From contig NZ_CP115784.1 of the NCBI RefSeq assembly GCF_027913215.1, forward strand, positions 310,001 through 374,000: a DNA stretch of 64,000 nt, written 5' to 3'. Source of the stretch: Paracoccus aerodenitrificans. GTDB taxonomy: Bacteria; Pseudomonadota; Alphaproteobacteria; Rhodobacterales; Rhodobacteraceae. The notes under the pieces are model-generated. The model worked only from the letters and a program-made list of their open reading frames with translations, searched no databases and had not been told where the DNA came from. The position numbers and the translations under genes were made by a program. Shown piece by piece: positions 1-64,000 of this stretch. The stretch's first letter is position 1. Each line of letters starts with the position of its first letter.

Positions 1-1
1 G

Positions 2-457
2 ATTGCGGTTCTTCTGGTGCCTGCGATCATTTCGGTTCTGTGGATGACCACCTTCGGGGGGACCGCGATTTCGATGACGCTTGGCGGCTTCACCGGGATT
101 TCGGATGCCGCGCTGGAACTGAAACTGTTCCAGATGCTGTCCCAGCTTCCGATGACCGGGATCACCAGCTTCGTCGGCATCGTGCTGGTGATCGTGTTCT
201 TCATCACCTCGTCCGATTCGGGCTCGCTGGTGATCGACACGATCGCGGCGGGCGGCAAGGTCAACTCGCCCACGCCGCAGCGGGTCTTCTGGTGCACCAT
301 CGAAGGTCTGGTCGCGATTGCGCTGCTGCTGGCTGGCGGGCTGAGCGCCCTTCAGGCGATGGCGGTTTCGACCGGCTTTCCGTTCACCATTATCCTGCTT
401 GGGGCCTGCTGGGCCATCGTGCAGGGCCTCCGTGCCGAACGGCGAGAGATGAACTGA
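2..457 (+). CDS. BCCT-family betaine/carnitine/choline transporter, C-terminal part
   Basis: This is the C-terminal end of a membrane transporter whose start lies left of the window. The visible 151 or so residues contain hydrophobic helices and the segment FFITSSDSGSLVIDTIAAGG, which is typical of the last third of BCCT carriers that import compatible solutes such as betaine, choline or carnitine by Na+ or H+ coupling. Two further helices follow (LVAIALLLAGGLSALQAMAV and FPFTIILLGACWAIVQGL), then a short charged cytoplasmic tail. A clear Rho-independent terminator follows 27 nt after the stop. Family assignment is firm; the substrate cannot be told from this fragment. Confidence 0.85.
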   Translation: MAVLLVPAIISVLWMTTFGGTAISMTLGGFTGISDAALELKLFQMLSQLPMTGITSFVGIVLVIVFFITSSDSGSLVIDTIAAGGKVNSPTPQRVFWCTIEGLVAIALLLAGGLSALQAMAVSTGFPFTIILLGACWAIVQGLRAERREMN

Positions 458-484
458 CAAATCCTTGCGTAGACATGCGCCGGG

Positions 485-517
485 CGGGCGGGGATTTCCC
501 CGCCCGTTCTTGTTTTT
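485..517 (+). terminator. Rho-independent terminator after the BCCT gene
   Basis: Perfect 9-bp GC stem (CGGGCGGGG / CCCCGCCCG, 485-493 and 498-506) with a 4-nt loop ATTT, followed directly by the T-rich tract TTCTTGTTTTT. It lies 27 nt after the transporter stop codon and isolates it from the next gene. Confidence 0.9.
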
Positions 518-568
518 CAACCACAGTGCTGTAAGAAGATTCCTCATGTTTGCCCGTCAGGAATCCTC

Positions 569-1045
569 ATGACCAGTTTTGCGGAAAGCGAAAAGCGCCT
601 CATCTCCGCACTTGGCCGTATCGACAAGGCCCTCGAATCTCTGGATGCCAGAGCGGCTGCCGATCCGGCCCCGCAGACTGCCACCCCGGATGATTCATCC
701 CGGTCCGACGCACGAATCGCCGCGCTCATCAGTGAGAATGCAGCTTTGAAACAGCGGCTTGCCGAAGCCGGTGCGGAAACGGTCCGGCTGGCTCAGGCCA
801 ATGAGGTGCTTGCCGCAGAGAATGCGAAACTGACCAGCGGGCAGGGCGATGCCGAAGCCGCGCTGACCGCCGAGCTTGAGGCGCTGAAAGCCGCCAGAGC
901 GGCCGAAGAAGCCGCGCTGGATGAGGTCATGGCCACGCTTGAGGCGTTCATCGCAAGCGCCCCGCGTGCATCCGATGCGCCCTATGCCGAAAATGTCGCG
1001 CCCGCATCGGGCGATGTCGTGTCATTCGATCAGAACGAGGGCTGA
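569..1045 (+). CDS. coiled-coil protein encoded directly upstream of zapA
   Basis: 158 residues with no recognised catalytic domain. After a short N-terminal helix there is a long, Ala/Glu/Leu-rich heptad-like stretch (about residues 50-135), predicted to be coiled coil, and an acidic disordered tail. The start has an AGGA box 8 nt upstream. It ends 3 nt before zapA, whose ribosome binding site lies within its last codons, so the two are almost certainly cotranscribed. Small coiled-coil genes upstream of zapA are common in alphaproteobacteria. A role with ZapA at the division ring is inferred from position only. Confidence 0.75.
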   Translation: MTSFAESEKRLISALGRIDKALESLDARAAADPAPQTATPDDSSRSDARIAALISENAALKQRLAEAGAETVRLAQANEVLAAENAKLTSGQGDAEAALTAELEALKAARAAEEAALDEVMATLEAFIASAPRASDAPYAENVAPASGDVVSFDQNEG

Positions 1046-1048
1046 GGC

Positions 1049-1402
1049 ATGGATGTCACCTTCACCATCGGCCACAAGGAATACACGTTGCAGGCTCAGG
1101 ACGGCGAAGAGCGCCTGCTGCGCCGGGCCGCTGCCTTGCTGGATGAAGAGGCCGGCAAGATCGTGGAACAGGCCGGACGGATGCCGGAACCGAGACTGCT
1201 TCTGCTGGCCGGGTTGATGCTGGCTGACAGGATGAGTTCGGTCGAGGATCGCGCCCTTGCCGCCGAACGTGAACTGGCCCGCACCCGCTCTGCGGCCTCC
1301 GGCACAGTCACTTCCGAGGTGCAGAGATCGATGGAAGAACTGGTGGCCCGGGCCGAGTCGCTGGCCGAGCGGGCAGAAGGCAAAGGCGGCACGAAAGCCT
1401 GA
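1049..1402 (+). CDS. zapA: cell division protein ZapA
   Basis: 117 residues. The N-terminal part matches the ZapA fold: VTFTIGHKEYTLQAQDGEE, then a helix starting RLLRRAAALLDEEAGKI, then the conserved LLLLAGLMLADRM helix; the rest is a coiled-coil dimerisation helix. ZapA binds FtsZ and bundles protofilaments at the Z ring. The start is preceded by GAGGGCTGAGGC, which overlaps the stop of the upstream coiled-coil gene. It converges with purF across 49 nt, with no strong terminator. I looked for a 6S RNA gene here, since ssrS follows zapA in many bacteria, but there is no room for one. Confidence 0.92.
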   Translation: MDVTFTIGHKEYTLQAQDGEERLLRRAAALLDEEAGKIVEQAGRMPEPRLLLLAGLMLADRMSSVEDRALAAERELARTRSAASGTVTSEVQRSMEELVARAESLAERAEGKGGTKA

Positions 1403-1451
1403 CCCGGCACCGCCGGACCACCCTGTGCAGGCGTACAGGTAAACCGCCCTG

Positions 1452-2951
1452 CTACTCTGCCGCGTGGTTCTGGCGCGAGCTTTCCGAGCCTTCCTTCATC
1501 TGGAATCCCCGCTCAAGCTGATCGAACGGCGCCACCGGATAATCGCCCGAGAAACACGCATCGCAATATTGCGGACAGCTATTGCTGCGCCCGCCTGCCT
1601 CGCCCGCGGCGCGATACAGCCCGTCAAGCGTGACAAAGGACAGGCTGTCCACCCCGATCCATTCCCGCATCTGGTCAGGCGTCATCTGCGCCGCCAGCAG
1701 CTTTTCCCGATCCGGCGTGTCCACACCATAGAAGCACGGCCACGCCGTCGGCGGAGACGCAATGCGGAAATGCACTTCTTGCGCGCCCGCGTCGATGATC
1801 ATGTCCTTGATCTTGCGGCTGGTCGTCCCCCGGACAACCGAATCATCCACCAGAACCACCCGCTTCCCCGCGATCAGAGAGCGGTTGACGTTCAACTTCA
1901 GCCGCACGCCCATATTGCGGATCTGGTCGGTCGGCTCGATGAAGGTGCGGCCCATATACTGATTGCGGATAATCCCCATCCCATAGGGAATCCCCGATTC
2001 CTGCGCATAGCCGATGGCGGCAGGCGTTCCCGAATCGGGCACCGGACAGACCAGATCGGCCTCGACCGGCGCTTCGCGGGCCAGTTCGACCCCGATCTGA
2101 CGGCGGGTTTCGTACACCGAGCGGCCGCCGATGATCGAATCGGGGCGGCTGAAATAGACATGCTCGAAAATGCAGAAGCGCGAATTCATCGGCGCGAATG
2201 GGCGCGAGCTTTCGATCTTGCCCTTTGAGATCACCACCATCTCACCCGGTTCGACCTCGCGGACGAACTCGGCACCGATAATATCCAGCCCGCATGTCTC
2301 GGATGACAGCGCATAGCCATCATCGCCAAGCTTTCCGATAACCAGCGGGCGCACACCAAGCGAATCGCGCACCCCGATCAGCTTTGTGCGGGTCATTGCG
2401 ATGACGCTGAACGCACCCTCGACCCGGCGCAGCGCATCCTTCATCCGCTCGGGGATATTGCGCTGGATCGACCGCGCCATCAGGTGAATGATGCACTCCG
2501 TATCGCTGCCCGACTGAAAGATCGAGCCGCGCTCGATCAACTCGCGGCGCAGGGCGGCGGCGTTGGTGATATTGCCGTTATGGGCAACGGCGCAGCCGCC
2601 CATGCTGAACTCGCCGAAAAAGGGCTGCACATCGCGGATATGGGCGGCTTTCGCGCCTGCCGTGGAATAGCGCACATGTCCGATGGCCAGCGGGCCGGGC
2701 AGGGTCTCCATCAGCGACTGTTTTGTAAAATTGTCACGGACATAGCCGAAACGATGCGCACTGTTGAAGCCGCTCTCGCCGTCATGGCTGACAATGCCGC
2801 CAGCCTCCTGCCCGCGATGCTGAAGCGCGTGCAGGCCAAGCGCCACGAAATTCGCGGCTTCGGCCACGCCGATGACCCCGAACACCCCGCATTCCTCGTG
2901 CAGGCGGTCGTCATCGAAAGGGTGGGCGAGGAAGGGTTTCATGAAACGCAC
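1452..2951 (-). CDS. purF: amidophosphoribosyltransferase PurF
   Basis: 499 residues, a full-length PurF. It catalyses the first committed step of purine synthesis, forming 5-phosphoribosylamine from PRPP and glutamine. The N-terminal glutaminase nucleophile is Cys21 in EECGVFG, so a short propeptide of about 20 residues must be removed. Glutaminase motifs GHVRYST and AHNGNITN follow, and the PRPP loop VLVDDSVVRGTTS lies near residues 370-385. Cysteines near the C-terminus (SCPQYCDACF) fit the Fe-S-containing PurF type. It lies 120 nt downstream of cvpA on the same strand, the usual cvpA-purF pairing. A second ATG three codons in (2942) is an alternative start. Confidence 0.97.
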   Translation of the reverse strand: MRFMKPFLAHPFDDDRLHEECGVFGVIGVAEAANFVALGLHALQHRGQEAGGIVSHDGESGFNSAHRFGYVRDNFTKQSLMETLPGPLAIGHVRYSTAGAKAAHIRDVQPFFGEFSMGGCAVAHNGNITNAAALRRELIERGSIFQSGSDTECIIHLMARSIQRNIPERMKDALRRVEGAFSVIAMTRTKLIGVRDSLGVRPLVIGKLGDDGYALSSETCGLDIIGAEFVREVEPGEMVVISKGKIESSRPFAPMNSRFCIFEHVYFSRPDSIIGGRSVYETRRQIGVELAREAPVEADLVCPVPDSGTPAAIGYAQESGIPYGMGIIRNQYMGRTFIEPTDQIRNMGVRLKLNVNRSLIAGKRVVLVDDSVVRGTTSRKIKDMIIDAGAQEVHFRIASPPTAWPCFYGVDTPDREKLLAAQMTPDQMREWIGVDSLSFVTLDGLYRAAGEAGGRSNSCPQYCDACFSGDYPVAPFDQLERGFQMKEGSESSRQNHAAE

Positions 2952-2999
2952 ACCTGGCTGTCGGAAGTTAAGGGTTAAATAGGGTGTAACCGATCAAGA

Positions 3000-3024
3000 G
3001 TCACGCCCCTGCCAGAGGCGTGAC
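3000..3024 (-). other. inverted repeat between cvpA and purF
   Basis: Perfect 8-bp arms GTCACGCC / GGCGTGAC around a 9-nt loop, in the 120-nt cvpA-purF spacer. On the minus strand it is followed by TCTTGATCGG, not a T run, so it is not a classic terminator. It may be an operator or an mRNA-processing or stabilising hairpin. Confidence 0.45.
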
Positions 3025-3071
3025 GCAAAAACGTTACATGACAACCATGCAAAACCGCCTTTTCCGCCGGA

Positions 3072-3731
3072 TCAGTTGGCGGTTTCGGGGATCGTCGCTT
3101 CGCTGGCTCCGGCGGCGGTTCCGGCATCGTTGCCGGTTTCCGTGGCCGGGCCGGTGGCCTCATCCGGGGTGATTCCGTCGCCGATACATCCGGACATGAG
3201 CTGGTTATAGCGGGTGATGATCCAACCCGGCGCATCCTGCGGCACCTCGGAATCCAGCCGGCCCGTCATACGCTCGAATACCTTGGCAGAGCGCGAATTA
3301 TCCACCACCGGCACAGGGGTCGTGGTCATGACCCGGTCATAGACGATGAAGGCGATCGCAACCAGAAGAATGCCCCGCGCCACCCCGAACAGGAAGCCCA
3401 TCCCCTGATCCACACCGCCAAGCGCCGAGCGCTGCACGACCGAGGAAAACAGCGGCGTGATGATCGAGAACAGGACAAGCGCGAGGGCGAACACCACCGC
3501 GAAGGCGGCAATCGTTGCCAACTCGCAACTCTCGCCCAAAAACTGATCCAGCACCGGGATCTGGGCGATCATCGGGCGCATCGTCGCCGCAAAGAGGAAA
3601 GCCAGCACCGCCGCGCCGATCCATCCCAGAATGGCAAGCGATTCGCGCACGAAGCCACGCGCATAGGCCAGAATTGCTGACAGGATGATCACGGCCGCCA
3701 CGACGCCGTCGATTATGGTAAAGCCGTCCAT
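3072..3731 (-). CDS. cvpA: CvpA family membrane protein
   Basis: 219 residues. The first 160 or so form four hydrophobic helices typical of CvpA/colicin V production proteins (start MDGFTIIDGVVAAVIILSAI, then ARGFVRESLAILGWIGAAVL, and the GGVDQGMGFLFGVARGILLV helix). The C-terminal 60 residues are Ala/Thr/Glu-rich and look disordered. It lies in the inner membrane; its molecular role is poorly defined, though it is linked to envelope stress and biofilm traits in other species. It sits between radA, 41 nt upstream, and purF, in the same direction, so a radA-cvpA-purF transcript is likely. Confidence 0.9.
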   Translation of the reverse strand: MDGFTIIDGVVAAVIILSAILAYARGFVRESLAILGWIGAAVLAFLFAATMRPMIAQIPVLDQFLGESCELATIAAFAVVFALALVLFSIITPLFSSVVQRSALGGVDQGMGFLFGVARGILLVAIAFIVYDRVMTTTPVPVVDNSRSAKVFERMTGRLDSEVPQDAPGWIITRYNQLMSGCIGDGITPDEATGPATETGNDAGTAAGASEATIPETAN

Positions 3732-3772
3732 ATACCACCTTTTTGCGGCAGTTTGGCCGCTTTGTCCCGTTT

Positions 3773-5137
3773 TCAGCCTGCTCCGAATACCTCACCGACA
3801 AAGTCTGTCAGCTCTGCGATCCGGTCCAGACGCGTTGCGCCCGCGCCGTCCAGTTTCTGGGACGCAGGAATGATGGCTTGTGAAAAACCAAGTTTCAGCG
3901 CCTCTTTCAACCTGTTTTCGGCCTGAGCGACCGGGCGTAATGCGCCGGAGAGGCTGATTTCGCCGAAAGTCACGCATTCCGCGGGAAGTGCACTGTCCTC
4001 TCTGGCGCTCAGCAGGGCGGCGGCGATGGCCAGATCGGCGGCGGGTTCCATGACCCGCATTCCGCCTGCGACATTCAGGAAAACATCCAGCCCGGTGAAG
4101 GGGATACCGCAACGGGCCTCCAGCACGGCAAGGATCGTACTGACCCGCCCCGAATCCAGCCCGACCACGGTGCGGCGCGGGCTTGCCAGTGTCGATGGCG
4201 CGACCAGAGCCTGAATTTCGGTCAGCACCGGGCGGGTTCCCTCGATCCCGGCGAAAACCGCGCTGCCGGGGCTGGGTTGCCCGCGTTCGGACAGAAACAG
4301 CGCCGAGGGGTTGGCGACCTCTGCCAGCCCTCCGCCGGTCATTTCGAACACCCCGATTTCATCGGCGGGGCCGAAACGGTTCTTCACCGCCCGAAGAATG
4401 CGGAACTGATGGCCGCGCTCGCCCTCGAAATAGAGCACCGTATCTACCATATGCTCGACCACGCGCGGGCCTGCGATCTGGCCCTCCTTGGTGACATGGC
4501 CGACCAAAATCACCGCGACGCCCCGTTTCTTGGCGAAGGTCACCAGCTCATGCGCGGCGGCGCGGACCTGGCTGATACTGCCCGGTGCCGAGTCGACCGT
4601 ATCCGACCAGAGCGTCTGGATGGAATCGATCACCGCCAGATCGGGCCGTTCGGCATCAAGGGTCGTCAGGATATCGCGCAAAGCGGTCTCGGCTCCCAGC
4701 CGGACCGGCGCTTCGGCCAGCCTGAGACGCTGCGCCCGCATTCTGACCTGCGCACTGGCTTCTTCGCCCGAGATATAAATTGCCTCTATACCGCGCTTTG
4801 CAAACTGGGCAGCGGCCTGAAGCAGCAGGGTGGATTTCCCGATCCCCGGATCGCCACCCACCAGCAGCGCCGAGCCGGGCACCAGACCCCCGCCCAGAAC
4901 CCGGTCGAACTCGGCCAGCCCGGATTCGGCGCGGGGCGGCGGCGGTTCCTCGGTGGACAGGGCGCTGAGCGGAATCGACCTGCCCTTCGCGACCCCCAAC
5001 CCCCGGCCCGGCCCCTGCGACAGGGGGGCTTCTTCGACGATGCTGTTCCACGCCCCGCAGGCATCGCAGCGCCCGGCCCATTTCGGCTGGGTCGCGCCGC
5101 ATTCCTGACAGGTGAAAGAGGTGACTGGTTTGGTCAT
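3773..5137 (-). CDS. radA: DNA repair protein RadA
   Basis: 454 residues. It begins with a C4 zinc finger (CQECGATQPKWAGRCDAC, residues 9-26), followed by a RecA-like ATPase with Walker A GDPGIGKST, the RadA-specific KNRFG motif, and a C-terminal Lon-like domain (GGMRVMEPAADLAIAAALLS). RadA is a branch-migration helicase acting in recombinational repair. The open frame extends 94 codons upstream, but family members start at MTKPVTSFTCQECG, and the upstream extension overlaps the divergent lolC region, so the ATG at 5137 was chosen. Confidence 0.96.
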   Translation of the reverse strand: MTKPVTSFTCQECGATQPKWAGRCDACGAWNSIVEEAPLSQGPGRGLGVAKGRSIPLSALSTEEPPPPRAESGLAEFDRVLGGGLVPGSALLVGGDPGIGKSTLLLQAAAQFAKRGIEAIYISGEEASAQVRMRAQRLRLAEAPVRLGAETALRDILTTLDAERPDLAVIDSIQTLWSDTVDSAPGSISQVRAAAHELVTFAKKRGVAVILVGHVTKEGQIAGPRVVEHMVDTVLYFEGERGHQFRILRAVKNRFGPADEIGVFEMTGGGLAEVANPSALFLSERGQPSPGSAVFAGIEGTRPVLTEIQALVAPSTLASPRRTVVGLDSGRVSTILAVLEARCGIPFTGLDVFLNVAGGMRVMEPAADLAIAAALLSAREDSALPAECVTFGEISLSGALRPVAQAENRLKEALKLGFSQAIIPASQKLDGAGATRLDRIAELTDFVGEVFGAG

Positions 5138-5378
5138 GCGCCGCTTTCTGGCAGAGCGGCCCGGCCCCGGCAAGCATCCCTTTGCCCGGCATCTGAGGGC
5201 GGGGGCGATATGTCTGGCTTTTGTTCCGGTCCTTACCGCTGCCGCATGGGCGGTGTATGCGCTGTGTACATCCGGTGTACGCGCTGTGGGGCTCGGAAAC
5301 CGGCGCGGCTCACGGCAATGTCGGGTTGCGCTTTTTCCCGTTTCGCCGCAGGGTCCCGCCGGACGACAAGGACCCTTC

Positions 5379-6668
5379 ATGCCAAGCCCAAGACCGTTCT
5401 CCCGCTTCGAGTTCCTCATCGCATGGCGCTATCTCCGCGCCCGCCGCGCCGAAGGCGGTGTCTCTGTCATGACATGGATCAGCCTGATCGGCATCGCGCT
5501 CGGCGTCGCCGCGCTGATCGTGACACTGGCGGTCCGCACCGGGTTCCGCGACGAATTCGTCGATACGATCCTCGGGGCAAATGCGCATACCACCGTGTTC
5601 ATGCTGCCCACCAGCTTCACCAATGAGCTGACCGGAGAGGTCTATACGCAGCCCGGCCGGATCACTGATTACGACGAAATGGCCGCCCGGATGGCCGCAC
5701 TGCCCGGCGTCATCCGCGCCACGCCGGTGGTGAAGGGGCAGGTCATGGCCAGTGCGAATAACCGGAACAATGTTGCCGAAGTCTTTGGAATAACGACGGA
5801 AAACCTGAATAAAATTCCGCGCATCAACGATCCGGAAACGGGTTACGGCGACATAGACCGCCTTGATGAGGGTGTGGCCATCGGCTCGGGCATCGCGCGG
5901 GAACTCGGCGTCGGTGTCGGGGATCGCGTCCAGCTTATCTCGCCTCAGGGGGCGCAGACCGCGTTCGGCACGACGCCGCGGGTGAATGCCTATGAGGTCG
6001 TCTATATCTTCACCGCCGGGCGCTACGATATCGACCGGACCCGCGCCTATCTGCCGCTGTCCGAGGCGCAATCCTATTTCAACCGCGAAGGGGCCGCCGA
6101 CGAAATCGAGGTATATGTCGAGGACCCCGAACGAGTCAGCGACTGGACCCTGCCGCTGATCGGGGTTGCAGGCGAGGGTGCGCAGGTCTGGACCTGGAAG
6201 GACAGCTCGGGCAGCTTCCTGCGGGCGCTCGATATCGAGGATGATGTGATGTTCATCATCCTTTCGGTTCTGGTGCTGATCGCCACGATGAATATCGTGT
6301 CCGGGCTGATCATGCTGGTCAAGAACAAGGGGCGCGATATCGGGATCCTGCGCACGATGGGGCTGACGGAAGGCTCGGTGCTGCGGGTGTTTTTCCTGTG
6401 CGGCGCGTTTACCGGCGTGATCGGGACGATTGCCGGGGTGGTGTTGGGGGTGATCGTGTCGTTGAATGTCGATCACATCATGTCGCTTCTTGGCAGCGGG
6501 GCCTGGGATGCCTCGGTTCGGGGAATTTATGAATTGCCGGCCAAGCTTCGCGCGGTGGATATCGGCAAGGCTGTGGGGCTGTCACTGACGCTCAGCTTCC
6601 TTGTCACCATTTTCCCGGCTGCCCGCGCGGCACGCATGAACCCGGTGGAGGCACTGCGCTATGAATGA
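5379..6668 (+). CDS. lolC: lipoprotein-releasing ABC transporter permease LolC/E
   Basis: 429 residues. It has one N-terminal membrane helix (about 25-47), a large periplasmic MacB/FtsX-type domain, and three C-terminal helices ([20 protein letters not shown], the [20 protein letters not shown] helix, and a last one before [18 protein letters not shown]). With LolD it extracts outer-membrane lipoproteins from the inner membrane and hands them to LolA. Alphaproteobacteria usually carry one such permease acting as a homodimer. The open frame begins at 5112, but the ATG at 5379, with AAGGA upstream and the conserved start [19 protein letters not shown], is the family start. Its last 8 nt overlap lolD. 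Confidence 0.95.
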
Positions 6669-7341
6669 TGTGCTGCGTCTCGAAAATATCGGGAAGACCT
6701 ATAACAAGGGCGAGCCGGGCCAGATCGACGTGCTGCGCGGCCTCGATCTTGCGGTCGCAAAGGGCGAGGTCGTGGCCCTCGTCGCGCCCTCCGGCGCGGG
6801 CAAATCCACGCTGCTGCATATTGCAGGGCTGCTGGATACACCGGATGCGGGGCGCGTGATCCTGAACGGCACCGAACTGACCGGAGAGCCTGATCGCACC
6901 CGCACCACGGCCCGCCGCCGCGATCTGGGTTTTGTCTATCAGTTCCACCATCTGCTGCCCGAATTCAGCGCGGCAGAGAATATCGTCCTGCCCCAGCTTG
7001 CCAATGCAGTGCCGGACACGCACGCAAAAGCCCGCGCGGCCGAATTGCTGGAGCGCGTCGGGCTGAAGGACCGCGCGGATCACCGCCCGGCAGAACTATC
7101 CGGTGGAGAGCAGCAGCGCGTCGCGTTCTGCCGTGCGCTTGCCAATCAACCGGCGCTCTTGCTGGCAGATGAACCGACAGGAAATCTCGACCCCGAGACC
7201 TCGGACCGGGTCTTTGCCATGCTGATGTCGCTGGTCCGCGAAACCGGCCTTTCAGCCCTGATCGCCACGCATAACCTCGACCTCGCAGGGCGGATGGACC
7301 GCGTGGTCCGGCTGGAGGCGGGAAGGATTGCGGCGATCTAG
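6661..7341 (+). CDS. lolD: lipoprotein-releasing ABC transporter ATPase LolD
   Basis: 226 residues, the length of a stand-alone ABC ATPase. Walker A is APSGAGKST, with Ala replacing the first Gly. The signature LSGGEQQR, Walker [12 protein letters not shown] and H-loop ATHN are all present. It overlaps lolC by 8 nt and powers that permease. It converges with the ClC gene, whose stop overlaps its own by 4 nt, leaving no room for a terminator between them. Confidence 0.96.
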
Positions 7342-9080
7342 CCGTGCTCCTCTGCCGCCGCTTCGGCCAGAGCGTGATTAAGCGCCCTGAGCGCGTCGAC
7401 ATGGTACAGCGTTCCGATGATTTCGGGCGGGGCGGGCGGGCCGATGGTATCGGGGTCGCGGGGCTCTGGCGGGCGGATTACGGGCAGGAAGGCTCCGCCG
7501 ATGCGTTCGAATTCCGATAGGGCGAGGTCGAGCGTTGCCCCATCGACCAGCGTGCGGCCTGAAAGCGCTAGATTGCGGACCAGATCCGGGGCGGGCGCAT
7601 TCTCGGCATCCGGTGCCCGCATCAATGAGTTGATCCGCATTTTCTGCGGCAGCCAGACCTGCGGGCCTTCCGCGACATGGATGCCGCGCAGCTCAAGCTG
7701 GGTCAGGAAAAACGAGCGGTGCAAAAGCCGTGACGCAAGCGCCGAGGACAGCGAAACCGCCGTCATGACCGCGATCCCGGTCTGAAAATCGCCGGTCATT
7801 TCGAAGATGATCAATGCGGTTGAAATCGGTGCGCCCAGAATGGCGGCTGCCACGGCGCCCATGCCGGCCATTGCATAGATCGTGGTGCCGCTGGACAGGT
7901 CGGGTAGGGCAGAGCTTGCAATCATCCCATAGGCAAGCCCGATCAACGCCCCCAGAACGAGCGCGGGCGAAAACACCCCGCCGCCCATGCGTCCGCCAAG
8001 GGTTATCGCCACGGCAACGATCTTGGCGAGGGCGAAGATAATGATCTCGCGCAACTCAAGCGAGCCGTTCAGCGCGGCGAAGGTGGTTTGATAGCCGACG
8101 CCGATAATATGCGGAAACGGGATGGCGATCAGCCCAAGCAGCATCCCGGCCAGAGCCGGTCTCAGCCAGCGGGGCCAGCCGGTCTGCGCAAAGGCGGCGG
8201 TTGCGGCCCTGTCGGTCTTGATGATGGCCCAGACCAGGGCGGTGGCGACAAGGGCGGAAACCAGACCGAGCAACATGAAGGCGGGCAGCTCGACATAGAA
8301 GCTCAGCCCCGGTTCGCGGGGCAGCGAGAACTCGGTCGCGCCGCCGAAAGCTTGACGGTTGATGACAGTCCCGGCCACGGCGGAAATCGCGATCGGCGCG
8401 AAGGCGTGGGCCGAGAAATGCCGCAGGATCACCTCATGCGCGAAAAGCGCCCCGGCGATGGGGGCGTTGAAGCTTGCGGCGACGGCTCCGGATACGGCGC
8501 AGCCAAGCAATTCGCGCCCGGTCATCGGGCTGGCATTGATCCGCATGGCGAACCAAGTCGAGACCACCCCTGCCAGATGCACGACCGGCCCTTCCCGGCC
8601 CGAGGACCCGCCAGTGCCAAGTGTGATCAGCGAGGCCGCCGCAGAGGCGAGGCCCTCTTTCGTCTCGACCCGACCGCCTTCAAGCGCGGCCCCCTCGATC
8701 ACATCGCTGACCGTCCGGGCGCGTGCATCCGTTGTGAACCGGTCCAGAATCAGCCCGACCGCCAGCCCGCCAAGGGTCGGCACCGCGACCAGCCACCACC
8801 AGGGCAGGCGGTGCGCCTCGCTTTTCAGGGCCTGATCGTCGATGCCGTAGGCGGCGCGTTGCAACCCGTCGATCCCCAGTCGGAACAGCAGCGCGGCGAA
8901 ACCGGCGGCGATCCCGATCAGCAATGCCAGAAGCCAGAACTGCATCTTGCTGGGGCCCTGCGTTTGCAGGAAATACATGGCGCGAGAGAAATGTGCGCCC
9001 ATCTGCATACGACCTCCGGTCAGCCAATGGCCGGAGGGTGTGTCCTTTGGGGGCTTTCGCGGCGGTTCTGCTTGGGCCAT
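7338..9080 (-). CDS. ClC family chloride channel or transporter
   Basis: About 580 residues. It has the ClC core of many short helices with the selectivity motifs [14 protein letters not shown] (GREGP, holding the gating glutamate) and [16 protein letters not shown] (GxFxP). The last 130 residues form a degraded CBS-like cytoplasmic region. It moves chloride or other anions, possibly with protons, across the inner membrane. Start choice is uncertain: the frame opens at a GTG at 9143 inside the divergent oxidase gene, with ATGs at 9119 and 9080. The last avoids overlap with the neighbour; none has a strong ribosome binding site. Confidence 0.9.
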
Positions 9081-9107
9081 GTTGGCATGAAGCAAAAGGG
9101 AAGCGGC

Positions 9108-10511
9108 ATGGTCAACCATCAGAAGGCGTTCGACGAAATTCACCGGCTGATCGGGGATCGTTTGTCACAGAAGCAATCCGACCGCGATCAGCATGCCCAG
9201 TCCGAGACATGGCATCGCGCTCCGCCCCCCGATGCTGTTGCATGGCCGGAGACTACCGCCGAGGTCAGCCGGATCCTTGAGATCTGCAATCGTCATCGCT
9301 GCCCGGTGATCGGCTGGGGGACGGGGACCTCGCTGGAGGGGCATGCGCTTGCCACTCAGGGCGGGCTTGTGCTGGATGTGATGCGGATGAACCGTGTGCT
9401 GGAGTTGCGGCCCGAAGATATGCTGGCCATTGTCCAGCCCGGCGTCACGCGTGAGGCGCTGAACACCGATCTCCGCGCCACCGGCCTGTTTTTTCCCATC
9501 GATCCCGGCGCCAATGCCAGTCTTGGGGGGATGGCGGCGACACGGGCCTCGGGGACGATGGCGGTGCGCTATGGCACGATGCGCGATGCGGTGCTGGCGC
9601 TTGAGGTTGTTCTGGCGGATGGCACCGTCATCCGCACCGGCACGAAAGCCGCGAAATCCAGTGCAGGATATGATCTGACCGCGCTTATGGTCGGGTCAGA
9701 GGGGACGTTAGGGATCATCACGGAACTGACCCTGCGTCTGCACGGCCAGCCAGAGGATTCGGCTGCCGCTGTCTGCGCATTCGGCAATATGCGGGATGCG
9801 GTGGACTGCGTTGCCATGACCATGCAAAGCGGCATTCCGATGGCCCGGATCGAGTTCATGGATGCTGTGGCGATGCGGGCCGTGAATCGCAATTCCGGCA
9901 CGGATTATCCCGAGCAGCCGCATCTGATGGTTGAATTCAACGGCTCTCCTGACGGGGTTCGTGCGAATGCGGCGGCCTTCGGCGAGATCGCCGCCGAATG
10001 TGGTGGGCAGGGTTTCCAATGGGCAAGCTCACCCGAAGATCGTCACCGTTTATGGGAGGCCCGTCACGCGGCCTATTGGGCGACGCTGAAACTGCGGCCG
10101 GGGGCGACCGGCGTTGTGACGGATGTCTGTGTGCCGATGTCCGAACTGCCCGGTGCGGTCGAGGCTGCGGCGGCGGCGATGGCCGAGGCCGGTTTACTGG
10201 GGAATATCGTCGGACATGTGGGCGACGGAAATTTCCATACATTGATGCTGGTCGAGCCGGGCAATCAGGAAGAGCTGTCCCGGGCTAAGAAAGCCGCAGA
10301 CGCGATGGCACGACGCGCCATCGAGGTCGGGGGAACGGTCAGCGGTGAACATGGAATAGGCGTGGGCAAACGCGGCCTGATGCAGGAACAGCATGGCGCG
10401 GCATGGGCGGTGATGGCCAGCATCAAGGCGGCGCTCGATCCGCATAATATCCTCAATCCCGGAAAGCTTGTGCCGGATCGGGACGGGGCATCGGATACGG
10501 GCCTGGCCTGA
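9108..10511 (+). CDS. FAD-binding oxidase, GlcD / D-lactate dehydrogenase type
   Basis: 467 residues. The N-terminal FAD_binding_4 (PCMH) domain has the flavin loop GWGTGTSLEGHA and NASLGGMAATRASGT; the C-terminal FAD-oxidase_C domain has HVGDGNFH and SGEHGIGVGKRGL. Such enzymes oxidise 2-hydroxy acids (D-lactate, glycolate, 2-hydroxyglutarate) and pass electrons to cytochrome c or quinone. The long open frame from 8088 is an artefact; the ATG at 9108 has AAAAGGGAAGCGGC upstream and matches the family start. There is no glcE/glcF neighbour, so a cytochrome-linked D-lactate dehydrogenase is more likely than glycolate oxidase, but this is not certain. Confidence 0.92.
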   Translation: MVNHQKAFDEIHRLIGDRLSQKQSDRDQHAQSETWHRAPPPDAVAWPETTAEVSRILEICNRHRCPVIGWGTGTSLEGHALATQGGLVLDVMRMNRVLELRPEDMLAIVQPGVTREALNTDLRATGLFFPIDPGANASLGGMAATRASGTMAVRYGTMRDAVLALEVVLADGTVIRTGTKAAKSSAGYDLTALMVGSEGTLGIITELTLRLHGQPEDSAAAVCAFGNMRDAVDCVAMTMQSGIPMARIEFMDAVAMRAVNRNSGTDYPEQPHLMVEFNGSPDGVRANAAAFGEIAAECGGQGFQWASSPEDRHRLWEARHAAYWATLKLRPGATGVVTDVCVPMSELPGAVEAAAAAMAEAGLLGNIVGHVGDGNFHTLMLVEPGNQEELSRAKKAADAMARRAIEVGGTVSGEHGIGVGKRGLMQEQHGAAWAVMASIKAALDPHNILNPGKLVPDRDGASDTGLA

Positions 10512-10738
10512 CCGGACAGATGCCGCAGCGAGCAGCAAGCCTGCCCGGAAAGCCGGGCACATAAGCCTGCGCTGTTCCCGGCTGTTTCAGCCCGGAATGT
10601 GGCGTTGATCGCATATCTGTTGCCGGAAGCCCTCAGCTACGGGAAGCTTCCATGCTCTGACGCGTTCGTGAGGACCGATCACCCGTGACATGGCCCCGTG
10701 ATACTGCGATAAGAACGCAAACAACCTCGGGGGGCAGC

Positions 10739-11539
10739 GTGTCGCGGGTACTCACCATTCTTTCGGTCTTCGCCGTGCTGTTTCTGGCAGCATGTGGTGG
10801 CGGTCAGCGCACGGTTACGGTTCCGTCCGGGGGCGGAGGCTGGGTCGGCGGCGCGGTGCCTCAGCTTGGCGATAACAATCCCCATACATGGCAGGGCGGT
10901 CACCCCTATGGGCTGCCCGTGCACGGGATCGATATTTCCCGCTGGCAGGGCAATATCGACTGGAACCGGGTCCGCAGATCGGGCGTCAGCTTCGCCTTTC
11001 TGAAGGCAACCGAGGGCGGGGATCACAGCGATCCCGAATTCCAGCGCTACTGGCGCGAGGCGGGTGCTGCCGGGATTCCGCGCGGGGCCTATCATTACTA
11101 TTATTTCTGCCGCTCGGGTGCCGAGCAGGCGGCATGGTTCATCCGCAACGTGCCGCGTCAGGCCGGCTCGATGCCGCCGGTGCTGGATATCGAGTGGACC
11201 AATTCGCGCACCTGTCCACGCCGCCCCGGATCGGCTGAGATCCTGCGCGAGGCGAATATCTTCCTGGCGATCCTGCAACGCCATTACGGCCAGCAGCCCA
11301 TCGTCTATACGACGGTCGATTTTTACCGTGAAACCGGCATCGGGCGTCTGAATGCCGAGTTCTGGCTGCGCTCGGTCGCGGATCATCCGCGGAATGTCTA
11401 TCCCGGCCAGAACTGGACTTTCTGGCAATATACCGGCACTGGCACCGTTCCCGGAATCAGCGGCAATGTCGATCTGAACGCCTTTGCAGGTAATGTGGGA
11501 CAATGGCGGGCATGGTTGAATCGTCGCCTCGTACGCTGA
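10739..11539 (+). CDS. GH25 muramidase-like lipoprotein
   Basis: 266 residues from a GTG start. The signal peptide ends in the lipobox LAAC (Cys19), so the mature protein is probably membrane-anchored. A Gly/Val-rich linker leads to a glycoside hydrolase family 25 domain with HGIDISRWQGNIDW, FAFLKATEGGDHSDPEF and the acidic pair in PVLDIEW. These enzymes cut the NAM-NAG bond of peptidoglycan. An upstream in-frame ATG at 10685 would add 18 residues before the signal peptide and is less likely. The 3' end overlaps the CPBP gene by 37 nt. The cell-wall target is inferred from the family. Confidence 0.88.
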   Translation: MSRVLTILSVFAVLFLAACGGGQRTVTVPSGGGGWVGGAVPQLGDNNPHTWQGGHPYGLPVHGIDISRWQGNIDWNRVRRSGVSFAFLKATEGGDHSDPEFQRYWREAGAAGIPRGAYHYYYFCRSGAEQAAWFIRNVPRQAGSMPPVLDIEWTNSRTCPRRPGSAEILREANIFLAILQRHYGQQPIVYTTVDFYRETGIGRLNAEFWLRSVADHPRNVYPGQNWTFWQYTGTGTVPGISGNVDLNAFAGNVGQWRAWLNRRLVR

Positions 11540-12207
11540 CGAAGCGGTTCAACTGGGGACAGCCCGGCCAGACCGGCCGGGCGCGTCTTGCGGTTGAGTT
11601 CGCGCTTCTGTTCATCGCCATTCCCGTGGCGATTGCGCTGTTCCTGCCGCCCCGGCAGATGTTTGAGGCGCTGTTCATCTTTTCATTGCTGGGGCTTGCG
11701 CTTCTGTGGTGGACCGGAGGCTTCAACTGGCGCGATTTTCTGCGCGGATGGCGGCGCTTCGACTGGAAACTGTTTCTGGGATTTTCGGCAGTCACCTTAA
11801 CCGCCTCGGTTCTGGTCCTGTATATCACCCAACCCGAGGCCATGTTCTCATTCCTGCGCCGCAACCCGGCCTTCCTGCTGGTGATCTGGGCGCTGTATCC
11901 GCTGCTGTCGGCCCTTCCGCAGGAGCTGATTTTCCGCGTCCTTTTCTTCCACCGCTATGGAAGGCTGTTCACCGGGCCGGGGCAGGCGGTGCTGGCCAAT
12001 GCCGCGATCTTCAGCCTTGCGCATCTGATGTACTGGAACTGGATCGTCGCCATCTTCACCTTCGCCGGGGGCGTCGCCTTTGCCGTGGGCTATCTGCGGC
12101 GTGGCTTTCTCTGGGCGTGGTCGCTGCATGCCATTGCGGGTAATATCCTGTTCGCAGTGGGCATGGGTGTCTATTTTTATTCCGGAAATGCGGTGCGTCC
12201 GTTCTGA
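11503..12207 (+). CDS. CPBP family intramembrane metalloprotease-like protein
   Basis: 234 residues with about six membrane helices. The CPBP (Abi/CaaX-like) motifs are present in reduced form: PQELIFR where many members have EExxxR, SLAHLMYWNW as motif 2 and LHAIAGN as motif 3. Members are intramembrane proteases or protease-like proteins with roles in protein maturation or immunity. The start overlaps the GH25 gene by 37 nt; an ATG at 11512 is an alternative. The overlap implies cotranscription with the muramidase-like lipoprotein. With one Glu in motif 1, activity is plausible but unproven. Confidence 0.85.
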   Translation: MAGMVESSPRTLTKRFNWGQPGQTGRARLAVEFALLFIAIPVAIALFLPPRQMFEALFIFSLLGLALLWWTGGFNWRDFLRGWRRFDWKLFLGFSAVTLTASVLVLYITQPEAMFSFLRRNPAFLLVIWALYPLLSALPQELIFRVLFFHRYGRLFTGPGQAVLANAAIFSLAHLMYWNWIVAIFTFAGGVAFAVGYLRRGFLWAWSLHAIAGNILFAVGMGVYFYSGNAVRPF

Positions 12208-12269
12208 CGTGCGGCTTGACTTCGCGCTCTCAAACAGGTTGATGCGGGCCTGACAAAAAGGGGTCCGCC

Positions 12270-14042
12270 ATGCACGCTTATCGCAGCCACACCTGCGCCG
12301 ATCTGACCGCCGCCAATGCCGGAGAAGAGGTCCGCCTGTCAGGCTGGGTTCACCGGGTCCGCGACCACGGGGGCGTGCTGTTCGTCGATCTGCGCGATCA
12401 TTACGGCATGACGCAGGTGCTGGCCGACAGCGACTCACCCGCTTTCGCGGCGATGGAAAAGCTGCGGGCGGAAACCGTGATCCGCGTCGATGGTCGCGTG
12501 AAGATGCGGGATGAGGCGCTGCGCAATGCCAAACTGCCCACCGGCGATATCGAGGTCTATGCGACCGCGCTTGAGGTTCTGGGCCCGGCAGAGGAACTGC
12601 CCCTGCCGGTTTTCGGCGATCAGGACTATCCCGAGGAAACCCGGCTGACCTATCGCTTCCTCGATCTGCGCCGCGAGAGCCTGCATAACAATATCATGCT
12701 GCGTTCCAAGGTGATCCGGTCCCTGCGCAACCGCATGTGGGATACCGGCTTCACCGAATTCCAGACCCCGATTATCACCGCATCGTCGCCCGAAGGGGCG
12801 CGGGATTTTCTGGTCCCCTCGCGCCTGCATCCGGGCAAATTCTATGCGCTGCCGCAGGCCCCGCAGCAGTTCAAGCAGCTGATCATGGTCGCCGGTTTCG
12901 ACCGCTATTTCCAGATCGCCCCCTGTTTCCGCGACGAAGATCCCCGTGCGGATCGCTCACCGACCGATTTCTATCAGCTTGACGTCGAGATGAGCTTTGT
13001 CGAGCAAGAGGACGTTTTCGCCGCCATCCAGCCCGTCATTCAGGGCCTGTTCGAGGAATTCGGCGAGGGCCGTCGCGTCGATACGGACTGGCCGCGCATC
13101 CCCTATGCCGAGGCGATGCTGAAATATGGCAGCGACAAGCCAGACCTGCGCAACCCGATCGAGATGCAGGTGGTGAGCGACCATTTCCACGGCTCGGGTT
13201 TTGCGGTTTTCGCGAAGCTGCTGGAGCAGGAGGGGACCGAGGTTCGCGCCATTCCTGCGCCGAAGGGTGGCAGCCGTAAATTCGCTGACCGGATGAATGC
13301 GTTCGCGCAGAAGGAAGGTCTGCCGGGGATGGGGTATATCTTCTGGCGCAAGGGTGATGACGGCATGGAAGCCGCCGGCCCCATCGCCAAGAATATCGGC
13401 CCCGAACGCACCGAGGCCATCCGCCAGCAGCTTGGTCTGGGCGAGGGCGACGCGGCCTTCTTCCTCGGCGGCAAACCCGAGGCCTTTGAGGCCGTTGCCG
13501 GTCGTGCCCGCAATGAGATCGGGCGCGAACTTGGTCTGACCGACGAAAACCAGTTCAAATTCGCCTGGATCGTTGATTTCCCGATGTATGAGAAAGACGA
13601 CGAGGGCAAGATCGATTTCAGCCATAACCCGTTCTCGATGCCGCAGGGCGGGATGGAGGCGCTGAACGGTGATCCTCTGGCGGTGAAGGGCTATCAGTAT
13701 GATCTGGCCTGTAACGGCTATGAATTGATCAGCGGCGCGATCCGGAACCACAAGCCGGAAATCATGTTCAAGGCGTTCGAACTGGCCGGTTATGGCAGGG
13801 ACGATGTCGAAAAGCGGTTCGGCGGGATGGTCAAGGCGTTCCGCTATGGCGCACCGCCCCACGGCGGTTGTGCGGCGGGGATCGACCGGATCGTGATGCT
13901 GCTGGCGGATGAGCAGAATATCCGTGAGGTCATCATGTTCCCGATGAACCAGCGGGCCGAGGATCTGATGATGAACGCGCCCTCTGACCCGACGAATGAG
14001 CAGATGCGCGAGCTTCGCCTGCGGGTGATCCCCAAGGATTAA
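12270..14042 (+). CDS. aspS: aspartate--tRNA ligase AspS
   Basis: 590 residues, the usual bacterial AspRS length. It has an N-terminal OB-fold anticodon-binding domain ([20 protein letters not shown]), the class II catalytic core with motif 2 [10 protein letters not shown], a GAD insertion in the middle and motif 3 GIDRIVMLL. It attaches aspartate to tRNA-Asp, and in bacteria lacking AsnRS it can also act on tRNA-Asn. It stands alone on the plus strand, with a GGGG-type ribosome binding site before the ATG. Confidence 0.97.
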
Positions 14043-14188
14043 GAGGCGGTCCGGCAGTCCCGGCCCAGCACTGATGGCGGCAAATGCGGCGTCGACCGTC
14101 TCACCTGCTGGGGCAGATGCGCTGCTGGTGCTGTCCAAGATACGCATTCGCTCTTGCGTATGCCGGGTTTGTGCGGATTGTCGTCATC

Positions 14189-14890
14189 ATGACCGATACA
14201 GATGATCCTTCTTCACCCGGTGCCGAATTGCACGATTGGACGCCGCCCGCTCTGCCCGATCCGCCGGATATCCGGGGCCGCTATGTCCGGCTTCAACGTA
14301 TGGATGCCGACCGCGATACGGATGCGATCTTCGCGGCGACAAGGGATAATCCGACGCTCTGGGATTATATGAGTATCGGTCCGTTTGATACCGCCTCTCA
14401 GCTTCGGGACTGGATATACACTGCCAACCGGCCCGACCAGATATTCTATGCGTTCACCGCTGAAGGGACGGATACACCCTTCGGCTATGCCGCCTTCATG
14501 CGGATCGATGCGCCGAATGGCGTGCTGGAGATCGGTCATGTCATGATCGGCTCGGATGCTCAGCGCAGCCGTGCCTCCTCAGAGGCGCTGACCCTGATGA
14601 TCGACTGGGCGTTCAGCGCCGGATACCGGCGTGTCGAGTGGAAATGTAACGCGCTGAACGCAGCGTCCCGCAAAGCCGCGCGGCGCTATGGGTTCACCTT
14701 TGAGGGCATTTTCCGGAATCATATGATCATGAAGGGGCGCAACCGCGATACGGCATGGTTTTCGATCATCGCTGCGGAATGGCCCGGTCTGAGTCGGGCC
14801 TTTGCGGACTGGCTCGATCCCAGGAATTTCGACGAGAACGGGCGGCAGAAGCTGCGTCTTTCGGAGCTTACGCACTCTGCCTTGAACTGA
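14189..14890 (+). CDS. GNAT family N-acetyltransferase, RimJ/RimL-like
   Basis: 233 residues. The acetyltransferase fold of the RimJ/RimL type is seen in LEIGHVMIGSDAQRSRASSEAL, here read in two parts: the strand before LEIGHVMIG and the CoA-binding turn at QRSRASSEA. The C-terminal part YRRVEWKCNALNAASRKAA and YGFTFEGIFRNHMIMKGRNR is typical of the family. It probably acetylates a protein N-terminus or small amine. The frame opens at 14084, but the upstream segment is Cys/Arg-rich and unlike the family, so the ATG at 14189 was chosen. Confidence 0.88.
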   Translation: MTDTDDPSSPGAELHDWTPPALPDPPDIRGRYVRLQRMDADRDTDAIFAATRDNPTLWDYMSIGPFDTASQLRDWIYTANRPDQIFYAFTAEGTDTPFGYAAFMRIDAPNGVLEIGHVMIGSDAQRSRASSEALTLMIDWAFSAGYRRVEWKCNALNAASRKAARRYGFTFEGIFRNHMIMKGRNRDTAWFSIIAAEWPGLSRAFADWLDPRNFDENGRQKLRLSELTHSALN

Positions 14891-15029
14891 GAATGCCGGT
14901 CGCAAGGCGGCTTTGCCTTGTTCTGTCAGGCGGTTCCATCGAGATCACCGACGGCAGGCCCCTGAGACAGTTTTCCACTCACGGCTCTGGCGCCTGCGGC
15001 GAGGGAGCATCGACCGCAGGCACCAGAAC

Positions 15030-15761
15030 TCAGGCCGAGGCGACATCCGCCAGCCTGGAATGGACCAACCCGCTGATCCGGGTCAGGTCGGTTGCCACGG
15101 TGCGGCCCGCCCTGTGATCGCGGGATAGTGCTGCCGCTGCTTCCGCCAGCTTCGTATCATGCGCGGAACGGGCAACGCCGGTCAGAAACCCCGCAATATA
15201 GTCGATGACAGTCCCGTCATTCGCCGAGGCAAGCATATCCGCGACATGAGCCAGATCTTCGCGCAACGTTTCATGATCCGGGATCACCACATCGTCGGGC
15301 AGGATCCGTGGTCCGCGCGGAACCGCATCCGGGGGCAGGGCCGACAGCACGGCCTGCTGGAAAACGGCCAGATTATCGATGGGCTTTGCAAGGAAGCCTT
15401 CCGCACCGGCGGCAAGGGCGGTATCGCGCTGATCAGGATCGCCGGAAATCGCCAGCACGACCGGAGATTTGCCGTCGGCTGTGCGGACGCGTTCAATCAG
15501 TTCCGTCCCGCATCCGTCGGGAAGGCCCATATCGACGATCAGCACACTGGGGCGATATGTCTGCAGGTGCCGCGTCGCAGCGCGAAGACAATCCGCCCGC
15601 CGGATCCTTGCGCCGGAGCGCAGGCAGAGAAGGCGCAACGCTTCGGATGCGAAGCGCGAATCTTCGACGACGAGAACGGTCAGACCCGAAAGCGGCCGCC
15701 CCGGAAGCTGCGCGGTCCAGAGCTTCGGCTGTACCCCCGGCAAGTTGGAACTGGTCTGCAT
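15030..15761 (-). CDS. response regulator with C-terminal helical domain
   Basis: 243 residues. The receiver domain (about 25-145) has the acidic pair in VLVVEDSRFASE, the phospho-acceptor Asp in VLIVDMGLPDG, and the conserved Lys in FLAKPID, so it should be phosphorylatable. The C-terminal 85 residues are helical with no DNA-binding motif; the stretch RSAHDTKLAEAA faintly resembles a histidine phosphotransfer helix. No partner kinase lies nearby. The ATG at 15761 has GGGGA upstream and skips an implausible 36-residue extension. The output function is unknown. Confidence 0.85.
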   Translation of the reverse strand: MQTSSNLPGVQPKLWTAQLPGRPLSGLTVLVVEDSRFASEALRLLCLRSGARIRRADCLRAATRHLQTYRPSVLIVDMGLPDGCGTELIERVRTADGKSPVVLAISGDPDQRDTALAAGAEGFLAKPIDNLAVFQQAVLSALPPDAVPRGPRILPDDVVIPDHETLREDLAHVADMLASANDGTVIDYIAGFLTGVARSAHDTKLAEAAAALSRDHRAGRTVATDLTRISGLVHSRLADVASA

Positions 15762-15943
15762 TCTACAATCCCCGCATGGTCTCTGCTGATGGATCGAGGC
15801 TAGGGCCGAATCTGCTAAGTTTGCGTTAATCCCGCGGCGTTTTTCTTGGATTCTCCGTCCGCGAAGCATAGACAGGCTGCTGAACAGCCGTCCGGGCCGC
15901 GTTGCCGCGACCGGCGCACGTAACCGCAGCAGGAGCGAATCAG

Positions 15944-16213
15944 ATGAATCTTACCGGTGGCATCGTCCTTTACGCCGTGCTGTGGTTTCTGACCCTGTTC
16001 ATCCTGCTGCCCATCGGCCTGATCAGTCAGGACGAGGCGGGCGAGGTGGTTCCCGGGACACATGGCGGAGCGCCTCATAATCCCGAGCTTGGAAGAAAAG
16101 CACTGTGGGCGACGGTGATTTCCGCAGTGCTTTGGGTGGGTTGCGCCTATCTGATCCTAGGCGGAGCCATCACTCAGGAAGACGTGATTGGTTGGGACCG
16201 ACTGATCCGCTGA
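15944..16213 (+). CDS. DUF1467 family small membrane protein
   Basis: 89 residues with two membrane helices (IVLYAVLWFLTLFILLPIGL and a second ending in AYLILGGAITQED) around a short polar loop. This matches DUF1467, a family typical of alphaproteobacteria with no known function. The start has an ideal AGGAG box 9 nt upstream. Its 3' end overlaps the convergent EI24 gene by 44 nt. Confidence 0.9.
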   Translation: MNLTGGIVLYAVLWFLTLFILLPIGLISQDEAGEVVPGTHGGAPHNPELGRKALWATVISAVLWVGCAYLILGGAITQEDVIGWDRLIR

Positions 16214-16886
16214 CCAGATGGAACAGATGAGTGAATGACGCCGCCGCCAGAACCGGCACGGCGATGTTCAGCAGCGGCACGGTCAGGGCGAAGGCGATCA
16301 TGATGCCCAGTATCGTCGCCGATGCCGCGTTTCGCTGGCGAATCCAGGTAGCCTCCGGGTCGGAAAGATGGCGGCGGGCGGCCATCTGGAAGAACTCGCG
16401 CCCAAGCAGCCAGCCATTCGCGCCGTAAAACAGGACCGGCGCGAAGGGGCCGAGAAACGGCGTCGCGACCAGAGAGACAATGCCGATCAGAAGCGCAAGC
16501 CCCATCACCGCCAGAGATTCAAGCATCCCATCCCAGAAATCCGACTCGACGCCCTGTCTGCTGGCGTAATGCAGCGCTTCGACCCGTGCCGAGACCCGTT
16601 CGGCATAAAGCCCTGAAAACGCCGCCGCGACCGGAGCCATCAGGAAGAAGCCCAGAACCGGAAACAGGGCGAGACTGCCCCAGCTCAGAACCGGGCCAAG
16701 CGTGATTTCTCCCCAGAAGGGAAGGGTGAAACTGCCGGGGGTAAAGCTGCGTAACGCCCAGAACAGCACTGCCTGAAGAGCGATGAAAAGAAGGACCGTC
16801 AGGGCCGCGCCGCGCAGCACCAGCCCGAAGATCTGCGGGCGCAGCATATCGCCCCAGCCTTTCAGAAGCGCACGAAACGAGGTCAT
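16170..16886 (-). CDS. EI24 / CysZ-like membrane protein
   Basis: 238 residues with four or more hydrophobic segments and the layout of EI24-domain proteins (start MTSFRALLKGWGDMLRPQIF; AVMGLALLIGIVSLVATPFL; FYGANGWLLGREFFQMAARR). CysZ, the best-known relative, is a sulfate permease, but distant members such as this one have no assigned substrate. It overlaps the upstream nitroreductase by 4 nt (ATGA), indicating translational coupling, and overlaps DUF1467 tail to tail. Confidence 0.85.
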   Translation of the reverse strand: MTSFRALLKGWGDMLRPQIFGLVLRGAALTVLLFIALQAVLFWALRSFTPGSFTLPFWGEITLGPVLSWGSLALFPVLGFFLMAPVAAAFSGLYAERVSARVEALHYASRQGVESDFWDGMLESLAVMGLALLIGIVSLVATPFLGPFAPVLFYGANGWLLGREFFQMAARRHLSDPEATWIRQRNAASATILGIMIAFALTVPLLNIAVPVLAAASFTHLFHLVSGSVGPNQSRLPE

Positions 16887-17455
16887 TCCAGTATCGTCGT
16901 CAGCGCGTCGATATCGGGGCGGGGCCGCTCGGGCGGGGCGGAATCGCCACGGCTGCCGATATGGATCAGCCCGGCAATCCGTTCATCCCCGGTCAGCCCC
17001 AGATGGGCCCGCGCAAACTCAGGCCGCGACGCAATGCCGGTCAGCCAGCTTGCGCCATAGCCGCTGGTAAGGCAGGCATTCAGCAGGCCCAGACAGACAG
17101 CGCCCGCCGAGAGAAACTGCTCCCATTCCGGGACCTTCTCGCTGTGAACGGGCGAAGACACCACGGCGACCACCAAAGGCACGCGGAATGCGTTGCCATG
17201 CTTCGCGGCTTTCTCGGGCGGGTTGCCCATTGCGACCGATCCGGCCTCGACCAGAGGGGCCAGTCGCGACAGTGCCTCGCCGCGCAGCACCACGAAGCGC
17301 CACGGCTCCAGCTTGCCGTGATCCGGGACACGCGCGGCAAGCGTCAGCAGCCGTTTCAGTTCATCCCCGGAAGGGGCCGGTTCCTTAAGAAGCGCAGGCG
17401 GGACAGAGCGGCGTGTGCTGAAGAAATTGAGCGCGTCGTGATGTTTCTGGTTCAT
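16883..17455 (-). CDS. nitroreductase family protein, YdjA-like
   Basis: 190 residues, a single-domain FMN-binding nitroreductase. FFSTRRSVPP near the start binds FMN phosphate; ARVPDHGKLEPWRFVVLRG and the C-terminal GYGASWLTGI are typical of the YdjA subgroup. It probably reduces nitro groups or quinones with NAD(P)H; the natural substrate is unknown. The ATG at 17455 has AAGGAGA upstream and is preferred over the longer open frame. It is coupled by a 4-nt overlap to the EI24 gene. Confidence 0.92.
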   Translation of the reverse strand: MNQKHHDALNFFSTRRSVPPALLKEPAPSGDELKRLLTLAARVPDHGKLEPWRFVVLRGEALSRLAPLVEAGSVAMGNPPEKAAKHGNAFRVPLVVAVVSSPVHSEKVPEWEQFLSAGAVCLGLLNACLTSGYGASWLTGIASRPEFARAHLGLTGDERIAGLIHIGSRGDSAPPERPRPDIDALTTILE

Positions 17456-17542
17456 CGGGTTCTCCTTCGCAGACGGGTCTAGCGGCAGCGGACACGCAGG
17501 CCAAGACTTGACGGTAAAAGCGGCGGGGGCAATGAAATACTC

Positions 17543-17809
17543 ATGCGTATGGATCATCCCGACCTCACCCATCTTGCCGCGCCGGGGACCAGTTTCGATG
17601 TGCGGGTCACGCCGAAGGCGGGGGCGAATCGGATTACGTCGGACGACAGCGGGATGCTGCGCGTTCAGGTCACCGCAGTGCCGGAAAACGGCAAGGCCAC
17701 GGCAGCGGTGATAAGGCTGCTTGCGAAGGCGATCGGCATACCCAAATCCCGGCTGATCCTGATTCGCGGAGAGACATCGCGCGACAAATCCTTCCGCGTC
17801 GACCCCTAG
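17543..17809 (+). CDS. DUF167 / YggU family protein
   Basis: 88 residues matching DUF167: FDVRVTPKAGANRI near residue 20 and VTAVPENGKATAAVIRLLAK, with the terminal RDKSFRVDP. The family is small and conserved from bacteria to man, but its function is not established. Its stop codon overlaps by 4 nt the stop of the convergent small gene downstream. Confidence 0.92.
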   Translation: MRMDHPDLTHLAAPGTSFDVRVTPKAGANRITSDDSGMLRVQVTAVPENGKATAAVIRLLAKAIGIPKSRLILIRGETSRDKSFRVDP

Positions 17810-18042
17810 CGGCGGTCCAGCCGATACCCGCCCTCGGGCAGGTTCAGCGCCGCGCGAAGTTCATCCACCTGCCGAGCGCTCAGGGTGATCTCACTGTAAC
17901 GGTCGGTTTCGGGCTCATCCTGACGCAGCACGACACGGTCATCAAACGCCGTGATCGTCACGTCACCCTGCAAGGGAGCATTCTCCGGTTCGTCGATAAG
18001 GGTGATGATGGTGGCGTCGAATTCGTGCTCGATGGTAAACAT
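17806..18042 (-). CDS. small conserved hypothetical protein
   Basis: 78 residues, acidic, with no recognised domain: an N-terminal beta-rich part (MFTIEHEFDATIITLID) and a C-terminal helix (SARQVDELRAAL). The ATG at 18042 has GAGG 8 nt upstream and is favoured over the ATG at 18054. Coding seems likely because it fills the gap between yggU and the M48 gene exactly, with a short overlap. Function unknown. Confidence 0.65.
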   Translation of the reverse strand: MFTIEHEFDATIITLIDEPENAPLQGDVTITAFDDRVVLRQDEPETDRYSEITLSARQVDELRAALNLPEGGYRLDRR

Positions 18043-18147
18043 AATGCCTCGCATTCAAGGAATTTTGCAGACAGGGTGGCTTGAAGTGGTTTGCCTCGCA
18101 AGGGGGGCTTGTCTATCGTGAGGCATGATTGCCGTTCGAGAGTAGTT

Positions 18148-18924
18148 ATGCATCTGAAGAATTTCCGTCTTGCCGTTCTGTCCATCTTCAGCGCGGCAAT
18201 CCTGTCGGCCTGTACGCCCGTTGTTGTCAGTGATCCGCCGACTTCGCCTGCCCCGGCACAGCCTGAAGTGGTCACGACCGTCTCAAGACCTGCGGCCACA
18301 ACCCGCCGGACGCCGCAGCAGGCGGCGCGGAACTTCATCACCGTGATCGGCAGGATGGAACCTGCGGTCGAACGCGAATGCGTGGCGCGGCGGACGACGA
18401 ATATCAACTGTGATTATCAGTTCGTCGTCGATGACCGGCTTGAGCTTGAACCGAACGCCTTCCAGACGCTGGACAATTCCGGCCGCCCGATCATCGGCTT
18501 CACCGTATCGCTGATCGCGGCGGCGCAGAACGCTGATGAGCTTGCGTTCGTGGTCGGGCATGAGGCAAGCCATCACATCCTGAACCATCTTGCCCGCAAA
18601 TCGGGGTCTGCGACTGCGGGGGCGGTGATCCTTGGCGGGCTTGCCGCAGCGGCAGGGGCGGATTCATCGACGATCAGTTCGATCCAGCAAATCGGAGCGC
18701 AGGTTGGCTCGCGCGTTTATTCCAAGGATTGGGAGCTTCAGGCAGATTATCTGGGCGCGATCATCACAATGAATGCCGGTTATGATCCGGTGACCGGGGC
18801 AGAGTTCTTCCGCCGCATGCCCGATCCCGGCGACAGGATCCTCGGTTCACACCCGTCCCGCGCCGCGCGGATGACACAGGTCCAGCGAGCGGTGGCGGAT
18901 ATACGCTCGGGCCGGGTACGCTAG
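18148..18924 (+). CDS. M48 family metalloprotease, lipoprotein
   Basis: 258 residues. A signal peptide ending in LSAC (Cys22) predicts a lipoprotein. After a Pro/Thr-rich linker comes an M48-type peptidase domain with the zinc motif HEASHH in VVGHEASHHILNHLAR; the third ligand is probably the Glu in KDWELQADYLGA. Related periplasmic M48 proteins (BepA/LoiP type) take part in outer-membrane protein quality control. The ATG at 18148 was chosen because it gives a proper signal peptide. The DUF2254 gene follows 10 nt later. Confidence 0.9.
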   Translation: MHLKNFRLAVLSIFSAAILSACTPVVVSDPPTSPAPAQPEVVTTVSRPAATTRRTPQQAARNFITVIGRMEPAVERECVARRTTNINCDYQFVVDDRLELEPNAFQTLDNSGRPIIGFTVSLIAAAQNADELAFVVGHEASHHILNHLARKSGSATAGAVILGGLAAAAGADSSTISSIQQIGAQVGSRVYSKDWELQADYLGAIITMNAGYDPVTGAEFFRRMPDPGDRILGSHPSRAARMTQVQRAVADIRSGRVR

Positions 18925-18934
18925 GTCGGGCAGT

Positions 18935-20203
18935 GTGAGCTGGTCGAAACTGTCATTCCAGGCGCAAGAGCTGCTTGCGCAGATCTGGGTGCGGGTACTG
19001 GCCTTCGCTGTTCTGGGGGTGGCAACGGCGCTTGTCGCTCTGTTGATCGGTCCGTTCATCCCGCCCTCTGTGGTTGCTCGCCTCGGCGCTGAATCGGTCG
19101 GGACAGTGCTTCAGATCATCGCCTCCTCAATGCTCGCGGTGACGATTTTTTCGCTGTCTACGCTGGTCAACGCTTGGACGAATGCGGAACAGCACGCCAC
19201 CCCGCGTGCGCTTCCGCTGATCGTCGGAGATTCCCGCAGCCAGACGGCCTTGTCGACCTTTATCGGCGCGTTTGTTTTCAGCCTTGTCGGCATCATTATG
19301 CTCCAGACCGGAGCTTATGGTGGCTCGGGCCGGGTCGTGGTCTTCGCGGCCACGGTGGTTGTCGTGGTTCTTGTGATCTTCGCGCTGCTGCAATGGATTG
19401 AGGCGCTTAGCGATCTCGGTCAGATCCGCGATGTTCTGGACCGTCTCGAAGACGCCGTAGGACGGGCGATCGAGCATCGGCAGGACGTGCCGTGGTTGGG
19501 TGGTCTGCCGTGGAGCGGAGAGCCTCCATCCGATGCTGAGGCGCTGCTGACAGAAGCCGTTGGTTATGTCCGCCATATCGACGCTGGCAGCCTGCAAGCC
19601 GTCGCGGATGAGCATGAGCTGACGATCTATATCGAAGCGATACCCGGCACGCGTGCACATGCGGCAAGACCGTTGCTGCATATCGTCGGGCTTCCTCCGA
19701 AAGCAGAGGAAGGGCGCGAGGCCTTGCTGAAGCGGCTGATGAACGCCTTTACCATCGGATATACGCCAAGTTTCGAACAGGACCCGCTGCACGGGCTGAC
19801 CTCGCTGTCGGAGGTGGCGCAGCGTGCCTTGTCCTCCGCCATCAATGACCCGGGTACGGCGAATGACGTGATCCAGCGGCAGCTTAACCTGTTGACCAAG
19901 GCAGGCCCTATCGCTTCGGATTATCAGGCAAGGCGACCGAGGCTGTTCGCCAGAGAGATTTCATCCGCCGAGATGGTACAGGCCGCCTTTGCCGCCATCG
20001 CCCGGGATGCAGGCGGGATCTATGAGGTGCAGTCCTCTTTGATGAATGCGCTGATCGCTATCACGAAGATCAAGCCCGACTATTATGGCACGGCTTCGGA
20101 CGATCTGGGCAATCTGATCGTTCACTACAGCGAGGCGGCGAATATGCCGCCGATTTACCTGGAATCCATAAAAGAGCGGAATGAATATCTTCACAATCTG
20201 TGA
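18935..20203 (+). CDS. DUF2254 family membrane protein
   Basis: 422 residues starting at GTG. Four membrane helices lie in the first 160 residues (AFAVLGVATALVALLIGPFI; QIIASSMLAVTIFSLSTLVN; FIGAFVFSLVGIIMLQTGAY; VVVFAATVVVVVLVIFALLQ), followed by a long soluble domain. This layout and the conserved ALSSAINDPGTANDVIQRQ match DUF2254, a family of unknown function. It follows the M48 lipoprotein by 10 nt and is probably in the same transcript. Confidence 0.88.
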   Translation: MSWSKLSFQAQELLAQIWVRVLAFAVLGVATALVALLIGPFIPPSVVARLGAESVGTVLQIIASSMLAVTIFSLSTLVNAWTNAEQHATPRALPLIVGDSRSQTALSTFIGAFVFSLVGIIMLQTGAYGGSGRVVVFAATVVVVVLVIFALLQWIEALSDLGQIRDVLDRLEDAVGRAIEHRQDVPWLGGLPWSGEPPSDAEALLTEAVGYVRHIDAGSLQAVADEHELTIYIEAIPGTRAHAARPLLHIVGLPPKAEEGREALLKRLMNAFTIGYTPSFEQDPLHGLTSLSEVAQRALSSAINDPGTANDVIQRQLNLLTKAGPIASDYQARRPRLFAREISSAEMVQAAFAAIARDAGGIYEVQSSLMNALIAITKIKPDYYGTASDDLGNLIVHYSEAANMPPIYLESIKERNEYLHNL

Positions 20204-20350
20204 TTGCGAAAATAAAGATATCTTATGCAACGTCATGTTAAGCCTGCTTTTATGGTGACGCATTCATGATTTTGAAACCCAAGTAGGTGCAGTAGGAAAC
20301 GACCATTAATGGTAAATCTGTTCCGCGAGAGTATGTTTTAAGGGGGGACC

Positions 20351-20713
20351 ATGATCGGAATCGTTATCTGGAGCAGTGAGGCCAGAAGACGTGCCATCAT
20401 ATGGTGTGAAGATCAGGGTCCATTGGCTTATCTGCGAGGATGCGACAGCCTGCTTGGGGATCGGGCATGGCCTCTGGCCGGGGATCTTCTGCGGGTCGAG
20501 TGTGAGATGATCGGCAATCTACGCCACGCATTCGACGCGCATCTGATCGCGGCAGAACATTGCCCGCAATTGCGGGATGCACTTCTGAACTGCACACGCC
20601 GTCTGTCGCCGAGTCTTCAGGTTGTGACGGGTCGCGCTGAGATGTCAGTGAAACAACATCTCAGCAGCGTGCCCGACCCCGATCCGGTCAGGGGAAGTGC
20701 TGTCAGCCATTGA
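20351..20713 (+). CDS. hypothetical protein
   Basis: 120 residues, no domain recognised. It has several Cys and His (IIWCEDQGP; RVECEMIGN; AAEHCPQ; LLNCTRRL) that could bind metal, but not in a regular motif. The ATG is preceded by the strong AAGGGGGGACC, and the 147 bp upstream are AT-rich like a promoter, so it is probably expressed. It converges with ilvN across 15 nt. Function unknown. Confidence 0.7.
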   Translation: MIGIVIWSSEARRRAIIWCEDQGPLAYLRGCDSLLGDRAWPLAGDLLRVECEMIGNLRHAFDAHLIAAEHCPQLRDALLNCTRRLSPSLQVVTGRAEMSVKQHLSSVPDPDPVRGSAVSH

Positions 20714-20728
20714 AGATTGCTGCGCGGC

Positions 20729-21286
20729 TCAGGTGCCGCGCGCCAGTGCCGCGACCCCGGTTCTGGCCTGATCTGAGAGGCCCAGAGGGCGCATCAGATC
20801 TGCGAAAGCATCCAGCTTTTCCGGCGTGCCGGTAATCTCGAACACAAAGCTTTCCAGTGTGGAATCGACGACATTGGCCCGGAAAATCTCGGCAATGCGC
20901 AGCGCCTCGACGCGATGATCTCCGGCCCCCGCGACCTTGAACAGCCCCAGTTCACGCTCAACGCTCGGGCCTTCGGTCGTCAGGTCATGCACGTCATGCA
21001 CCGGAACGATCCGGCCAAGCTGGGCCTTGATCTGCTCGATAACGGCGGGCGTGCCGCGCGTGACGATGGTGATCCGTGAACGGTGCCCCTCATGATCGGT
21101 TTCGGCAACGGTCAGACTGTCGATATTATAACCGCGACCTGAGAAAAGCCCGATCACCCGGGCCAGAACCCCGGGTTCGTTTTCCACCAATACAGCGAGC
21201 GTATGGCGCTCTTCGATCTCCAGATTGGGGTCGCGAAGATCATAAGCGGAATGGCTGGTCGCGCCTTGCTTGATGTTCAGTGCCAT
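20729..21286 (-). CDS. ilvN: acetolactate synthase small (regulatory) subunit
   Basis: 185 residues. The N-terminal ACT domain (residues about 28-100) has LAVLVENEPGVLARVIGLFS and GYNIDSLTVAETDHEG, the valine-binding fold; the second half is the ALS_ss_C domain (VDSTLESFVFEITGTPEKL). It binds valine and controls the large subunit in branched-chain amino acid synthesis. It begins 12 nt after ilvB, so the two are cotranscribed. Length and domain layout fit the alphaproteobacterial IlvH/IlvN type. Confidence 0.96.
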   Translation of the reverse strand: MALNIKQGATSHSAYDLRDPNLEIEERHTLAVLVENEPGVLARVIGLFSGRGYNIDSLTVAETDHEGHRSRITIVTRGTPAVIEQIKAQLGRIVPVHDVHDLTTEGPSVERELGLFKVAGAGDHRVEALRIAEIFRANVVDSTLESFVFEITGTPEKLDAFADLMRPLGLSDQARTGVAALARGT

Positions 21287-21298
21287 AATCCTGCCTCC

Positions 21299-23044
21299 TC
21301 AGACCAGTGCCGCGCCGCCGGTGAATGCCTCGGCCTCGGGCGACAGAAGCATCTCATTATGCGGCTTGCCCGAGGGGATCATCGGGAAGCAGTTTTCGTG
21401 CTTCTCGACCAGCACATCCAGAATGAACGGGCCATCATAATCGATCATTTCCTGAATCGCGTCATCCAGTTCCGCCGGATCGCTGACCTGTCGGCCCTTG
21501 CAACCGAATGCCTCGGCCATTTTCACGAAATCGGGCAGGCTTTCGGACCAGCTTTGGCTGTAGCGCTCTCCATGCAGCAATTGCTGCCATTGCCGCACCA
21601 TGCCAAGACGTTCGTTATTCAGGATGAACTGTTTGACTGGCGCGTGGAACTGCACGGCGGTTCCCATTTCCTGCATATTCATCAGCCATGACGCATCACC
21701 GGCCACGTTGATGACCAACGCATCGGGATGGGCAACCTGAACGCCGATCGAGGCGGGCAGGCCATAGCCCATCGTCCCCAGACCGCCAGAGGTCATCCAG
21801 CGATTCGGGTCCTCGAATGTCAGGAACTGAGCCGCCCACATCTGATGCTGGCCAACCTCGGTGGCGACATAGCGGTCACGCCCTGCGGTCAGCGCCTCAA
21901 GCCGCTGGATTGCGTATTGCGGTTTGATGATCTGGTCCGAGTTCGTATAGGCAAGGCAGTTCTTCGCCTTCCACTGCTCGATCTGAACCCACCATTTGCG
22001 AAGGGCTTCGCTTTGGGTTTTGCTGCCGCGGGATTTCCAGATCTCCAGCATCTCCGCCAGCACATTGCCGACATCGCCCTGAATCGGGATCTCGACAGGG
22101 ATGATCTTGTTGATGCTGGACGGGTCGATATCGATCTGTGCCTTGACCGAGCCGGGGCTGAAATCGGCAACGCGCCCGGTGATGCGGTCGTCGAAACGTG
22201 CGCCGACGGCGATCATCAGGTCACAGCCATGCATCGCGAGATTCGCCTCGTACATGCCGTGCATCCCCAGCATTCCCAGCCAGTTCTTGCCGGATGCCGG
22301 ATAGGCCCCCAGACCCATCAGCGTCGAGGTCACCGGAAAGCCGGTCGCATTGACCAGATCACGCAGCAACTGGCTGGCCTCGGGGCCGGAGTTGATGACC
22401 CCGCCGCCAGTATAGAAAATCGGACGCTCGGCTTGCTCCATCGCTTCGACAAGCCTGGAGATCGCGGCGGTATCGCCCTTTACCTTAGGCTGATAGGGGC
22501 CTGTTTCGATCTGTTGAGGCGTGACATAGTCGGCTTCAGCGAACTGAACATCCTTTGGGATGTCGATCAGAACCGGACCCGGCCGCCCTGAGGTCGCGAC
22601 GTGGAAAGCCTGATGAATGGTCTTTGCCAGATTGCCCGGTTCCTTCACCAGCCAGTTATGCTTGGTGCAGGGCCGCGTGATCCCGACCGTATCGGCTTCC
22701 TGAAACCCGTCTGTTCCGACAAGGAAGGTGGGAACCTGTCCCGACAGCACCACCAGCGGAATCGAATCGAGCAGCGCATCGGTCAGCCCGGTTACCGCAT
22801 TGGTCGCACCCGGACCCGAGGTCACAAGAACGACGCCGGGCTTCCCGGTCGAGCGGGCATAGCCCTCGGCCATGTGAACCGCGCCCTGTTCGTGGCGGAC
22901 GAGGATATGCTTGATGTCGTTCTGCTGGAAAATTTCGTCGTAAATGGGAAGGACTGCCCCGCCAGGATAGCCGAATACCGTGTCGACACCCTGATCGCGC
23001 AGAGCTTCGACAACCATTTTCGCACCCGTCATCTTTCGGGACAT
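21299..23044 (-). CDS. ilvB: acetolactate synthase large (catalytic) subunit
   Basis: 581 residues, a full thiamine-diphosphate enzyme. The catalytic Glu lies in RHEQGAVHMAEGYAR, FAD-binding and middle domains follow, and the ThDP-Mg motif starts at GDASWLMNMQE. It condenses two pyruvates, or pyruvate and 2-oxobutyrate, in valine, leucine and isoleucine synthesis. The frame is open upstream to 23149, but the ATG at 23044 has GAGGAT at the right distance and gives MSRKMTGAKMVVEALRDQG, a normal start. A perfect hairpin lies 24-43 nt upstream. Confidence 0.96.
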   Translation of the reverse strand: MSRKMTGAKMVVEALRDQGVDTVFGYPGGAVLPIYDEIFQQNDIKHILVRHEQGAVHMAEGYARSTGKPGVVLVTSGPGATNAVTGLTDALLDSIPLVVLSGQVPTFLVGTDGFQEADTVGITRPCTKHNWLVKEPGNLAKTIHQAFHVATSGRPGPVLIDIPKDVQFAEADYVTPQQIETGPYQPKVKGDTAAISRLVEAMEQAERPIFYTGGGVINSGPEASQLLRDLVNATGFPVTSTLMGLGAYPASGKNWLGMLGMHGMYEANLAMHGCDLMIAVGARFDDRITGRVADFSPGSVKAQIDIDPSSINKIIPVEIPIQGDVGNVLAEMLEIWKSRGSKTQSEALRKWWVQIEQWKAKNCLAYTNSDQIIKPQYAIQRLEALTAGRDRYVATEVGQHQMWAAQFLTFEDPNRWMTSGGLGTMGYGLPASIGVQVAHPDALVINVAGDASWLMNMQEMGTAVQFHAPVKQFILNNERLGMVRQWQQLLHGERYSQSWSESLPDFVKMAEAFGCKGRQVSDPAELDDAIQEMIDYDGPFILDVLVEKHENCFPMIPSGKPHNEMLLSPEAEAFTGGAALV

Positions 23045-23067
23045 GGGACAGATCCTCATCTTATGGG

Positions 23068-23087
23068 TACGGTGCGCCTGCACCGTA
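23068..23087 (-). promoter_or_regulatory. hairpin / operator-like palindrome in the ilvB leader
   Basis: Perfect 8-bp arms TACGGTGC / GCACCGTA around a 4-nt loop, 23 nt before the ilvB start codon. No T run follows, and I found no leader peptide rich in Leu, Ile or Val, so classical attenuation is not supported. An operator or an mRNA hairpin is possible. Confidence 0.45.
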
Positions 23088-23206
23088 TGGATATGCGGCT
23101 TTCCTGTGCCGCGACGCCGCAAACTATTGTTGCCGCGTGGCAGCGTCAATGGGGAATGCCATTAAAATATCCAAAAATTGCCGAACGACGCAATATTGTT
23201 GCGCAG

Positions 23207-24049
23207 TCAGGGCAGGTCGATCCGGGCAACCTGTTCAACGATGGGATCTACGGCCAGCGGATGCGCTTCGTCGCAGTGATCCGCCGGATTGCCGATATCC
23301 TGCCAGACGCCGCCCTTATATATTTCAAGCGCACCGAATTTGGCCTTATAGTCCATCTTGCGGCTGCCAGGCACCCAATAGCCCAGATACACATAGGGCA
23401 GACCGGATTCGCGGGCGAGCTCGACGTGATCCAGAATGACATGGGTCCCCAGGCTTCTTGCACTGAGACGCGGATCGAAGAAGCTGTAGACCAGAGATAA
23501 TCCGTCATCCAGCACATCGGTCAGACAGACCGCAGCGAGATCAGGATCGGGCAGGACCGGATCGCCTGCGGAGTTCGGCGTGTCGAAGATGCCGCGCCCG
23601 CGATACTCGATCACGCGGGTGCGCACGGCGGTTTCCTCGATCATTGCGGCGAACTCGAAGATATCCATATCTGCCATGCCGCCATCGGCATGACGGTGAT
23701 CGAGATAGCGGCGGAAAAGCTCGAACTGTTCTTCCGTGGCCCAGGCACTGGTCGCCAGCCGCTTGAGATCCGTATTGCGCCGTGCCACGCGCCGCTGCGT
23801 CCGGCCCGGTCTGAAATCCTTCACCCGAATCCGCGCCGACATACATGCGACACAGCTTTCGCAGCTTGGACGGTAAAGGACATTCTGAGAGCGGCGGAAC
23901 CCCTGACGTGACAGGGCATTATTCAGTTCCTGCGCATTTCCGGGCAGCAATGCGGTGAAAAGTTTACGTTCTGCCCGTCCATGCAGATAGGGGCAGGGCT
24001 GAGGTGCCGTCACATAGAATTGCGGCGCATGGGTCAGAGTGTGCCGCAT
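23207..24049 (-). CDS. bpt: bacterial arginyl/leucyl-tRNA--protein transferase (Bpt/Ate1-like)
   Basis: 280 residues matching the aspartate/glutamate leucyltransferase Bpt. It has the Cys-rich N-terminal ATE_N part ([31 protein letters not shown]) and the C-terminal ATE_C part ([20 protein letters not shown]). Such enzymes add leucine to proteins with N-terminal Asp or Glu, marking them for ClpAP through ClpS. Related proteins are also annotated as arginyltransferases. It precedes ilvB on the same strand with a 162-nt gap, so ilvB may have its own promoter. Confidence 0.93.
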
Positions 24050-24244
24050 CGTCCGCCCCGATTAGCCGGTCTGCCTGCGCTGATCTCGCAGCTTCGAGTG
24101 CCATTCCCCGCTGTCATGCGTCCTGCAATTCCTGATCTGGCGCGAACGGTAGCAACAGAAATGCAAAACGCCAAGTCCAGATCTTTGGTGCCGCAGGATC
24201 TATCGCACAATTGACCCCGTCGCCGGGACTTGCATTATCACCTC

Positions 24245-27058
24245 ATGGATTTTGCTGCTCAGATCACACGGACCCCGATCGCACATGACAAAGCCCGCGC
24301 GGATGAGGCGCGTGACCTGTTCGGCGGGCTGGATGAACGCATCCGGGATTTGCTTGCGGGAACTGCGGGGTGCAGCCCGTATCTCTGGTCGCTGATGGTG
24401 AAAGAGAAAGACTGGCTGCCCGCTGCTTTCTCTGCCGGAGACGATCTGGCGGCGCGTGAAACGGAAGGCTTCGGAGAGCTTTCGGAAAGCGAGCTGGGTC
24501 CCGCTCTGCGTCAGGCAAAGCGCCGTGTGGCGCTGCTGGCGGGGCTTGCCGACCTTGGCGGGGTCTGGCGGCTGGAGCAGGTCACCGGCGCGTTGACCGA
24601 ACTGGCCGACCGGGCGACCGACCTTGCCTTGCGCTGTCATCTGGCGCGTGAGATTGCGCGGGGCAAGCTTCCCGACACAGATGCCGAAGCTGGCGGGATC
24701 TTCGCGATGGCGATGGGCAAGCAGGGTGCGGGAGAGCTGAATTACAGCTCTGACATCGACCTGATCGTGCTGTTCGACGATGCGGCCTATGACGCCGCCG
24801 ACCGGCACGAGGCCCGCGCCTCTCTGATCCGCGTGACGCGCAGAATGGCGGCGACGCTGTCGGATAATACCGAGCATGGCTATGTTTTCCGCACCGATCT
24901 GAGGCTGCGGCCCGATGCGGCGGTGACCCCGGTTTGCCTGTCGGCAGCGGCGGCGCTTGCCTATTACGAGGCGGAGGGCCGGACATGGGAGCGTGCAGCC
25001 TATATCAAGGCGCGTCCCTGCGCGGGCGATATCGCTGCCGGAGAGCGTTTTCTGGCCGATCTCCGCCCTTTTGTCTGGAGAAAACACCTCGATTTCGCCG
25101 CGATTCAGGATGCGCATGACATGCGGCTGCGGATCCGTGATCACAAGGGTCTGGGCGGCAGGCTGAGCATTCCCGGACATAATATGAAGCTGGGTCAGGG
25201 CGGTATTCGTGAAATAGAGTTCTTCACCCAGACAAGGCAATTGATCGCCGGAGGACGGGATCCCGATCTGCGGCTGCGGGGTACGGTCGATGCCTTGGCC
25301 GCTCTGGCGGCAAAGGACTGGATTCCGCAGGATATCGCGGATGAGCTGACAAGCCATTACCGCCAGCACCGCGATATCGAGCATCGCATTCAGATGGTAA
25401 ACGATGCTCAGACACATGAACTGCCGAAGGATCGCGAGGGACTTGAAAACATCGCCCTGATGATGGGTGAAAGCGATCTCGACAGCTGGAGCACCACATT
25501 GCGCGAGCGTCTGGAAAAGGTCGAAAAGCTGACCAATGCGTTCTTTTCTCCGGCAGATACGGCGCCCTTGCCCGAACTCTCCGAAGAGGCGCAGAAGATC
25601 ATCCAACGTTGGGACGGGTATCCCGCGCTGCGCACCGACCGCGCACAGCAGATCTTCCGCCGCATCAAGCCCGATCTTCTGGCCCGCATGAACCGCGCCG
25701 CCTATCCGGAAGAGGCGCTTTCGCGGTTCGACAGTTTCCTGCAGGGGATGCCTGCGGGCGTGCAGCTTTTTTCATTATTCGAGGCAAATCCCTCGCTGAT
25801 CGACCTTCTGGTGGATATCTGCGCCACTGCACCCGGTCTCGCCGCCTATCTTGGACGGCATCCGGCGGTTCTTGACGCGGTTCTTGCCGGAAGCTTCTTC
25901 GCGCCCTGGCCCGGCAGGGAAGCCCTTGAGCAGGATCTTTCACGACGGCTTCAGCAGCGTATGAAGGCGCGTGACGGCGGGTATGAGCGGGCCTTGGATG
26001 AGGCGCGGCTTTGGGCGCATGAATGGCAATTCCGCGTCGGCGTCCATCATCTGCGCGGTTTGTCGGACGCGGCGCAGGTCGGAAAGGAATATGCGGATAT
26101 CGCCGACAGCGCGATTACCGCGCTTTTGCCTCTGGTGGCGGATGAACTTGCCGAACGCCACGGCCCGCCGCCGGGGCGCGGGGCGGTGGTGATGGGGATG
26201 GGCTCGCTTGGGGCGCGGCGTCTGAACGCCGCATCCGATCTTGATCTGCTGGTGATCTACGACGCTGCGGGGGCAGAGGAATCCGCCGGGCGGAAGCCGC
26301 TTGGTCCCCGAGCCTGGTATTCGCGCCTGACGCAGGCGCTGATCACGGCACTGTCGGCTCAGACCGCGACGGGACGGCTGTATGAGGTCGATATGCGGCT
26401 GCGCCCCTCCGGCCGTCAGGGCCCGGTGGCGACGTCGCTGGAGTCGTTCCGCAATTACCAGATGACGGAAGCCTGGACATGGGAGCATCTGGCGCTGACC
26501 CGCGCCCGGATCATTTCGGCCTGTGGTGACGATGCGTCGGCGCTTGCCGATGAGGTCGAGGCGTTTCGTGCCGAGGTATTGGCGGAACGCGGAGGCGATG
26601 CGCGTGTCCTGCCGGATCTGGCGGAAATGCGCAGCCGGATCTTCGCGGCGAAAGCGCCGGACGGAAAATGGGAGGCCAAGATAGGCCGGGGTCGCTTGCA
26701 GGATATCGAACTGATCGGTCAGAGCTTTGCTTTGCGGGCCGCCGATCCTGCCCGCGGCCTTGAAGCGCAATTGCGTGCCGGCGGGCGTCACGATCTTCTG
26801 GCGAAAGAAGATGCCGAGGCGCTGCAATCCGGGCAGCGTTTTCTGTGGCGTCTTCAGGCGGGCGGGCGGCTGATCAGCGAAGCCGCCTTGAAGATGGATG
26901 AGTTGGGGGCCGGGGGGCAGGAATTCCTGCTGCGTGAAACCGATTGCGAAGATCTTGAGGAACTTGAGACACGGCTGAATGACGTCATCGAAACCGCTGG
27001 AAACATTATCGACAGGCTGCTTTCGGACGTATCCGGGACGCAGCCGGAAGCACAGTGA
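24245..27058 (+). CDS. glnE: bifunctional glutamine synthetase adenylyltransferase/deadenylase GlnE
   Basis: About 937 residues, the normal length. Two nucleotidyltransferase domains are visible: the N-terminal one with GELNYSSDIDLIVLFD and the C-terminal one with GARRLNAASDLDLLVIYD, each followed by a GlnD-type helical domain. GlnE adds or removes AMP on glutamine synthetase in answer to PII proteins and glutamine. A TTG five codons earlier (24230) is possible, but the ATG at 24245 is preferred. It is divergent from bpt and converges with the GT2 gene. Confidence 0.95.
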   Translation: MDFAAQITRTPIAHDKARADEARDLFGGLDERIRDLLAGTAGCSPYLWSLMVKEKDWLPAAFSAGDDLAARETEGFGELSESELGPALRQAKRRVALLAGLADLGGVWRLEQVTGALTELADRATDLALRCHLAREIARGKLPDTDAEAGGIFAMAMGKQGAGELNYSSDIDLIVLFDDAAYDAADRHEARASLIRVTRRMAATLSDNTEHGYVFRTDLRLRPDAAVTPVCLSAAAALAYYEAEGRTWERAAYIKARPCAGDIAAGERFLADLRPFVWRKHLDFAAIQDAHDMRLRIRDHKGLGGRLSIPGHNMKLGQGGIREIEFFTQTRQLIAGGRDPDLRLRGTVDALAALAAKDWIPQDIADELTSHYRQHRDIEHRIQMVNDAQTHELPKDREGLENIALMMGESDLDSWSTTLRERLEKVEKLTNAFFSPADTAPLPELSEEAQKIIQRWDGYPALRTDRAQQIFRRIKPDLLARMNRAAYPEEALSRFDSFLQGMPAGVQLFSLFEANPSLIDLLVDICATAPGLAAYLGRHPAVLDAVLAGSFFAPWPGREALEQDLSRRLQQRMKARDGGYERALDEARLWAHEWQFRVGVHHLRGLSDAAQVGKEYADIADSAITALLPLVADELAERHGPPPGRGAVVMGMGSLGARRLNAASDLDLLVIYDAAGAEESAGRKPLGPRAWYSRLTQALITALSAQTATGRLYEVDMRLRPSGRQGPVATSLESFRNYQMTEAWTWEHLALTRARIISACGDDASALADEVEAFRAEVLAERGGDARVLPDLAEMRSRIFAAKAPDGKWEAKIGRGRLQDIELIGQSFALRAADPARGLEAQLRAGGRHDLLAKEDAEALQSGQRFLWRLQAGGRLISEAALKMDELGAGGQEFLLRETDCEDLEELETRLNDVIETAGNIIDRLLSDVSGTQPEAQ

Positions 27059-27191
27059 CAGCCAGCCGTTGCCGCGTTGACAGAAACGGTTAGGACAGGT
27101 TCTGAAAACGCTCAGCCAAGTTGGTAAGATGGACCGCACCGACGCTGCTTCAGGCAGGATCATGAGTTGCAAAGTATGGCCCCGTGCCGAC

Positions 27192-29336
27192 CTAACCTGA
27201 CAGGATTTTCCGAGGCGTTATTGACCCGGCTGTCTGAGCTTCCGTTACCTCCGTACCCTCGGTTCGGAATGTCGGCGTTGAGGTGCCGCCCATTTTCGCA
27301 TTCCGCTCGCTGACGCACATCTCTGCCCCAAGATCGCCAAGCAGCGGCACATGAGTGATCGGGGATTCGTCCTCCGCATCATTCTGAGGGTCAGCACTCT
27401 CATCGAAAATGCCGTGTCGCGTCTTGTCCCAGTAAAACGGGTTGGTGACGACCTCATAAATCGCTTTCCATGCCGCCAGACAGCCAAGCGGGAAATACAG
27501 ATGCATCAGAGGGATCCAGGGCAAAAGATGCCGGTGCTTCTTTCCCCGGACGGCCCAGAGACCCATCGCAACCGAAGCCAGCTCTGACGCCACGAAAAGC
27601 ATCACGATCGCGGTCAGTGCATGATCGGGGAACAGCCCGGAAAGTGGCGATGTGAAGCCAGTTTGCAAGCCTAGGGTCAGCAGCCAGAAACTCCACAGAA
27701 CCGGTGCCAGCAGATATTGGGATAATGTGGCGAGGAACTGGACCTGAAACGCCAGAAACCGGGAGGGACCAAGTTCATTCCACAGCAAGCGGGGATTTCG
27801 CATATGGACCGACCAGGTCATCGCGTAACCCTTGAGCCAACGGGATCTTTGCCTGACCCACGGAAGCACGCGGCAATTCGCCTCTTCATCTGTGGTGGTG
27901 TCGATCAGTTTTGTCCGCCAGCCATTCCGGGCAAGACGCACCCCGAGATCCGCGTCCTCTGTCACATTCCAGGCATCCCAGCCTCCGAGTTGCTCCAGCA
28001 CGTCGCGGCGCAGGAAAACCGTGGTTCCGCCAAGCGGCACAACAAGCCCAAGACGCGCAATGCCCGGAAGATTGACGCGGAACCAGCTTGCGTATTCGAT
28101 GGTGAAGCATCGCGCCAGCCAGTTGCTTTTGGGGTTGAAATAATCCAGCCGACCCTGAAGACAGGCCACATCCGGCTCGGCGAAGGCGAAACCCCGGGCA
28201 ATCTTGTGAAGCTGATCGCGATCCGGGCGGTCCTCGGCGTCCCAGATCCCGACGATGTCGCCTCGGCAGAACTGCAGGGCATAGTTCAACGCCCGTGGCT
28301 TCGTCTGGACCTGCCCCTTCGGAACCGAGACAACGCGGATCCATCCGGGCAGTTCGACCTCTTCCAGTGCCGCGCGGGTCACCGGGTCGCTTTCTTCGAC
28401 CACCAGCAGGATGTCGGTCAGTTCCCGGGGATATTCCAGCAGCGTCAGACGGCTGACCAGTTTTTCCGCAATATCGCTTTCATGGAACAAGGGCACCATC
28501 ACCGAGATGACAGGCAGAGAATCGTTCATCTCCCGTGATGTTTTTGCGCATGAGGCAAGCGAAGCCTTTTCCGAACGATCCTGCGCCCATTGCCGGAGCA
28601 TGGACTGCAATGCCGCCAATTTCAGAACCAGATTCGTCAGAAGCGTCAGGATGCTCCACATCCCTACGATGGCAAACAGCGTCAGCGGCGCGAAAAATGC
28701 GGTGCCGACAGTCAGCGACCCGGCCAGCCATGCGCAGATCGCAACCATTCTGCGCCGCTTGCCCCGGCAACTGTCGCTTGCCGCGACGCTGTATTCCGCC
28801 TTTCGGATCATTGCTGCCGAGCGCAGTTTCATGACTGCCTCGTGGATATGGCTTTCCGAACTCAGCAGCATTCTGACGGCCCCAAGCCCCGGCGGAAATT
28901 GTGAGCGGATCTGTTCAAATTCCCCGGGGCGGGAGGTGGCGATGAAGGTGACGCCGCCGACATACCGCCAGGGCAGCACGCCATGTTTCAGGCAGAAATC
29001 GGGTCCCAGCCTGTCCACCAGACGCGCATCAGGCGGGCAGGCGACGGGATCGATGCAGGTCGTTCGCCACTGGCGCGTCAGGGCGCGGGTCAGATGGTCT
29101 TCGCTGACCCACCCCTGCGACAGCAGGATCTGCTGAAGCGAGGCGTTTTGGCGGCGTTGCAGTACAATTGCCTTCAGCAGATTGCCATGCGTTACTGCGC
29201 CGTCCTCCAGCAGCAGGCTGCCCAAAGGGGGCTGCCTGAGCGTCGGCGGCTGCGGCAGGTTTTCGATGCGATCCGGCGCGAGATGACCGGGCCGCAAAGG
29301 GACCGGATCGCGATATCCGGGAAGGGTGGCATTCAT
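27192..29336 (-). CDS. membrane GT2 glycosyltransferase with N-terminal MshEN (c-di-GMP-binding type) domain
   Basis: 714 residues. Residues 37-60 and 66-89 form two consecutive MshEN repeats (LGSLLLEDG...LLKAIVLQ and LQQILLSQG...LTRALTRQ) with the exact spacing of the c-di-GMP-binding motif, including a 5-residue linker. Two membrane helices follow (about 197-240), then a processive GT2 domain (about 275-510) with WDAEDRPD, the TEDAD motif and QRSRW (QxxRW). Further helices lie at the C-terminus. It should polymerise and export a polysaccharide. NfrB of E. coli is a related membrane GT2 enzyme whose MshEN domain is at the other end. The product is unknown. Confidence 0.88.
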   Translation of the reverse strand: MNATLPGYRDPVPLRPGHLAPDRIENLPQPPTLRQPPLGSLLLEDGAVTHGNLLKAIVLQRRQNASLQQILLSQGWVSEDHLTRALTRQWRTTCIDPVACPPDARLVDRLGPDFCLKHGVLPWRYVGGVTFIATSRPGEFEQIRSQFPPGLGAVRMLLSSESHIHEAVMKLRSAAMIRKAEYSVAASDSCRGKRRRMVAICAWLAGSLTVGTAFFAPLTLFAIVGMWSILTLLTNLVLKLAALQSMLRQWAQDRSEKASLASCAKTSREMNDSLPVISVMVPLFHESDIAEKLVSRLTLLEYPRELTDILLVVEESDPVTRAALEEVELPGWIRVVSVPKGQVQTKPRALNYALQFCRGDIVGIWDAEDRPDRDQLHKIARGFAFAEPDVACLQGRLDYFNPKSNWLARCFTIEYASWFRVNLPGIARLGLVVPLGGTTVFLRRDVLEQLGGWDAWNVTEDADLGVRLARNGWRTKLIDTTTDEEANCRVLPWVRQRSRWLKGYAMTWSVHMRNPRLLWNELGPSRFLAFQVQFLATLSQYLLAPVLWSFWLLTLGLQTGFTSPLSGLFPDHALTAIVMLFVASELASVAMGLWAVRGKKHRHLLPWIPLMHLYFPLGCLAAWKAIYEVVTNPFYWDKTRHGIFDESADPQNDAEDESPITHVPLLGDLGAEMCVSERNAKMGGTSTPTFRTEGTEVTEAQTAGSITPRKILSG

Positions 29337-29400
29337 GGCAAAACCCCGATGGTTTCGCCTTCACTTGCATGCCGCCGTTTAAATTTCGGTTAAACGAAGA

Positions 29401-30561
29401 TCAGCCGCCACGGCGTTCGCGCATCGAAGCCGAGAATCGCTGGAACAGATAGGCCGAGTCCTGCGGCCCCGGGCTTGCCTCGGGGTGGTATTGAACCGAA
29501 AATACCGGCTTGTCGGCCACGGCCAAACCGCAATTCGAGCCATCGAAAAGGCTGATATGGGTTTCGCGCACACCCGGCGGCAAAGTCTGGGCATCGACGG
29601 CGAAGCCGTGATTCATCGAGGTGATCTCGACCTTGCCGGTATCCACATCGCGCACCGGATGGTTCGCGCCGTGATGTCCGTGACCCATTTTGACGGTCTT
29701 CGCGCCAAGTGCCAGAGCCAGCATCTGGTGACCCAGGCAAATACCGAAAATCGGCAGATCGCGGTCAAGAAGTTCCCGGATCATCGGCACCGCATATTCG
29801 CCCGTCGCTGCCGGATCGCCCGGACCGTTTGACAGGAACACACCTTCGGGTTCATGCGCCAGCACTTCTTCAGCGGTTGCGGTCGCGGGCAGGACGGTGA
29901 CATCCGCTCCGGAGGCGACCAGAGACCGCAGGATATTCCGCTTCGCGCCGTAATCGAGGGCGACAACCTTGAAAGGCCGGTCTTCGCCCTGAGCGGCGAA
30001 CTCGCCGGGCCATTCCCAAAGCCCTTCTTCCCAGCGATAGCTCTGCCGGGTCGAGACCTCTTTCGCCAGGTCCATTCCGACCAGACCCTGCCAGGATTTT
30101 GCGCGTTCGATCAGCTTCTGGATGTCGAAATTCCCCTCGGGGTCATGGGCCAAAACCACATGAGGGCTGCCCTGCTGGCGAATCGCCCGTGTCAGACGGC
30201 GCGTATCGACCCCGCCAATGCCGATCCGCCCGCGCTTGCGCATCCAGTCCTGCAGATCCGAGGTCGCCCGCCAGTTCGACGGCTCGGTCGGGTCCCATTT
30301 CACCACGATCCCGCTTGCGACCGGATCGGCGCTTTCATTGTCCTGTTCCGTCACGCCGGTATTGCCGATATGCGGGAAGGTGAAGGTCACGACCTGACTG
30401 GCATAGCTGGGATCGGTCATGATTTCCTGATAGCCTGTCATCGCGGTGTTGAAGACCAGTTCCGCGACAACTTCGCCGCTTGCCCCGAATCCCTGACCCA
30501 TAAAGATTGTGCCGTCTGCAAGGGCCAGGCAGGCGGTCGGTTTCGCGGCTTGCGCGGTCAT
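29401..30561 (-). CDS. carA: carbamoyl-phosphate synthase small subunit
   Basis: 386 residues. The N-terminal CPSase_sm domain (CLALADGTIFMGQGFGASGE) is followed by a class I glutamine amidotransferase domain with the nucleophile Cys in GICLGHQMLALALG and the His/Glu pair in YHPEASPGPQD. It supplies ammonia to CarB for arginine and pyrimidine synthesis. carB is not in this window. The GT2 gene follows 64 nt downstream on the same strand with no clear terminator between them. Confidence 0.96.
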   Translation of the reverse strand: MTAQAAKPTACLALADGTIFMGQGFGASGEVVAELVFNTAMTGYQEIMTDPSYASQVVTFTFPHIGNTGVTEQDNESADPVASGIVVKWDPTEPSNWRATSDLQDWMRKRGRIGIGGVDTRRLTRAIRQQGSPHVVLAHDPEGNFDIQKLIERAKSWQGLVGMDLAKEVSTRQSYRWEEGLWEWPGEFAAQGEDRPFKVVALDYGAKRNILRSLVASGADVTVLPATATAEEVLAHEPEGVFLSNGPGDPAATGEYAVPMIRELLDRDLPIFGICLGHQMLALALGAKTVKMGHGHHGANHPVRDVDTGKVEITSMNHGFAVDAQTLPPGVRETHISLFDGSNCGLAVADKPVFSVQYHPEASPGPQDSAYLFQRFSASMRERRGG

Positions 30562-30691
30562 GGCGGGACTCCTGATCTGATAATCGCGGGGAAACTAGTG
30601 AAGCCGCGCCTGCTGGTCAAGCGACGCCGGGCTTGATCGGCGCGTCATGCATGCCTATTTGAGAGCGCTTGAGCCATATATGGGGATCGTC

Positions 30692-31153
30692 ATGGATCTG
30701 AGAACGAAAATCCAGACCGCCACCAAGGATGCGATGAAGGCGAAGGACACGCTGCGTCTGTCGACGTTGCGGCTGATTTCGGCTGCGATCAAGGATCGCG
30801 AGATCGCGGCGCGTACCGGCGCCGGCGAAGGCGAGGCGCTGAGCGACGCCGATCTGATTGCGATCATGTCCAAGATGGTCAAGCAACGTCAGGAATCCGC
30901 CCGCAGCTATGAAGAGGGCGGACGGCTGGAGCTGGCCGAAAAGGAAAACGCCGAAATCGAGGTGATCGAGGAATTCCTGCCCCGCCGCATGTCCGAGGAT
31001 GAGACGCTTGCCGCCATCGATGCAGTGATCGCCGAGCTTGACGCAAACTCGGTCCGCGATATGGGCCGCGTTATGGCAGGGCTGAAATCCCGCTATTCCG
31101 GCCAGATGGATTTCGGAGCGGTCGGTCAGCAGGTCAAGGAAAAGCTGCTCTGA
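30692..31153 (+). CDS. GatB/YqeY domain-containing protein
   Basis: 153 residues. The sequence MDLRTKIQTATKDAMKAKD and the C-terminal ALNSVRDMGR-like region (here DANSVRDMGRVMAGLKSRY) match the YqeY family, which resembles the tRNA-binding tail of GatB. It may assist tRNA amidation, but its role is unproven. The ATG at 30692 has GGGGAT upstream; the longer frame from 30647 is unlikely. It is divergent from carA, and a strong hairpin follows the stop. Confidence 0.92.
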   Translation: MDLRTKIQTATKDAMKAKDTLRLSTLRLISAAIKDREIAARTGAGEGEALSDADLIAIMSKMVKQRQESARSYEEGGRLELAEKENAEIEVIEEFLPRRMSEDETLAAIDAVIAELDANSVRDMGRVMAGLKSRYSGQMDFGAVGQQVKEKLL

Positions 31154-31169
31154 TTCGCTCTCTGAATGA

Positions 31170-31199
31170 CAGGGCGGGGCTGACAACAGTCCCGCCCTG
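31170..31199 (+). terminator. hairpin after the YqeY-type gene, terminator-like
   Basis: Perfect 9-bp GC-rich arms CAGGGCGGG / CCCGCCCTG with a 12-nt loop, 16 nt after the stop codon. There is no T run after it, so it may end transcription only with help from Rho, or protect the 3' end. Confidence 0.5.
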
Positions 31200-31296
31200 C
31201 GCAATGCCGGGGTGATCGCTGTCCCGTTGGGTTTCCATTTGGCCCCGCTGCGGTAACAGGGCGAAAAACGCCACTGTTTTAAGCAAGGTTGATTCG

Positions 31297-31845
31297 ATGC
31301 AAATCATGGATAGCCCCGCCCGTTACGGTTCCGTAACCCGTTTCTTTCACTGGACGATTGCCGTCCTGATTCTCTGGCAATTGGCCAGCATGGCCGTGAA
31401 GCTCTGGCTGGGTCGCGAATCCGGTCTGGCGCAGTTCATGGTCGGCTCTCATGCAAGTGTCGGTTTCGTTATCTTCATCCTCGTCTGGACTCGTCTTGTC
31501 TGGGCGCTGTTCAATCTGGGTCACCGCCCCTCGCATGAACCCGGCCTGATCGGCACGGCCGCAAAGGCCGGTCACGCCGTGCTGTATCTGTTGATGCTGT
31601 TCATCCCGACCGTTGCGGTGATGCGTGCCTTTGGCAGCGACCGGGCCTTTACGGTGTTCGGCATTCAGCTTTACGGTGGCCGTCCAGAGGGGCAGGAGGT
31701 CGAGGCCCTGACCGGCGCGGCCAATTTCCACGGTGAGGCTGGCTGGCTGCTGGCCGTTTTGCTGGTCGGTCATGTCGTCATGGCGGTTTACCATAGTGCG
31801 GTCATGCGGGATGGCACGATGGGCAAAATGGCCGGGGCGAGATAA
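31297..31845 (+). CDS. cytochrome b561 family protein
   Basis: 182 residues with four membrane helices and the histidines expected to bind two b hemes: FFHWTIAVLILWQLASM, GSHASVGFVIFILVWTRLVW, KAGHAVLYLLMLFIP and FHGEAGWLLAVLLVGHVVMA. These proteins pass electrons from quinol in the inner membrane; some act in superoxide oxidation (CybB). It lies between the YqeY gene and the convergent DUF2244 gene, with no partner to reveal its electron acceptor. Confidence 0.92.
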   Translation: MQIMDSPARYGSVTRFFHWTIAVLILWQLASMAVKLWLGRESGLAQFMVGSHASVGFVIFILVWTRLVWALFNLGHRPSHEPGLIGTAAKAGHAVLYLLMLFIPTVAVMRAFGSDRAFTVFGIQLYGGRPEGQEVEALTGAANFHGEAGWLLAVLLVGHVVMAVYHSAVMRDGTMGKMAGAR

Positions 31846-31856
31846 ACGCGCCTCGC

Positions 31857-32345
31857 TCAGCGCCGCAGCTTCGCGATTGCCTTGCTGATTTCCAGTTGCA
31901 GGGCGTCGCGTTCCTCTGGCGTCAGGAAGGAACCGAACTCAACCTCACGGCCCGATTCGTGGTCTCCGGTCAGGACAAGGTAATTCTCGACCGGCCCGGG
32001 TCTTAATGTGGCGTGGATCCAGTAAGGGTTGGCGGACCAGTTGCGTTCGGGCCTGCCGGGGTCAGAGCGGGTTACCGCAATGCGCTGCGGAGTCAGTGTC
32101 AGGATCTCTTGCGTGGTGCCGCTGCGATAGCTGTGGGAAATGGCGAACCACACAGCCGCAATCGCCGCCAGCAGGAATGGCAGAAGCCCCCAAAGCACTG
32201 CGCTGCCCAGAACCGCCATCAGCGGAAACGCCAGTAGCACAGCGGTCACGCTGATGAACCACACAAACCCCTGCCGCGGCAGTGAGCGATGCGGCCATGC
32301 TCGCAGAATACGCGCCTCACCCTCATCGTGCCATTCATAGGGCAT
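31857..32345 (-). CDS. DUF2244 family membrane protein
   Basis: 162 residues with two central membrane helices (FVWFISVTAVLLAFPLMAVL and LLPFLLAAIAAVWFAISHSY) between soluble ends; RNWSANPYWIHATLRP and GREVEFGSFLTPEER are typical of DUF2244, a family of unknown function often near cytochrome oxidase genes, as here. The ATG at 32345 is used, since the open frame from 32513 runs inside the upstream VOC gene. It overlaps that gene by 11 nt. Confidence 0.88.
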   Translation of the reverse strand: MPYEWHDEGEARILRAWPHRSLPRQGFVWFISVTAVLLAFPLMAVLGSAVLWGLLPFLLAAIAAVWFAISHSYRSGTTQEILTLTPQRIAVTRSDPGRPERNWSANPYWIHATLRPGPVENYLVLTGDHESGREVEFGSFLTPEERDALQLEISKAIAKLRR

Positions 32346-32772
32346 TCGCGCCACCACAGGGCCGCTTCCCAAGGCTCTGGCAGAAACGCAGTAGATATCC
32401 GTCGGGATCGGCCACGATAAACTGGCGCTGACCGAGTTCCTCGGCCCCGGCGCGATACCATTTTTCTTCTGGCGCGAGATGCAGCGGATATCCGGCGGCG
32501 GAAAGCGCGTCAAGCGGGGGCTGAATATCGGGCAATTCTATTTCCAGATTCATGCCACGACCGAAAGGCCGATCATCCGGCGTCAGGGTCGCGTCGAAAT
32601 TCCGCCCGATCCGCAGCGCGTCGATCATCAGCTTCGCGCCCCCCAGTTCCAGCATGGCGAAACCGTCCTCGGGTCGGTCATACAGCACCTGCCAGCCCAG
32701 AAGTTCGCAATAGAAACGGTGCGAGACGTCGAAATCGGTCACGTTCAGTTCCGGCACAAGCGGCGTCGGCAT
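32335..32772 (-). CDS. VOC family (glyoxalase/bleomycin-resistance) protein
   Basis: 145 residues with the paired beta-alpha-beta-beta-beta units of the VOC fold: PLVPELNVTDFDVSHRFYCE, GFAMLELGGAKLMI and the C-terminal GQRQFIVADPDGYLLRFCQS. Members bind a metal and act as dioxygenases or glyoxalases, or sequester bleomycin-type drugs; this one resembles the resistance-protein subgroup, but the substrate is unknown. It starts just downstream of the ctaD terminator and overlaps DUF2244. Confidence 0.9.
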   Translation of the reverse strand: MPTPLVPELNVTDFDVSHRFYCELLGWQVLYDRPEDGFAMLELGGAKLMIDALRIGRNFDATLTPDDRPFGRGMNLEIELPDIQPPLDALSAAGYPLHLAPEEKWYRAGAEELGQRQFIVADPDGYLLRFCQSLGKRPCGGANAL

Positions 32773-32786
32773 TGCAGGAGTCCTTT

Positions 32787-32818
32787 AAGAAAAACGGCCC
32801 CGGATTGCTCCGGGGCCG
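32787..32818 (-). terminator. Rho-independent terminator of ctaD
   Basis: Perfect 9-bp stem CGGCCCCGG / CCGGGGCCG (32795-32803, 32810-32818) with a 6-nt loop, followed on the minus strand by TTTTTCTT. It lies 18 nt after the ctaD stop. Confidence 0.93.
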
Positions 32819-32836
32819 CTTATTGCTAGCCTTGCG

Positions 32837-34639
<1,803 letters not shown>

Positions 34640-34641
34640 TC

Positions 34642-34675
34642 AAAAAATCACCCTCGCAGCGTTGGCTGCGAGGGT
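34642..34675 (-). terminator. Rho-independent terminator of the cytochrome c gene
   Basis: Perfect 11-bp stem ACCCTCGCAGC / GCTGCGAGGGT with loop GTTG (34650-34675), followed on the minus strand by ATTTTTTG. It ends the cytochrome c550 transcript before ctaD. Confidence 0.93.
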
Positions 34676-34713
34676 CTGTGTCATTTTCGCGACATTTTTT
34701 CAGTGCGTCCGGG

Positions 34714-35190
34714 TTACTGGGCCGGTGCCTGAGGCGATCCGTCGCCCTCGGCGGGCTGAGCGGGCGCGTCCGGAGAGACCGACAGAAGGAACGCGACCAG
34801 ATCGGCCTGATTCCGGTTCAGCTTGAAGGTCATTTTCGAACGGGCGTTCTCGTCGCCGGAATGCTGATCCAGATAAGCGGTCGGATCAGTGACATAGGCC
34901 TCAAGGGAATGGATATCCCACACCGCTTCGGGATTATTTTCAGCCAGTTTCAGGATGCCGTCGCCATATCTGAAATCCTCGATGGCGGCGAATTTGCGTC
35001 CAACGATATTGTAAAGATTCGGACCCGTCCGGCCACCCCGGACGATATCCTCACCGGCATCGTCCTGGATCATGTGGCAGGCTTTGCATTTGTTGAATTC
35101 TTTTTCACCGGCGGCGGGGTCGCCCTCCTGAGCGAATGCCGGCACGGCAAGGGTCAGCACGGAGAGCGTAGCAATCAGGCTGGTCTTCAT
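34714..35190 (-). CDS. cycA: periplasmic cytochrome c550-type protein
   Basis: 158 residues. A signal peptide (cut after AVPAFA) is followed by a class I c-type heme domain: GEKEFNKCKACHMIQ with the CxxCH site, RTGPNLYNIVGRKFA, and the axial Met in SKMTFKLNRNQAD. The sequence and the acidic Ala/Pro-rich tail closely resemble Paracoccus cytochrome c550, the soluble electron carrier to aa3 oxidase and to denitrification enzymes. It lies upstream of ctaD in the same direction, separated by a terminator, so the two are regulated separately. A 7-bp inverted repeat (35209-35226) lies in its 5' region. Confidence 0.92.
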   Translation of the reverse strand: MKTSLIATLSVLTLAVPAFAQEGDPAAGEKEFNKCKACHMIQDDAGEDIVRGGRTGPNLYNIVGRKFAAIEDFRYGDGILKLAENNPEAVWDIHSLEAYVTDPTAYLDQHSGDENARSKMTFKLNRNQADLVAFLLSVSPDAPAQPAEGDGSPQAPAQ

Positions 35191-35273
35191 CCTGTGTTCC
35201 TTTCAGTTAACGCTGTCAGCAGCGTTTCAGAGCGACAGCTAGCATGCAATGTGGCGAATGAGCATGACTTCGG

Positions 35274-35966
35274 TCAAAACCCCGTCCCTGCGCCAAAATG
35301 CCGCGGAAAGCTGGTTTTAAGAGCTGTGTCCAGATCCTCCATCGAGACGGGCAGGCCTAGATCGACAAGGCTGGTGACTCCATGCCCGCTGATTCCGCAG
35401 GGCACGATACCGCCATAATGGGACAGATCCGGCTCAACATTGATCGAAATGCCGTGAAAGCTGATCCAGCGGCGCAGCTTGATGCCGATCGCGGCGATCT
35501 TGTCCTCGCGCATGGACCCGTCGGGCAGAGGCGGCTTTTCCGGGCGCGGCACCCAGACCCCGACCCGCCCGTCGCGGACCTCGCCGGTAATGCCGAACCC
35601 GGCCAGTGTCCCGATCACCCAGCCTTCCAGAGATTTGACGAATCCCCGCACATCGCGCCCGCGCCGGTTCAGGTCCAGCATCGTATAGACGATACGCTGC
35701 CCCGGCCCGTGATAGGTATACTGCCCGCCGCGCCCGGTCTCATGCACCGGAAACCGCGCATCCAGCAGATCGGAGGCTTTGGCCGAGGTCCCCGCCGTAT
35801 AAAGCGCCGGATGCTCGACCAGCCAGATCCGCTCGGGCGCGTTGCCGGAATGCATCTGCGCGACGTGATCCTCCATCGCGGCGACGGATTCCGCGTAAGG
35901 CGTCAGGCCCGGAGCGATCACCCATTCGGGACTGTCAGAGGAAAATTTCGGCTGTGGCTGGGACAT
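35274..35966 (-). CDS. lipB: octanoyl-[acyl-carrier-protein]-protein N-octanoyltransferase LipB
   Basis: 230 residues. The conserved motifs [17 protein letters not shown] (the HGPGQ signature), the catalytic Lys region [17 protein letters not shown] and the acyl-thioester Cys in GIVPCGI are all visible. LipB moves octanoyl groups from ACP to lipoyl domains of 2-oxoacid dehydrogenases and the glycine cleavage system. The ATG at 35966 has GGAG upstream; six codons earlier is another ATG (35984). It is the first gene downstream of the tRNA-Leu on this strand. Confidence 0.96.
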
Positions 35967-36012
35967 TTCCGGCTCCGAAAGCAAAACGGCGCCACGAGGG
36001 CGCCGGTTTCGC

Positions 36013-36099
36013 TGGTGCGGTCGAGAAGACTCGAACTTCCACTCCGGTTAAGGAACAGCGACCTCAACGCTGCGCGTCTACCAATTCCGCCACGACCGC
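36013..36099 (-). tRNA. tRNA-Leu (anticodon GAG)
   Basis: An 87-nt type II tRNA folds on the minus strand: acceptor GCGGTCG / CGACCGC, anticodon stem CAGCG / CGCTG with loop TTGAGGT (anticodon GAG), a long variable arm, T loop TTCGAGT and an encoded CCA end. It reads CUC/CUU leucine codons. Confidence 0.95.
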
Positions 36100-36292
36100 A
36101 TCGCGACCAGCCGTGCAGATAATGCCTCGGGGCGCGGTTGAAAAGGGGTAATCTGCGCCGATGCGCAGGAATGCGGCAGAAACCGTCATGAGGGCCGCAG
36201 GGCGAAAGCGAATGTTGCAATCTGCGCACATGCCCGCGTAACCTGACACAAAGCGGACATAAGAGCCGGCATAGCCAACAGGGGACCCGCAA

Positions 36293-37396
36293 TTGACGAC
36301 CAGGACCAGTGACGGCGATTTTGTCGTCTTCGATCATGTCCAGAAAAGCTATGACGGGCAGATACTTGTCGTCAAAGATCTGAATCTTTCCATCGGCAAG
36401 GGTGAGTTTCTGACCATGCTGGGTCCTTCGGGTTCCGGCAAAACCACCTGCCTGATGATGCTGGCCGGGTTCGAAACTGCGACACATGGCGAGATCAGGC
36501 TGGACGGACGCAATATCAATATGGTCCCGCCGCATAAGCGCGGTATTGGTATGGTGTTTCAGAACTATGCCCTGTTTCCTCATATGACCGTCGGCGAAAA
36601 CCTGGCCTTCCCGCTTGAGGTGCGGGGCATGGGCAAGGCCGAGCGCAGCGACAGGATCGCACGGGCGCTGGATATGGTGCAGATGGGAGCCTTCGCCAAT
36701 CGCCGCCCGGCACAGCTTTCCGGCGGCCAGCAACAGCGCATCGCGCTTGCACGCGCGCTTGTCTTCGATCCGCAGCTTGTGCTGATGGATGAGCCTCTGG
36801 GCGCTTTGGACAAGCAGTTGCGCGAACATATGCAGTTCGAGATCAAGGAGCTGCATGAACGGCTTGGTATCACGGTGGTTTATGTCACCCATGACCAGTC
36901 CGAGGCACTGACCATGTCGGACCGCATCGCTGTTTTTAATGATGGCCGCATTCAGCAGCTTGCCCGTCCTGCAGATCTGTATGAGCGCCCGGAAAACAGT
37001 TTCGTCGCCGGGTTTATTGGAGAAAACAACGCGCTTGGCGGCACCATTTCATCGCTTGACGGCGATAAGGCAACCGTCCGCCTGTCCAATGGTGAGCTGA
37101 TAGACGCAACGGCGGTCAATATCCGCGAGGTCGGTCAGCCGACAACGGTCTCAATCCGCCCCGAACGGGTCGAGTTCAAGCCCGAGATGATGGCTCCCGA
37201 TGCGCATACCGTGGATGCCGAGGTGGCCGAGGTTATCTATATGGGGGACATTCTGCGAGCACGGCTCAAGGTCGCCGGGCAGGATGATTTCGTGATGAAA
37301 TTCCGTAATACGCTGGGTCAGACGCAGCTTTCTCCTGGCGAACATATCCGCGTCGGCTGGCATCCTCAGGATGCACGGGCGCTCGATCCGGTCTGA
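36293..37396 (+). CDS. polyamine-type ABC transporter ATP-binding protein
   Basis: 367 residues, PotA-like. Walker A GPSGSGKTT, signature LSGGQQQRIALARAL, Walker B LVLMDEPLGALD and H-loop VTHDQSEALTM are intact, and a C-terminal TOBE domain (about 285-367) is present. It is the first gene of a four-gene importer operon with binding protein and two permeases. The start is TTG, with AGGGGA 7 nt upstream; no better ATG fits the family. Spermidine/putrescine uptake is the usual annotation; the substrate is not proven. Confidence 0.92.
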   Translation: MTTRTSDGDFVVFDHVQKSYDGQILVVKDLNLSIGKGEFLTMLGPSGSGKTTCLMMLAGFETATHGEIRLDGRNINMVPPHKRGIGMVFQNYALFPHMTVGENLAFPLEVRGMGKAERSDRIARALDMVQMGAFANRRPAQLSGGQQQRIALARALVFDPQLVLMDEPLGALDKQLREHMQFEIKELHERLGITVVYVTHDQSEALTMSDRIAVFNDGRIQQLARPADLYERPENSFVAGFIGENNALGGTISSLDGDKATVRLSNGELIDATAVNIREVGQPTTVSIRPERVEFKPEMMAPDAHTVDAEVAEVIYMGDILRARLKVAGQDDFVMKFRNTLGQTQLSPGEHIRVGWHPQDARALDPV

Positions 37397-37471
37397 ATTG
37401 CCGGCCTGACGTAATCATGCGTCCAACGATAACGGCCAATGTGCCGACCAACATAAGAATGGGAGATTTCG

Positions 37472-38545
37472 ATGAAAAAGACCCTGATCCTAACCACCGC
37501 TCTGTGCGGCATGGCCTTCGGCGCTTCGGCGCAAGAGGTCAATCTTCTGTCCTGGGGCGGTGCCTATGGCAACTCGCATCTGGAGGCTTACGCCAAGCCG
37601 TTCGAGGCTGAAACCGGCGTCAAGGTGACGATCGCCGATGCAGACAACCCCGCCACGCCGATCAAGGCGATGGTCGAGGCGGGCAATGTGACCGCCGATG
37701 TCGCCTCGGTCGAATATGCCGATGCGGTTCGGCTGTGCGACGAAGGCCTGCTGGAAGAAATCGACCCGTCCGTGCTGGTTGCCGCCGAGGACGGAACCGG
37801 CGCGATGGATGACTATATCGAAGGCGGCGTGACTGACTGCTTCGTCGGTACGGATGTCTATTCGATGGTCATGGTGTATGACGATTCGAAATTTGCCGAC
37901 GCCAAGCCCTCGACCCCAGCCGATTTCTTCGACACCGAGCAATTCCCGGGTCAGCGCACCATGCGCAAGGGTGCCAAGTTCAATCTTGAATTCGCCCTGA
38001 TGGCGGATGGCGTGCCTGCGGATGAGGTCTATGATCTGCTTGAGACGCCGGAAGGTGTGGATCGCGCCTTCGCCAAGCTGGATACGATCAAGGATAATGT
38101 CATCTGGTGGGAGGCGGGCGCACAGCCGCCGCAGCTTCTGGCGGATGGCGAAGTGTCGATGGCCTATGCGTTCAACGGCCGGATCTTCGACGCGGTGATG
38201 AATGACGATAAACCGTTCAACATCGTCTGGGACGGCCAGATCTACGAGATGGAAGGCTGGGTCATTCCGCAGGGTGCACCCAATATGGACGAGGCGCTTC
38301 AGTTCATCGCCTTCTCGACCGCGCCCGCCAATCAGGCCCGCGCTGCTGAATTCATCAGCTATGGGCCGCCGCGCAAATCGGCTGCCGCGATTGTCGGGAA
38401 TATCGAAGGCACCGAAGAGCCGATGGGTCCGCATCTGCCCACCACCGAGGCGAATATGGGCAATGCGCTCGGGTCCAATCTCGACTTCTGGGTCGACTAC
38501 GACTCAGAGCTGAATGAGCGTTTCAACGCCTGGCTTGCAGGCTGA
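37472..38545 (+). CDS. polyamine-type ABC transporter substrate-binding protein
   Basis: 357 residues with a signal peptide (MKKTLILTTALCGMAFGASA, cleaved before QEVN). The mature part is a PotD/PotF-like periplasmic binding protein: LLSWGGAYGNSHLEAYAKPF, SVEYADAVRLCDEGLLEEID and DVYSMVMVYDDSKF. It delivers the ligand to the permeases encoded next. GGGAG precedes the ATG. The ligand may be a polyamine or other small organic cation; key acidic ligand residues cannot be assigned without a structure. Confidence 0.9.
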   Translation: MKKTLILTTALCGMAFGASAQEVNLLSWGGAYGNSHLEAYAKPFEAETGVKVTIADADNPATPIKAMVEAGNVTADVASVEYADAVRLCDEGLLEEIDPSVLVAAEDGTGAMDDYIEGGVTDCFVGTDVYSMVMVYDDSKFADAKPSTPADFFDTEQFPGQRTMRKGAKFNLEFALMADGVPADEVYDLLETPEGVDRAFAKLDTIKDNVIWWEAGAQPPQLLADGEVSMAYAFNGRIFDAVMNDDKPFNIVWDGQIYEMEGWVIPQGAPNMDEALQFIAFSTAPANQARAAEFISYGPPRKSAAAIVGNIEGTEEPMGPHLPTTEANMGNALGSNLDFWVDYDSELNERFNAWLAG

Positions 38546-38600
38546 TCGCAACACCCGGCCGCGCGATACGTTGCGGCCGGGTCCTTCGCAGGAACCGGAT

Positions 38601-39899
38601 ATGGCGACACCACTCGACCCGCATGCCGCGATTGTGACCGAAGCGGCAGGGATCGATGACGGTCCGTTAAGAACCGTTGACGGTCAGCCGCTGGAAAAGG
38701 CTCTGGCACGAAGTTCCCGCGCAGCGCGTCGGCGGGCATTCATGCTTGTGCTGCCATTGCTGGCTTTCATTGTGATCACATTCATCATGCCTATCGGGCA
38801 GATGCTGTATCGCTCGGTCCATAATGATGGATTCGCGGCGAATATGCCGCAGATCTCGGCATGGTTTGCGGAAACCAAACCCGGAACCGAACCGGACGAA
38901 GCCGCCTATGCCGCGCTTGCCGCCGATCTGCTGGCATCCGCCGAAGCACGCAGCATCGGCGTGGTCGGCACGAGGATCAATTACGAAAAATCCGGTACAC
39001 GGTCGCTGTTCACCTCGACTGGCCGTCAGGTCCGGCGCGGGATCGAGCCGCCCTATCGTGAGGCCCTTCTGGAGATAGACGATGAATGGGGCGATCCGGA
39101 ATTATGGGGCGCGATGCGCAATGTGTCCTCGGCCTATACGGATTCCTTCTATCTCGCCTCGATAGACCGGACCCGCAATGCGCAGGGAGAGATCGAGCGT
39201 GTCGAGGAGCACCGGCGGATTTATATCACCCTGTTCATGCGCACTCTGGCACTGTCTGCGCTGATCACCGCGCTGACCTTCATTCTGGGCTTTCCTGTGG
39301 CGCATCTTCTGGCGACATTGCCGATCCGCAAGTCGAATATGCTGATGATTCTGGTGCTGCTGCCCTTCTGGACCTCGCTTCTGGTCCGCACGACATCATG
39401 GATGGTGTTGTTGCAGCAGCAGGGGGTTATCAACGACACGCTGGTCTGGCTGGGGATCATCGACCAGCAGGGGCGGTTGCAGATGATCTATAACCAGATC
39501 GGGACGATTGTCGCGATGACCCATATCCTGCTCCCCTTCATGATTCTGCCGCTTTATTCGGTGATGCGCACGATCAATCCGGGTTATGTCCGGGCCGCGC
39601 GTTCACTCGGGGCGACAAGCTGGACGGCGTTTCGCAGGATCTATTTCCCGCTGACCCTGCCGGGTCTTGGGGCAGGCGCGCTGCTCGTTTTCATTCTGGC
39701 GATTGGTTATTACATCACGCCTGCGCTTGTCGGCGGATCATCCGGGCAGCTTATCTCGAACATGATCGCCGAACATATGACCGGCACGCTGAACTGGTCG
39801 ATGGCGGCGGCTCTGGCGGCAATTCTGCTTGGCGGGGTGCTGATCCTCTACTGGATCTATGACCGGCTGGTCGGCATCGACAATCTGAAGCTGGGATAG
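38601..39899 (+). CDS. polyamine-type ABC transporter permease (PotB-like)
   Basis: 432 residues. It has an N-terminal helix (about 48-70), then an unusually long periplasmic stretch of about 140 residues, then five helices with the permease loop VRAARSLGATSWTAFRRIYFP. The usual PotB is near 285 residues, so the extra length lies mostly in this first loop. The ATG at 38601 has AGGA upstream. It ends 4 nt before the second permease gene, so the two are tightly cotranscribed. Confidence 0.92.
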   Translation: MATPLDPHAAIVTEAAGIDDGPLRTVDGQPLEKALARSSRAARRRAFMLVLPLLAFIVITFIMPIGQMLYRSVHNDGFAANMPQISAWFAETKPGTEPDEAAYAALAADLLASAEARSIGVVGTRINYEKSGTRSLFTSTGRQVRRGIEPPYREALLEIDDEWGDPELWGAMRNVSSAYTDSFYLASIDRTRNAQGEIERVEEHRRIYITLFMRTLALSALITALTFILGFPVAHLLATLPIRKSNMLMILVLLPFWTSLLVRTTSWMVLLQQQGVINDTLVWLGIIDQQGRLQMIYNQIGTIVAMTHILLPFMILPLYSVMRTINPGYVRAARSLGATSWTAFRRIYFPLTLPGLGAGALLVFILAIGYYITPALVGGSSGQLISNMIAEHMTGTLNWSMAAALAAILLGGVLILYWIYDRLVGIDNLKLG

Positions 39900-39903
39900 G
39901 GTC

Positions 39904-40875
39904 ATGGCACTTCCGAAATACGCTTCCCCGCTGGAACGGATCTGGCACTGGAGCTATCTGGCGCTTTGTTCGGCGATCTTCGTCTTCCTGATCGCGCCGA
40001 TCCTTGTGATCATTCCTCTCAGCTTCAATGCCGACCGCTTCTTTACCTTCACGCAGGAGATGCTGTCCTTCGACCCCGACGGTTATTCGCTGCAATGGTA
40101 TGATGAGTTGCTGACCTTCGGCATGTCGGCCCCGGATGCTCCGCGGAACGGGTCGTGGTTCGCGGATATGTGGGCGAATTCGAAATGGGTGAATGCGGCG
40201 AAGAACTCTGTCATCGTCGGGATTTTCTCGACACTGGTCGCGACGGTACTGGGTACGCTAGCCGCTCTTGGACTGGCGCGGCCCGAAATGCCGTTTCGCC
40301 GGTTGATCATGGCGACGCTGATATCTCCGATGATCGTGCCGCTGATTATAACCGCGACGGGGCTGTTTTTCTTCTATTCCTCGGCCTGTGTCCCCGAGGG
40401 GTCTTGGCTGCATATGTTGCTGGGGCCATTCCTGTCCAATCGGGGCTGTCTGGCGAATACCTATACAGGTGTCATTCTTGCGCATGCTACACTGGGCATC
40501 CCCTTCGTCATCATCACCGTGACCGCAACGCTGATCGGCTTCGACCAGTCCCTGAACCGGGCGGCAGCCAGCCTTGGCGCCAATCCCCGCACAACCTTCT
40601 TCCAGATCACCATGCCGCTGATCCTGCCGGGGATCATATCGGGGGCGCTGTTCGCCTTCGTGACCTCGTTCGATGAGGTCGTTGTGGTTCTGTTCATCGC
40701 AGGACCCGAACAGCAGACCATCCCGCGCCAGATGTGGACGGGGATCCGGGAGCAGATCTCTCCGGCAATCCTCGCCATCGCAACGCTGCTGGTGGTGTTT
40801 TCAATTGCGCTGCTGACAACAGTGGAAATCCTGCGCCGCCGGTCCGAGAAGATCCGGGGGATTACGCCGTCTTAG
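39904..40875 (+). CDS. polyamine-type ABC transporter permease (PotC-like)
   Basis: 323 residues with six helices and the permease loop NRAAASLGANPRTTFFQITMP. It pairs with the preceding permease in the membrane channel. Its first periplasmic loop is also long for the family. It ends the four-gene operon and converges with the AEC transporter gene across 27 nt. Confidence 0.92.
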   Translation: MALPKYASPLERIWHWSYLALCSAIFVFLIAPILVIIPLSFNADRFFTFTQEMLSFDPDGYSLQWYDELLTFGMSAPDAPRNGSWFADMWANSKWVNAAKNSVIVGIFSTLVATVLGTLAALGLARPEMPFRRLIMATLISPMIVPLIITATGLFFFYSSACVPEGSWLHMLLGPFLSNRGCLANTYTGVILAHATLGIPFVIITVTATLIGFDQSLNRAAASLGANPRTTFFQITMPLILPGIISGALFAFVTSFDEVVVVLFIAGPEQQTIPRQMWTGIREQISPAILAIATLLVVFSIALLTTVEILRRRSEKIRGITPS

Positions 40876-40902
40876 TCACGCCCTGCGCCGCGTGTCGTCT
40901 GT

Positions 40903-41844
40903 CTACGGCAAAATCGCTAGCCAGACAGAGATTGTCAGCACCGACAACGTCGTTCCCACCAATACGCTGGACGCCGCAACGCGCTTTCCGGCGCTGTAGA
41001 TCGATGCGAATAGGAATGCGTTCACGCCCGGCGGCATTGACCCCGTCACGACGGCGGAACGCATCGAGGCCGTGTCCAGTCCCAGCAGGGAGCCCAGTCC
41101 GAAGGTCACTCCGGGATGGACGATCAGCGATAATATGCAGCACATGGCGATGGCGCGGCCGTCGCCTTCGGGGCGATAGCGGAATAGGACTCCGCCAAGC
41201 GCAAACAGGGCTGTCGGCAACCCGGCCCGCGCCATCATGCCGACCGCGTCCCAGAACCCCTTCGGCAGTTCCAGACCTGCCTGCATCAGCCCGTTTGCGA
41301 TGAAACCTGCAAGGATACCGATCACCAGAGGGGTGCGGATCACACCTTTCATGGCCCGCAGCGCGACACGTCCGACCGAGAGGTCCTGACCGCGTGAGCG
41401 GGTGAACTCCATCACCGTGATGCCGAACGTATAAATGACCGGAGAATGCACGGCGATGATCGTCCAGTTTCCGGCAAGCGCCTCGTTGCCATAGGCGCTT
41501 TGCGTGATCGGCACACCGAGAAGAAGCGAGTTCGAGAACAGACAGACAAAGCCGATGGCGACGCAATCCTCGGGCGGGCGTCCCATCCATCTTGCGCCCA
41601 TTGCGCCAAGGATGAATGAGATGAACGCTCCGGTATAGAACGCGAACAGCAGGGACAGGTTGAACTCTGCCTGAAGGTCAAGCTGGGAAATGGATTGAAA
41701 CAGCAGCACCGGGACCGCGAAATTCTGGGCGAAGCTCATGACGCCATCGACCGAGGATTCCGAAAACAGGCGCCGCCATACCGCAACATAGCCGAAACCC
41801 AGAACCAGAAAGACCGGCAGAACGACGTTGAACAATGCGCTCAT
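40903..41844 (-). CDS. AEC (auxin efflux carrier) family transporter
   Basis: 313 residues with about ten hydrophobic segments and AEC features: FLVLGFGYVAVWRRLFSESS at the start, GVMSFAQNFAVPVLLFQSIS, FSNSLLLGVPITQSAYGNEA, and the C-terminal AVVTGSMPPGVNAFLFASIY. Bacterial members export or import small organic acids such as malate. It is the last gene of the dac-tmk-holB-tatD-MBL run and overlaps the MBL gene by 4 nt. Confidence 0.9.
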   Translation of the reverse strand: MSALFNVVLPVFLVLGFGYVAVWRRLFSESSVDGVMSFAQNFAVPVLLFQSISQLDLQAEFNLSLLFAFYTGAFISFILGAMGARWMGRPPEDCVAIGFVCLFSNSLLLGVPITQSAYGNEALAGNWTIIAVHSPVIYTFGITVMEFTRSRGQDLSVGRVALRAMKGVIRTPLVIGILAGFIANGLMQAGLELPKGFWDAVGMMARAGLPTALFALGGVLFRYRPEGDGRAIAMCCILSLIVHPGVTFGLGSLLGLDTASMRSAVVTGSMPPGVNAFLFASIYSAGKRVAASSVLVGTTLSVLTISVWLAILP

Positions 41845-42644
41845 GGCGCGGCTTCCAGCACCATCCCGTCATAGGCCGGAATCACATTGGCGGGGGTTTC
41901 TGCGTCGGTTGCCTGATAATCCATGTCGATATGCATGTTTGTCAGCACTCCCAGACCTGCCCCCGAACGTTTGATCCAGTCGAGCGTTTGCGCAAGATGG
42001 GTATGGCTGGGATGCGGATCGTGACGCAGCGCGTCGCAGATGAAGATTTCAGGAGAGCCGATGACCGGCCATGCGTCCTCCGGAATGGTCTGCACATCGG
42101 GCAGATAGATGATCCCGCCTTTTTGCGTCTCGATCTTCAGGCCAAGAGCGTTGATTTCCCCATGCGGTACTTCGAACGGCGTGATCCGCAGCGTCCCGCC
42201 TTTTCCGTCGAAGCTTGTCGTCTCTTCAAAGGGATGGAGATCGCAGATCGGCGGGTAGTTCGATTCGGGTGCGCTTCTGAAAATATAGTTGAACCGGCTG
42301 AGCAGCGCCTCGGTGGTAGGCGTGTCGGCATAGCCCTGAACGCGAGCGCGGGCATTATAGGCAAGCTGGCGCAGATCGTCGATGCCGTGGACATGATCGG
42401 CATGGGGATGGGTCCAGATCACCGCGTCCAGCGTCCGGACATCCGTTCCCAGCAATTGCGGCACCATATCGGGGCCGGTATCGACCAGAAGCACGGTTCT
42501 GCCGTCCTGACCGATCCGCTCAATCAGGATGGAACAGCGGCGACGGCGGTTCTTCGGATTGGCGGGATCGCAGGCACCCCAATTACCGCCGATGCGCGGC
42601 ACCCCCCCGGATGAGCCACAGCCGAGGATGGTCACGCGGATCAT
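41841..42644 (-). CDS. MBL-fold metallo-hydrolase (PhnP-like)
   Basis: 267 residues. Metal-binding motif HPHADHVHGIDDLR (HxHxDH) and later His residues (FEVPHGEINALG, HTHLAQTLDW) define a metallo-beta-lactamase fold; the N-terminal GCGSSGGVPRIGGNWGACD and MNRRR-type Cys/Arg region are PhnP-like, so a cyclic phosphodiesterase activity is likely. It follows tatD by a 4-nt overlap, a common alphaproteobacterial arrangement whose shared function is not known. Confidence 0.92.
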   Translation of the reverse strand: MIRVTILGCGSSGGVPRIGGNWGACDPANPKNRRRRCSILIERIGQDGRTVLLVDTGPDMVPQLLGTDVRTLDAVIWTHPHADHVHGIDDLRQLAYNARARVQGYADTPTTEALLSRFNYIFRSAPESNYPPICDLHPFEETTSFDGKGGTLRITPFEVPHGEINALGLKIETQKGGIIYLPDVQTIPEDAWPVIGSPEIFICDALRHDPHPSHTHLAQTLDWIKRSGAGLGVLTNMHIDMDYQATDAETPANVIPAYDGMVLEAAP

Positions 42645-43447
42645 GCCGCCGCCCTGGTGAAGAGCCGGTCGAAATTGGCGGAGGTCTGTGCGGCGAATTC
42701 CTCATAGGACAGCCCGAAGATTTCCGCCCCCTTCGCAGCGGTTCGGGTGACGAAAGCCGGTTCGTTCCGTTTGCCGCGATGGGGCGGCGGAGCCAGATAG
42801 GGCGCATCGGTTTCCACCAGAATGCGATCAATCGGTGCGGCGGCGAAGATTTCCCGCAACTCGGTCGAGCGTGGGAAAGCGGCGATGCCGGACATGGACA
42901 AATAGAACCCCAGATCAAGCGCCGCCTGCGCCAGCTCTGCCCCCGAGGAAAAGCAATGCATTACGCAGGAATATGCGCCCGCGCGATGCTCTTCGGTCAG
43001 AATGCGGGCCATATCCTCATCCGCATCGCGGGCATGGATGATCAGAGGAAGCCCGGTGCGCCGCGCGGCCTCGATATGGATGCGCAGCGATTCCTGCTGC
43101 GCGGCGGCGCTTTCGGCGGTGTAGTGATAATCCAGCCCGGTTTCCCCGATGCCGACGAATTTGGGATGCCGGGCCAATGCGACCAGATCTTCGACGGTTA
43201 TCATCGGCTCTTCGGCGACGCTCATCGGGTGGGTGCCGGCAGCGTAGAAAATACCGTCATGAGATTCGGCAATGGCGCGGATTTTCGGCTCTTCTCGCAG
43301 CCTTGTGCAGATCGTGACCATGCGGGTCACGCCTGCGGCTTTCGCGCGGGCAATCAACTCGTCCCGGTCTTCATCAAAATTATGGAAATCGAGATGGCAA
43401 TGGCTGTCCACGATCGAGACGGCCGCACCGGCATCGGGAAAGGGCAT
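42641..43447 (-). CDS. tatD: TatD family metal-dependent hydrolase
   Basis: 268 residues. The amidohydrolase metal motif DSHCHLDF is at residues 14-21, followed by GETGLDYHY (Glu ligand), LPLIIHARDADEDM, and VMHCFSSGAELA, with DAPYLAPPPHRGKRNEP near the end. TatD proteins are DNases acting on 3' ends. It starts 3 nt after holB and overlaps the MBL gene by 4 nt. Confidence 0.95.
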   Translation of the reverse strand: MPFPDAGAAVSIVDSHCHLDFHNFDEDRDELIARAKAAGVTRMVTICTRLREEPKIRAIAESHDGIFYAAGTHPMSVAEEPMITVEDLVALARHPKFVGIGETGLDYHYTAESAAAQQESLRIHIEAARRTGLPLIIHARDADEDMARILTEEHRAGAYSCVMHCFSSGAELAQAALDLGFYLSMSGIAAFPRSTELREIFAAAPIDRILVETDAPYLAPPPHRGKRNEPAFVTRTAAKGAEIFGLSYEEFAAQTSANFDRLFTRAAA

Positions 43448-43450
43448 TGG

Positions 43451-44542
43451 TCAGGCTTTCATATGCGCCGGGGCCAACCCGGCCAGTTGGATCAGCATAT
43501 CCATGACAAGTGCAGCAGGGTCAAGGTTGACAGCCCGTCCCGCGCGGGCACGCGCTGACAGATCCGACTGCGCTTCGGCCCAGATCCTTGCGGCTTCGGC
43601 ATCGGGGCAGAGGCGGGCCATCAGCGCCCCCTCTCCGGCGGCGGCCTCGGGGATGGGGGCGCCCATCAGTCCCGACCGGGCGAGCCGCGTCAGGAACAGA
43701 TCCAGCAGCGTGATGCGCAGGTCGAAGGGATCTCCCTCGGCGGTGGCGCGGCCCCCCGCCGCCTCGGCGAAGGCGCGGGCCTTGATGCGGTCGAAGCGGG
43801 GCAGCGTGTCGAAACATGCGATAATCTGGCCATAGACTTTCAGCCCGTCCTGCCCGGCCAGACGCAGCGCCTCGCCGACAGAGCCAGCCGAAAGGGCGGC
43901 GAGCGCTTCGGCATCCTCCTCGGTTCCCAGACCGGCCAGCACCTGCCGCATGGTGTCGGCAGGCAGAGGCGACAGCCGCAATTCGCGGCAACGAGAGCGG
44001 ATCGTGGGCAGAAGCCGCGCCGGCTGATGCGCGATCAGCAGGATCACACCGCCCTGAGGCGGCTCTTCCAGAACTTTCAGCAGCGCATTCGCGGCAGAGT
44101 TGTTCATCTGATCGGCAGCATCCACGATTGCGACGCGGTGACCGCCTTCAGCGGCGCTCATGTGAAAGAATGACAGCAGAGCGCGGATATCCTCGACCCC
44201 GATTTCGGCCTTCAGCCGTCCGGTCTTGGCATCGAAGCCGCGCCGGACAAGATTAACGCGGGGCTCTGACAAGGCGGAAATGCGGCGGGCGACGGGATGT
44301 TCCGGCGGGATATGAAGGTCGTCAGCCTGACCCTCGGCCAGCAACCACCGGGCGAGCGCCCATGCCAGAGTGGCCTTGCCGATCCCTCTGGGTCCGGTGA
44401 TCAGCCAGGCATGGTGCAATCGGTGTGCCTGCGCCGACGCGAGGAATTCCTGCACTGCATGATCATGCCCGATCACAGAGGCAGCATTGCGGGGGTGGGG
44501 CGCACCCGGAACGCGGTCGGATTCGGGCAGTTCCTCGGTCAA
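43451..44542 (-). CDS. holB: DNA polymerase III subunit delta'
   Basis: 363 residues. It has the AAA+ clamp-loader fold with a P-loop-like GPRGIGKATLAWALARWL, the sensor region VAIVDAADQMNNSAANALLK and SRCRELRLSPL. Delta' is part of the complex that loads the beta clamp on DNA. It overlaps tmk by 4 nt, the classic tmk-holB pairing. The zinc-binding Cys set of some delta' proteins is not seen. Confidence 0.93.
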   Translation of the reverse strand: MTEELPESDRVPGAPHPRNAASVIGHDHAVQEFLASAQAHRLHHAWLITGPRGIGKATLAWALARWLLAEGQADDLHIPPEHPVARRISALSEPRVNLVRRGFDAKTGRLKAEIGVEDIRALLSFFHMSAAEGGHRVAIVDAADQMNNSAANALLKVLEEPPQGGVILLIAHQPARLLPTIRSRCRELRLSPLPADTMRQVLAGLGTEEDAEALAALSAGSVGEALRLAGQDGLKVYGQIIACFDTLPRFDRIKARAFAEAAGGRATAEGDPFDLRITLLDLFLTRLARSGLMGAPIPEAAAGEGALMARLCPDAEAARIWAEAQSDLSARARAGRAVNLDPAALVMDMLIQLAGLAPAHMKA

Positions 44543-45135
44543 AGCGCGGCCCTGACACGCACGGCGATTTCGGCCTTTCCGCCTGTTCCGTCGATCATGC
44601 GGACCCGCTCGGGGTGCTGTGCGGCCAAAGCGGCAAAGCCCGCACGCAATTTTTCCTGAAAACCAAGCCCCATCGATTCAAAGCGATCCTCGTTTCCGCC
44701 CCGCGCCGCCCCCCTTGCGAGACCTTCGGACGGGTCGATATCGATTACGAATGTCCGGTCGGGTTCTATTTCGATCATCAGCCTGTGCAATGCCTCGACC
44801 TTGTCGGTCAGATCACCGCGGGTCGCGCCCTGATAAACCCGGGTGGAATCGGCGAAGCGGTCGGATATTACCGTGGCGTTTCGGGCAAGCGCGGGCAGGA
44901 TGGTTCGTTCGATGTGATCGCGTCGCGCCGCATTGAACAGCAGAATCTCGGTCTCGGCGGACCATCTTTCCGCGCCTCCTTCAACCAGAAGGCGACGGAT
45001 CAGCTCTGCCCCCTCCGAGCCGCCGGGTTCGCGGGTCAGCACGACCTCGTGGCCTTCTTCGCGCAGGGTTTCGGCCAGCAGCCGCGCCTGTGTGGATTTG
45101 CCGCTGCCGTCTATGCCTTCGAAGCTGATGAACAT
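44539..45135 (-). CDS. tmk: thymidylate kinase
   Basis: 198 residues from MFISFEGIDGSGKSTQARLL, with the P loop GIDGSGKST and the DRF motif (ISDRFADSTRVYQG). It phosphorylates dTMP to dTDP. An ATG at 45165 would add ten residues (MAGGKAVSPR) and overlap the upstream dac gene by 22 nt; the ATG at 45135, 8 nt after the dac stop, fits the family better. It overlaps holB by 4 nt. Confidence 0.95.
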   Translation of the reverse strand: MFISFEGIDGSGKSTQARLLAETLREEGHEVVLTREPGGSEGAELIRRLLVEGGAERWSAETEILLFNAARRDHIERTILPALARNATVISDRFADSTRVYQGATRGDLTDKVEALHRLMIEIEPDRTFVIDIDPSEGLARGAARGGNEDRFESMGLGFQEKLRAGFAALAAQHPERVRMIDGTGGKAEIAVRVRAAL

Positions 45136-45143
45136 GCGCGGGC

Positions 45144-46286
45144 TTACTGCCTTGCCGCCTGCCATGCCTCGCCGCCAAGACGGAACGCCGCGCTGCGAAG
45201 GCGACCGACGAAACCCGCCGCGGGCACATCTTCAGCCGCGATCAGAGGCACGTTGGACGGGCCGACGCCGGGGATCTGGATTTGCAGCGTTCCCAGCCGG
45301 TCGCCTTTCGCGATCGGCGCCTCAAGCGGGCCGGAATACACGGCTTCGGCGGTGACGCCCTGTTCCGCAGCGACCGGCATCAGGACATTCAACCCGTTCT
45401 GCGTTGTCAGTGCGACATTGGATCTGGAGCCAAGCCAGACCGGCGCTTCGGCGACGGTTTCACCCTGCGGGACGACCTCTTTCATGGTGAAGTCGCGAAA
45501 GGCCCAGGCCGTGATCCGTTCCGATTCCTCGGCCCGGGCCTGTTCGGATGCCAGGCCGGTCACAACGAAGATCACACGCCGGTCGCCTTGTTTCGCAGAA
45601 CCGACAAGACCATAGCCTGCTTCCTCGGTATGGCCGGTTTTCAGCCCGTCCGCACCGATCCCAAGCGTCAGCAGCGGATTGCGGTTGAAACGGTTCGCCG
45701 GAGCCCGGTTGTCATAGGGAAATTCGGTCATCGCGAAATATTTATACAGTTCCGGGAAATCATTGATCAGATGTTCCGACAAAATCCCCAGATCATGCGC
45801 GGTCATCACATGACCCGGAGCAGGCCAGCCAGAGGCATTCACGAAATGGGAATTGGTCATCCCAAGCGATTGCGCCTTGTCGTTCATCTGGCGGGCGAAC
45901 GCATCTTCAGTGCCGGCAAGCCCCTCGGCCACGACGACACAGGCGTCATTTCCCGACAGGACGATGATGCCCTTGATAAGCTCTTCCACGGTGGGGCGGT
46001 CCTGCTCGTTCAGGAACATGGTCGATCCGGCCATCTGGCGTGCTTTGGTCGAGACGGGCAGGCGTGTATCAAGTTGCAGGCGACCGTCGCGCACAGCCTC
46101 GAACAGCATATAGACCGTCATCAGTTTCGACATTGACGCAGGCGGCACTTGCTGGTCAGCATTTTTCTCAAGCAGTACGGTACCGGTGCCGACATCGTAG
46201 ACCCAGGCCGTACCGGCATTCGTGTCGAAAGCCGCTGCCTGAAGCGGCAGAAGCAGGGCGAAAAGGGCTGAAATGACTGCGCGCAT
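45144..46286 (-). CDS. D-alanyl-D-alanine carboxypeptidase (PBP5/6 type)
   Basis: 380 residues after a signal peptide (MRAVISALFALLLPLQAAAF). The serine peptidase motifs are clear: SMSK (PPASMSKLMTVY), SGNDACVVVAEG as SxN, and KTGHTEEAGYG as KTG. A C-terminal PBP5_C domain (about 275-355) ends in the amphipathic tail GFVGRLRSAAFRLGG, which anchors such enzymes to the membrane. It trims the terminal D-Ala of peptidoglycan stems. The open frame runs 210 codons upstream, but only the ATG at 46286 gives a signal peptide. Confidence 0.95.
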   Translation of the reverse strand: MRAVISALFALLLPLQAAAFDTNAGTAWVYDVGTGTVLLEKNADQQVPPASMSKLMTVYMLFEAVRDGRLQLDTRLPVSTKARQMAGSTMFLNEQDRPTVEELIKGIIVLSGNDACVVVAEGLAGTEDAFARQMNDKAQSLGMTNSHFVNASGWPAPGHVMTAHDLGILSEHLINDFPELYKYFAMTEFPYDNRAPANRFNRNPLLTLGIGADGLKTGHTEEAGYGLVGSAKQGDRRVIFVVTGLASEQARAEESERITAWAFRDFTMKEVVPQGETVAEAPVWLGSRSNVALTTQNGLNVLMPVAAEQGVTAEAVYSGPLEAPIAKGDRLGTLQIQIPGVGPSNVPLIAAEDVPAAGFVGRLRSAAFRLGGEAWQAARQ

Positions 46287-46403
46287 GAAACTGCCTGTTG
46301 TTATCGGACGGGATGCCGGATTTGCTAAAGGATTACAGCATGAGCGAGGCTGTCGCAACGATTGGCTGGGGTTAAGGCTAACGCCGTCGCATAAGGGGAT
46401 ATG

Positions 46404-46862
46404 ATGACAATTCCTGCAAAAGACATGGATTTTACGGTTTTCTGCATCTTCGATCACGATGCCGGAACCGTGTTCGAGGCGGTTGCCGATCCCGATCAGC
46501 TTTCGAAGCATTTCGTTATGGGAGGCGCGAAGGGGCGCATGGATGCCGGAGCCGTCGTGACCTGGGAATTCGCCGATTTTCCGGGTGCGTTCGTGGTTTC
46601 CGTCATCGAATCGGTGCCGGGTCAGCGGCTGGTCTTTGACTGGCCGAAGAATACCGGCACCGGACATAATCGCGTGACCTTCAGCTTCAGCGCGACAGAG
46701 CCCGGGCGGACACGGGTTGAGGTCTCTGAAGCCGGATGGGAACCGACGCCCGGCGGGCTTCAAGCTGCTTACGGCAATGTGATGGGGTGGAGCTATATGC
46801 TGGCCACGATGCGGACCTGGCTGGATCACGGGCTGGCGGTGCGTCCCGGCATGTTCCGCTGA
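46404..46862 (+). CDS. SRPBCC (AHSA1-type) domain protein
   Basis: 152 residues, a single ligand-binding SRPBCC domain of the AHSA1/activator type: FCIFDHDAGTVFEAVADPDQ, FPGAFVVSVIESVPGQRLVF and a C-terminal helix GWSYMLATMRTWLDHGL. Such proteins bind hydrophobic ligands or assist other proteins. Two tandem ATGs (46401, 46404) follow AAGGGG; the second has better spacing. It converges with the DUF2270 gene across 7 nt. Confidence 0.88.
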   Translation: MTIPAKDMDFTVFCIFDHDAGTVFEAVADPDQLSKHFVMGGAKGRMDAGAVVTWEFADFPGAFVVSVIESVPGQRLVFDWPKNTGTGHNRVTFSFSATEPGRTRVEVSEAGWEPTPGGLQAAYGNVMGWSYMLATMRTWLDHGLAVRPGMFR

Positions 46863-46869
46863 CGGGTGT

Positions 46870-47544
46870 TCAGCCCATGCCAAGCGGGTCGCTGCGTCTT
46901 TTTGCCCGCTCGGCATCTGCCCGCTCGCTGATGATGGCGATGGTCCCCCAGGTCAGACAATATATCCCGCCAATGCCCAGAACCAGCCAGCCCGGAAGCG
47001 GACCGATTGCTGCGCGTTCAAAAAATTCCTGCGACGAGACAAGCGGGCCGGGATGGACGATCAGCTTGCCGATATAGGCGACGGATTGGATCAGCAGTAT
47101 CCAGAAGTAATTGCGGCGGATCCGGCGTCCGATCGCTGTCGACATGCTGACGTGATAATGCGGATGCAGATAATCTTCGGCCAGCCTGTACTGCCAGTGA
47201 TCTTCAAGATGCAGATCGCCCTCTTTCAGCATCGGGGCGTAGAAATGCAGCTCCAGCCATCGGCATCTTGCACGCCAGACATTGAAATAACGATAGCGCC
47301 GCGCCTCCAGCATCAGGAAGAAGATGATCAGGATGCCGACCAGAACTAGAGGCAGCGGAGAGGCCTGCGGGGAGGAATAGGTGATCGACAATGCCACGCC
47401 CAATGTCACGACCGACCAGTTTGTCGTGGTATCCAGCCGGGTTCGCCAGATGGTCGAGCGATAGACCTCTCCGCGATAGAGATGCGCCACCGCGCCCATC
47501 TCTGCGGAATCCAGCTTCCTTCTGGGCTGTGCCTCGCCGTCCAT
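46870..47544 (-). CDS. DUF2270 family membrane protein
   Basis: 224 residues. N-terminal AHLYRGEVYRSTIWRTRLDT and FFLMLEARRYRYFNVWRARC, with three or four helices (GVALSITYSSPQASPLPLVL; YFWILLIQSVAYIGKLIVHP; PLPGWLVLGIGGIYCLTWGT), match DUF2270, a family of unknown function. It stands alone on the minus strand between tdk and the SRPBCC gene. Confidence 0.88.
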   Translation of the reverse strand: MDGEAQPRRKLDSAEMGAVAHLYRGEVYRSTIWRTRLDTTTNWSVVTLGVALSITYSSPQASPLPLVLVGILIIFFLMLEARRYRYFNVWRARCRWLELHFYAPMLKEGDLHLEDHWQYRLAEDYLHPHYHVSMSTAIGRRIRRNYFWILLIQSVAYIGKLIVHPGPLVSSQEFFERAAIGPLPGWLVLGIGGIYCLTWGTIAIISERADAERAKRRSDPLGMG

Positions 47545-47624
47545 GCGCTGCCTCCTCCATTGTCAGAGTGGCAGGGATGTGCCTGTTTCGCAAGCATTCC
47601 TTGCCGGGCTGACAGCGGAAGGGA

Positions 47625-48197
47625 TCAGGCGTTAACCGCCTCGCGCCAGTGGCGTCTGCACAGCGAGACATAGGCTTCATTGCCGCCGACCTGAACCTGC
47701 GCACCCGAGGTCAGCACAGTGCCATCGGCACTGCGGCGGATCACCATTGTCGCCTTGCGCCCGCAGTGACAGATCGTGCGGACCTCGCGCAGATCGTCGG
47801 CAAGCGCCAGCAGCGCGGCGGAGCCGGGGAACAGCTCGCCGCGAAAATCCACCCGCAGACCATAGGCCATGACCGGAATGCCAAGATCGTCGGCGACACG
47901 GGCAAGCTGCCAGACCTGATCCCGTGTCAGGAATTGCGCCTCGTCGACAAAGACGCATGAGAGTTTGCGCCTGTCCGAGGCGATCAGCGCGAACAGATCC
48001 TGTTGCGGGTCGAATGCGGTCGCTTCGGCCGAGATACCGATACGTGAGCCGATGCGGCCCGGCCCTGCACGCGAATCCACCGCCGCCAGAAGCAGCAGAG
48101 TGTCCATGCCCCGTTCGCGGTAATTATAGCTCGCCTGCAGAAGCAATGTGCTTTTACCGGCATTCATGGTGGAATAGTGGAAATACAGTTTTGCCAT
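47625..48197 (-). CDS. tdk: thymidine kinase
   Basis: 190 residues of the type II (TK1-like) fold: P loop YSTMNAGKSTLLLQ, VFVDEAQFLTRDQV (Walker B with the catalytic Glu) and a zinc ribbon with CHCGRKATM and CRRHW. It phosphorylates thymidine for salvage. It is divergent from the MFS exporter gene, with a 164-nt spacer. Confidence 0.95.
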   Translation of the reverse strand: MAKLYFHYSTMNAGKSTLLLQASYNYRERGMDTLLLLAAVDSRAGPGRIGSRIGISAEATAFDPQQDLFALIASDRRKLSCVFVDEAQFLTRDQVWQLARVADDLGIPVMAYGLRVDFRGELFPGSAALLALADDLREVRTICHCGRKATMVIRRSADGTVLTSGAQVQVGGNEAYVSLCRRHWREAVNA

Positions 48198-48361
48198 GCC
48201 GTCAGATAGCCTTGACCGGGCAGGCCATCAAGCGTGACGCCATCCGCAGAAACTCTTGCAAAATTCGGCCCAGGGTGACAGAAAATGCGCGGGCGGCGGC
48301 GATAATCCCTTTGCGCGATTCGGCGCGTCCTCTTTTCATATCCAATTACAGGCATGATCCC

Positions 48362-49555
48362 ATGCGTGATCCCTTGTTTCGCATGGCCCTTATTCTGGGC
48401 CTGCTTTCCGCCGTCGGTCCTTTTGCGATCGACATGTATCTTCCGGCGCTTCCGGAGGTTGCCGCCGATCTGAACACAAGCGAGGCCGGAGCGGCGCAGA
48501 CGCTGACCTCGTATTTTATCGTCTTTGGCTTTGCGCAGATGATCTATGGACCGCTTGCCGATGCGATTGGCCGGAAATGGCCGCTGGTGATCGGCGTGGT
48601 GATCTTTCTGGCCGCCACGATTGCCGCCGCACTGGCCCCCAGCCTTGGCTGGCTGATCGCGGCACGCGGGTTGCAGGGCCTTGGCGCGGCGACGCTGATG
48701 GCTGTACCCCGTGCCGTGATCCGCGATCTGGCGACCGGGCCCGAGGCCGCCAGGATGATGGCGGCAATCATGATCGTGATCTCGGTTTCGCCGATGCTGG
48801 CACCGCTCAGCGGCTCTCTGGTCATGGCCTGGGGCAGTTGGCGCGAGATCTTCGCGGTTCTTGCCGTCGCGGCCCTTCTCAGACTGTTTCTGATCGTTTT
48901 CGTGCTGCCGGAAACACTCGCGCCGGAAAACCGTCAGCCGATCCGTTTTGGAAGAATGATCGCGGGTTCGCGCCGCTTGCTGAGCGATCGCCGCTTCATG
49001 GGGCTGACCATGATCGGAGGCTTCGGGATGTCCAGCTTCTTCGTATTCCTCTCGACCGCCAGCTTTGTTTATACCAGCCAGTACGGGCTGAGCCCGACCG
49101 GGTTTTCGCTTGCCTTCGCGGCGAATGCGATCGGGTTTTTCACGGCCTCGCAATTCGCGGGACGTCTGGCGATGCGCTTCGGGATGGAGCGTGTGATTGC
49201 AATCGCGATAACCGGATTTGCGGGAATGGCAAGCCTGCTGAGCATCATCGTCTGGGCCGGGTACGACGCTCTTCCGGTGGTGATGGCAGGGCTGTTTCTG
49301 GCGAATGCCTGCCTTGGTCTGGTCATGCCGACGGCAATGGTCATGTCGCTCGATCCGCATCCCGATATCGCCGGGTTGGCCTCATCGCTTGGTGGTACGT
49401 TCCAGATGCTGACCGGCGGCGTCATGATCGCGGTGATCGGTCCGTTCATGGACAACACCGCCTCGACAATGGTTCCGGCGATTGCCCTTTGCGCGGTTCT
49501 GGCCTGTGGAACAGCCGTACTGTCCCTGCCGCGTCTGAGGCTGAGACTACTGTGA
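48362..49555 (+). CDS. MFS drug resistance transporter, Bcr/CflA type
   Basis: 397 residues with twelve helices. GPFAIDMYLPALPEVAADLN, YGPLADAIGRKWPLVIG (the MFS loop 2-3 motif) and RGLQGLGAATLMAVPRAVIR are typical of the Bcr/CflA subfamily, which pumps out drugs such as bicyclomycin or chloramphenicol by proton antiport. The longer frame from 47924 runs antisense through tdk and is rejected; the ATG at 48362 matches the family start. A bidirectional terminator follows. Confidence 0.93.
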   Translation: MRDPLFRMALILGLLSAVGPFAIDMYLPALPEVAADLNTSEAGAAQTLTSYFIVFGFAQMIYGPLADAIGRKWPLVIGVVIFLAATIAAALAPSLGWLIAARGLQGLGAATLMAVPRAVIRDLATGPEAARMMAAIMIVISVSPMLAPLSGSLVMAWGSWREIFAVLAVAALLRLFLIVFVLPETLAPENRQPIRFGRMIAGSRRLLSDRRFMGLTMIGGFGMSSFFVFLSTASFVYTSQYGLSPTGFSLAFAANAIGFFTASQFAGRLAMRFGMERVIAIAITGFAGMASLLSIIVWAGYDALPVVMAGLFLANACLGLVMPTAMVMSLDPHPDIAGLASSLGGTFQMLTGGVMIAVIGPFMDNTASTMVPAIALCAVLACGTAVLSLPRLRLRLL

Positions 49556-49561
49556 ACAAGA

Positions 49562-49589
49562 AAAGCCGCAGGGGTGACCCTGCGGCTTT
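49562..49589. terminator. bidirectional Rho-independent terminator
   Basis: Perfect 12-bp stem AAAGCCGCAGGG / CCCTGCGGCTTT with loop GTGA, between the convergent MFS and helicase genes. The A-rich left and T-rich right flanks give a short T run on each strand (TTTC on plus, TTTTCTTGTT on minus). Confidence 0.88.
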
Positions 49590-49613
49590 CGGATTATCTG
49601 CGGGTGTTCGCGC

Positions 49614-50996
49614 TCAGCCCTGCTGGCTTTTCGGCCGCCGTGAGGGACGCCGCGCGGGTCGTTTCTGCGGAGCCGCACCGCCGCCATCTCGATTTTTATG
49701 CGGTGCAGGGCGTCCGCGCCCACGTCCGCGCAAAGCAGGTTTCTGCTCGGCGGGGGCGTCTCCGCCAATAACCGGGATCTGCGACTTCATCGCCCGCTCG
49801 ATCGCCCGCAACTCACCGACTTCGCCGGGTGCGCAGAAAGCGACAGCGCGTCCCTCGCGTCCGGCCCGTGCGGTGCGCCCGATGCGGTGGACATAGTTTT
49901 CGGGCACGTTCGGCAGGTCAAAATTATAGACATGAGCCACCTGCGGAATATCCAGACCGCGTGCGGCGACATCCGTTGCCACCAGAACCTGCGCCTTGCC
50001 GTCACGGAATGCGGCAAGGGCGCGTTCCCGCTGGCCCTGAGATTTATTGCCGTGAATGGCGACCACGTCGAAGCCCCATTTCTCCAGCAGCTTGGCAAGT
50101 TTCTCACATCCGTATTTGGTCCGACCGAAGACAATCGCCAGCTCACCGGGATGTTTGGAGAGATATTCCGACAGCAGCGTCGCCTTGTCGCCCTGATTGA
50201 CGAAATGGACGCCCTGATCGATCTTTTCCGCCGCCTGACCGGGCGGGTTGACCTGAACGCGGGCAGGGTTGGACAGATAGGTGCCCGCCAGTTCCTCCAT
50301 CAGTTTCGGCATGGTCGCCGAAAACAGCAGGGTCTGACGGCTTTCCGGCAGCGATCTTGCGATGCGGCGCAGCGCATGGATGAAGCCGATATCCAGCATC
50401 TGATCGGCCTCGTCCAGAACCAGATATTCGGTCTTCGACAGGTCTACGGCCTTGCGGTCCAGAAGGTCGATCAGCCGTCCGGGCGTTGCGATCAGAACAT
50501 CGACGCCACGCTCGATCCGCCTGATCTGAGTATTGATCGAGGCCCCTCCGACCACGCGGAAGCTGCGGATCGGGGTGCCTTGCGCGAAATTATCGACCGC
50601 TGCGGCGATCTGGGTTGCCAGCTCACGGGTCGGGGCAAGGATCAGGGCGCGGCAAGAGCCGGGCTCTGGCTTGCGGCCATGTGCAAGAAGCCGGGTCAGC
50701 ATGGGCAGGCTGAACGCAGCGGTCTTGCCCGAGCCGGTCTGGGCAAGGCCAAGTATATCAGTGCCCTGCACGATATGCGGGATGGCCTGTTTCTGGATCG
50801 GCGTCGGATCGGTCAGCCCCATCGGGCCGAGATTTGCATTGATCCGCGGATCGATCCCCATTTCGGCGAAGGGGCCGATCTCGACCGGTTCGCGGGCCGG
50901 GGCGCGGCGGGCGTTGACATCGCCGTGGCGCGGTTTGCGCTGCGAGTCAGGGCGGGGTTTCTGGCCGCGACGAGGGCGGCGGAATTCAGCATTCAT
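49614..50996 (-). CDS. DEAD-box RNA helicase (RhlE-like)
   Basis: 460 residues. All core motifs are seen: Q motif PTPIQKQAIP, Walker A AQTGSGKTAAF, PTRELATQI, DEAD in YLVLDEADQMLD, SAT in LFSATMPKL, and HRIGRTARAGREG in domain 2. A basic Arg/Gly-rich tail (RGRGRGRPAPHKNRDGG) probably binds RNA. Such helicases act in ribosome assembly and mRNA decay, often at low temperature. The 288 bp upstream, toward the HlyD gene, hold no gene I could recognise. Confidence 0.94.
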   Translation of the reverse strand: MNAEFRRPRRGQKPRPDSQRKPRHGDVNARRAPAREPVEIGPFAEMGIDPRINANLGPMGLTDPTPIQKQAIPHIVQGTDILGLAQTGSGKTAAFSLPMLTRLLAHGRKPEPGSCRALILAPTRELATQIAAAVDNFAQGTPIRSFRVVGGASINTQIRRIERGVDVLIATPGRLIDLLDRKAVDLSKTEYLVLDEADQMLDIGFIHALRRIARSLPESRQTLLFSATMPKLMEELAGTYLSNPARVQVNPPGQAAEKIDQGVHFVNQGDKATLLSEYLSKHPGELAIVFGRTKYGCEKLAKLLEKWGFDVVAIHGNKSQGQRERALAAFRDGKAQVLVATDVAARGLDIPQVAHVYNFDLPNVPENYVHRIGRTARAGREGRAVAFCAPGEVGELRAIERAMKSQIPVIGGDAPAEQKPALRGRGRGRPAPHKNRDGGGAAPQKRPARRPSRRPKSQQG

Positions 50997-51284
50997 CAGA
51001 TTGGGTCACTTGCATTTGCCACGCACCCGTATCGGGCGCGGCGAGGCGGCGTCAGCCGCAAGAGGGGTGCGGGCCCTGATACGGTGGCCCGGCGGTGCCC
51101 CTGCGTGTCGGTGGGAACCTTTCGAGATCCCGGCGCGACTGGCTGCACACGCGGCAGCACGCGACCCGGATGGCGGACAGATGGGGTGCAGAGCACGCCA
51201 AGTCAAGGGTTTTCTGCCGACAGCGCGACATGCCGACCCTGACTGCAGCCGATCCGGGAGTTGCCGACAGGGCCGTTCTGCCCG

Positions 51285-52616
51285 TCAGTTCTCCCGGAAG
51301 GCGCGGGACAGGCTGTCTTCTATCGGCTTGACCAGATACCGCGCGAAGGTGCGGGACTGGGTTTCGATCATCACCTCGGCGGGCATGCCGGGTGTCGGGC
51401 GGAAGCCGGTCACACGGTCCAGCTCTGACGCCGGAATGTCGATCCGGGCGACATAGACCTCTTTCGGGATCCCGTCCGTTTCAGTCGTCAGCGCATCCGC
51501 CGATACATAGATCAACTCACCCTCAAGAACCGGCGTCGTCCTCTGGTTCAGGGAGGTCAGGCGAACAGAGGCGCGTTGCCCGACCGCCACATCGTCCACA
51601 TCCGTACGCGAAACATGGGTCTCGATCACCAGCGGCGCATCGTCGGGGAGGATTTCCACAATAGCTTTACCGGCCTCGATGACGCCGCCCGCCGTGTGGT
51701 AATACATTCTGACGATAGTCCCGGAGACCGGTGAGACGATCTCAGAGCGCTCCAGAATATCGCGTGCCCTCATCGATTGCTCGCGCACACTGTCCAGATC
51801 GGCTTCAATGGACTGACTTTCATCCAGGGCGGTCTGTATATGCTGGCGGCGCGTCTGTTCGATCTCGCTTTTGGCCTTGTTGACCGTTTCCAGCGTTTCG
51901 GCGATCTGCGATTTCAGCCGTTCGGCCTCGCCCTCGGCATTGGCGACGGCACGGGCCAGAGAGTTCAGTTCGCTGCGCTTGACCAAGCCGCGCTCAAGCA
52001 ACTGGCTGCGCGTGTCGTGATCCTCGCGCAGCAGGTCAAGCTGGGTTTCCACTGCGGAAAGCTGACCGCGATATCCATCCGCACGAGAGGTTCCCGCCAG
52101 TATATTGCTTTGCAGCAGAACAATTTCGCCGTCCAGCTTCGCCTTTGCCGCGCGGAACGCGGCAAGCTGTTCGTTCATGATCATCGAAATCGCCGGGTCG
52201 TCAGCCTGATCGAGCAGGAAATCCGAGAAATTGGGGGTCTCCAGCCCGTCATATTCCGCCCGTAGCCGGGCGCTGATCGCTTCAAGTCTGGCGCGACGCA
52301 GTTCCAGTTCCCTCTTATTTGCCATCGCAGCGGTTTCATCCAGACGGATCAGGGGCTGACCGGCGCTGACGCTGTCACCCTCGCCGACGAGGATTTCGCT
52401 GATGATACCTCCCTCAAGATGCTGCACGATCTTGTTCTGCCCGGTCGCGACGAAGCTGCCGGGGGCCATGACCGCCGCCGCAAGCGGTGCGCGGAAAGCC
52501 CATGCGCCAAAGCCTCCGAATGACAGGACAAGCAGGACCAGACCGAAGATCAGATGTCCGGTGACCGAGCGTGGTACGCGGGCATAGAGGGCTTCGATAG
52601 AGCTGGGGCTGCTCAT
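51285..52616 (-). CDS. type I secretion periplasmic adaptor (HlyD family)
   Basis: 443 residues. One N-terminal membrane helix (HLIFGLVLLVLSFGGFGAWAF) is followed by the barrel and lipoyl-like half motifs (IVQHLEGGIISEILVGEGD; SGTIVRMYYHTAGGVIEAGK), with a long coiled-coil hairpin between (about residues 95-290). It links the inner-membrane ABC transporter to an outer-membrane TolC channel, which is not encoded in this window. It overlaps the ABC gene by 4 nt and is the last gene of the module. Confidence 0.94.
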   Translation of the reverse strand: MSSPSSIEALYARVPRSVTGHLIFGLVLLVLSFGGFGAWAFRAPLAAAVMAPGSFVATGQNKIVQHLEGGIISEILVGEGDSVSAGQPLIRLDETAAMANKRELELRRARLEAISARLRAEYDGLETPNFSDFLLDQADDPAISMIMNEQLAAFRAAKAKLDGEIVLLQSNILAGTSRADGYRGQLSAVETQLDLLREDHDTRSQLLERGLVKRSELNSLARAVANAEGEAERLKSQIAETLETVNKAKSEIEQTRRQHIQTALDESQSIEADLDSVREQSMRARDILERSEIVSPVSGTIVRMYYHTAGGVIEAGKAIVEILPDDAPLVIETHVSRTDVDDVAVGQRASVRLTSLNQRTTPVLEGELIYVSADALTTETDGIPKEVYVARIDIPASELDRVTGFRPTPGMPAEVMIETQSRTFARYLVKPIEDSLSRAFREN

Positions 52617-54799
52617 GATCTGGTCTCCGGGTCGTTTTCGGAAGAAGCGGTGCTTCTTTGCGCGTCAGAGGGTGGCTCTGCCTGCTTCGCCGCCGCCCGC
52701 TGCAGCCGTTCCGCCGCGCGGATCGCCTCGGGGGAAATTTGCTTCTGTTGAGATGGCCCGGCCGAAGGCTGCGCGGCTTGTGGCGTGGGCGGGATCACCT
52801 GTTGCTGTGGTGCGGCTTGGGCGGCCTGCTGTTGCGGGGCAGCCTGCGGTTGTTGTGCAGGCTGGGGGGCCGGTTGCTGTGGTGCCGACTGTTGCCGTAC
52901 CGCCTGTGCGGCACCATTGCCCTGCCGGCTTTGAAGCGAGAGCTTCTCAAGCATCTGATCCCGGGCACCGAACAGGGCGATCTGACCGTCGGCCAGCAGC
53001 ATGATATTATCGACATCCTTGAGGATGGAATATTTTTGCGTCACCACGACCACGGTCATGCCGTCTTTCTTGGCAAGTGCCATCGCGCGAGACAGCGCCT
53101 GATCGCCAGCCGTGTCCAGATTCGAGTTCGGCTCATCCAGCACCACCAGACGCGGGCTGCCGAAAAAGGCGCGGGCCAGACCGATGCGCTGTTTCTGACC
53201 GCCGGACAGGGGCGAGCCATCCGCCGCGACGATGGTTTCGTAACCCTCGGGCAGTTTGGCGATCATGTCATGCACATCGGCCAGCACGGCAGCCTGATAG
53301 ATCTCTTCATCGCTGGCATCGGCCCGCATCCGGGCGATATTGTCCTTGATCGTGCCGGGGAAAAGCTGAACGTCCTGCGGCAGATAGCCGATGCACTGGC
53401 CAAGCTGCCTCTGGTCCCAGTTGCGCAGATCCATCAGGTCCAGCCGGACGCTGCCGGATGTCGGCAGGATCGAGCCGACCAGCATCTTCCCAAGCGTGGT
53501 CTTGCCTGCGCCGGATTTCCCGACAATGGCAAGCGATGTACCGGGGTTCAGCGAAAAGCCGATGGAGTTCAGCACAACGCGCTTGGTTCCGTTGGGAACA
53601 TACAGCAGACGTTCGACATCAAGGCGGCCCTCGGGATGGGGCAGGCGCAGGCGCTGCGTATTCAACGGAGAGGATTTCAGCAGCGTTGCGATGCGACCAT
53701 AGGCCGCCCGCGACAGCAGAACGCTGTTCCAGCCCTCGATTGCGCCCTCGATAGGTGCCAGAGCCCGGCCCGCGATGATCGAGGCCGCGATGACCATCCC
53801 CCCGGTGATCTCGCCTTGCAGGGCCAGATAGGCTCCCCAGCCGAGAAGCCCGACCTGAGTCAACAGCCTGACACCGCGTGAGGCTCCGGCGAAGATGATG
53901 TTGCGGTCCTGTGCGCGAACCTGCGCCGCCATTGAGGTAGCAGCATCGCGGCCCCAGATATTCACCGCTTCGGGGATCATCGCCAATGCGTTGATGATCT
54001 GAGAATTGCGGGCCATCGAGTCCAGATGCAGGTTCGATTTGCTCAGATGCCGGTTGGCGTCAGAGAAGGGCTTTGCGGTGACCCTCTGGTTGATCATTGC
54101 GATCACCAGCAGCACCAACGCGGTGGTCAGCACGATCAGGCCGAGATGTGGGTGAACCAGAAAAATCGCCAGGATGAAAATAGGAGCGAAGGGCAGGTCC
54201 AGAAAGGACAGAAGCGTGCCGGAGACCAGAAAGCTGCGCACCTGCTGAAGATCGCCCAAAGTCTGGTATTCCTGACCGTTGCTGGCCAGTGATGCACGGG
54301 CTGCGGCGGACAGCACCGGCGCTCCAAGCCGTGCGGACAGATCGACAGAACTGCGCAGCAGCATCCCGCGGCGGATTGCGTCGAATGTCACCTGCAAAAG
54401 CACCGCGCCGATAATGACGAGTGTCAGCATGATCAGCGTATCGGTCGAGCGGCTGGTAAGCACCCGGTCGGAAATCTGGAAAAGATAGATCGGAATCGCC
54501 AGAACCAGAATATTGGTCACGCCGCTGAACAGCAAAACACCAAGAATATTCAGCCACAGCCTGCGTATTGTTGCCGGCAAAGCCCCGGCGATATCCGCCT
54601 CGGGGACGCGCTTGTGAAAGGCCGCTGCCGAGGCGTTGCCGCCCGGAGCAGGAAGATCCGGCAGCCTGCCGGCCTTCTGGTCGATGGTCGGCCCGGTCCC
54701 CTCCGGGTTGACCCGCGGCGCCTGCGATTTGCCGCCCTTCCAGCCGACATTCATCTCGGGTTCGAGACGCAGCTTTTCTGTCGTCTGGTTCTTCGTCAT
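52613..54799 (-). CDS. type I secretion ABC transporter permease/ATPase (PrtD-like) with Q/P/A-rich tail
   Basis: 728 residues. An extra N-terminal segment of about 75 residues precedes six helices (about 80-340); the ATPase domain has Walker A GKSGAGKTT (427-435), signature LSGGQKQR (531-538) and Walker B LVVLDEP (551-557). No C39 peptidase domain is present. Two features are unusual: the H-loop histidine expected after VVVVT is Gln588, and residues 630-728 are a disordered tail rich in Gln, Pro and Ala ending in acidic/polar residues. It overlaps both neighbours by 4 nt and probably exports the low-complexity protein encoded upstream. Confidence 0.93.
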   Translation of the reverse strand: MTKNQTTEKLRLEPEMNVGWKGGKSQAPRVNPEGTGPTIDQKAGRLPDLPAPGGNASAAAFHKRVPEADIAGALPATIRRLWLNILGVLLFSGVTNILVLAIPIYLFQISDRVLTSRSTDTLIMLTLVIIGAVLLQVTFDAIRRGMLLRSSVDLSARLGAPVLSAAARASLASNGQEYQTLGDLQQVRSFLVSGTLLSFLDLPFAPIFILAIFLVHPHLGLIVLTTALVLLVIAMINQRVTAKPFSDANRHLSKSNLHLDSMARNSQIINALAMIPEAVNIWGRDAATSMAAQVRAQDRNIIFAGASRGVRLLTQVGLLGWGAYLALQGEITGGMVIAASIIAGRALAPIEGAIEGWNSVLLSRAAYGRIATLLKSSPLNTQRLRLPHPEGRLDVERLLYVPNGTKRVVLNSIGFSLNPGTSLAIVGKSGAGKTTLGKMLVGSILPTSGSVRLDLMDLRNWDQRQLGQCIGYLPQDVQLFPGTIKDNIARMRADASDEEIYQAAVLADVHDMIAKLPEGYETIVAADGSPLSGGQKQRIGLARAFFGSPRLVVLDEPNSNLDTAGDQALSRAMALAKKDGMTVVVVTQKYSILKDVDNIMLLADGQIALFGARDQMLEKLSLQSRQGNGAAQAVRQQSAPQQPAPQPAQQPQAAPQQQAAQAAPQQQVIPPTPQAAQPSAGPSQQKQISPEAIRAAERLQRAAAKQAEPPSDAQRSTASSENDPETRS

Positions 54800-56895
54800 G
54801 TAACCACGGTATCCATTACGTCAGAGGAAATTGCCTGGTCTGCGCCGATCGGCCGGAACTCATTATCGTCCAGATCCTCGCCGATCATGCCTTCAGCCAG
54901 AAACAAGACCGCTTCGCTGGCAAGCGTCGTCGAGCTTTCAGGCATCAGCGGCGCGTCAGAGGACACAAGCTCGGCCTGATAAAGCAGTGCGTCGGTGTAA
55001 ATTTCTCCACCGACATAGATGTTCGAATCGACGCCGAATTCCTGGACCGTGGCGTTGTTGATCAGCACATTCGACCCGGTGATCGTCTCGCTGGTGCCTT
55101 CTCCGGCGGCCAGCTTGTCGCGATAGAGCTCAACCTGATCGGCATCGCCCAGAACATTTGTCTGCCGGATGACATTCACCGAAACGAGATCTTTTTCGAT
55201 ATTCAGGACGCGAACCACTTCCAGCCCCTTCAGAGCCGGGTCGTCCAGAACCGACTGCGGAAGCCTGAATTGTCCGTCCGGAGTGCTGCCCATCTTCGTG
55301 CCCGAATCCGGGCTTGCGTCTCGGAAATTCTCAGCGCCGACTTCGATCACCACGGCCTGATTGATCAGAACATTGTCGCTGGTGCTGATCGAGCCGTTGC
55401 TTTCAGTGGTAACCACCCGGTCATCGTCCAGCAGCACATTATCCTGCATGATCGCGTTTACGTTGATGATGTTCCCGTTGGCGATGATGACATCGTACTG
55501 ATACCCCAGCTCGGTCAGCGAAACCGAGTTCGTCGCGCCGTTCTGCCCGAATACCAGCATGGTCTCCTGAGCGTGCAGGGTAATCGATGTGATATCGTTG
55601 TCGGTTATCAGATTATACTGATCGACCCAGTTCAAGCTGACAAGGCTGCCCTCAAGCGTCGCCGTCACCCAAAACTGAGGGCCGCCATCATCGGCCTCCG
55701 GAATTGGCCGGGGATTGGAGATCGTCAGATAAGCGGCATAGTTCAGCGCTTCCGTATCGTTCTGATCGGTGCGGGTCTCTTTCGTTCCGTCCGGTCCGGT
55801 CACCAGATCGTTGTCGCTGATGATATTCGTCTGGCTGATCAGCGTATAGTTATAGACGCTGCCCGCTGCGGTTACGACCGGCGCCTGTATCCAGGCGGAT
55901 GTGATGCTGGCATCGTTGATCAGCGTGTTGTTGCCGTGCACGACTTCATGGCCTGCTTCCTCAGGTTTTGTCACAGTGGCAGGTGTGGCCGATTTCGCAG
56001 CATTCTCCTCGGGGTCGCTGATATTGGCCGGGCCGTTCCCGGTCGATCCGGTGGTGACATTCTCTTCTGGTGCGTCTTCCTTCTTCTGCTTTTCCGCCGC
56101 CTTTTTCTTGGAGGCGCGGTATTTCGGCATCAGCGCATCTATATCGGGGGCGCTTTCGACCTCTTCGCCGTCCTGATACAGTCCCTCGGCGTCCTGTTTT
56201 GTCCGGGTCGACGTTTCTACGCGCACGTCAAGTTTTTCCGGCGCAGCCATGCCCTCGAATGACCTAGCCATTTCGATGAACGCGGCCTCGGTCGCGGGAA
56301 GCTCGACATCGACGCTGACTGCGGTCTTTGCCGACAACTCCATGAGTTCTGCCATTCTGGCATCAATGACGGCCAGATCGACAACTCCGCTTTGGAACTT
56401 GTCAGCATCCAGTTCGTCGTCATCATGCGACCAGTTTCGCTGCGTGACGATCACCGCGACGGACCCAGGAACAGGCAGTTCGAATTGGGGAATGGCTTCC
56501 GTTACATCTATAGACGGCACATTTGTAGAAAATGGCGACGGAGATGAAATCGTGACCTGTCCTGAAATCGGACGGACGCTGAGCTCTGGCAGATCGTCGC
56601 TATATGACCACCATTGCGATGCCTGCGGCTCGGGCTGAGGAGAGAGTTCATAAGACGTATCCACCTCGACCGGAGCATCGGGAGGCGGCTGATACGAAAT
56701 ATTCGGAATATAGTTCGTCAGTTTGTAGGGGAATGTGTTGGCGATATCGAGCGGTTCGATCTCGACCTCTTCCGGCTCCGTCTTCAGCGCAGAGAGCTCG
56801 TCATACTCGATGCGCATCCGACCGCGCTCTTCAGAGAACTGAAATACTCCGATGAAGTGCCAGATTGCTTCTTCCGCGGGGCTGATTGTCAACAT
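54796..56895 (-). CDS. large repeat protein of a type I secretion operon, unknown function
   Basis: 699 residues with no signal peptide and no recognised domain. Residues 1-250 are acidic and Pro-rich; 255-315 is a Lys/Glu-rich linker (YRASKKKAAEKQKKEDAPEE); residues 320-625 contain related repeats, clearest at 478-520 and 572-621 (VN.I.Q.NVL.D.D.V, then S.NVLIN.A.V.E.G). Related but weaker units lie at 320-366 and 420-440. It is coupled to the ABC gene by a 4-nt overlap. It may be a secreted substrate, a surface partner of the Gly-rich protein, or an export factor; the sequence does not decide. Similar proteins elsewhere carry only the generic label type I secretion protein. Confidence 0.8.
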   Translation of the reverse strand: MLTISPAEEAIWHFIGVFQFSEERGRMRIEYDELSALKTEPEEVEIEPLDIANTFPYKLTNYIPNISYQPPPDAPVEVDTSYELSPQPEPQASQWWSYSDDLPELSVRPISGQVTISSPSPFSTNVPSIDVTEAIPQFELPVPGSVAVIVTQRNWSHDDDELDADKFQSGVVDLAVIDARMAELMELSAKTAVSVDVELPATEAAFIEMARSFEGMAAPEKLDVRVETSTRTKQDAEGLYQDGEEVESAPDIDALMPKYRASKKKAAEKQKKEDAPEENVTTGSTGNGPANISDPEENAAKSATPATVTKPEEAGHEVVHGNNTLINDASITSAWIQAPVVTAAGSVYNYTLISQTNIISDNDLVTGPDGTKETRTDQNDTEALNYAAYLTISNPRPIPEADDGGPQFWVTATLEGSLVSLNWVDQYNLITDNDITSITLHAQETMLVFGQNGATNSVSLTELGYQYDVIIANGNIINVNAIMQDNVLLDDDRVVTTESNGSISTSDNVLINQAVVIEVGAENFRDASPDSGTKMGSTPDGQFRLPQSVLDDPALKGLEVVRVLNIEKDLVSVNVIRQTNVLGDADQVELYRDKLAAGEGTSETITGSNVLINNATVQEFGVDSNIYVGGEIYTDALLYQAELVSSDAPLMPESSTTLASEAVLFLAEGMIGEDLDDNEFRPIGADQAISSDVMDTVVT

Positions 56896-56959
56896 TTGGA
56901 GACTCTCCCTCTGGAAATCAGTTACCGGAAAATGACCGGAAAGAATGGAATTAATTAGA

Positions 56960-56986
56960 TCCTGCGCGGAGCGTTTCCGCGCAGGA
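56960..56986 (-). terminator. strong hairpin between the Gly-rich gene and the secretion operon
   Basis: Perfect 11-bp arms TCCTGCGCGGA / TCCGCGCAGGA with a 5-nt loop, 20 nt after the stop of the Gly-rich gene. The minus-strand sequence after it (TCTAATTAATTCC) is AT-rich but lacks a T run, so it may be a partial terminator or an RNA-stabilising element that lowers expression of the exporter relative to its substrate. Confidence 0.6.
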
Positions 56987-57006
56987 AGTTCTTAGAAGTC
57001 ATCGTT

Positions 57007-59040
57007 TCAGGAAGTAATGTCGTCGTCCCCGACAGAGTTCGAGCTGAGGTTACCACCGACAACAGTCATGTCGACAGTGTTGCCAAGAACGTTGGCACCC
57101 ATGACGATTTCCTGGTTGAACGCGCTCGTCTGCAGAGCAGCGTCAGCCGAAGCGGTCGAATAACCGTTGACGTAGCCGTCATCGCCGTTGTTCGAGCCCC
57201 AGGTTCCGGCATTGGCGTAGCCGCCGTCTCCGGTCATGACCTGACCGGCCATGCCGCCATTGCCGCTGTCGGTGTTCATGGCATCGCCCGCGCCGGCAAG
57301 ACCGCCGAACGACAGTGCAGAACCGCCATCTCCGCCCAGGATATCGGCGATGTCGCCAGAAACCCCATTGCCGCCAGAGGCTTGCGCAGCCCCAAGGCCA
57401 GCACCGTCAGCGCTTCCGCCGTCGCCACCGGTGGCATCCACACCGCTCAGGCCCAGACCGCCAGAGTCACCGGAGGTTGCTTCGCCGGCATTTGCGCCTG
57501 CAGCAGCCAGGATCGCCGAGATCGAACCAGCGTCACCCGCTTCGGCGCCGCTGCCAGCAGCACCGCCAGCACCACCGGTTGCGCCTTCGCTGCCAGCGCC
57601 GCCTTGGCCACCTTCGCCGCCTTCGCCGCCTCGACCGACGCCACCGACGCCACCGACGCCACCGACGCCACCTTCGCCGCCGTCGCCGCCGATACCGCCG
57701 TCATCGCCGTTACCGCCAGCACCAGCTTGGCCGCCTTCGCCACCGGTACCACCGGTTCCGCCGGTTCCGCCTTGGCCGCCTTCGCCACCTCTTCCGACAC
57801 CGCCGGTTCCATCAGCATTGGTTTCACCACCAGTCCCGCCTGCGCCACCGGCACCGCCAGTGCCGCCCATAGCACCGGCCAGTGCACCGGCCAGGTTTCC
57901 GGCACCAGCATCGCCGCCTTCAGCGCCGCTCAGACCGGCACCCAGACCAGCGGACAGACCGCCCGCAGCCGCACCATCGGCGCTGCCGCCGAGGCCTGCA
58001 CCCAGACCAACACCGGTGCCGGTACCGCCGCCGGCACCTCCGGTCGTGGCGCCTGCTCCGCCACCTTCAGCAGCGTTAGCGTTGCCGCCAAAGCCTTTTG
58101 CGAAGCCGCCATCAGGGTTAGCATTGCCGGAACCGCCGGATGCATTGGCGTCTTTACCACCATCGCCACCGTCATTGGCAGCGTTGATACCTTCCTGCGA
58201 GTTGGCTTCGCCAGCAGTAACGCTACCGTTCTGATTGAAGGCTGCTTCGTTGCTGACATTCGGGTCGTACAGCTTATCTTGATCAGCCAGCGACGAGGAC
58301 TGAACGATATTGTTGCCAGTGTCGTTGCCTGCGCCGTTCAGAGCGTCGGTCAGAACTTCGGAGATGTTCACATCCTTCGTTCCGATGCCCATCGTTCCAT
58401 CACGATTGATGATCAGGTTGGACATGCTGCCGATGTTGCTGAGATCGATGTCGGCATAGTCGTCATCGGACGGCTCCCAGCCTTCCAGATCAAGGCCCAG
58501 TTCCACTTCGGTCGTGACCGTCGTATCTACATCGGTGGAGTTGGTGGAGATGTTGGTCGCTTCGTTCGTGGCTGTATTGCCGCTGGTATTGTCGTTCTCG
58601 GACGAGTTTACCGAGCCATTCAGCGCACCGTTTGCCGCGATGTTACCTGCAACATTGCCGGCAGCGTTATTCGCGGCGCTATCAGCACTAGAACCGGAAA
58701 CTGCACCTGCACCTGCACCTGCGCCAGCAAGCGAGCCTGAGCCGGAATTCGCGTCGGTGGTGCTGGAGTTGTTGTTTACATTGCCGTTTACATTGCCGTT
58801 TACATTGCCGTTACCATTGAGGTTGCCGTTACCATTACCGTTACCGTTGGCATTGCCGTTCTCATTGCCGTTGGTATTGGCGTTTTCGGACTCGCTGGTT
58901 TGCTTCTGTCCCTGACCCTGAAGGTTCAGCTGACCTTGGCCTTGAGCTTGATCCTGATCCTGATCCTGATCCTGATCTTGCTTCTGCTTCTGGTTGTCGA
59001 AGGGGAACGCAAACATGTTCATATTGCGATTGCCAGACAT
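57007..59040 (-). CDS. Gly/Asn/Gln-rich low-complexity protein, probable type I secretion substrate
   Basis: 677 residues, strongly acidic and almost free of aromatics. Layout: 17-47 Gln/Asp repeats (DQDQDQDQ); 48-92 Asn/Gly repeats (NGNGNGNGN, NVNGNVNGNVN); 98-175 Asn/Ala/Ser-rich; 180-245 a non-repetitive acidic part (LEGWEPSDDDYADIDLSNIG); 290-500 GGX triads; 560-677 a mixed C-terminal part ending in SSNSVGDDDITS. No signal peptide and no canonical RTX GGxGxDxxx nonapeptides. The ATG at 59040 has GGGAGA upstream. It heads the operon that holds the type I exporter, so export by it is likely. GGX triads can form polyglycine II bundles, suggesting a fibrous surface or matrix protein. Confidence 0.85.
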   Translation of the reverse strand: MSGNRNMNMFAFPFDNQKQKQDQDQDQDQDQAQGQGQLNLQGQGQKQTSESENANTNGNENGNANGNGNGNGNLNGNGNVNGNVNGNVNNNSSTTDANSGSGSLAGAGAGAGAVSGSSADSAANNAAGNVAGNIAANGALNGSVNSSENDNTSGNTATNEATNISTNSTDVDTTVTTEVELGLDLEGWEPSDDDYADIDLSNIGSMSNLIINRDGTMGIGTKDVNISEVLTDALNGAGNDTGNNIVQSSSLADQDKLYDPNVSNEAAFNQNGSVTAGEANSQEGINAANDGGDGGKDANASGGSGNANPDGGFAKGFGGNANAAEGGGAGATTGGAGGGTGTGVGLGAGLGGSADGAAAGGLSAGLGAGLSGAEGGDAGAGNLAGALAGAMGGTGGAGGAGGTGGETNADGTGGVGRGGEGGQGGTGGTGGTGGEGGQAGAGGNGDDGGIGGDGGEGGVGGVGGVGGVGRGGEGGEGGQGGAGSEGATGGAGGAAGSGAEAGDAGSISAILAAAGANAGEATSGDSGGLGLSGVDATGGDGGSADGAGLGAAQASGGNGVSGDIADILGGDGGSALSFGGLAGAGDAMNTDSGNGGMAGQVMTGDGGYANAGTWGSNNGDDGYVNGYSTASADAALQTSAFNQEIVMGANVLGNTVDMTVVGGNLSSNSVGDDDITS
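57634..57669. repeat. 9-bp tandem repeat, four perfect copies
   Basis: Unit ACCGACGCC repeated four times without change, inside the Gly-rich gene, where it encodes successive GGV triads. Its length is a multiple of three, so gain or loss of copies keeps the frame. Confidence 0.9.
58775..58810. repeat. 12-bp tandem repeat, three perfect copies
   Basis: Unit TTTACATTGCCG repeated three times exactly, encoding Asn-Val-Asn-Gly units of the Gly-rich protein; degenerate copies continue to about 58870. Confidence 0.9.
58950..58979. repeat. 6-bp tandem repeat, five copies
   Basis: Unit GATCCT repeated four times, then GATCTT, encoding the Gln-Asp run near the N-terminus of the Gly-rich protein. 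Confidence 0.9.
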
Positions 59041-59603
59041 TAGGATATTCTCCCTTTCGGGCGGATACGGCCACTTCATTCACAGGCTCGCAATTCCGCC
59101 CCGGTTCAGGTGGTAAGATAACAAGACAATTCGGATCGCTGAGCATTACTCACCGTAGAAACGGAGCGATCATTCTCGCCTTGCGGTTGAACCGAATAAG
59201 TGACTCACCACCCCGAACCACTCTCGGTGCGCTGATCGGCGAAAATTCGCCAGTCAACGCCCCGACAATACGCCTTGCCGTATAACCCGGCATAGCCAGA
59301 CAAACCGGTTAAGCTTTTATGGGACTAACGGCTAAGCCCAGTGTGCGTTTGGTCAGGGATACCTTGGCTATTAATACACAACCGTTATCGCAAATGATTA
59401 CATCAGATAGTCAGTATAATACTAAACCTATTGGCTAGGTCGATTTACGGATATTTTAATTTAATTAGATGAAAATGCTCAAAATATCTTTGAGCGTGAG
59501 TAAATTGTGTTAACATGTGGTTTATCGACGGTTGGGGTGGCCGGAGAAATAGGTGATCTAACCTAAACTAGTTCAGTATCCTAAGGCGGACAGGATAGTT
59601 AAA
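59041..59603. promoter_or_regulatory. AT-rich divergent regulatory region between the Gly-rich gene and the LuxR gene
   Basis: 563 bp without a gene, clearly richer in A and T than the rest. A palindrome AGTATAATACT (59413-59423) contains a perfect TATAAT on the plus strand and TATTAT on the minus strand, though no good -35 box is spaced from it. The hexamer TGGCTA occurs at 59365-59370 and 59432-59437 and in reverse at 59293-59298 (TAGCCA), with CGGCTA at 59329-59334. These are possible operator half-sites for the neighbouring regulator. Promoter and operator roles are inferred. Confidence 0.5.
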
Positions 59604-60296
59604 ATGACGACAATCTCATTTAATGATTCGAATAAATTTAAGGCTGCCAGCCCTGTTCCCATAGGCGCAGCCGTCGTCTTTCTTGGAAGCCAGTATAATT
59701 TCTCCGCAAGTCTCATCGCTGCAACAAATCAGGAGCTTGGAGATGTATGTTCAGTTGTGCTTGGCTCTGTCTCGGATCTTTACGTGTTGATAGAAACCGG
59801 ATCGCGTGCGCCAGGTGTCGTCGTCGTTGACGAACAAACTCTGATCGGACTTGACGATATTGACCGTGCTAAGCTTCTTGCCGCCCCCGTCGGATCTATG
59901 GGAGTCGCTTTTTCGAGTGTGGGCTTTGGAATCACTTGCTATGAACGAGAAGACCTGAGGAAAATCTCGGCCAGCATCTTCCCATTGAACGTACGGCTTG
60001 ATGTGTGGCTGTCGATCATCCGCATGCTGGCGCATGGTGGAAGCTATGTCTCACCCGATGTGACGGCCGCGCGGAGGGCCAGGCCAGCGGAACCGGAGCT
60101 TTCCCTCAGCGGACTGACACAGCGGCAGCTTGATGTGCTGCGGCTGGTCGCTGACGGATATTCCAATAAGCGTATCGCGAACAAGCTTGGCTTGTCTGTG
60201 CATACCGTCAAGCTGCACCTGCATAACGCGAATTTACGGCTTGGCGTCAGTAACCGGACTGAGGCCGCGATGCGTTATCGCGCGATGAAAAAATGA
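59604..60296 (+). CDS. LuxR/CsgD-type transcriptional regulator with degenerate receiver
   Basis: 230 residues. The C-terminal HTH_LuxR domain (about 168-228) is intact: LTQRQLDVLRLVADGYSNKR and IANKLGLSVHTVKLHLHNAN. The N-terminal 145 residues have the size and strand order of a receiver, with Asp76 after VVVV at the phospho-acceptor place, but the acidic pair near the start is missing (VVFLGSQ) and the conserved Lys is not seen. Such pseudo-receivers occur in CsgD and VpsT, matrix regulators that work without normal phosphorylation. The divergent position suggests control of the Gly-rich secretion operon. It is coupled to the next gene by a 4-nt overlap. Confidence 0.88.
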   Translation: MTTISFNDSNKFKAASPVPIGAAVVFLGSQYNFSASLIAATNQELGDVCSVVLGSVSDLYVLIETGSRAPGVVVVDEQTLIGLDDIDRAKLLAAPVGSMGVAFSSVGFGITCYEREDLRKISASIFPLNVRLDVWLSIIRMLAHGGSYVSPDVTAARRARPAEPELSLSGLTQRQLDVLRLVADGYSNKRIANKLGLSVHTVKLHLHNANLRLGVSNRTEAAMRYRAMKK

Positions 60297-60820
60297 GCGA
60301 TCAGCCCCAAGGGGCAGGGGCGCCTCAGGCCGACGGGGAATCGAATCTGGATGCGGTGCTTCTGCGCGTCGGGCGCCTTAACTACGCCTGGAGCAACACG
60401 GAGAGCCTGCTGATCCACCTTCTCGCGGGGCTTTCGGGAATGGAGCAGGATGCTGCGGTCGTTGTTTTTCTTTCGGTTTCTTCGACACGCGGCAGAATCG
60501 AGATGGTCGAGAGGCTGGCGAAGCTGCGCCTTCCCGAAGGTGAAGAGCAGAGCGAGCTTCTTGAACTGACAGCAAGATTCACCAAGCTGTCAGCCGTAAG
60601 AAATCGCTATAATCACAGTATTTGGTCCTTTGAGGATGATGGATCGGTTTCGACTATTCTTATGCGCATCGCAGATCGTCGGAACCGCATTCATATGGGT
60701 AAGCGCCAGAATCTTGGTGGGGACGAGCTTTCACGGTTGGATCAAGATCTTGATATGATGTCCGGTCTGAATCGGAATATATGGCAGTTTTTGGCTAAAT
60801 ACGATTACCCGATATCTTGA
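60293..60820 (+). CDS. small helical protein with HEPN-like RNxxxH motif
   Basis: 175 residues, nearly all helical, no signal peptide. Near residue 103 it has AVRNRYNHSIW, in which R103-N104-(x3)-H108 matches the RNxxxH catalytic motif of HEPN-fold RNases, at a place in the helix order where that motif is expected. HEPN proteins act in toxin-antitoxin, defence and RNA-processing systems; many HEPN-like proteins are inactive. It overlaps the LuxR gene by 4 nt (ATGA), so the two are translated together. The assignment rests on one short motif and predicted helices. Confidence 0.65.
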   Translation: MSDQPQGAGAPQADGESNLDAVLLRVGRLNYAWSNTESLLIHLLAGLSGMEQDAAVVVFLSVSSTRGRIEMVERLAKLRLPEGEEQSELLELTARFTKLSAVRNRYNHSIWSFEDDGSVSTILMRIADRRNRIHMGKRQNLGGDELSRLDQDLDMMSGLNRNIWQFLAKYDYPIS

Positions 60821-61122
60821 TCGGAAAACGTCTGGAGAATATGTATAATCATTTCCGTGATTGATTTATACTGTGAGTATCTGACGTAAATCTTATGATG
60901 CTTAATTAATTAATTGGGCTTGTGGGGCCGCTTTAACAATCCGCTTTAAGATGAGGGAATCATTTCGGCTGAAAGCGGATGTTGTCAAAAGATTAAAAAT
61001 AAAAACGCAAAAATAAACGAATATATTCCCCGGTATCCTCAGGAGGACAGCCTGCAGCTTTGGTAAACTTCAGCGGCGTTTCTTTATGAGAGATAGAAAG
61101 CAGAAACGATCTGTCTGAAAAA
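60821..61122. other. AT-rich intergenic stretch, no gene seen
   Basis: 302 bp between the HEPN-like gene and the tRNA. It contains A/T-rich runs and a CAGGAGGACAG box near 61040 that is not followed by a convincing open frame. The T run on the minus strand next to 61122 may end the tRNA transcript. Confidence 0.6.
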
Positions 61123-61199
61123 TGGTAGCGGAGGAGGGACTTGAACCCCCGACACAAGGATTATGATTCCTCTGCTCTAACCAACTGAGCTACTCCGCC
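61123..61199 (-). tRNA. tRNA-Met (anticodon CAT), elongator type
   Basis: A 77-nt tRNA on the minus strand with acceptor GGCGGAG / CTCCGCT, D arm TAGCTCAGTTGGTTAGAGC, anticodon stem GAGGA / TCCTT with loop ATCATAA (CAT), T loop TTCAAGT and encoded CCA. The sequence looks like the alphaproteobacterial elongator tRNA-Met; an Ile2 tRNA needing lysidine also has CAT and cannot be fully excluded. Confidence 0.93.
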
Positions 61200-61563
61200 C
61201 CGATCACCTCGTGGGGTGGAGGCGATGTAAGGGAGGGCGCGAAGGGCGTCAAGACGATTCTGACCGTTTCTTCACCGTGAGACACCCTGCGCCAGTCACT
61301 CAGGATAGACTCATTGCATCTCCGGCGGATAGGTCATGTCAACAGGCCGCGAGTCCCCACTCCATGTCCCTCAGTCTCTGACCAGTCAAGCTTCGGAGCG
61401 GGGCGAGGTCGAGGAGAACAGAGGTGCGGGCGATGGCTGGTAGTGGCTCGTAAGAAAATCATAGAAGACTGACAGTGAAACCATGAGCAACCTATGTGCG
61501 CACCCGACTGAGATAACGTATTTGCACCAAGCCGGACCTAGCCCCTTGCGTTCTGAAACTCGG
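61200..61563. other. intergenic stretch, no gene seen
   Basis: 364 bp upstream of the tRNA on its strand and downstream of the DUF1036-like gene. It should hold the tRNA promoter. No open frame has both a ribosome binding site and a plausible protein. Confidence 0.55.
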
Positions 61564-62478
61564 CTATTCCCGCCAGGTGCAGTTCACTCGCGTCTCGCTG
61601 ATACGGCAGCTTTCGTATTTTCGCTCCAGTTCCCAGCGATCCTTGTGCACCACAAAGGACGACCATTGATAGCCGTTGATCATGAAGCCCATATTGACCA
61701 GACCGGCGATAGCGCCAAGCTCGTTGTCAGACAGTTGTGCTCGGGCTTCATACCGGCAGTAGGCAATCTCATCATTCGTCATGACGCAACGATCCAGACT
61801 GACCTTGTCGAGCGTGATATCTGTACCCTTCAGGCCCAGAAACGCTGCACCAACTGCGAGCCTTTTGCGTAGGTCGCGCAGCTCCGCCCCGGCGATCTGC
61901 TCGGCACTCGGACCACGGATCAGGCTGATTCTTTCGTCCTCGCCGCGTTCAGGCGGTCTGGGCGCGGTCTTCAACAGATGAGTATCGTCGTGGCGAAGAA
62001 ATGTCGCTGCCGTGATATTCAGTGTTCCGCCTCCCTGCGTGCCGACTACGCGGATCGGGTATGGGGCAAGAAATTCACCTTCGTCGCAATAGGTATCGCT
62101 TTTCGAAACTCGCTCTCGGCCAAATGACTTATCCAGATCAACACAGAACCTCAGATCGCCCGTTTGATAGGAAAACGGACTTATCTTGGAGTCCAGGAAA
62201 CTGGCGTCGAAAGCCGTTGCTCCCCAGCGTCCGGCAGAATCGGGATATATAACAAGTACATCGATCTGCGGTACCTCCGGATCCAAATTGATCCAGCAAT
62301 TGCCCTCTTCAAGATGAGACCATCCAGAGACACGATAGGTCACACTGTAGGCATCGGGGTTCATTTGGGCAGTTGATAGGAAGAGCTCCTGTTGCCCGGC
62401 ATTGCAGATTTTCAGAGTCACAGCCTGGCCAGCCGAAGTCAGACACACAAAAACCATCAAAACCAGCAAACTACGCAT
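61564..62478 (-). CDS. secreted DUF1036-like protein
   Basis: 304 residues with a signal peptide (MRSLLVLMVFVCLTSAGQA). The segment LKICNAGQQELFLSTAQM and GWSHLEEGNCWINL, with paired cysteines, resembles DUF1036, a family of periplasmic proteins of unknown function; the remaining 200 residues match nothing I recognise. The ATG at 62478 (after a TTG at 62481) has GGGGAT upstream. An IS element is inserted only 28 bp before the start codon, so its native promoter may have been displaced. Confidence 0.8.
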   Translation of the reverse strand: MRSLLVLMVFVCLTSAGQAVTLKICNAGQQELFLSTAQMNPDAYSVTYRVSGWSHLEEGNCWINLDPEVPQIDVLVIYPDSAGRWGATAFDASFLDSKISPFSYQTGDLRFCVDLDKSFGRERVSKSDTYCDEGEFLAPYPIRVVGTQGGGTLNITAATFLRHDDTHLLKTAPRPPERGEDERISLIRGPSAEQIAGAELRDLRKRLAVGAAFLGLKGTDITLDKVSLDRCVMTNDEIAYCRYEARAQLSDNELGAIAGLVNMGFMINGYQWSSFVVHKDRWELERKYESCRISETRVNCTWRE

Positions 62479-62506
62479 CAATCACATCCCCGCTACCGTG
62501 TCGCTA

Positions 62507-62521
62507 GGCTCAGGACTCGTT
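62507..62521 (+). repeat. IS terminal inverted repeat, left
   Basis: GGCTCAGGACTCGTT, next to a TA target dinucleotide; pairs with the inverted copy at 63333-63347. Confidence 0.75.
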
Positions 62522-62526
62522 CTTGA

Positions 62527-63284
62527 TCATAACCAGAAGATGACGGTCGCGGCGAGCAGGATTGCAGAGAAGAAGGTCTCGGGGCAACGGTCGTATCGGG
62601 TGGCGACGCGCCTCCAATCCTTGAGTCGGCCGAACATGATTTCGATGCGGTTGCGGCGTTTGTATCGCCGCTTGTCGTATTTGACGGGTTTCTTGCGCGA
62701 CTTCCGACCCGGGATGCAAACCTTTATCCCCTTGTTTTTCAAGGCATCTCTGAACCAGTCGGCATCATAGCCCCGATCGGCCAGCAGCCAATCCGCCTCC
62801 GGCAGGCTGTTCAGAAGTGCCGCTGCCCCGGTGTAATCACTGACTTGTCCGGCGGACATGAAGAACCCTATCGGGCGGCCCTTCGCGTCGGTGACGGCGT
62901 GCAGTTTCGTGTTCATGCCGCCTTTCGTTCGCCCGATCTGGCGCCCGCGCCCCCTTTTTTGATCCGCAGGCTCGAGGCCGTGCGGTGCGCTTTCAGATAG
63001 GTCGCGTCGATCATGATCGTATTGTGTTCGGCGCTCTCGGCGGCGAGGCCCACCATGATCCGGGCGAAGGTCCCGTTCTCGCTCCAGCGCTTCCAGCGGT
63101 TGTAGAGCGTCTTGGCGGGGCCGTAGTCCGTCGGCGCGTCGCACCATCGCAAGCCATTACGATTGATGAATATTATGCCGCTCAGGACACGCCGGTCGTC
63201 AACGCGTGGCTTGCCGTGGGATTTCGGGAAATAGGGTTTCAGACGCTCCATCTGCGCGTCAGTCAGCCAGAAAAGGTTGCTCAT
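62527..63284 (-). CDS. IS5-family transposase, two frames with programmed -1 frameshift
   Basis: The first frame (63284 to 62913, 123 residues) holds the N-terminal DUF4096-type region (FWLTDAQMERLKPYFPKSHG) and the first catalytic Asp in IMIDATYLKAH. The second (ending at 62527) has the second Asp in LLADRGYDADWF and the catalytic Glu in RNRIEIMFGRLKDW. The frames meet at A6G5 (62950-62960 on the minus strand), a slippery site; a -1 shift gives RIKKRGRGRQIGRTKGGMN, joining the two parts smoothly. All three DDE residues are present, so the transposase is probably functional if the shift occurs. Confidence 0.88.
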
Positions 63285-63332
63285 AAATCAGGTCTCCTTG
63301 CAGAGCCTGAATCACGCAAACAGCCCGAAATC

Positions 63333-63347
63333 AATGGGTCTGGAGCC
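63333..63347 (-). repeat. IS terminal inverted repeat, right
   Basis: Inverted copy GGCTCCAGACCCATT of the left end, next to a TA target dinucleotide at 63348-63349. Confidence 0.75.
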
Positions 63348-63607
63348 TAAGAGCAATGATGCCGCAACGGACTCAGCACTTTTGCTTCCTCTGTCGTCGG
63401 CAAGCACGCTCAAGTAGTATATCACGCCGCATGGCATTTCTGGAAATAAGATTAACAGCTTAGCATGTGGTCGAAGGGATTTGACAATGCACTTGGCATG
63501 ACGTCTTGCATGGCCAGACTCTGATGGGACGCTCGCAATAGAAGCGGGATCACGGCATTATATAATGATGCGCTATGGCGCCCCGGGGTGTCCTGCCGGA
63601 GCGAAAA

Positions 63608-64000
63608 TCACCCCCGCGCCTTCACCACCTGCAAAAGCGGCATCAGATCGCCCATATCCGGGCCATGTGCCTGGCCGGTGAGGGCTTTGCGCAGCGGCAT
63701 GAACAGGCCCTTGCCTTTGCGGCCCGTGGCATCCTTTACCTTCGCGGTGAACTCGGCCCAGCTGGAGTCGTCATAGGGCGGCGGCGGCAGCATGGTCATG
63801 GCCTCGGCAATGAAGTCGCGGTCTTCTTCGGCGATATCGGGCTCTGCTCCTTCGCTGAAGATCGTCCACCAGCCGGCCAGATCGTCCAGTTTGGTGATGT
63901 TCTGAGAAGCAACCCGCCAGAACCGCTCGGCCTGATCCGCGGGCACACCAAGCGCGGCGATCCGGTCCTTCACGGCCTCGAATGGCAGGGATTGGTTGCG
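63608..64000 (-). CDS. gltX: glutamate--tRNA ligase, C-terminal part
   Basis: The last 130 residues, cut by the window edge; the frame is open to base 64000. The sequence [40 protein letters not shown] and [20 protein letters not shown] is the anticodon-binding C-terminal domain of bacterial GluRS. The frame continues upstream as [18 protein letters not shown], so the apparent start inside the window is not the real start. It loads glutamate onto tRNA-Glu. Confidence 0.94.

Follow-up and report, generated by a model that had tools for sequence, protein, structure and literature searches.

A block of six genes in a Paracoccus genome probably encodes a self-contained type I secretion module that exports a low-complexity Gly/Ala/Asn/Gln protein (here called G) to the cell surface or matrix, probably together with a repeat protein (R). 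We put the probability of this reading, which is built on sequence comparison, at about two in three. The genes lie in a window of 64,000 nucleotides, the whole stretch of DNA that was analysed, and form two divergent units, as the earlier note had described; all six reading frames were confirmed. On the minus strand, G (57007..59040, 677 amino acids), the proposed main exported product, is followed by R (54796..56895, 699 amino acids), a PrtD-type ABC exporter (permease/ATPase; 52613..54799) and an HlyD-type periplasmic adaptor (51285..52616). On the plus strand, a LuxR/NarL-type regulator (59604..60296) precedes an HEPN-like gene (60293..60820). Four-nucleotide ATGA overlaps join R to PrtD and PrtD to HlyD, again as previously seen, and a further one joins the regulator to the HEPN-like gene. 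The longest possible frame for G (57007-59079, minus strand) has 690 codons; we favour the later ATG at 59040, on the basis of the ribosome-site-like GAAAGGGAG and the N termini of relatives.

The exporter matches TIGR01842 (E 8.5e-208; 691 bits, cut-off 510) and the adaptor TIGR01843 (E 1.3e-113; 380 bits, cut-off 209), which places both earlier identifications above the NCBIfam cut-offs. No TolC gene had been seen nearby, and the genome's one TIGR01844 TolC above cut-off indeed lies outside the window, on the same contig and approximately 0.67 Mb away. This single TolC is the candidate outer-membrane partner of the module. An outer-membrane channel family is also found repeatedly beside the module, in 5 of the 31 loci whose flanks were compared; at one of these (L090) its member is a NodT-type protein encoded directly downstream of HlyD; two further families recur in these flanks, in four and three loci (frames of at least 140 amino acids).

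Conservation of the gene set

The six-gene block is conserved as a module in Paracoccus, in relatives within its family and in certain rhizobia. We fetched 50 loci, 24 from Paracoccus species and 26 from other genera (the latter from 26 of 33 R-bearing genomes, with 7 left out). All six genes are present in each of the 48 loci that are uncut by contig ends, which argues that their linkage in the window exceeds chance. The two cut loci are without the LuxR and HEPN-like genes (L016) or without the exporter and adaptor (L088). The earlier note held that homologues of R or G without the exporter would count against a module; among the fetched loci there are none, except at the contig-cut L088, and the exporter comes next after R in every fetched contig that extends far enough. 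R and the G C terminus were found in the identical 34 genomes of the 394 searched in the family. The conserved gene set supports the proposal of a dedicated type I module in which a substrate candidate and a regulator are genetically linked to the exporter.

The module is present in Paracoccus denitrificans HAMBI_2443 and in Rhizobiaceae, with changed gene order in Sinorhizobium meliloti Ak57 and Ciceribacter. At one locus (L110), the LuxR and HEPN-like genes are placed downstream of HlyD, and in two Sulfitobacter plasmids polysaccharide genes flank the module on both sides. One further genome (G440) has the HEPN-like gene and a cut LuxR gene at a contig end, with no R found, and another (G240) has a weak HEPN-like relative standing alone.

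Features of the encoded proteins and their genes

G consists of 28% Gly, 14% Ala and 11% Asn, is also rich in Ser, Asp and Thr, and has no Cys. Near its N terminus (58741..58995, approximate limits, minus strand), an alternating Q-x-Q-x tract gives way to an N-x-N-x tract. The longest (Qx)n run in the window protein is 11, compared with at most 3 in 500 shuffles of the same protein, and the longest (Nx)n run is 18. Runs of at least five occur in 39 of 51 G proteins for (Qx) and in 36 of 51 for (Nx), and the Q tract comes before the N tract in all 33 proteins that have both. Both tracts are missing from 9 of the 51, a point that sits awkwardly with the export reading. The glycine-rich centre of GGX runs (57300..58100, approximate limits, minus strand) varies in length and make-up among relatives, and the pattern of a mid-protein acidic segment fits just 26 of 50.

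The stretch of G that is conserved across all 50 loci is its C terminus, a segment of approximately 60 amino acids (57010..57189, minus strand; WGS-NGDDG ... AFNQxIVMGANVLGNxVDMTVVGG ... GDD) with 15 invariant columns (34 of 51 sequences aligned). A G-type frame with this motif lies upstream of R in 50/50 fetched loci, and in the window's genome the segment occurs once, in the module's own G gene. Type I secretion signals lie at the C terminus, and those of PrtD-type systems often have a hydrophobic end. The tail of G is acidic and has no such end, which also weighs against the export reading and suggests that R may suit the exporter better. The absence of canonical RTX repeats was borne out, with no strict nonapeptide in the window G or R. 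Among relatives, 7 of 50 G proteins have at least one strict match (none has three), a looser two-repeat pattern fits 4 of 50, and 2 of 50 R proteins have one match each. Searches of Pfam, NCBIfam and PHROGs turned up nothing convincing for G, and a protein-collection search returned a single match, an apparently chimeric metagenome record (P0150). The annotated records examined call G a hypothetical protein, and R mostly likewise.

R carries a beta-rich repeat domain (residues 315-645; 54961..55953, minus strand) with two kinds of strand motif. In Q-x-N-x-L-x-D-x-D, Q is 100% conserved and the two D positions 100% and 99% (five copies pooled, 28 sequences), and in G-x-N-x-L-x-N-x-A the two N positions reach 100% and 99% (four copies), values that are partly high by choice because the copies were taken from conserved columns. 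A score matrix made from the R repeats only has its best match within the last 60 residues in 50/50 G proteins, 31-33 residues from the end in the 13 that were printed; its median score of 19.2 was matched by 0 of 1,124 control frames and by 2 of 1,000 shuffled G proteins. Comparing whole profiles gave no support for homology of R with the G C terminus; the short-motif test alone was positive. R has no clear signal peptide on crude inspection and has Asp at position -8 in 50/50 sequences, so it may itself be exported. Its structure model comprises an N-terminal helix (6-26, low confidence) and a repeat domain with long strands. No convincing Pfam, NCBIfam or PHROGs family was found for R (the NCBIfam row scores 15 bits against a cut-off of 700), and nothing significant emerged against PDB sequences or in a structure search, in which FapC ranked 2 and 12 and CsgA 18, none significantly.

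A G-C-rich hairpin with an 11-bp stem (56960..56986, minus strand) begins 20 nucleotides past the G stop codon. Stems of at least 10 bp follow G in 49 of 51 loci, compared with 3.5% of 2,000 random 80-nucleotide windows drawn from those loci and 1.6% of shuffles. T-runs accompany the hairpin inconsistently, and it therefore does not qualify as a plain terminator. This, together with the two loci that lack a stem of such length, counts against the export reading. The region between LuxR and G yielded no clear promoter element, the best 12-mers occurring in 11 of 17 Paracoccus regions at two mismatches.

The regulator had been described as CsgD-like. Its general plan agrees, with a GerE domain (PF00196, E 6.5e-17), but membership of the CsgD family proper does not (36.7 bits against the NCBIfam equivalog cut-off of 250). 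Its alignment (A4) finds NarL as the best PDB match, and its N-terminal half is poorly conserved; PHROGs and PADLOC were also searched. CsgD/VpsT regulators carry a W[FLM][TS]R c-di-GMP motif; the window protein has WLSI at the sole comparable place seen by eye. The first LuxR profile misses two of six Rhizobiaceae loci (L124 and L135), a second profile recovers L135 (E 0.0087), and no LuxR was recognised at the distant G700 locus; these gaps, too, do not favour the export reading.

HEPN proteins have an R-x4-6-H motif, and the HEPN-like label stands on the invariant R-x4-H as its sole basis (R103 and H108 in the window protein), not on a Pfam match. The motif is present in 50/50 sequences (the window and 49 loci), in 29/29 and 47/47 in other sets and, by eye, in the G700 protein. 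Searches of the window protein gave no convincing Pfam, NCBIfam, PHROGs or PADLOC family, and a Csm6 HEPN model picks up one of 29 relatives, weakly (E 0.16). A profile compared with PDB sequences returned flagellins only, at E 0.35 or worse. The gene looks like a core member of the module, as it stays despite reordering in Ak57 and Ciceribacter and persists in the most distant locus, G700. To our knowledge, it is uncommon for an exporter to be accompanied so constantly by an HEPN-like protein.

Export of G and alternative readings

We suggest that PrtD and HlyD, with a channel encoded elsewhere (the genome's one TolC), carry G out of the cell by means of C-terminal signals rather than a signal peptide, and that R probably takes the same route. 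Outside the cell, G would be extended and self-associating and would remain at the surface or within the matrix, with R as its folded partner. The hairpin may allow more G to be made than R and exporter, the operon would be switched by the divergent LuxR-type protein, and the HEPN-like protein may take part in control or maturation. The exporter and adaptor families, the linkage of the genes and the shared distribution of R and the G C terminus point to type I export, as do the position of the conserved stretch in G, its single occurrence in the genome, the Asp at -8 in R, the hairpin, the flanking channel family and the polysaccharide neighbours in Sulfitobacter. R might instead remain in the cytoplasm and serve as a chaperone or docking factor, holding G unfolded and delivering it to PrtD. 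The overlap of its gene with prtD, the modelled N-terminal helix (low confidence) and the genomes it shares with the G C terminus would fit such a role, which we consider improbable: the long-strand repeat domain and conserved C terminus resemble those of an exported protein more, and the known type I secretion chaperones are small.

A bolder reading than export alone makes R the anchor or nucleator of G. On a curli-like plan served by type I export, R would form a surface beta-solenoid whose Asn/Gln-lined strands template or anchor G by way of the shared motif in the G C terminus, and G would assemble through its Q-x-Q/N-x-N strands. The near-invariant Q, N and D positions of the R repeats (in copies chosen from conserved columns), the placement of the R-only matrix peak in every G protein, the non-significant FapC and CsgA ranks and the divergent regulator gene are consistent with this, and FapC itself has conserved core Asn and Gln (PMC12392863); we regard it tentatively, as possible though unlikely. 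More doubtful still is a full curli analogue in which G, with its GGX centre and Q-x-Q/N-x-N strands, is the fibre protein, R anchors and nucleates it, and the HEPN-like protein is an obligate part; if true, it would be a surface-fibre class without description in the literature searched. G could also be a surface-held, type I-exported toxin of a contact-dependent bacteriocin, with a neighbouring gene for immunity. The Cdz system shares type I export, Gly-rich aggregates on the producer surface and divergent transcription, but the hydrophobic glycine-zipper proteins CdzC and CdzD measure 86 and 84 residues (PMC5380434), against 677 for G, which abounds in Asn, Ser, Asp and Thr. The flank frames compared, all of at least 140 amino acids, included no identified immunity gene, although a small one could escape this comparison. 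We regard this as very unlikely.

Comparison with known systems

A literature search (titles and abstract openings, covering few subscription papers) found no description of the module. Newly recognised here are the G C-terminal segment, the two R motifs, one of them matched in G, the hairpin and the constancy of the HEPN-like gene. Annotation of exported low-complexity proteins is poor, and a gene set linked across many genera offers a handle on them. If R nucleates G, the module would represent a new route to surface fibres.

With known PrtD/HlyD type I systems the module shares an exporter and adaptor above cut-off and a linked substrate candidate, with the channel gene unlinked here. It differs in that the window proteins lack RTX repeats, the set includes an HEPN-like gene, and neither the substrate candidate nor its repeat partner falls convincingly into a known family. 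Curli combine CsgA and CsgB with CsgD and a CsgG-type secretion pore. As in curli, the regulator is divergent from the structural genes and R places Asn/Gln on one face of repeated strands; unlike curli, the module has a type I exporter, and neither window G nor R matches the Pfam curlin repeat at E up to 1. The Fap export route likewise differs from type I. The FapC/FapB functional amyloid of Pseudomonas is built, like R, of imperfect repeats in which core Asn and Gln residues are conserved (PMC12392863), but the R motif differs and the fold search gave no significant match.

Cdz of Caulobacter, which has a pair of short hydrophobic glycine-zipper proteins and an immunity gene (PMC5380434), is likewise an alphaproteobacterial type I system with Gly-rich products and divergent units, and surface location is predicted here too; G differs in its size, and no immunity gene was identified beside it. 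The same genus offers a further parallel. BapA, the adhesin of a biofilm system in P. denitrificans, is, like G as predicted, a large low-complexity protein exported by a type I system; it consists mostly of Asp-Ala repeats and has linked ABC, fusion and outer-membrane genes, bapBCD (PMC5588039). In that report, TXSScan predicts a single type I system in P. denitrificans (PMC5588039), whereas the module described here is also present in strain HAMBI_2443. Thus, even if R is not a nucleator, the module would still be a type I system besides bapBCD in this species.

Composition and range of the module

The six frames proposed in the earlier note lie where it placed them in the window, and the 4-nt overlaps it described at the R/PrtD and PrtD/HlyD junctions are both present. 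On the minus strand are G, a 677-aa Gly/Asn/Gln low-complexity protein whose most likely start, judged from a ribosome-site-like sequence and from relatives, is 59040; R, a 699-aa repeat protein; the ABC exporter PrtD; and the adaptor HlyD. The divergent plus-strand unit encodes a LuxR regulator and a HEPN-like protein, which also overlap by 4 nt. Profile searches identified PrtD and HlyD as clear members of their families, and searches of Pfam, NCBIfam and PHROGs returned nothing convincing for R, G or the HEPN-like protein. A PADLOC search was confined to the HEPN-like and LuxR proteins.

The surrounding DNA has a G+C content of 0.47–0.55 at 59000–62000, on the LuxR/HEPN side, versus 0.57–0.66 in 2-kb blocks left of 58 kb. 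The 305-aa product of a frame at 61564–62481 resembles DUF1036 at a sub-threshold level (E 0.0018). At 62527–63284, towards the right end of the module, a pair of overlapping frames on the minus strand resembles, by eye, an IS5-type transposase.

Searches for R gave 25 positive genomes among 125 of Paracoccus, 34 among 394 sampled from the family and 2 among 385 sampled from the class, one of these two being the P. aerodenitrificans genome (G000) itself. Of the 50 loci fetched, 24 make up the full set from other Paracoccus genomes and 26 come from the 33 found in other genera; contig ends cut two (L016 and L088). All six genes are present in each of the 48 uncut loci, in the same order in 47 (in L110, LuxR and HEPN lie beyond HlyD). 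R and G without the exporter, the arrangement that by the earlier note would refute a secretion system for the Gly-rich protein, was found in no fetched locus.

A profile of the G C-terminus identified the same 34 family genomes as R, with G adjoining R (Fisher p about 7e-50, treating genomes as independent), and two G copies in one of them. In L083 (G356), a tandem pair of G genes lies upstream of R. The HEPN profile matched 36 of the 394 genomes: the 34 with R, G440, where HEPN is at a cut locus in which R was not found, and G240, where the match is a weak remote relative. One HEPN match, at G257:C3:83136-83630, is interrupted by a single TAG.

Plasmid records (two listings, 32 records each) extend the range to Rhizobiaceae, Sulfitobacter and Cereibacter, among others. 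Among 12 further loci scanned, all six from Rhizobiaceae have R, PrtD, HlyD and HEPN, and LuxR was recognised in four. The G profile picked out five; the sixth locus, in Sinorhizobium meliloti Ak57, contains a frame of 184 residues that includes the segment GANLLSN. In both Ak57 and Ciceribacter, HEPN is encoded downstream of HlyD. Four Sinorhizobium plasmid records, that of Ak57 included, contain the Ak57 R gene or a close copy of it at the DNA level. At the Ak57 locus (L121), the annotation also places an EAL-domain gene some 3.5 kb beyond HlyD, on its downstream side. In G700, the most distant locus, a tandem pair of small G genes is accompanied by R, PrtD and HlyD; a HEPN-like gene lies roughly 4.4 kb upstream of the first of the pair, and LuxR was not recognised within the stretch fetched. 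Because the HEPN-like gene is kept in these loci, it is as constant as the exporter across the loci that no contig end cuts. At the distant locus L140, which has a pair of small G genes, inspection by eye suggests a FemAB-like/TPR protein encoded upstream and a kinase-like gene downstream.

The candidate substrate and its likeness to R

Among 51 G proteins (the window and the fetched loci), alternating Q-x-Q-x runs of at least 5 occur in 39 and N-x-N-x runs of at least 5 in 36; 9 have neither tract. The longest (Qx) run in the window protein is 11, versus at most 3 in 500 shuffles. The centre is GGX-rich. The C-terminal segment, about 60 residues long and present once in the G000 genome, has 15 invariant columns when 34 of these 51 proteins are aligned. 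As the earlier note claimed, the window proteins contain no canonical RTX repeats. Long antisense frames within the G gene (57251–58740) are probably a by-product of its composition.

A matrix built from R repeats only places its best match inside the C-terminal 60 residues of every G protein scored (50 of 50). For G the median was 19.2, a score attained by none of 1,124 control frames and by 2 of 1,000 shuffled G proteins; the top control score, 15.3, belongs to a second G copy, and the lowest G score is 10.3. The G700 G proteins score 6.7 and 5.9, the best match in S. meliloti G is located away from the C-terminus, and profile–profile comparison of R with the G C-terminus was negative. The likeness is suggestive of a shared motif rather than homology.

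In 49 of 51 loci, the stop codon of G is followed by a G-C-rich hairpin whose stem has at least 10 bp; such stems occur in 3.5% of 2,000 random windows from the same loci. Its sequence varies among loci, with no steady T-run. The hairpin is compatible with partial termination or mRNA protection, either of which could lift G above the downstream genes.

Regulator, exporter and channel

The regulator had been called CsgD-like: its GerE domain is present, but its score falls far below the CsgD cut-off. The LuxR proteins of the module are highly variable (24–56% identity to the window protein among those aligned), with a conserved DNA-binding half. In the HEPN-like protein, R103-x4-H108 is invariant in every set aligned.

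G000 has a single, unlinked TolC-family match, in agreement with the reported lack of a TolC gene nearby, and two PrtD-class exporters above cut-off. The second exporter is at G000:C5:259201-260808. When the flanks of 31 loci were compared, one channel family turned up in 5 of them; its L090 member is a NodT-type protein, encoded just downstream of HlyD. Polysaccharide genes bracket the module in two Sulfitobacter plasmid loci, L123 and L143. On one side of these loci are glycosyltransferase, galE, UDP-glucuronate decarboxylase and glycosyl hydrolase genes, and on the other DUF3131 and glycosyltransferase genes.

Relation to known systems

Our literature search, covering titles and abstract openings, found no published description of the module. 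PMC5588039 reports a single type I system in P. denitrificans, bapBCD, predicted by TXSScan. P. denitrificans HAMBI_2443 carries the module, which may therefore have been overlooked in this species; strain differences could also account for the discrepancy.

The module is real, and its function is what we infer. The secretion machine is of a known kind; the candidate substrate and its partners are not. A bolder reading is that R anchors or templates a fibre of G, which would make the module a type I-exported analogue, in plan, of curli.
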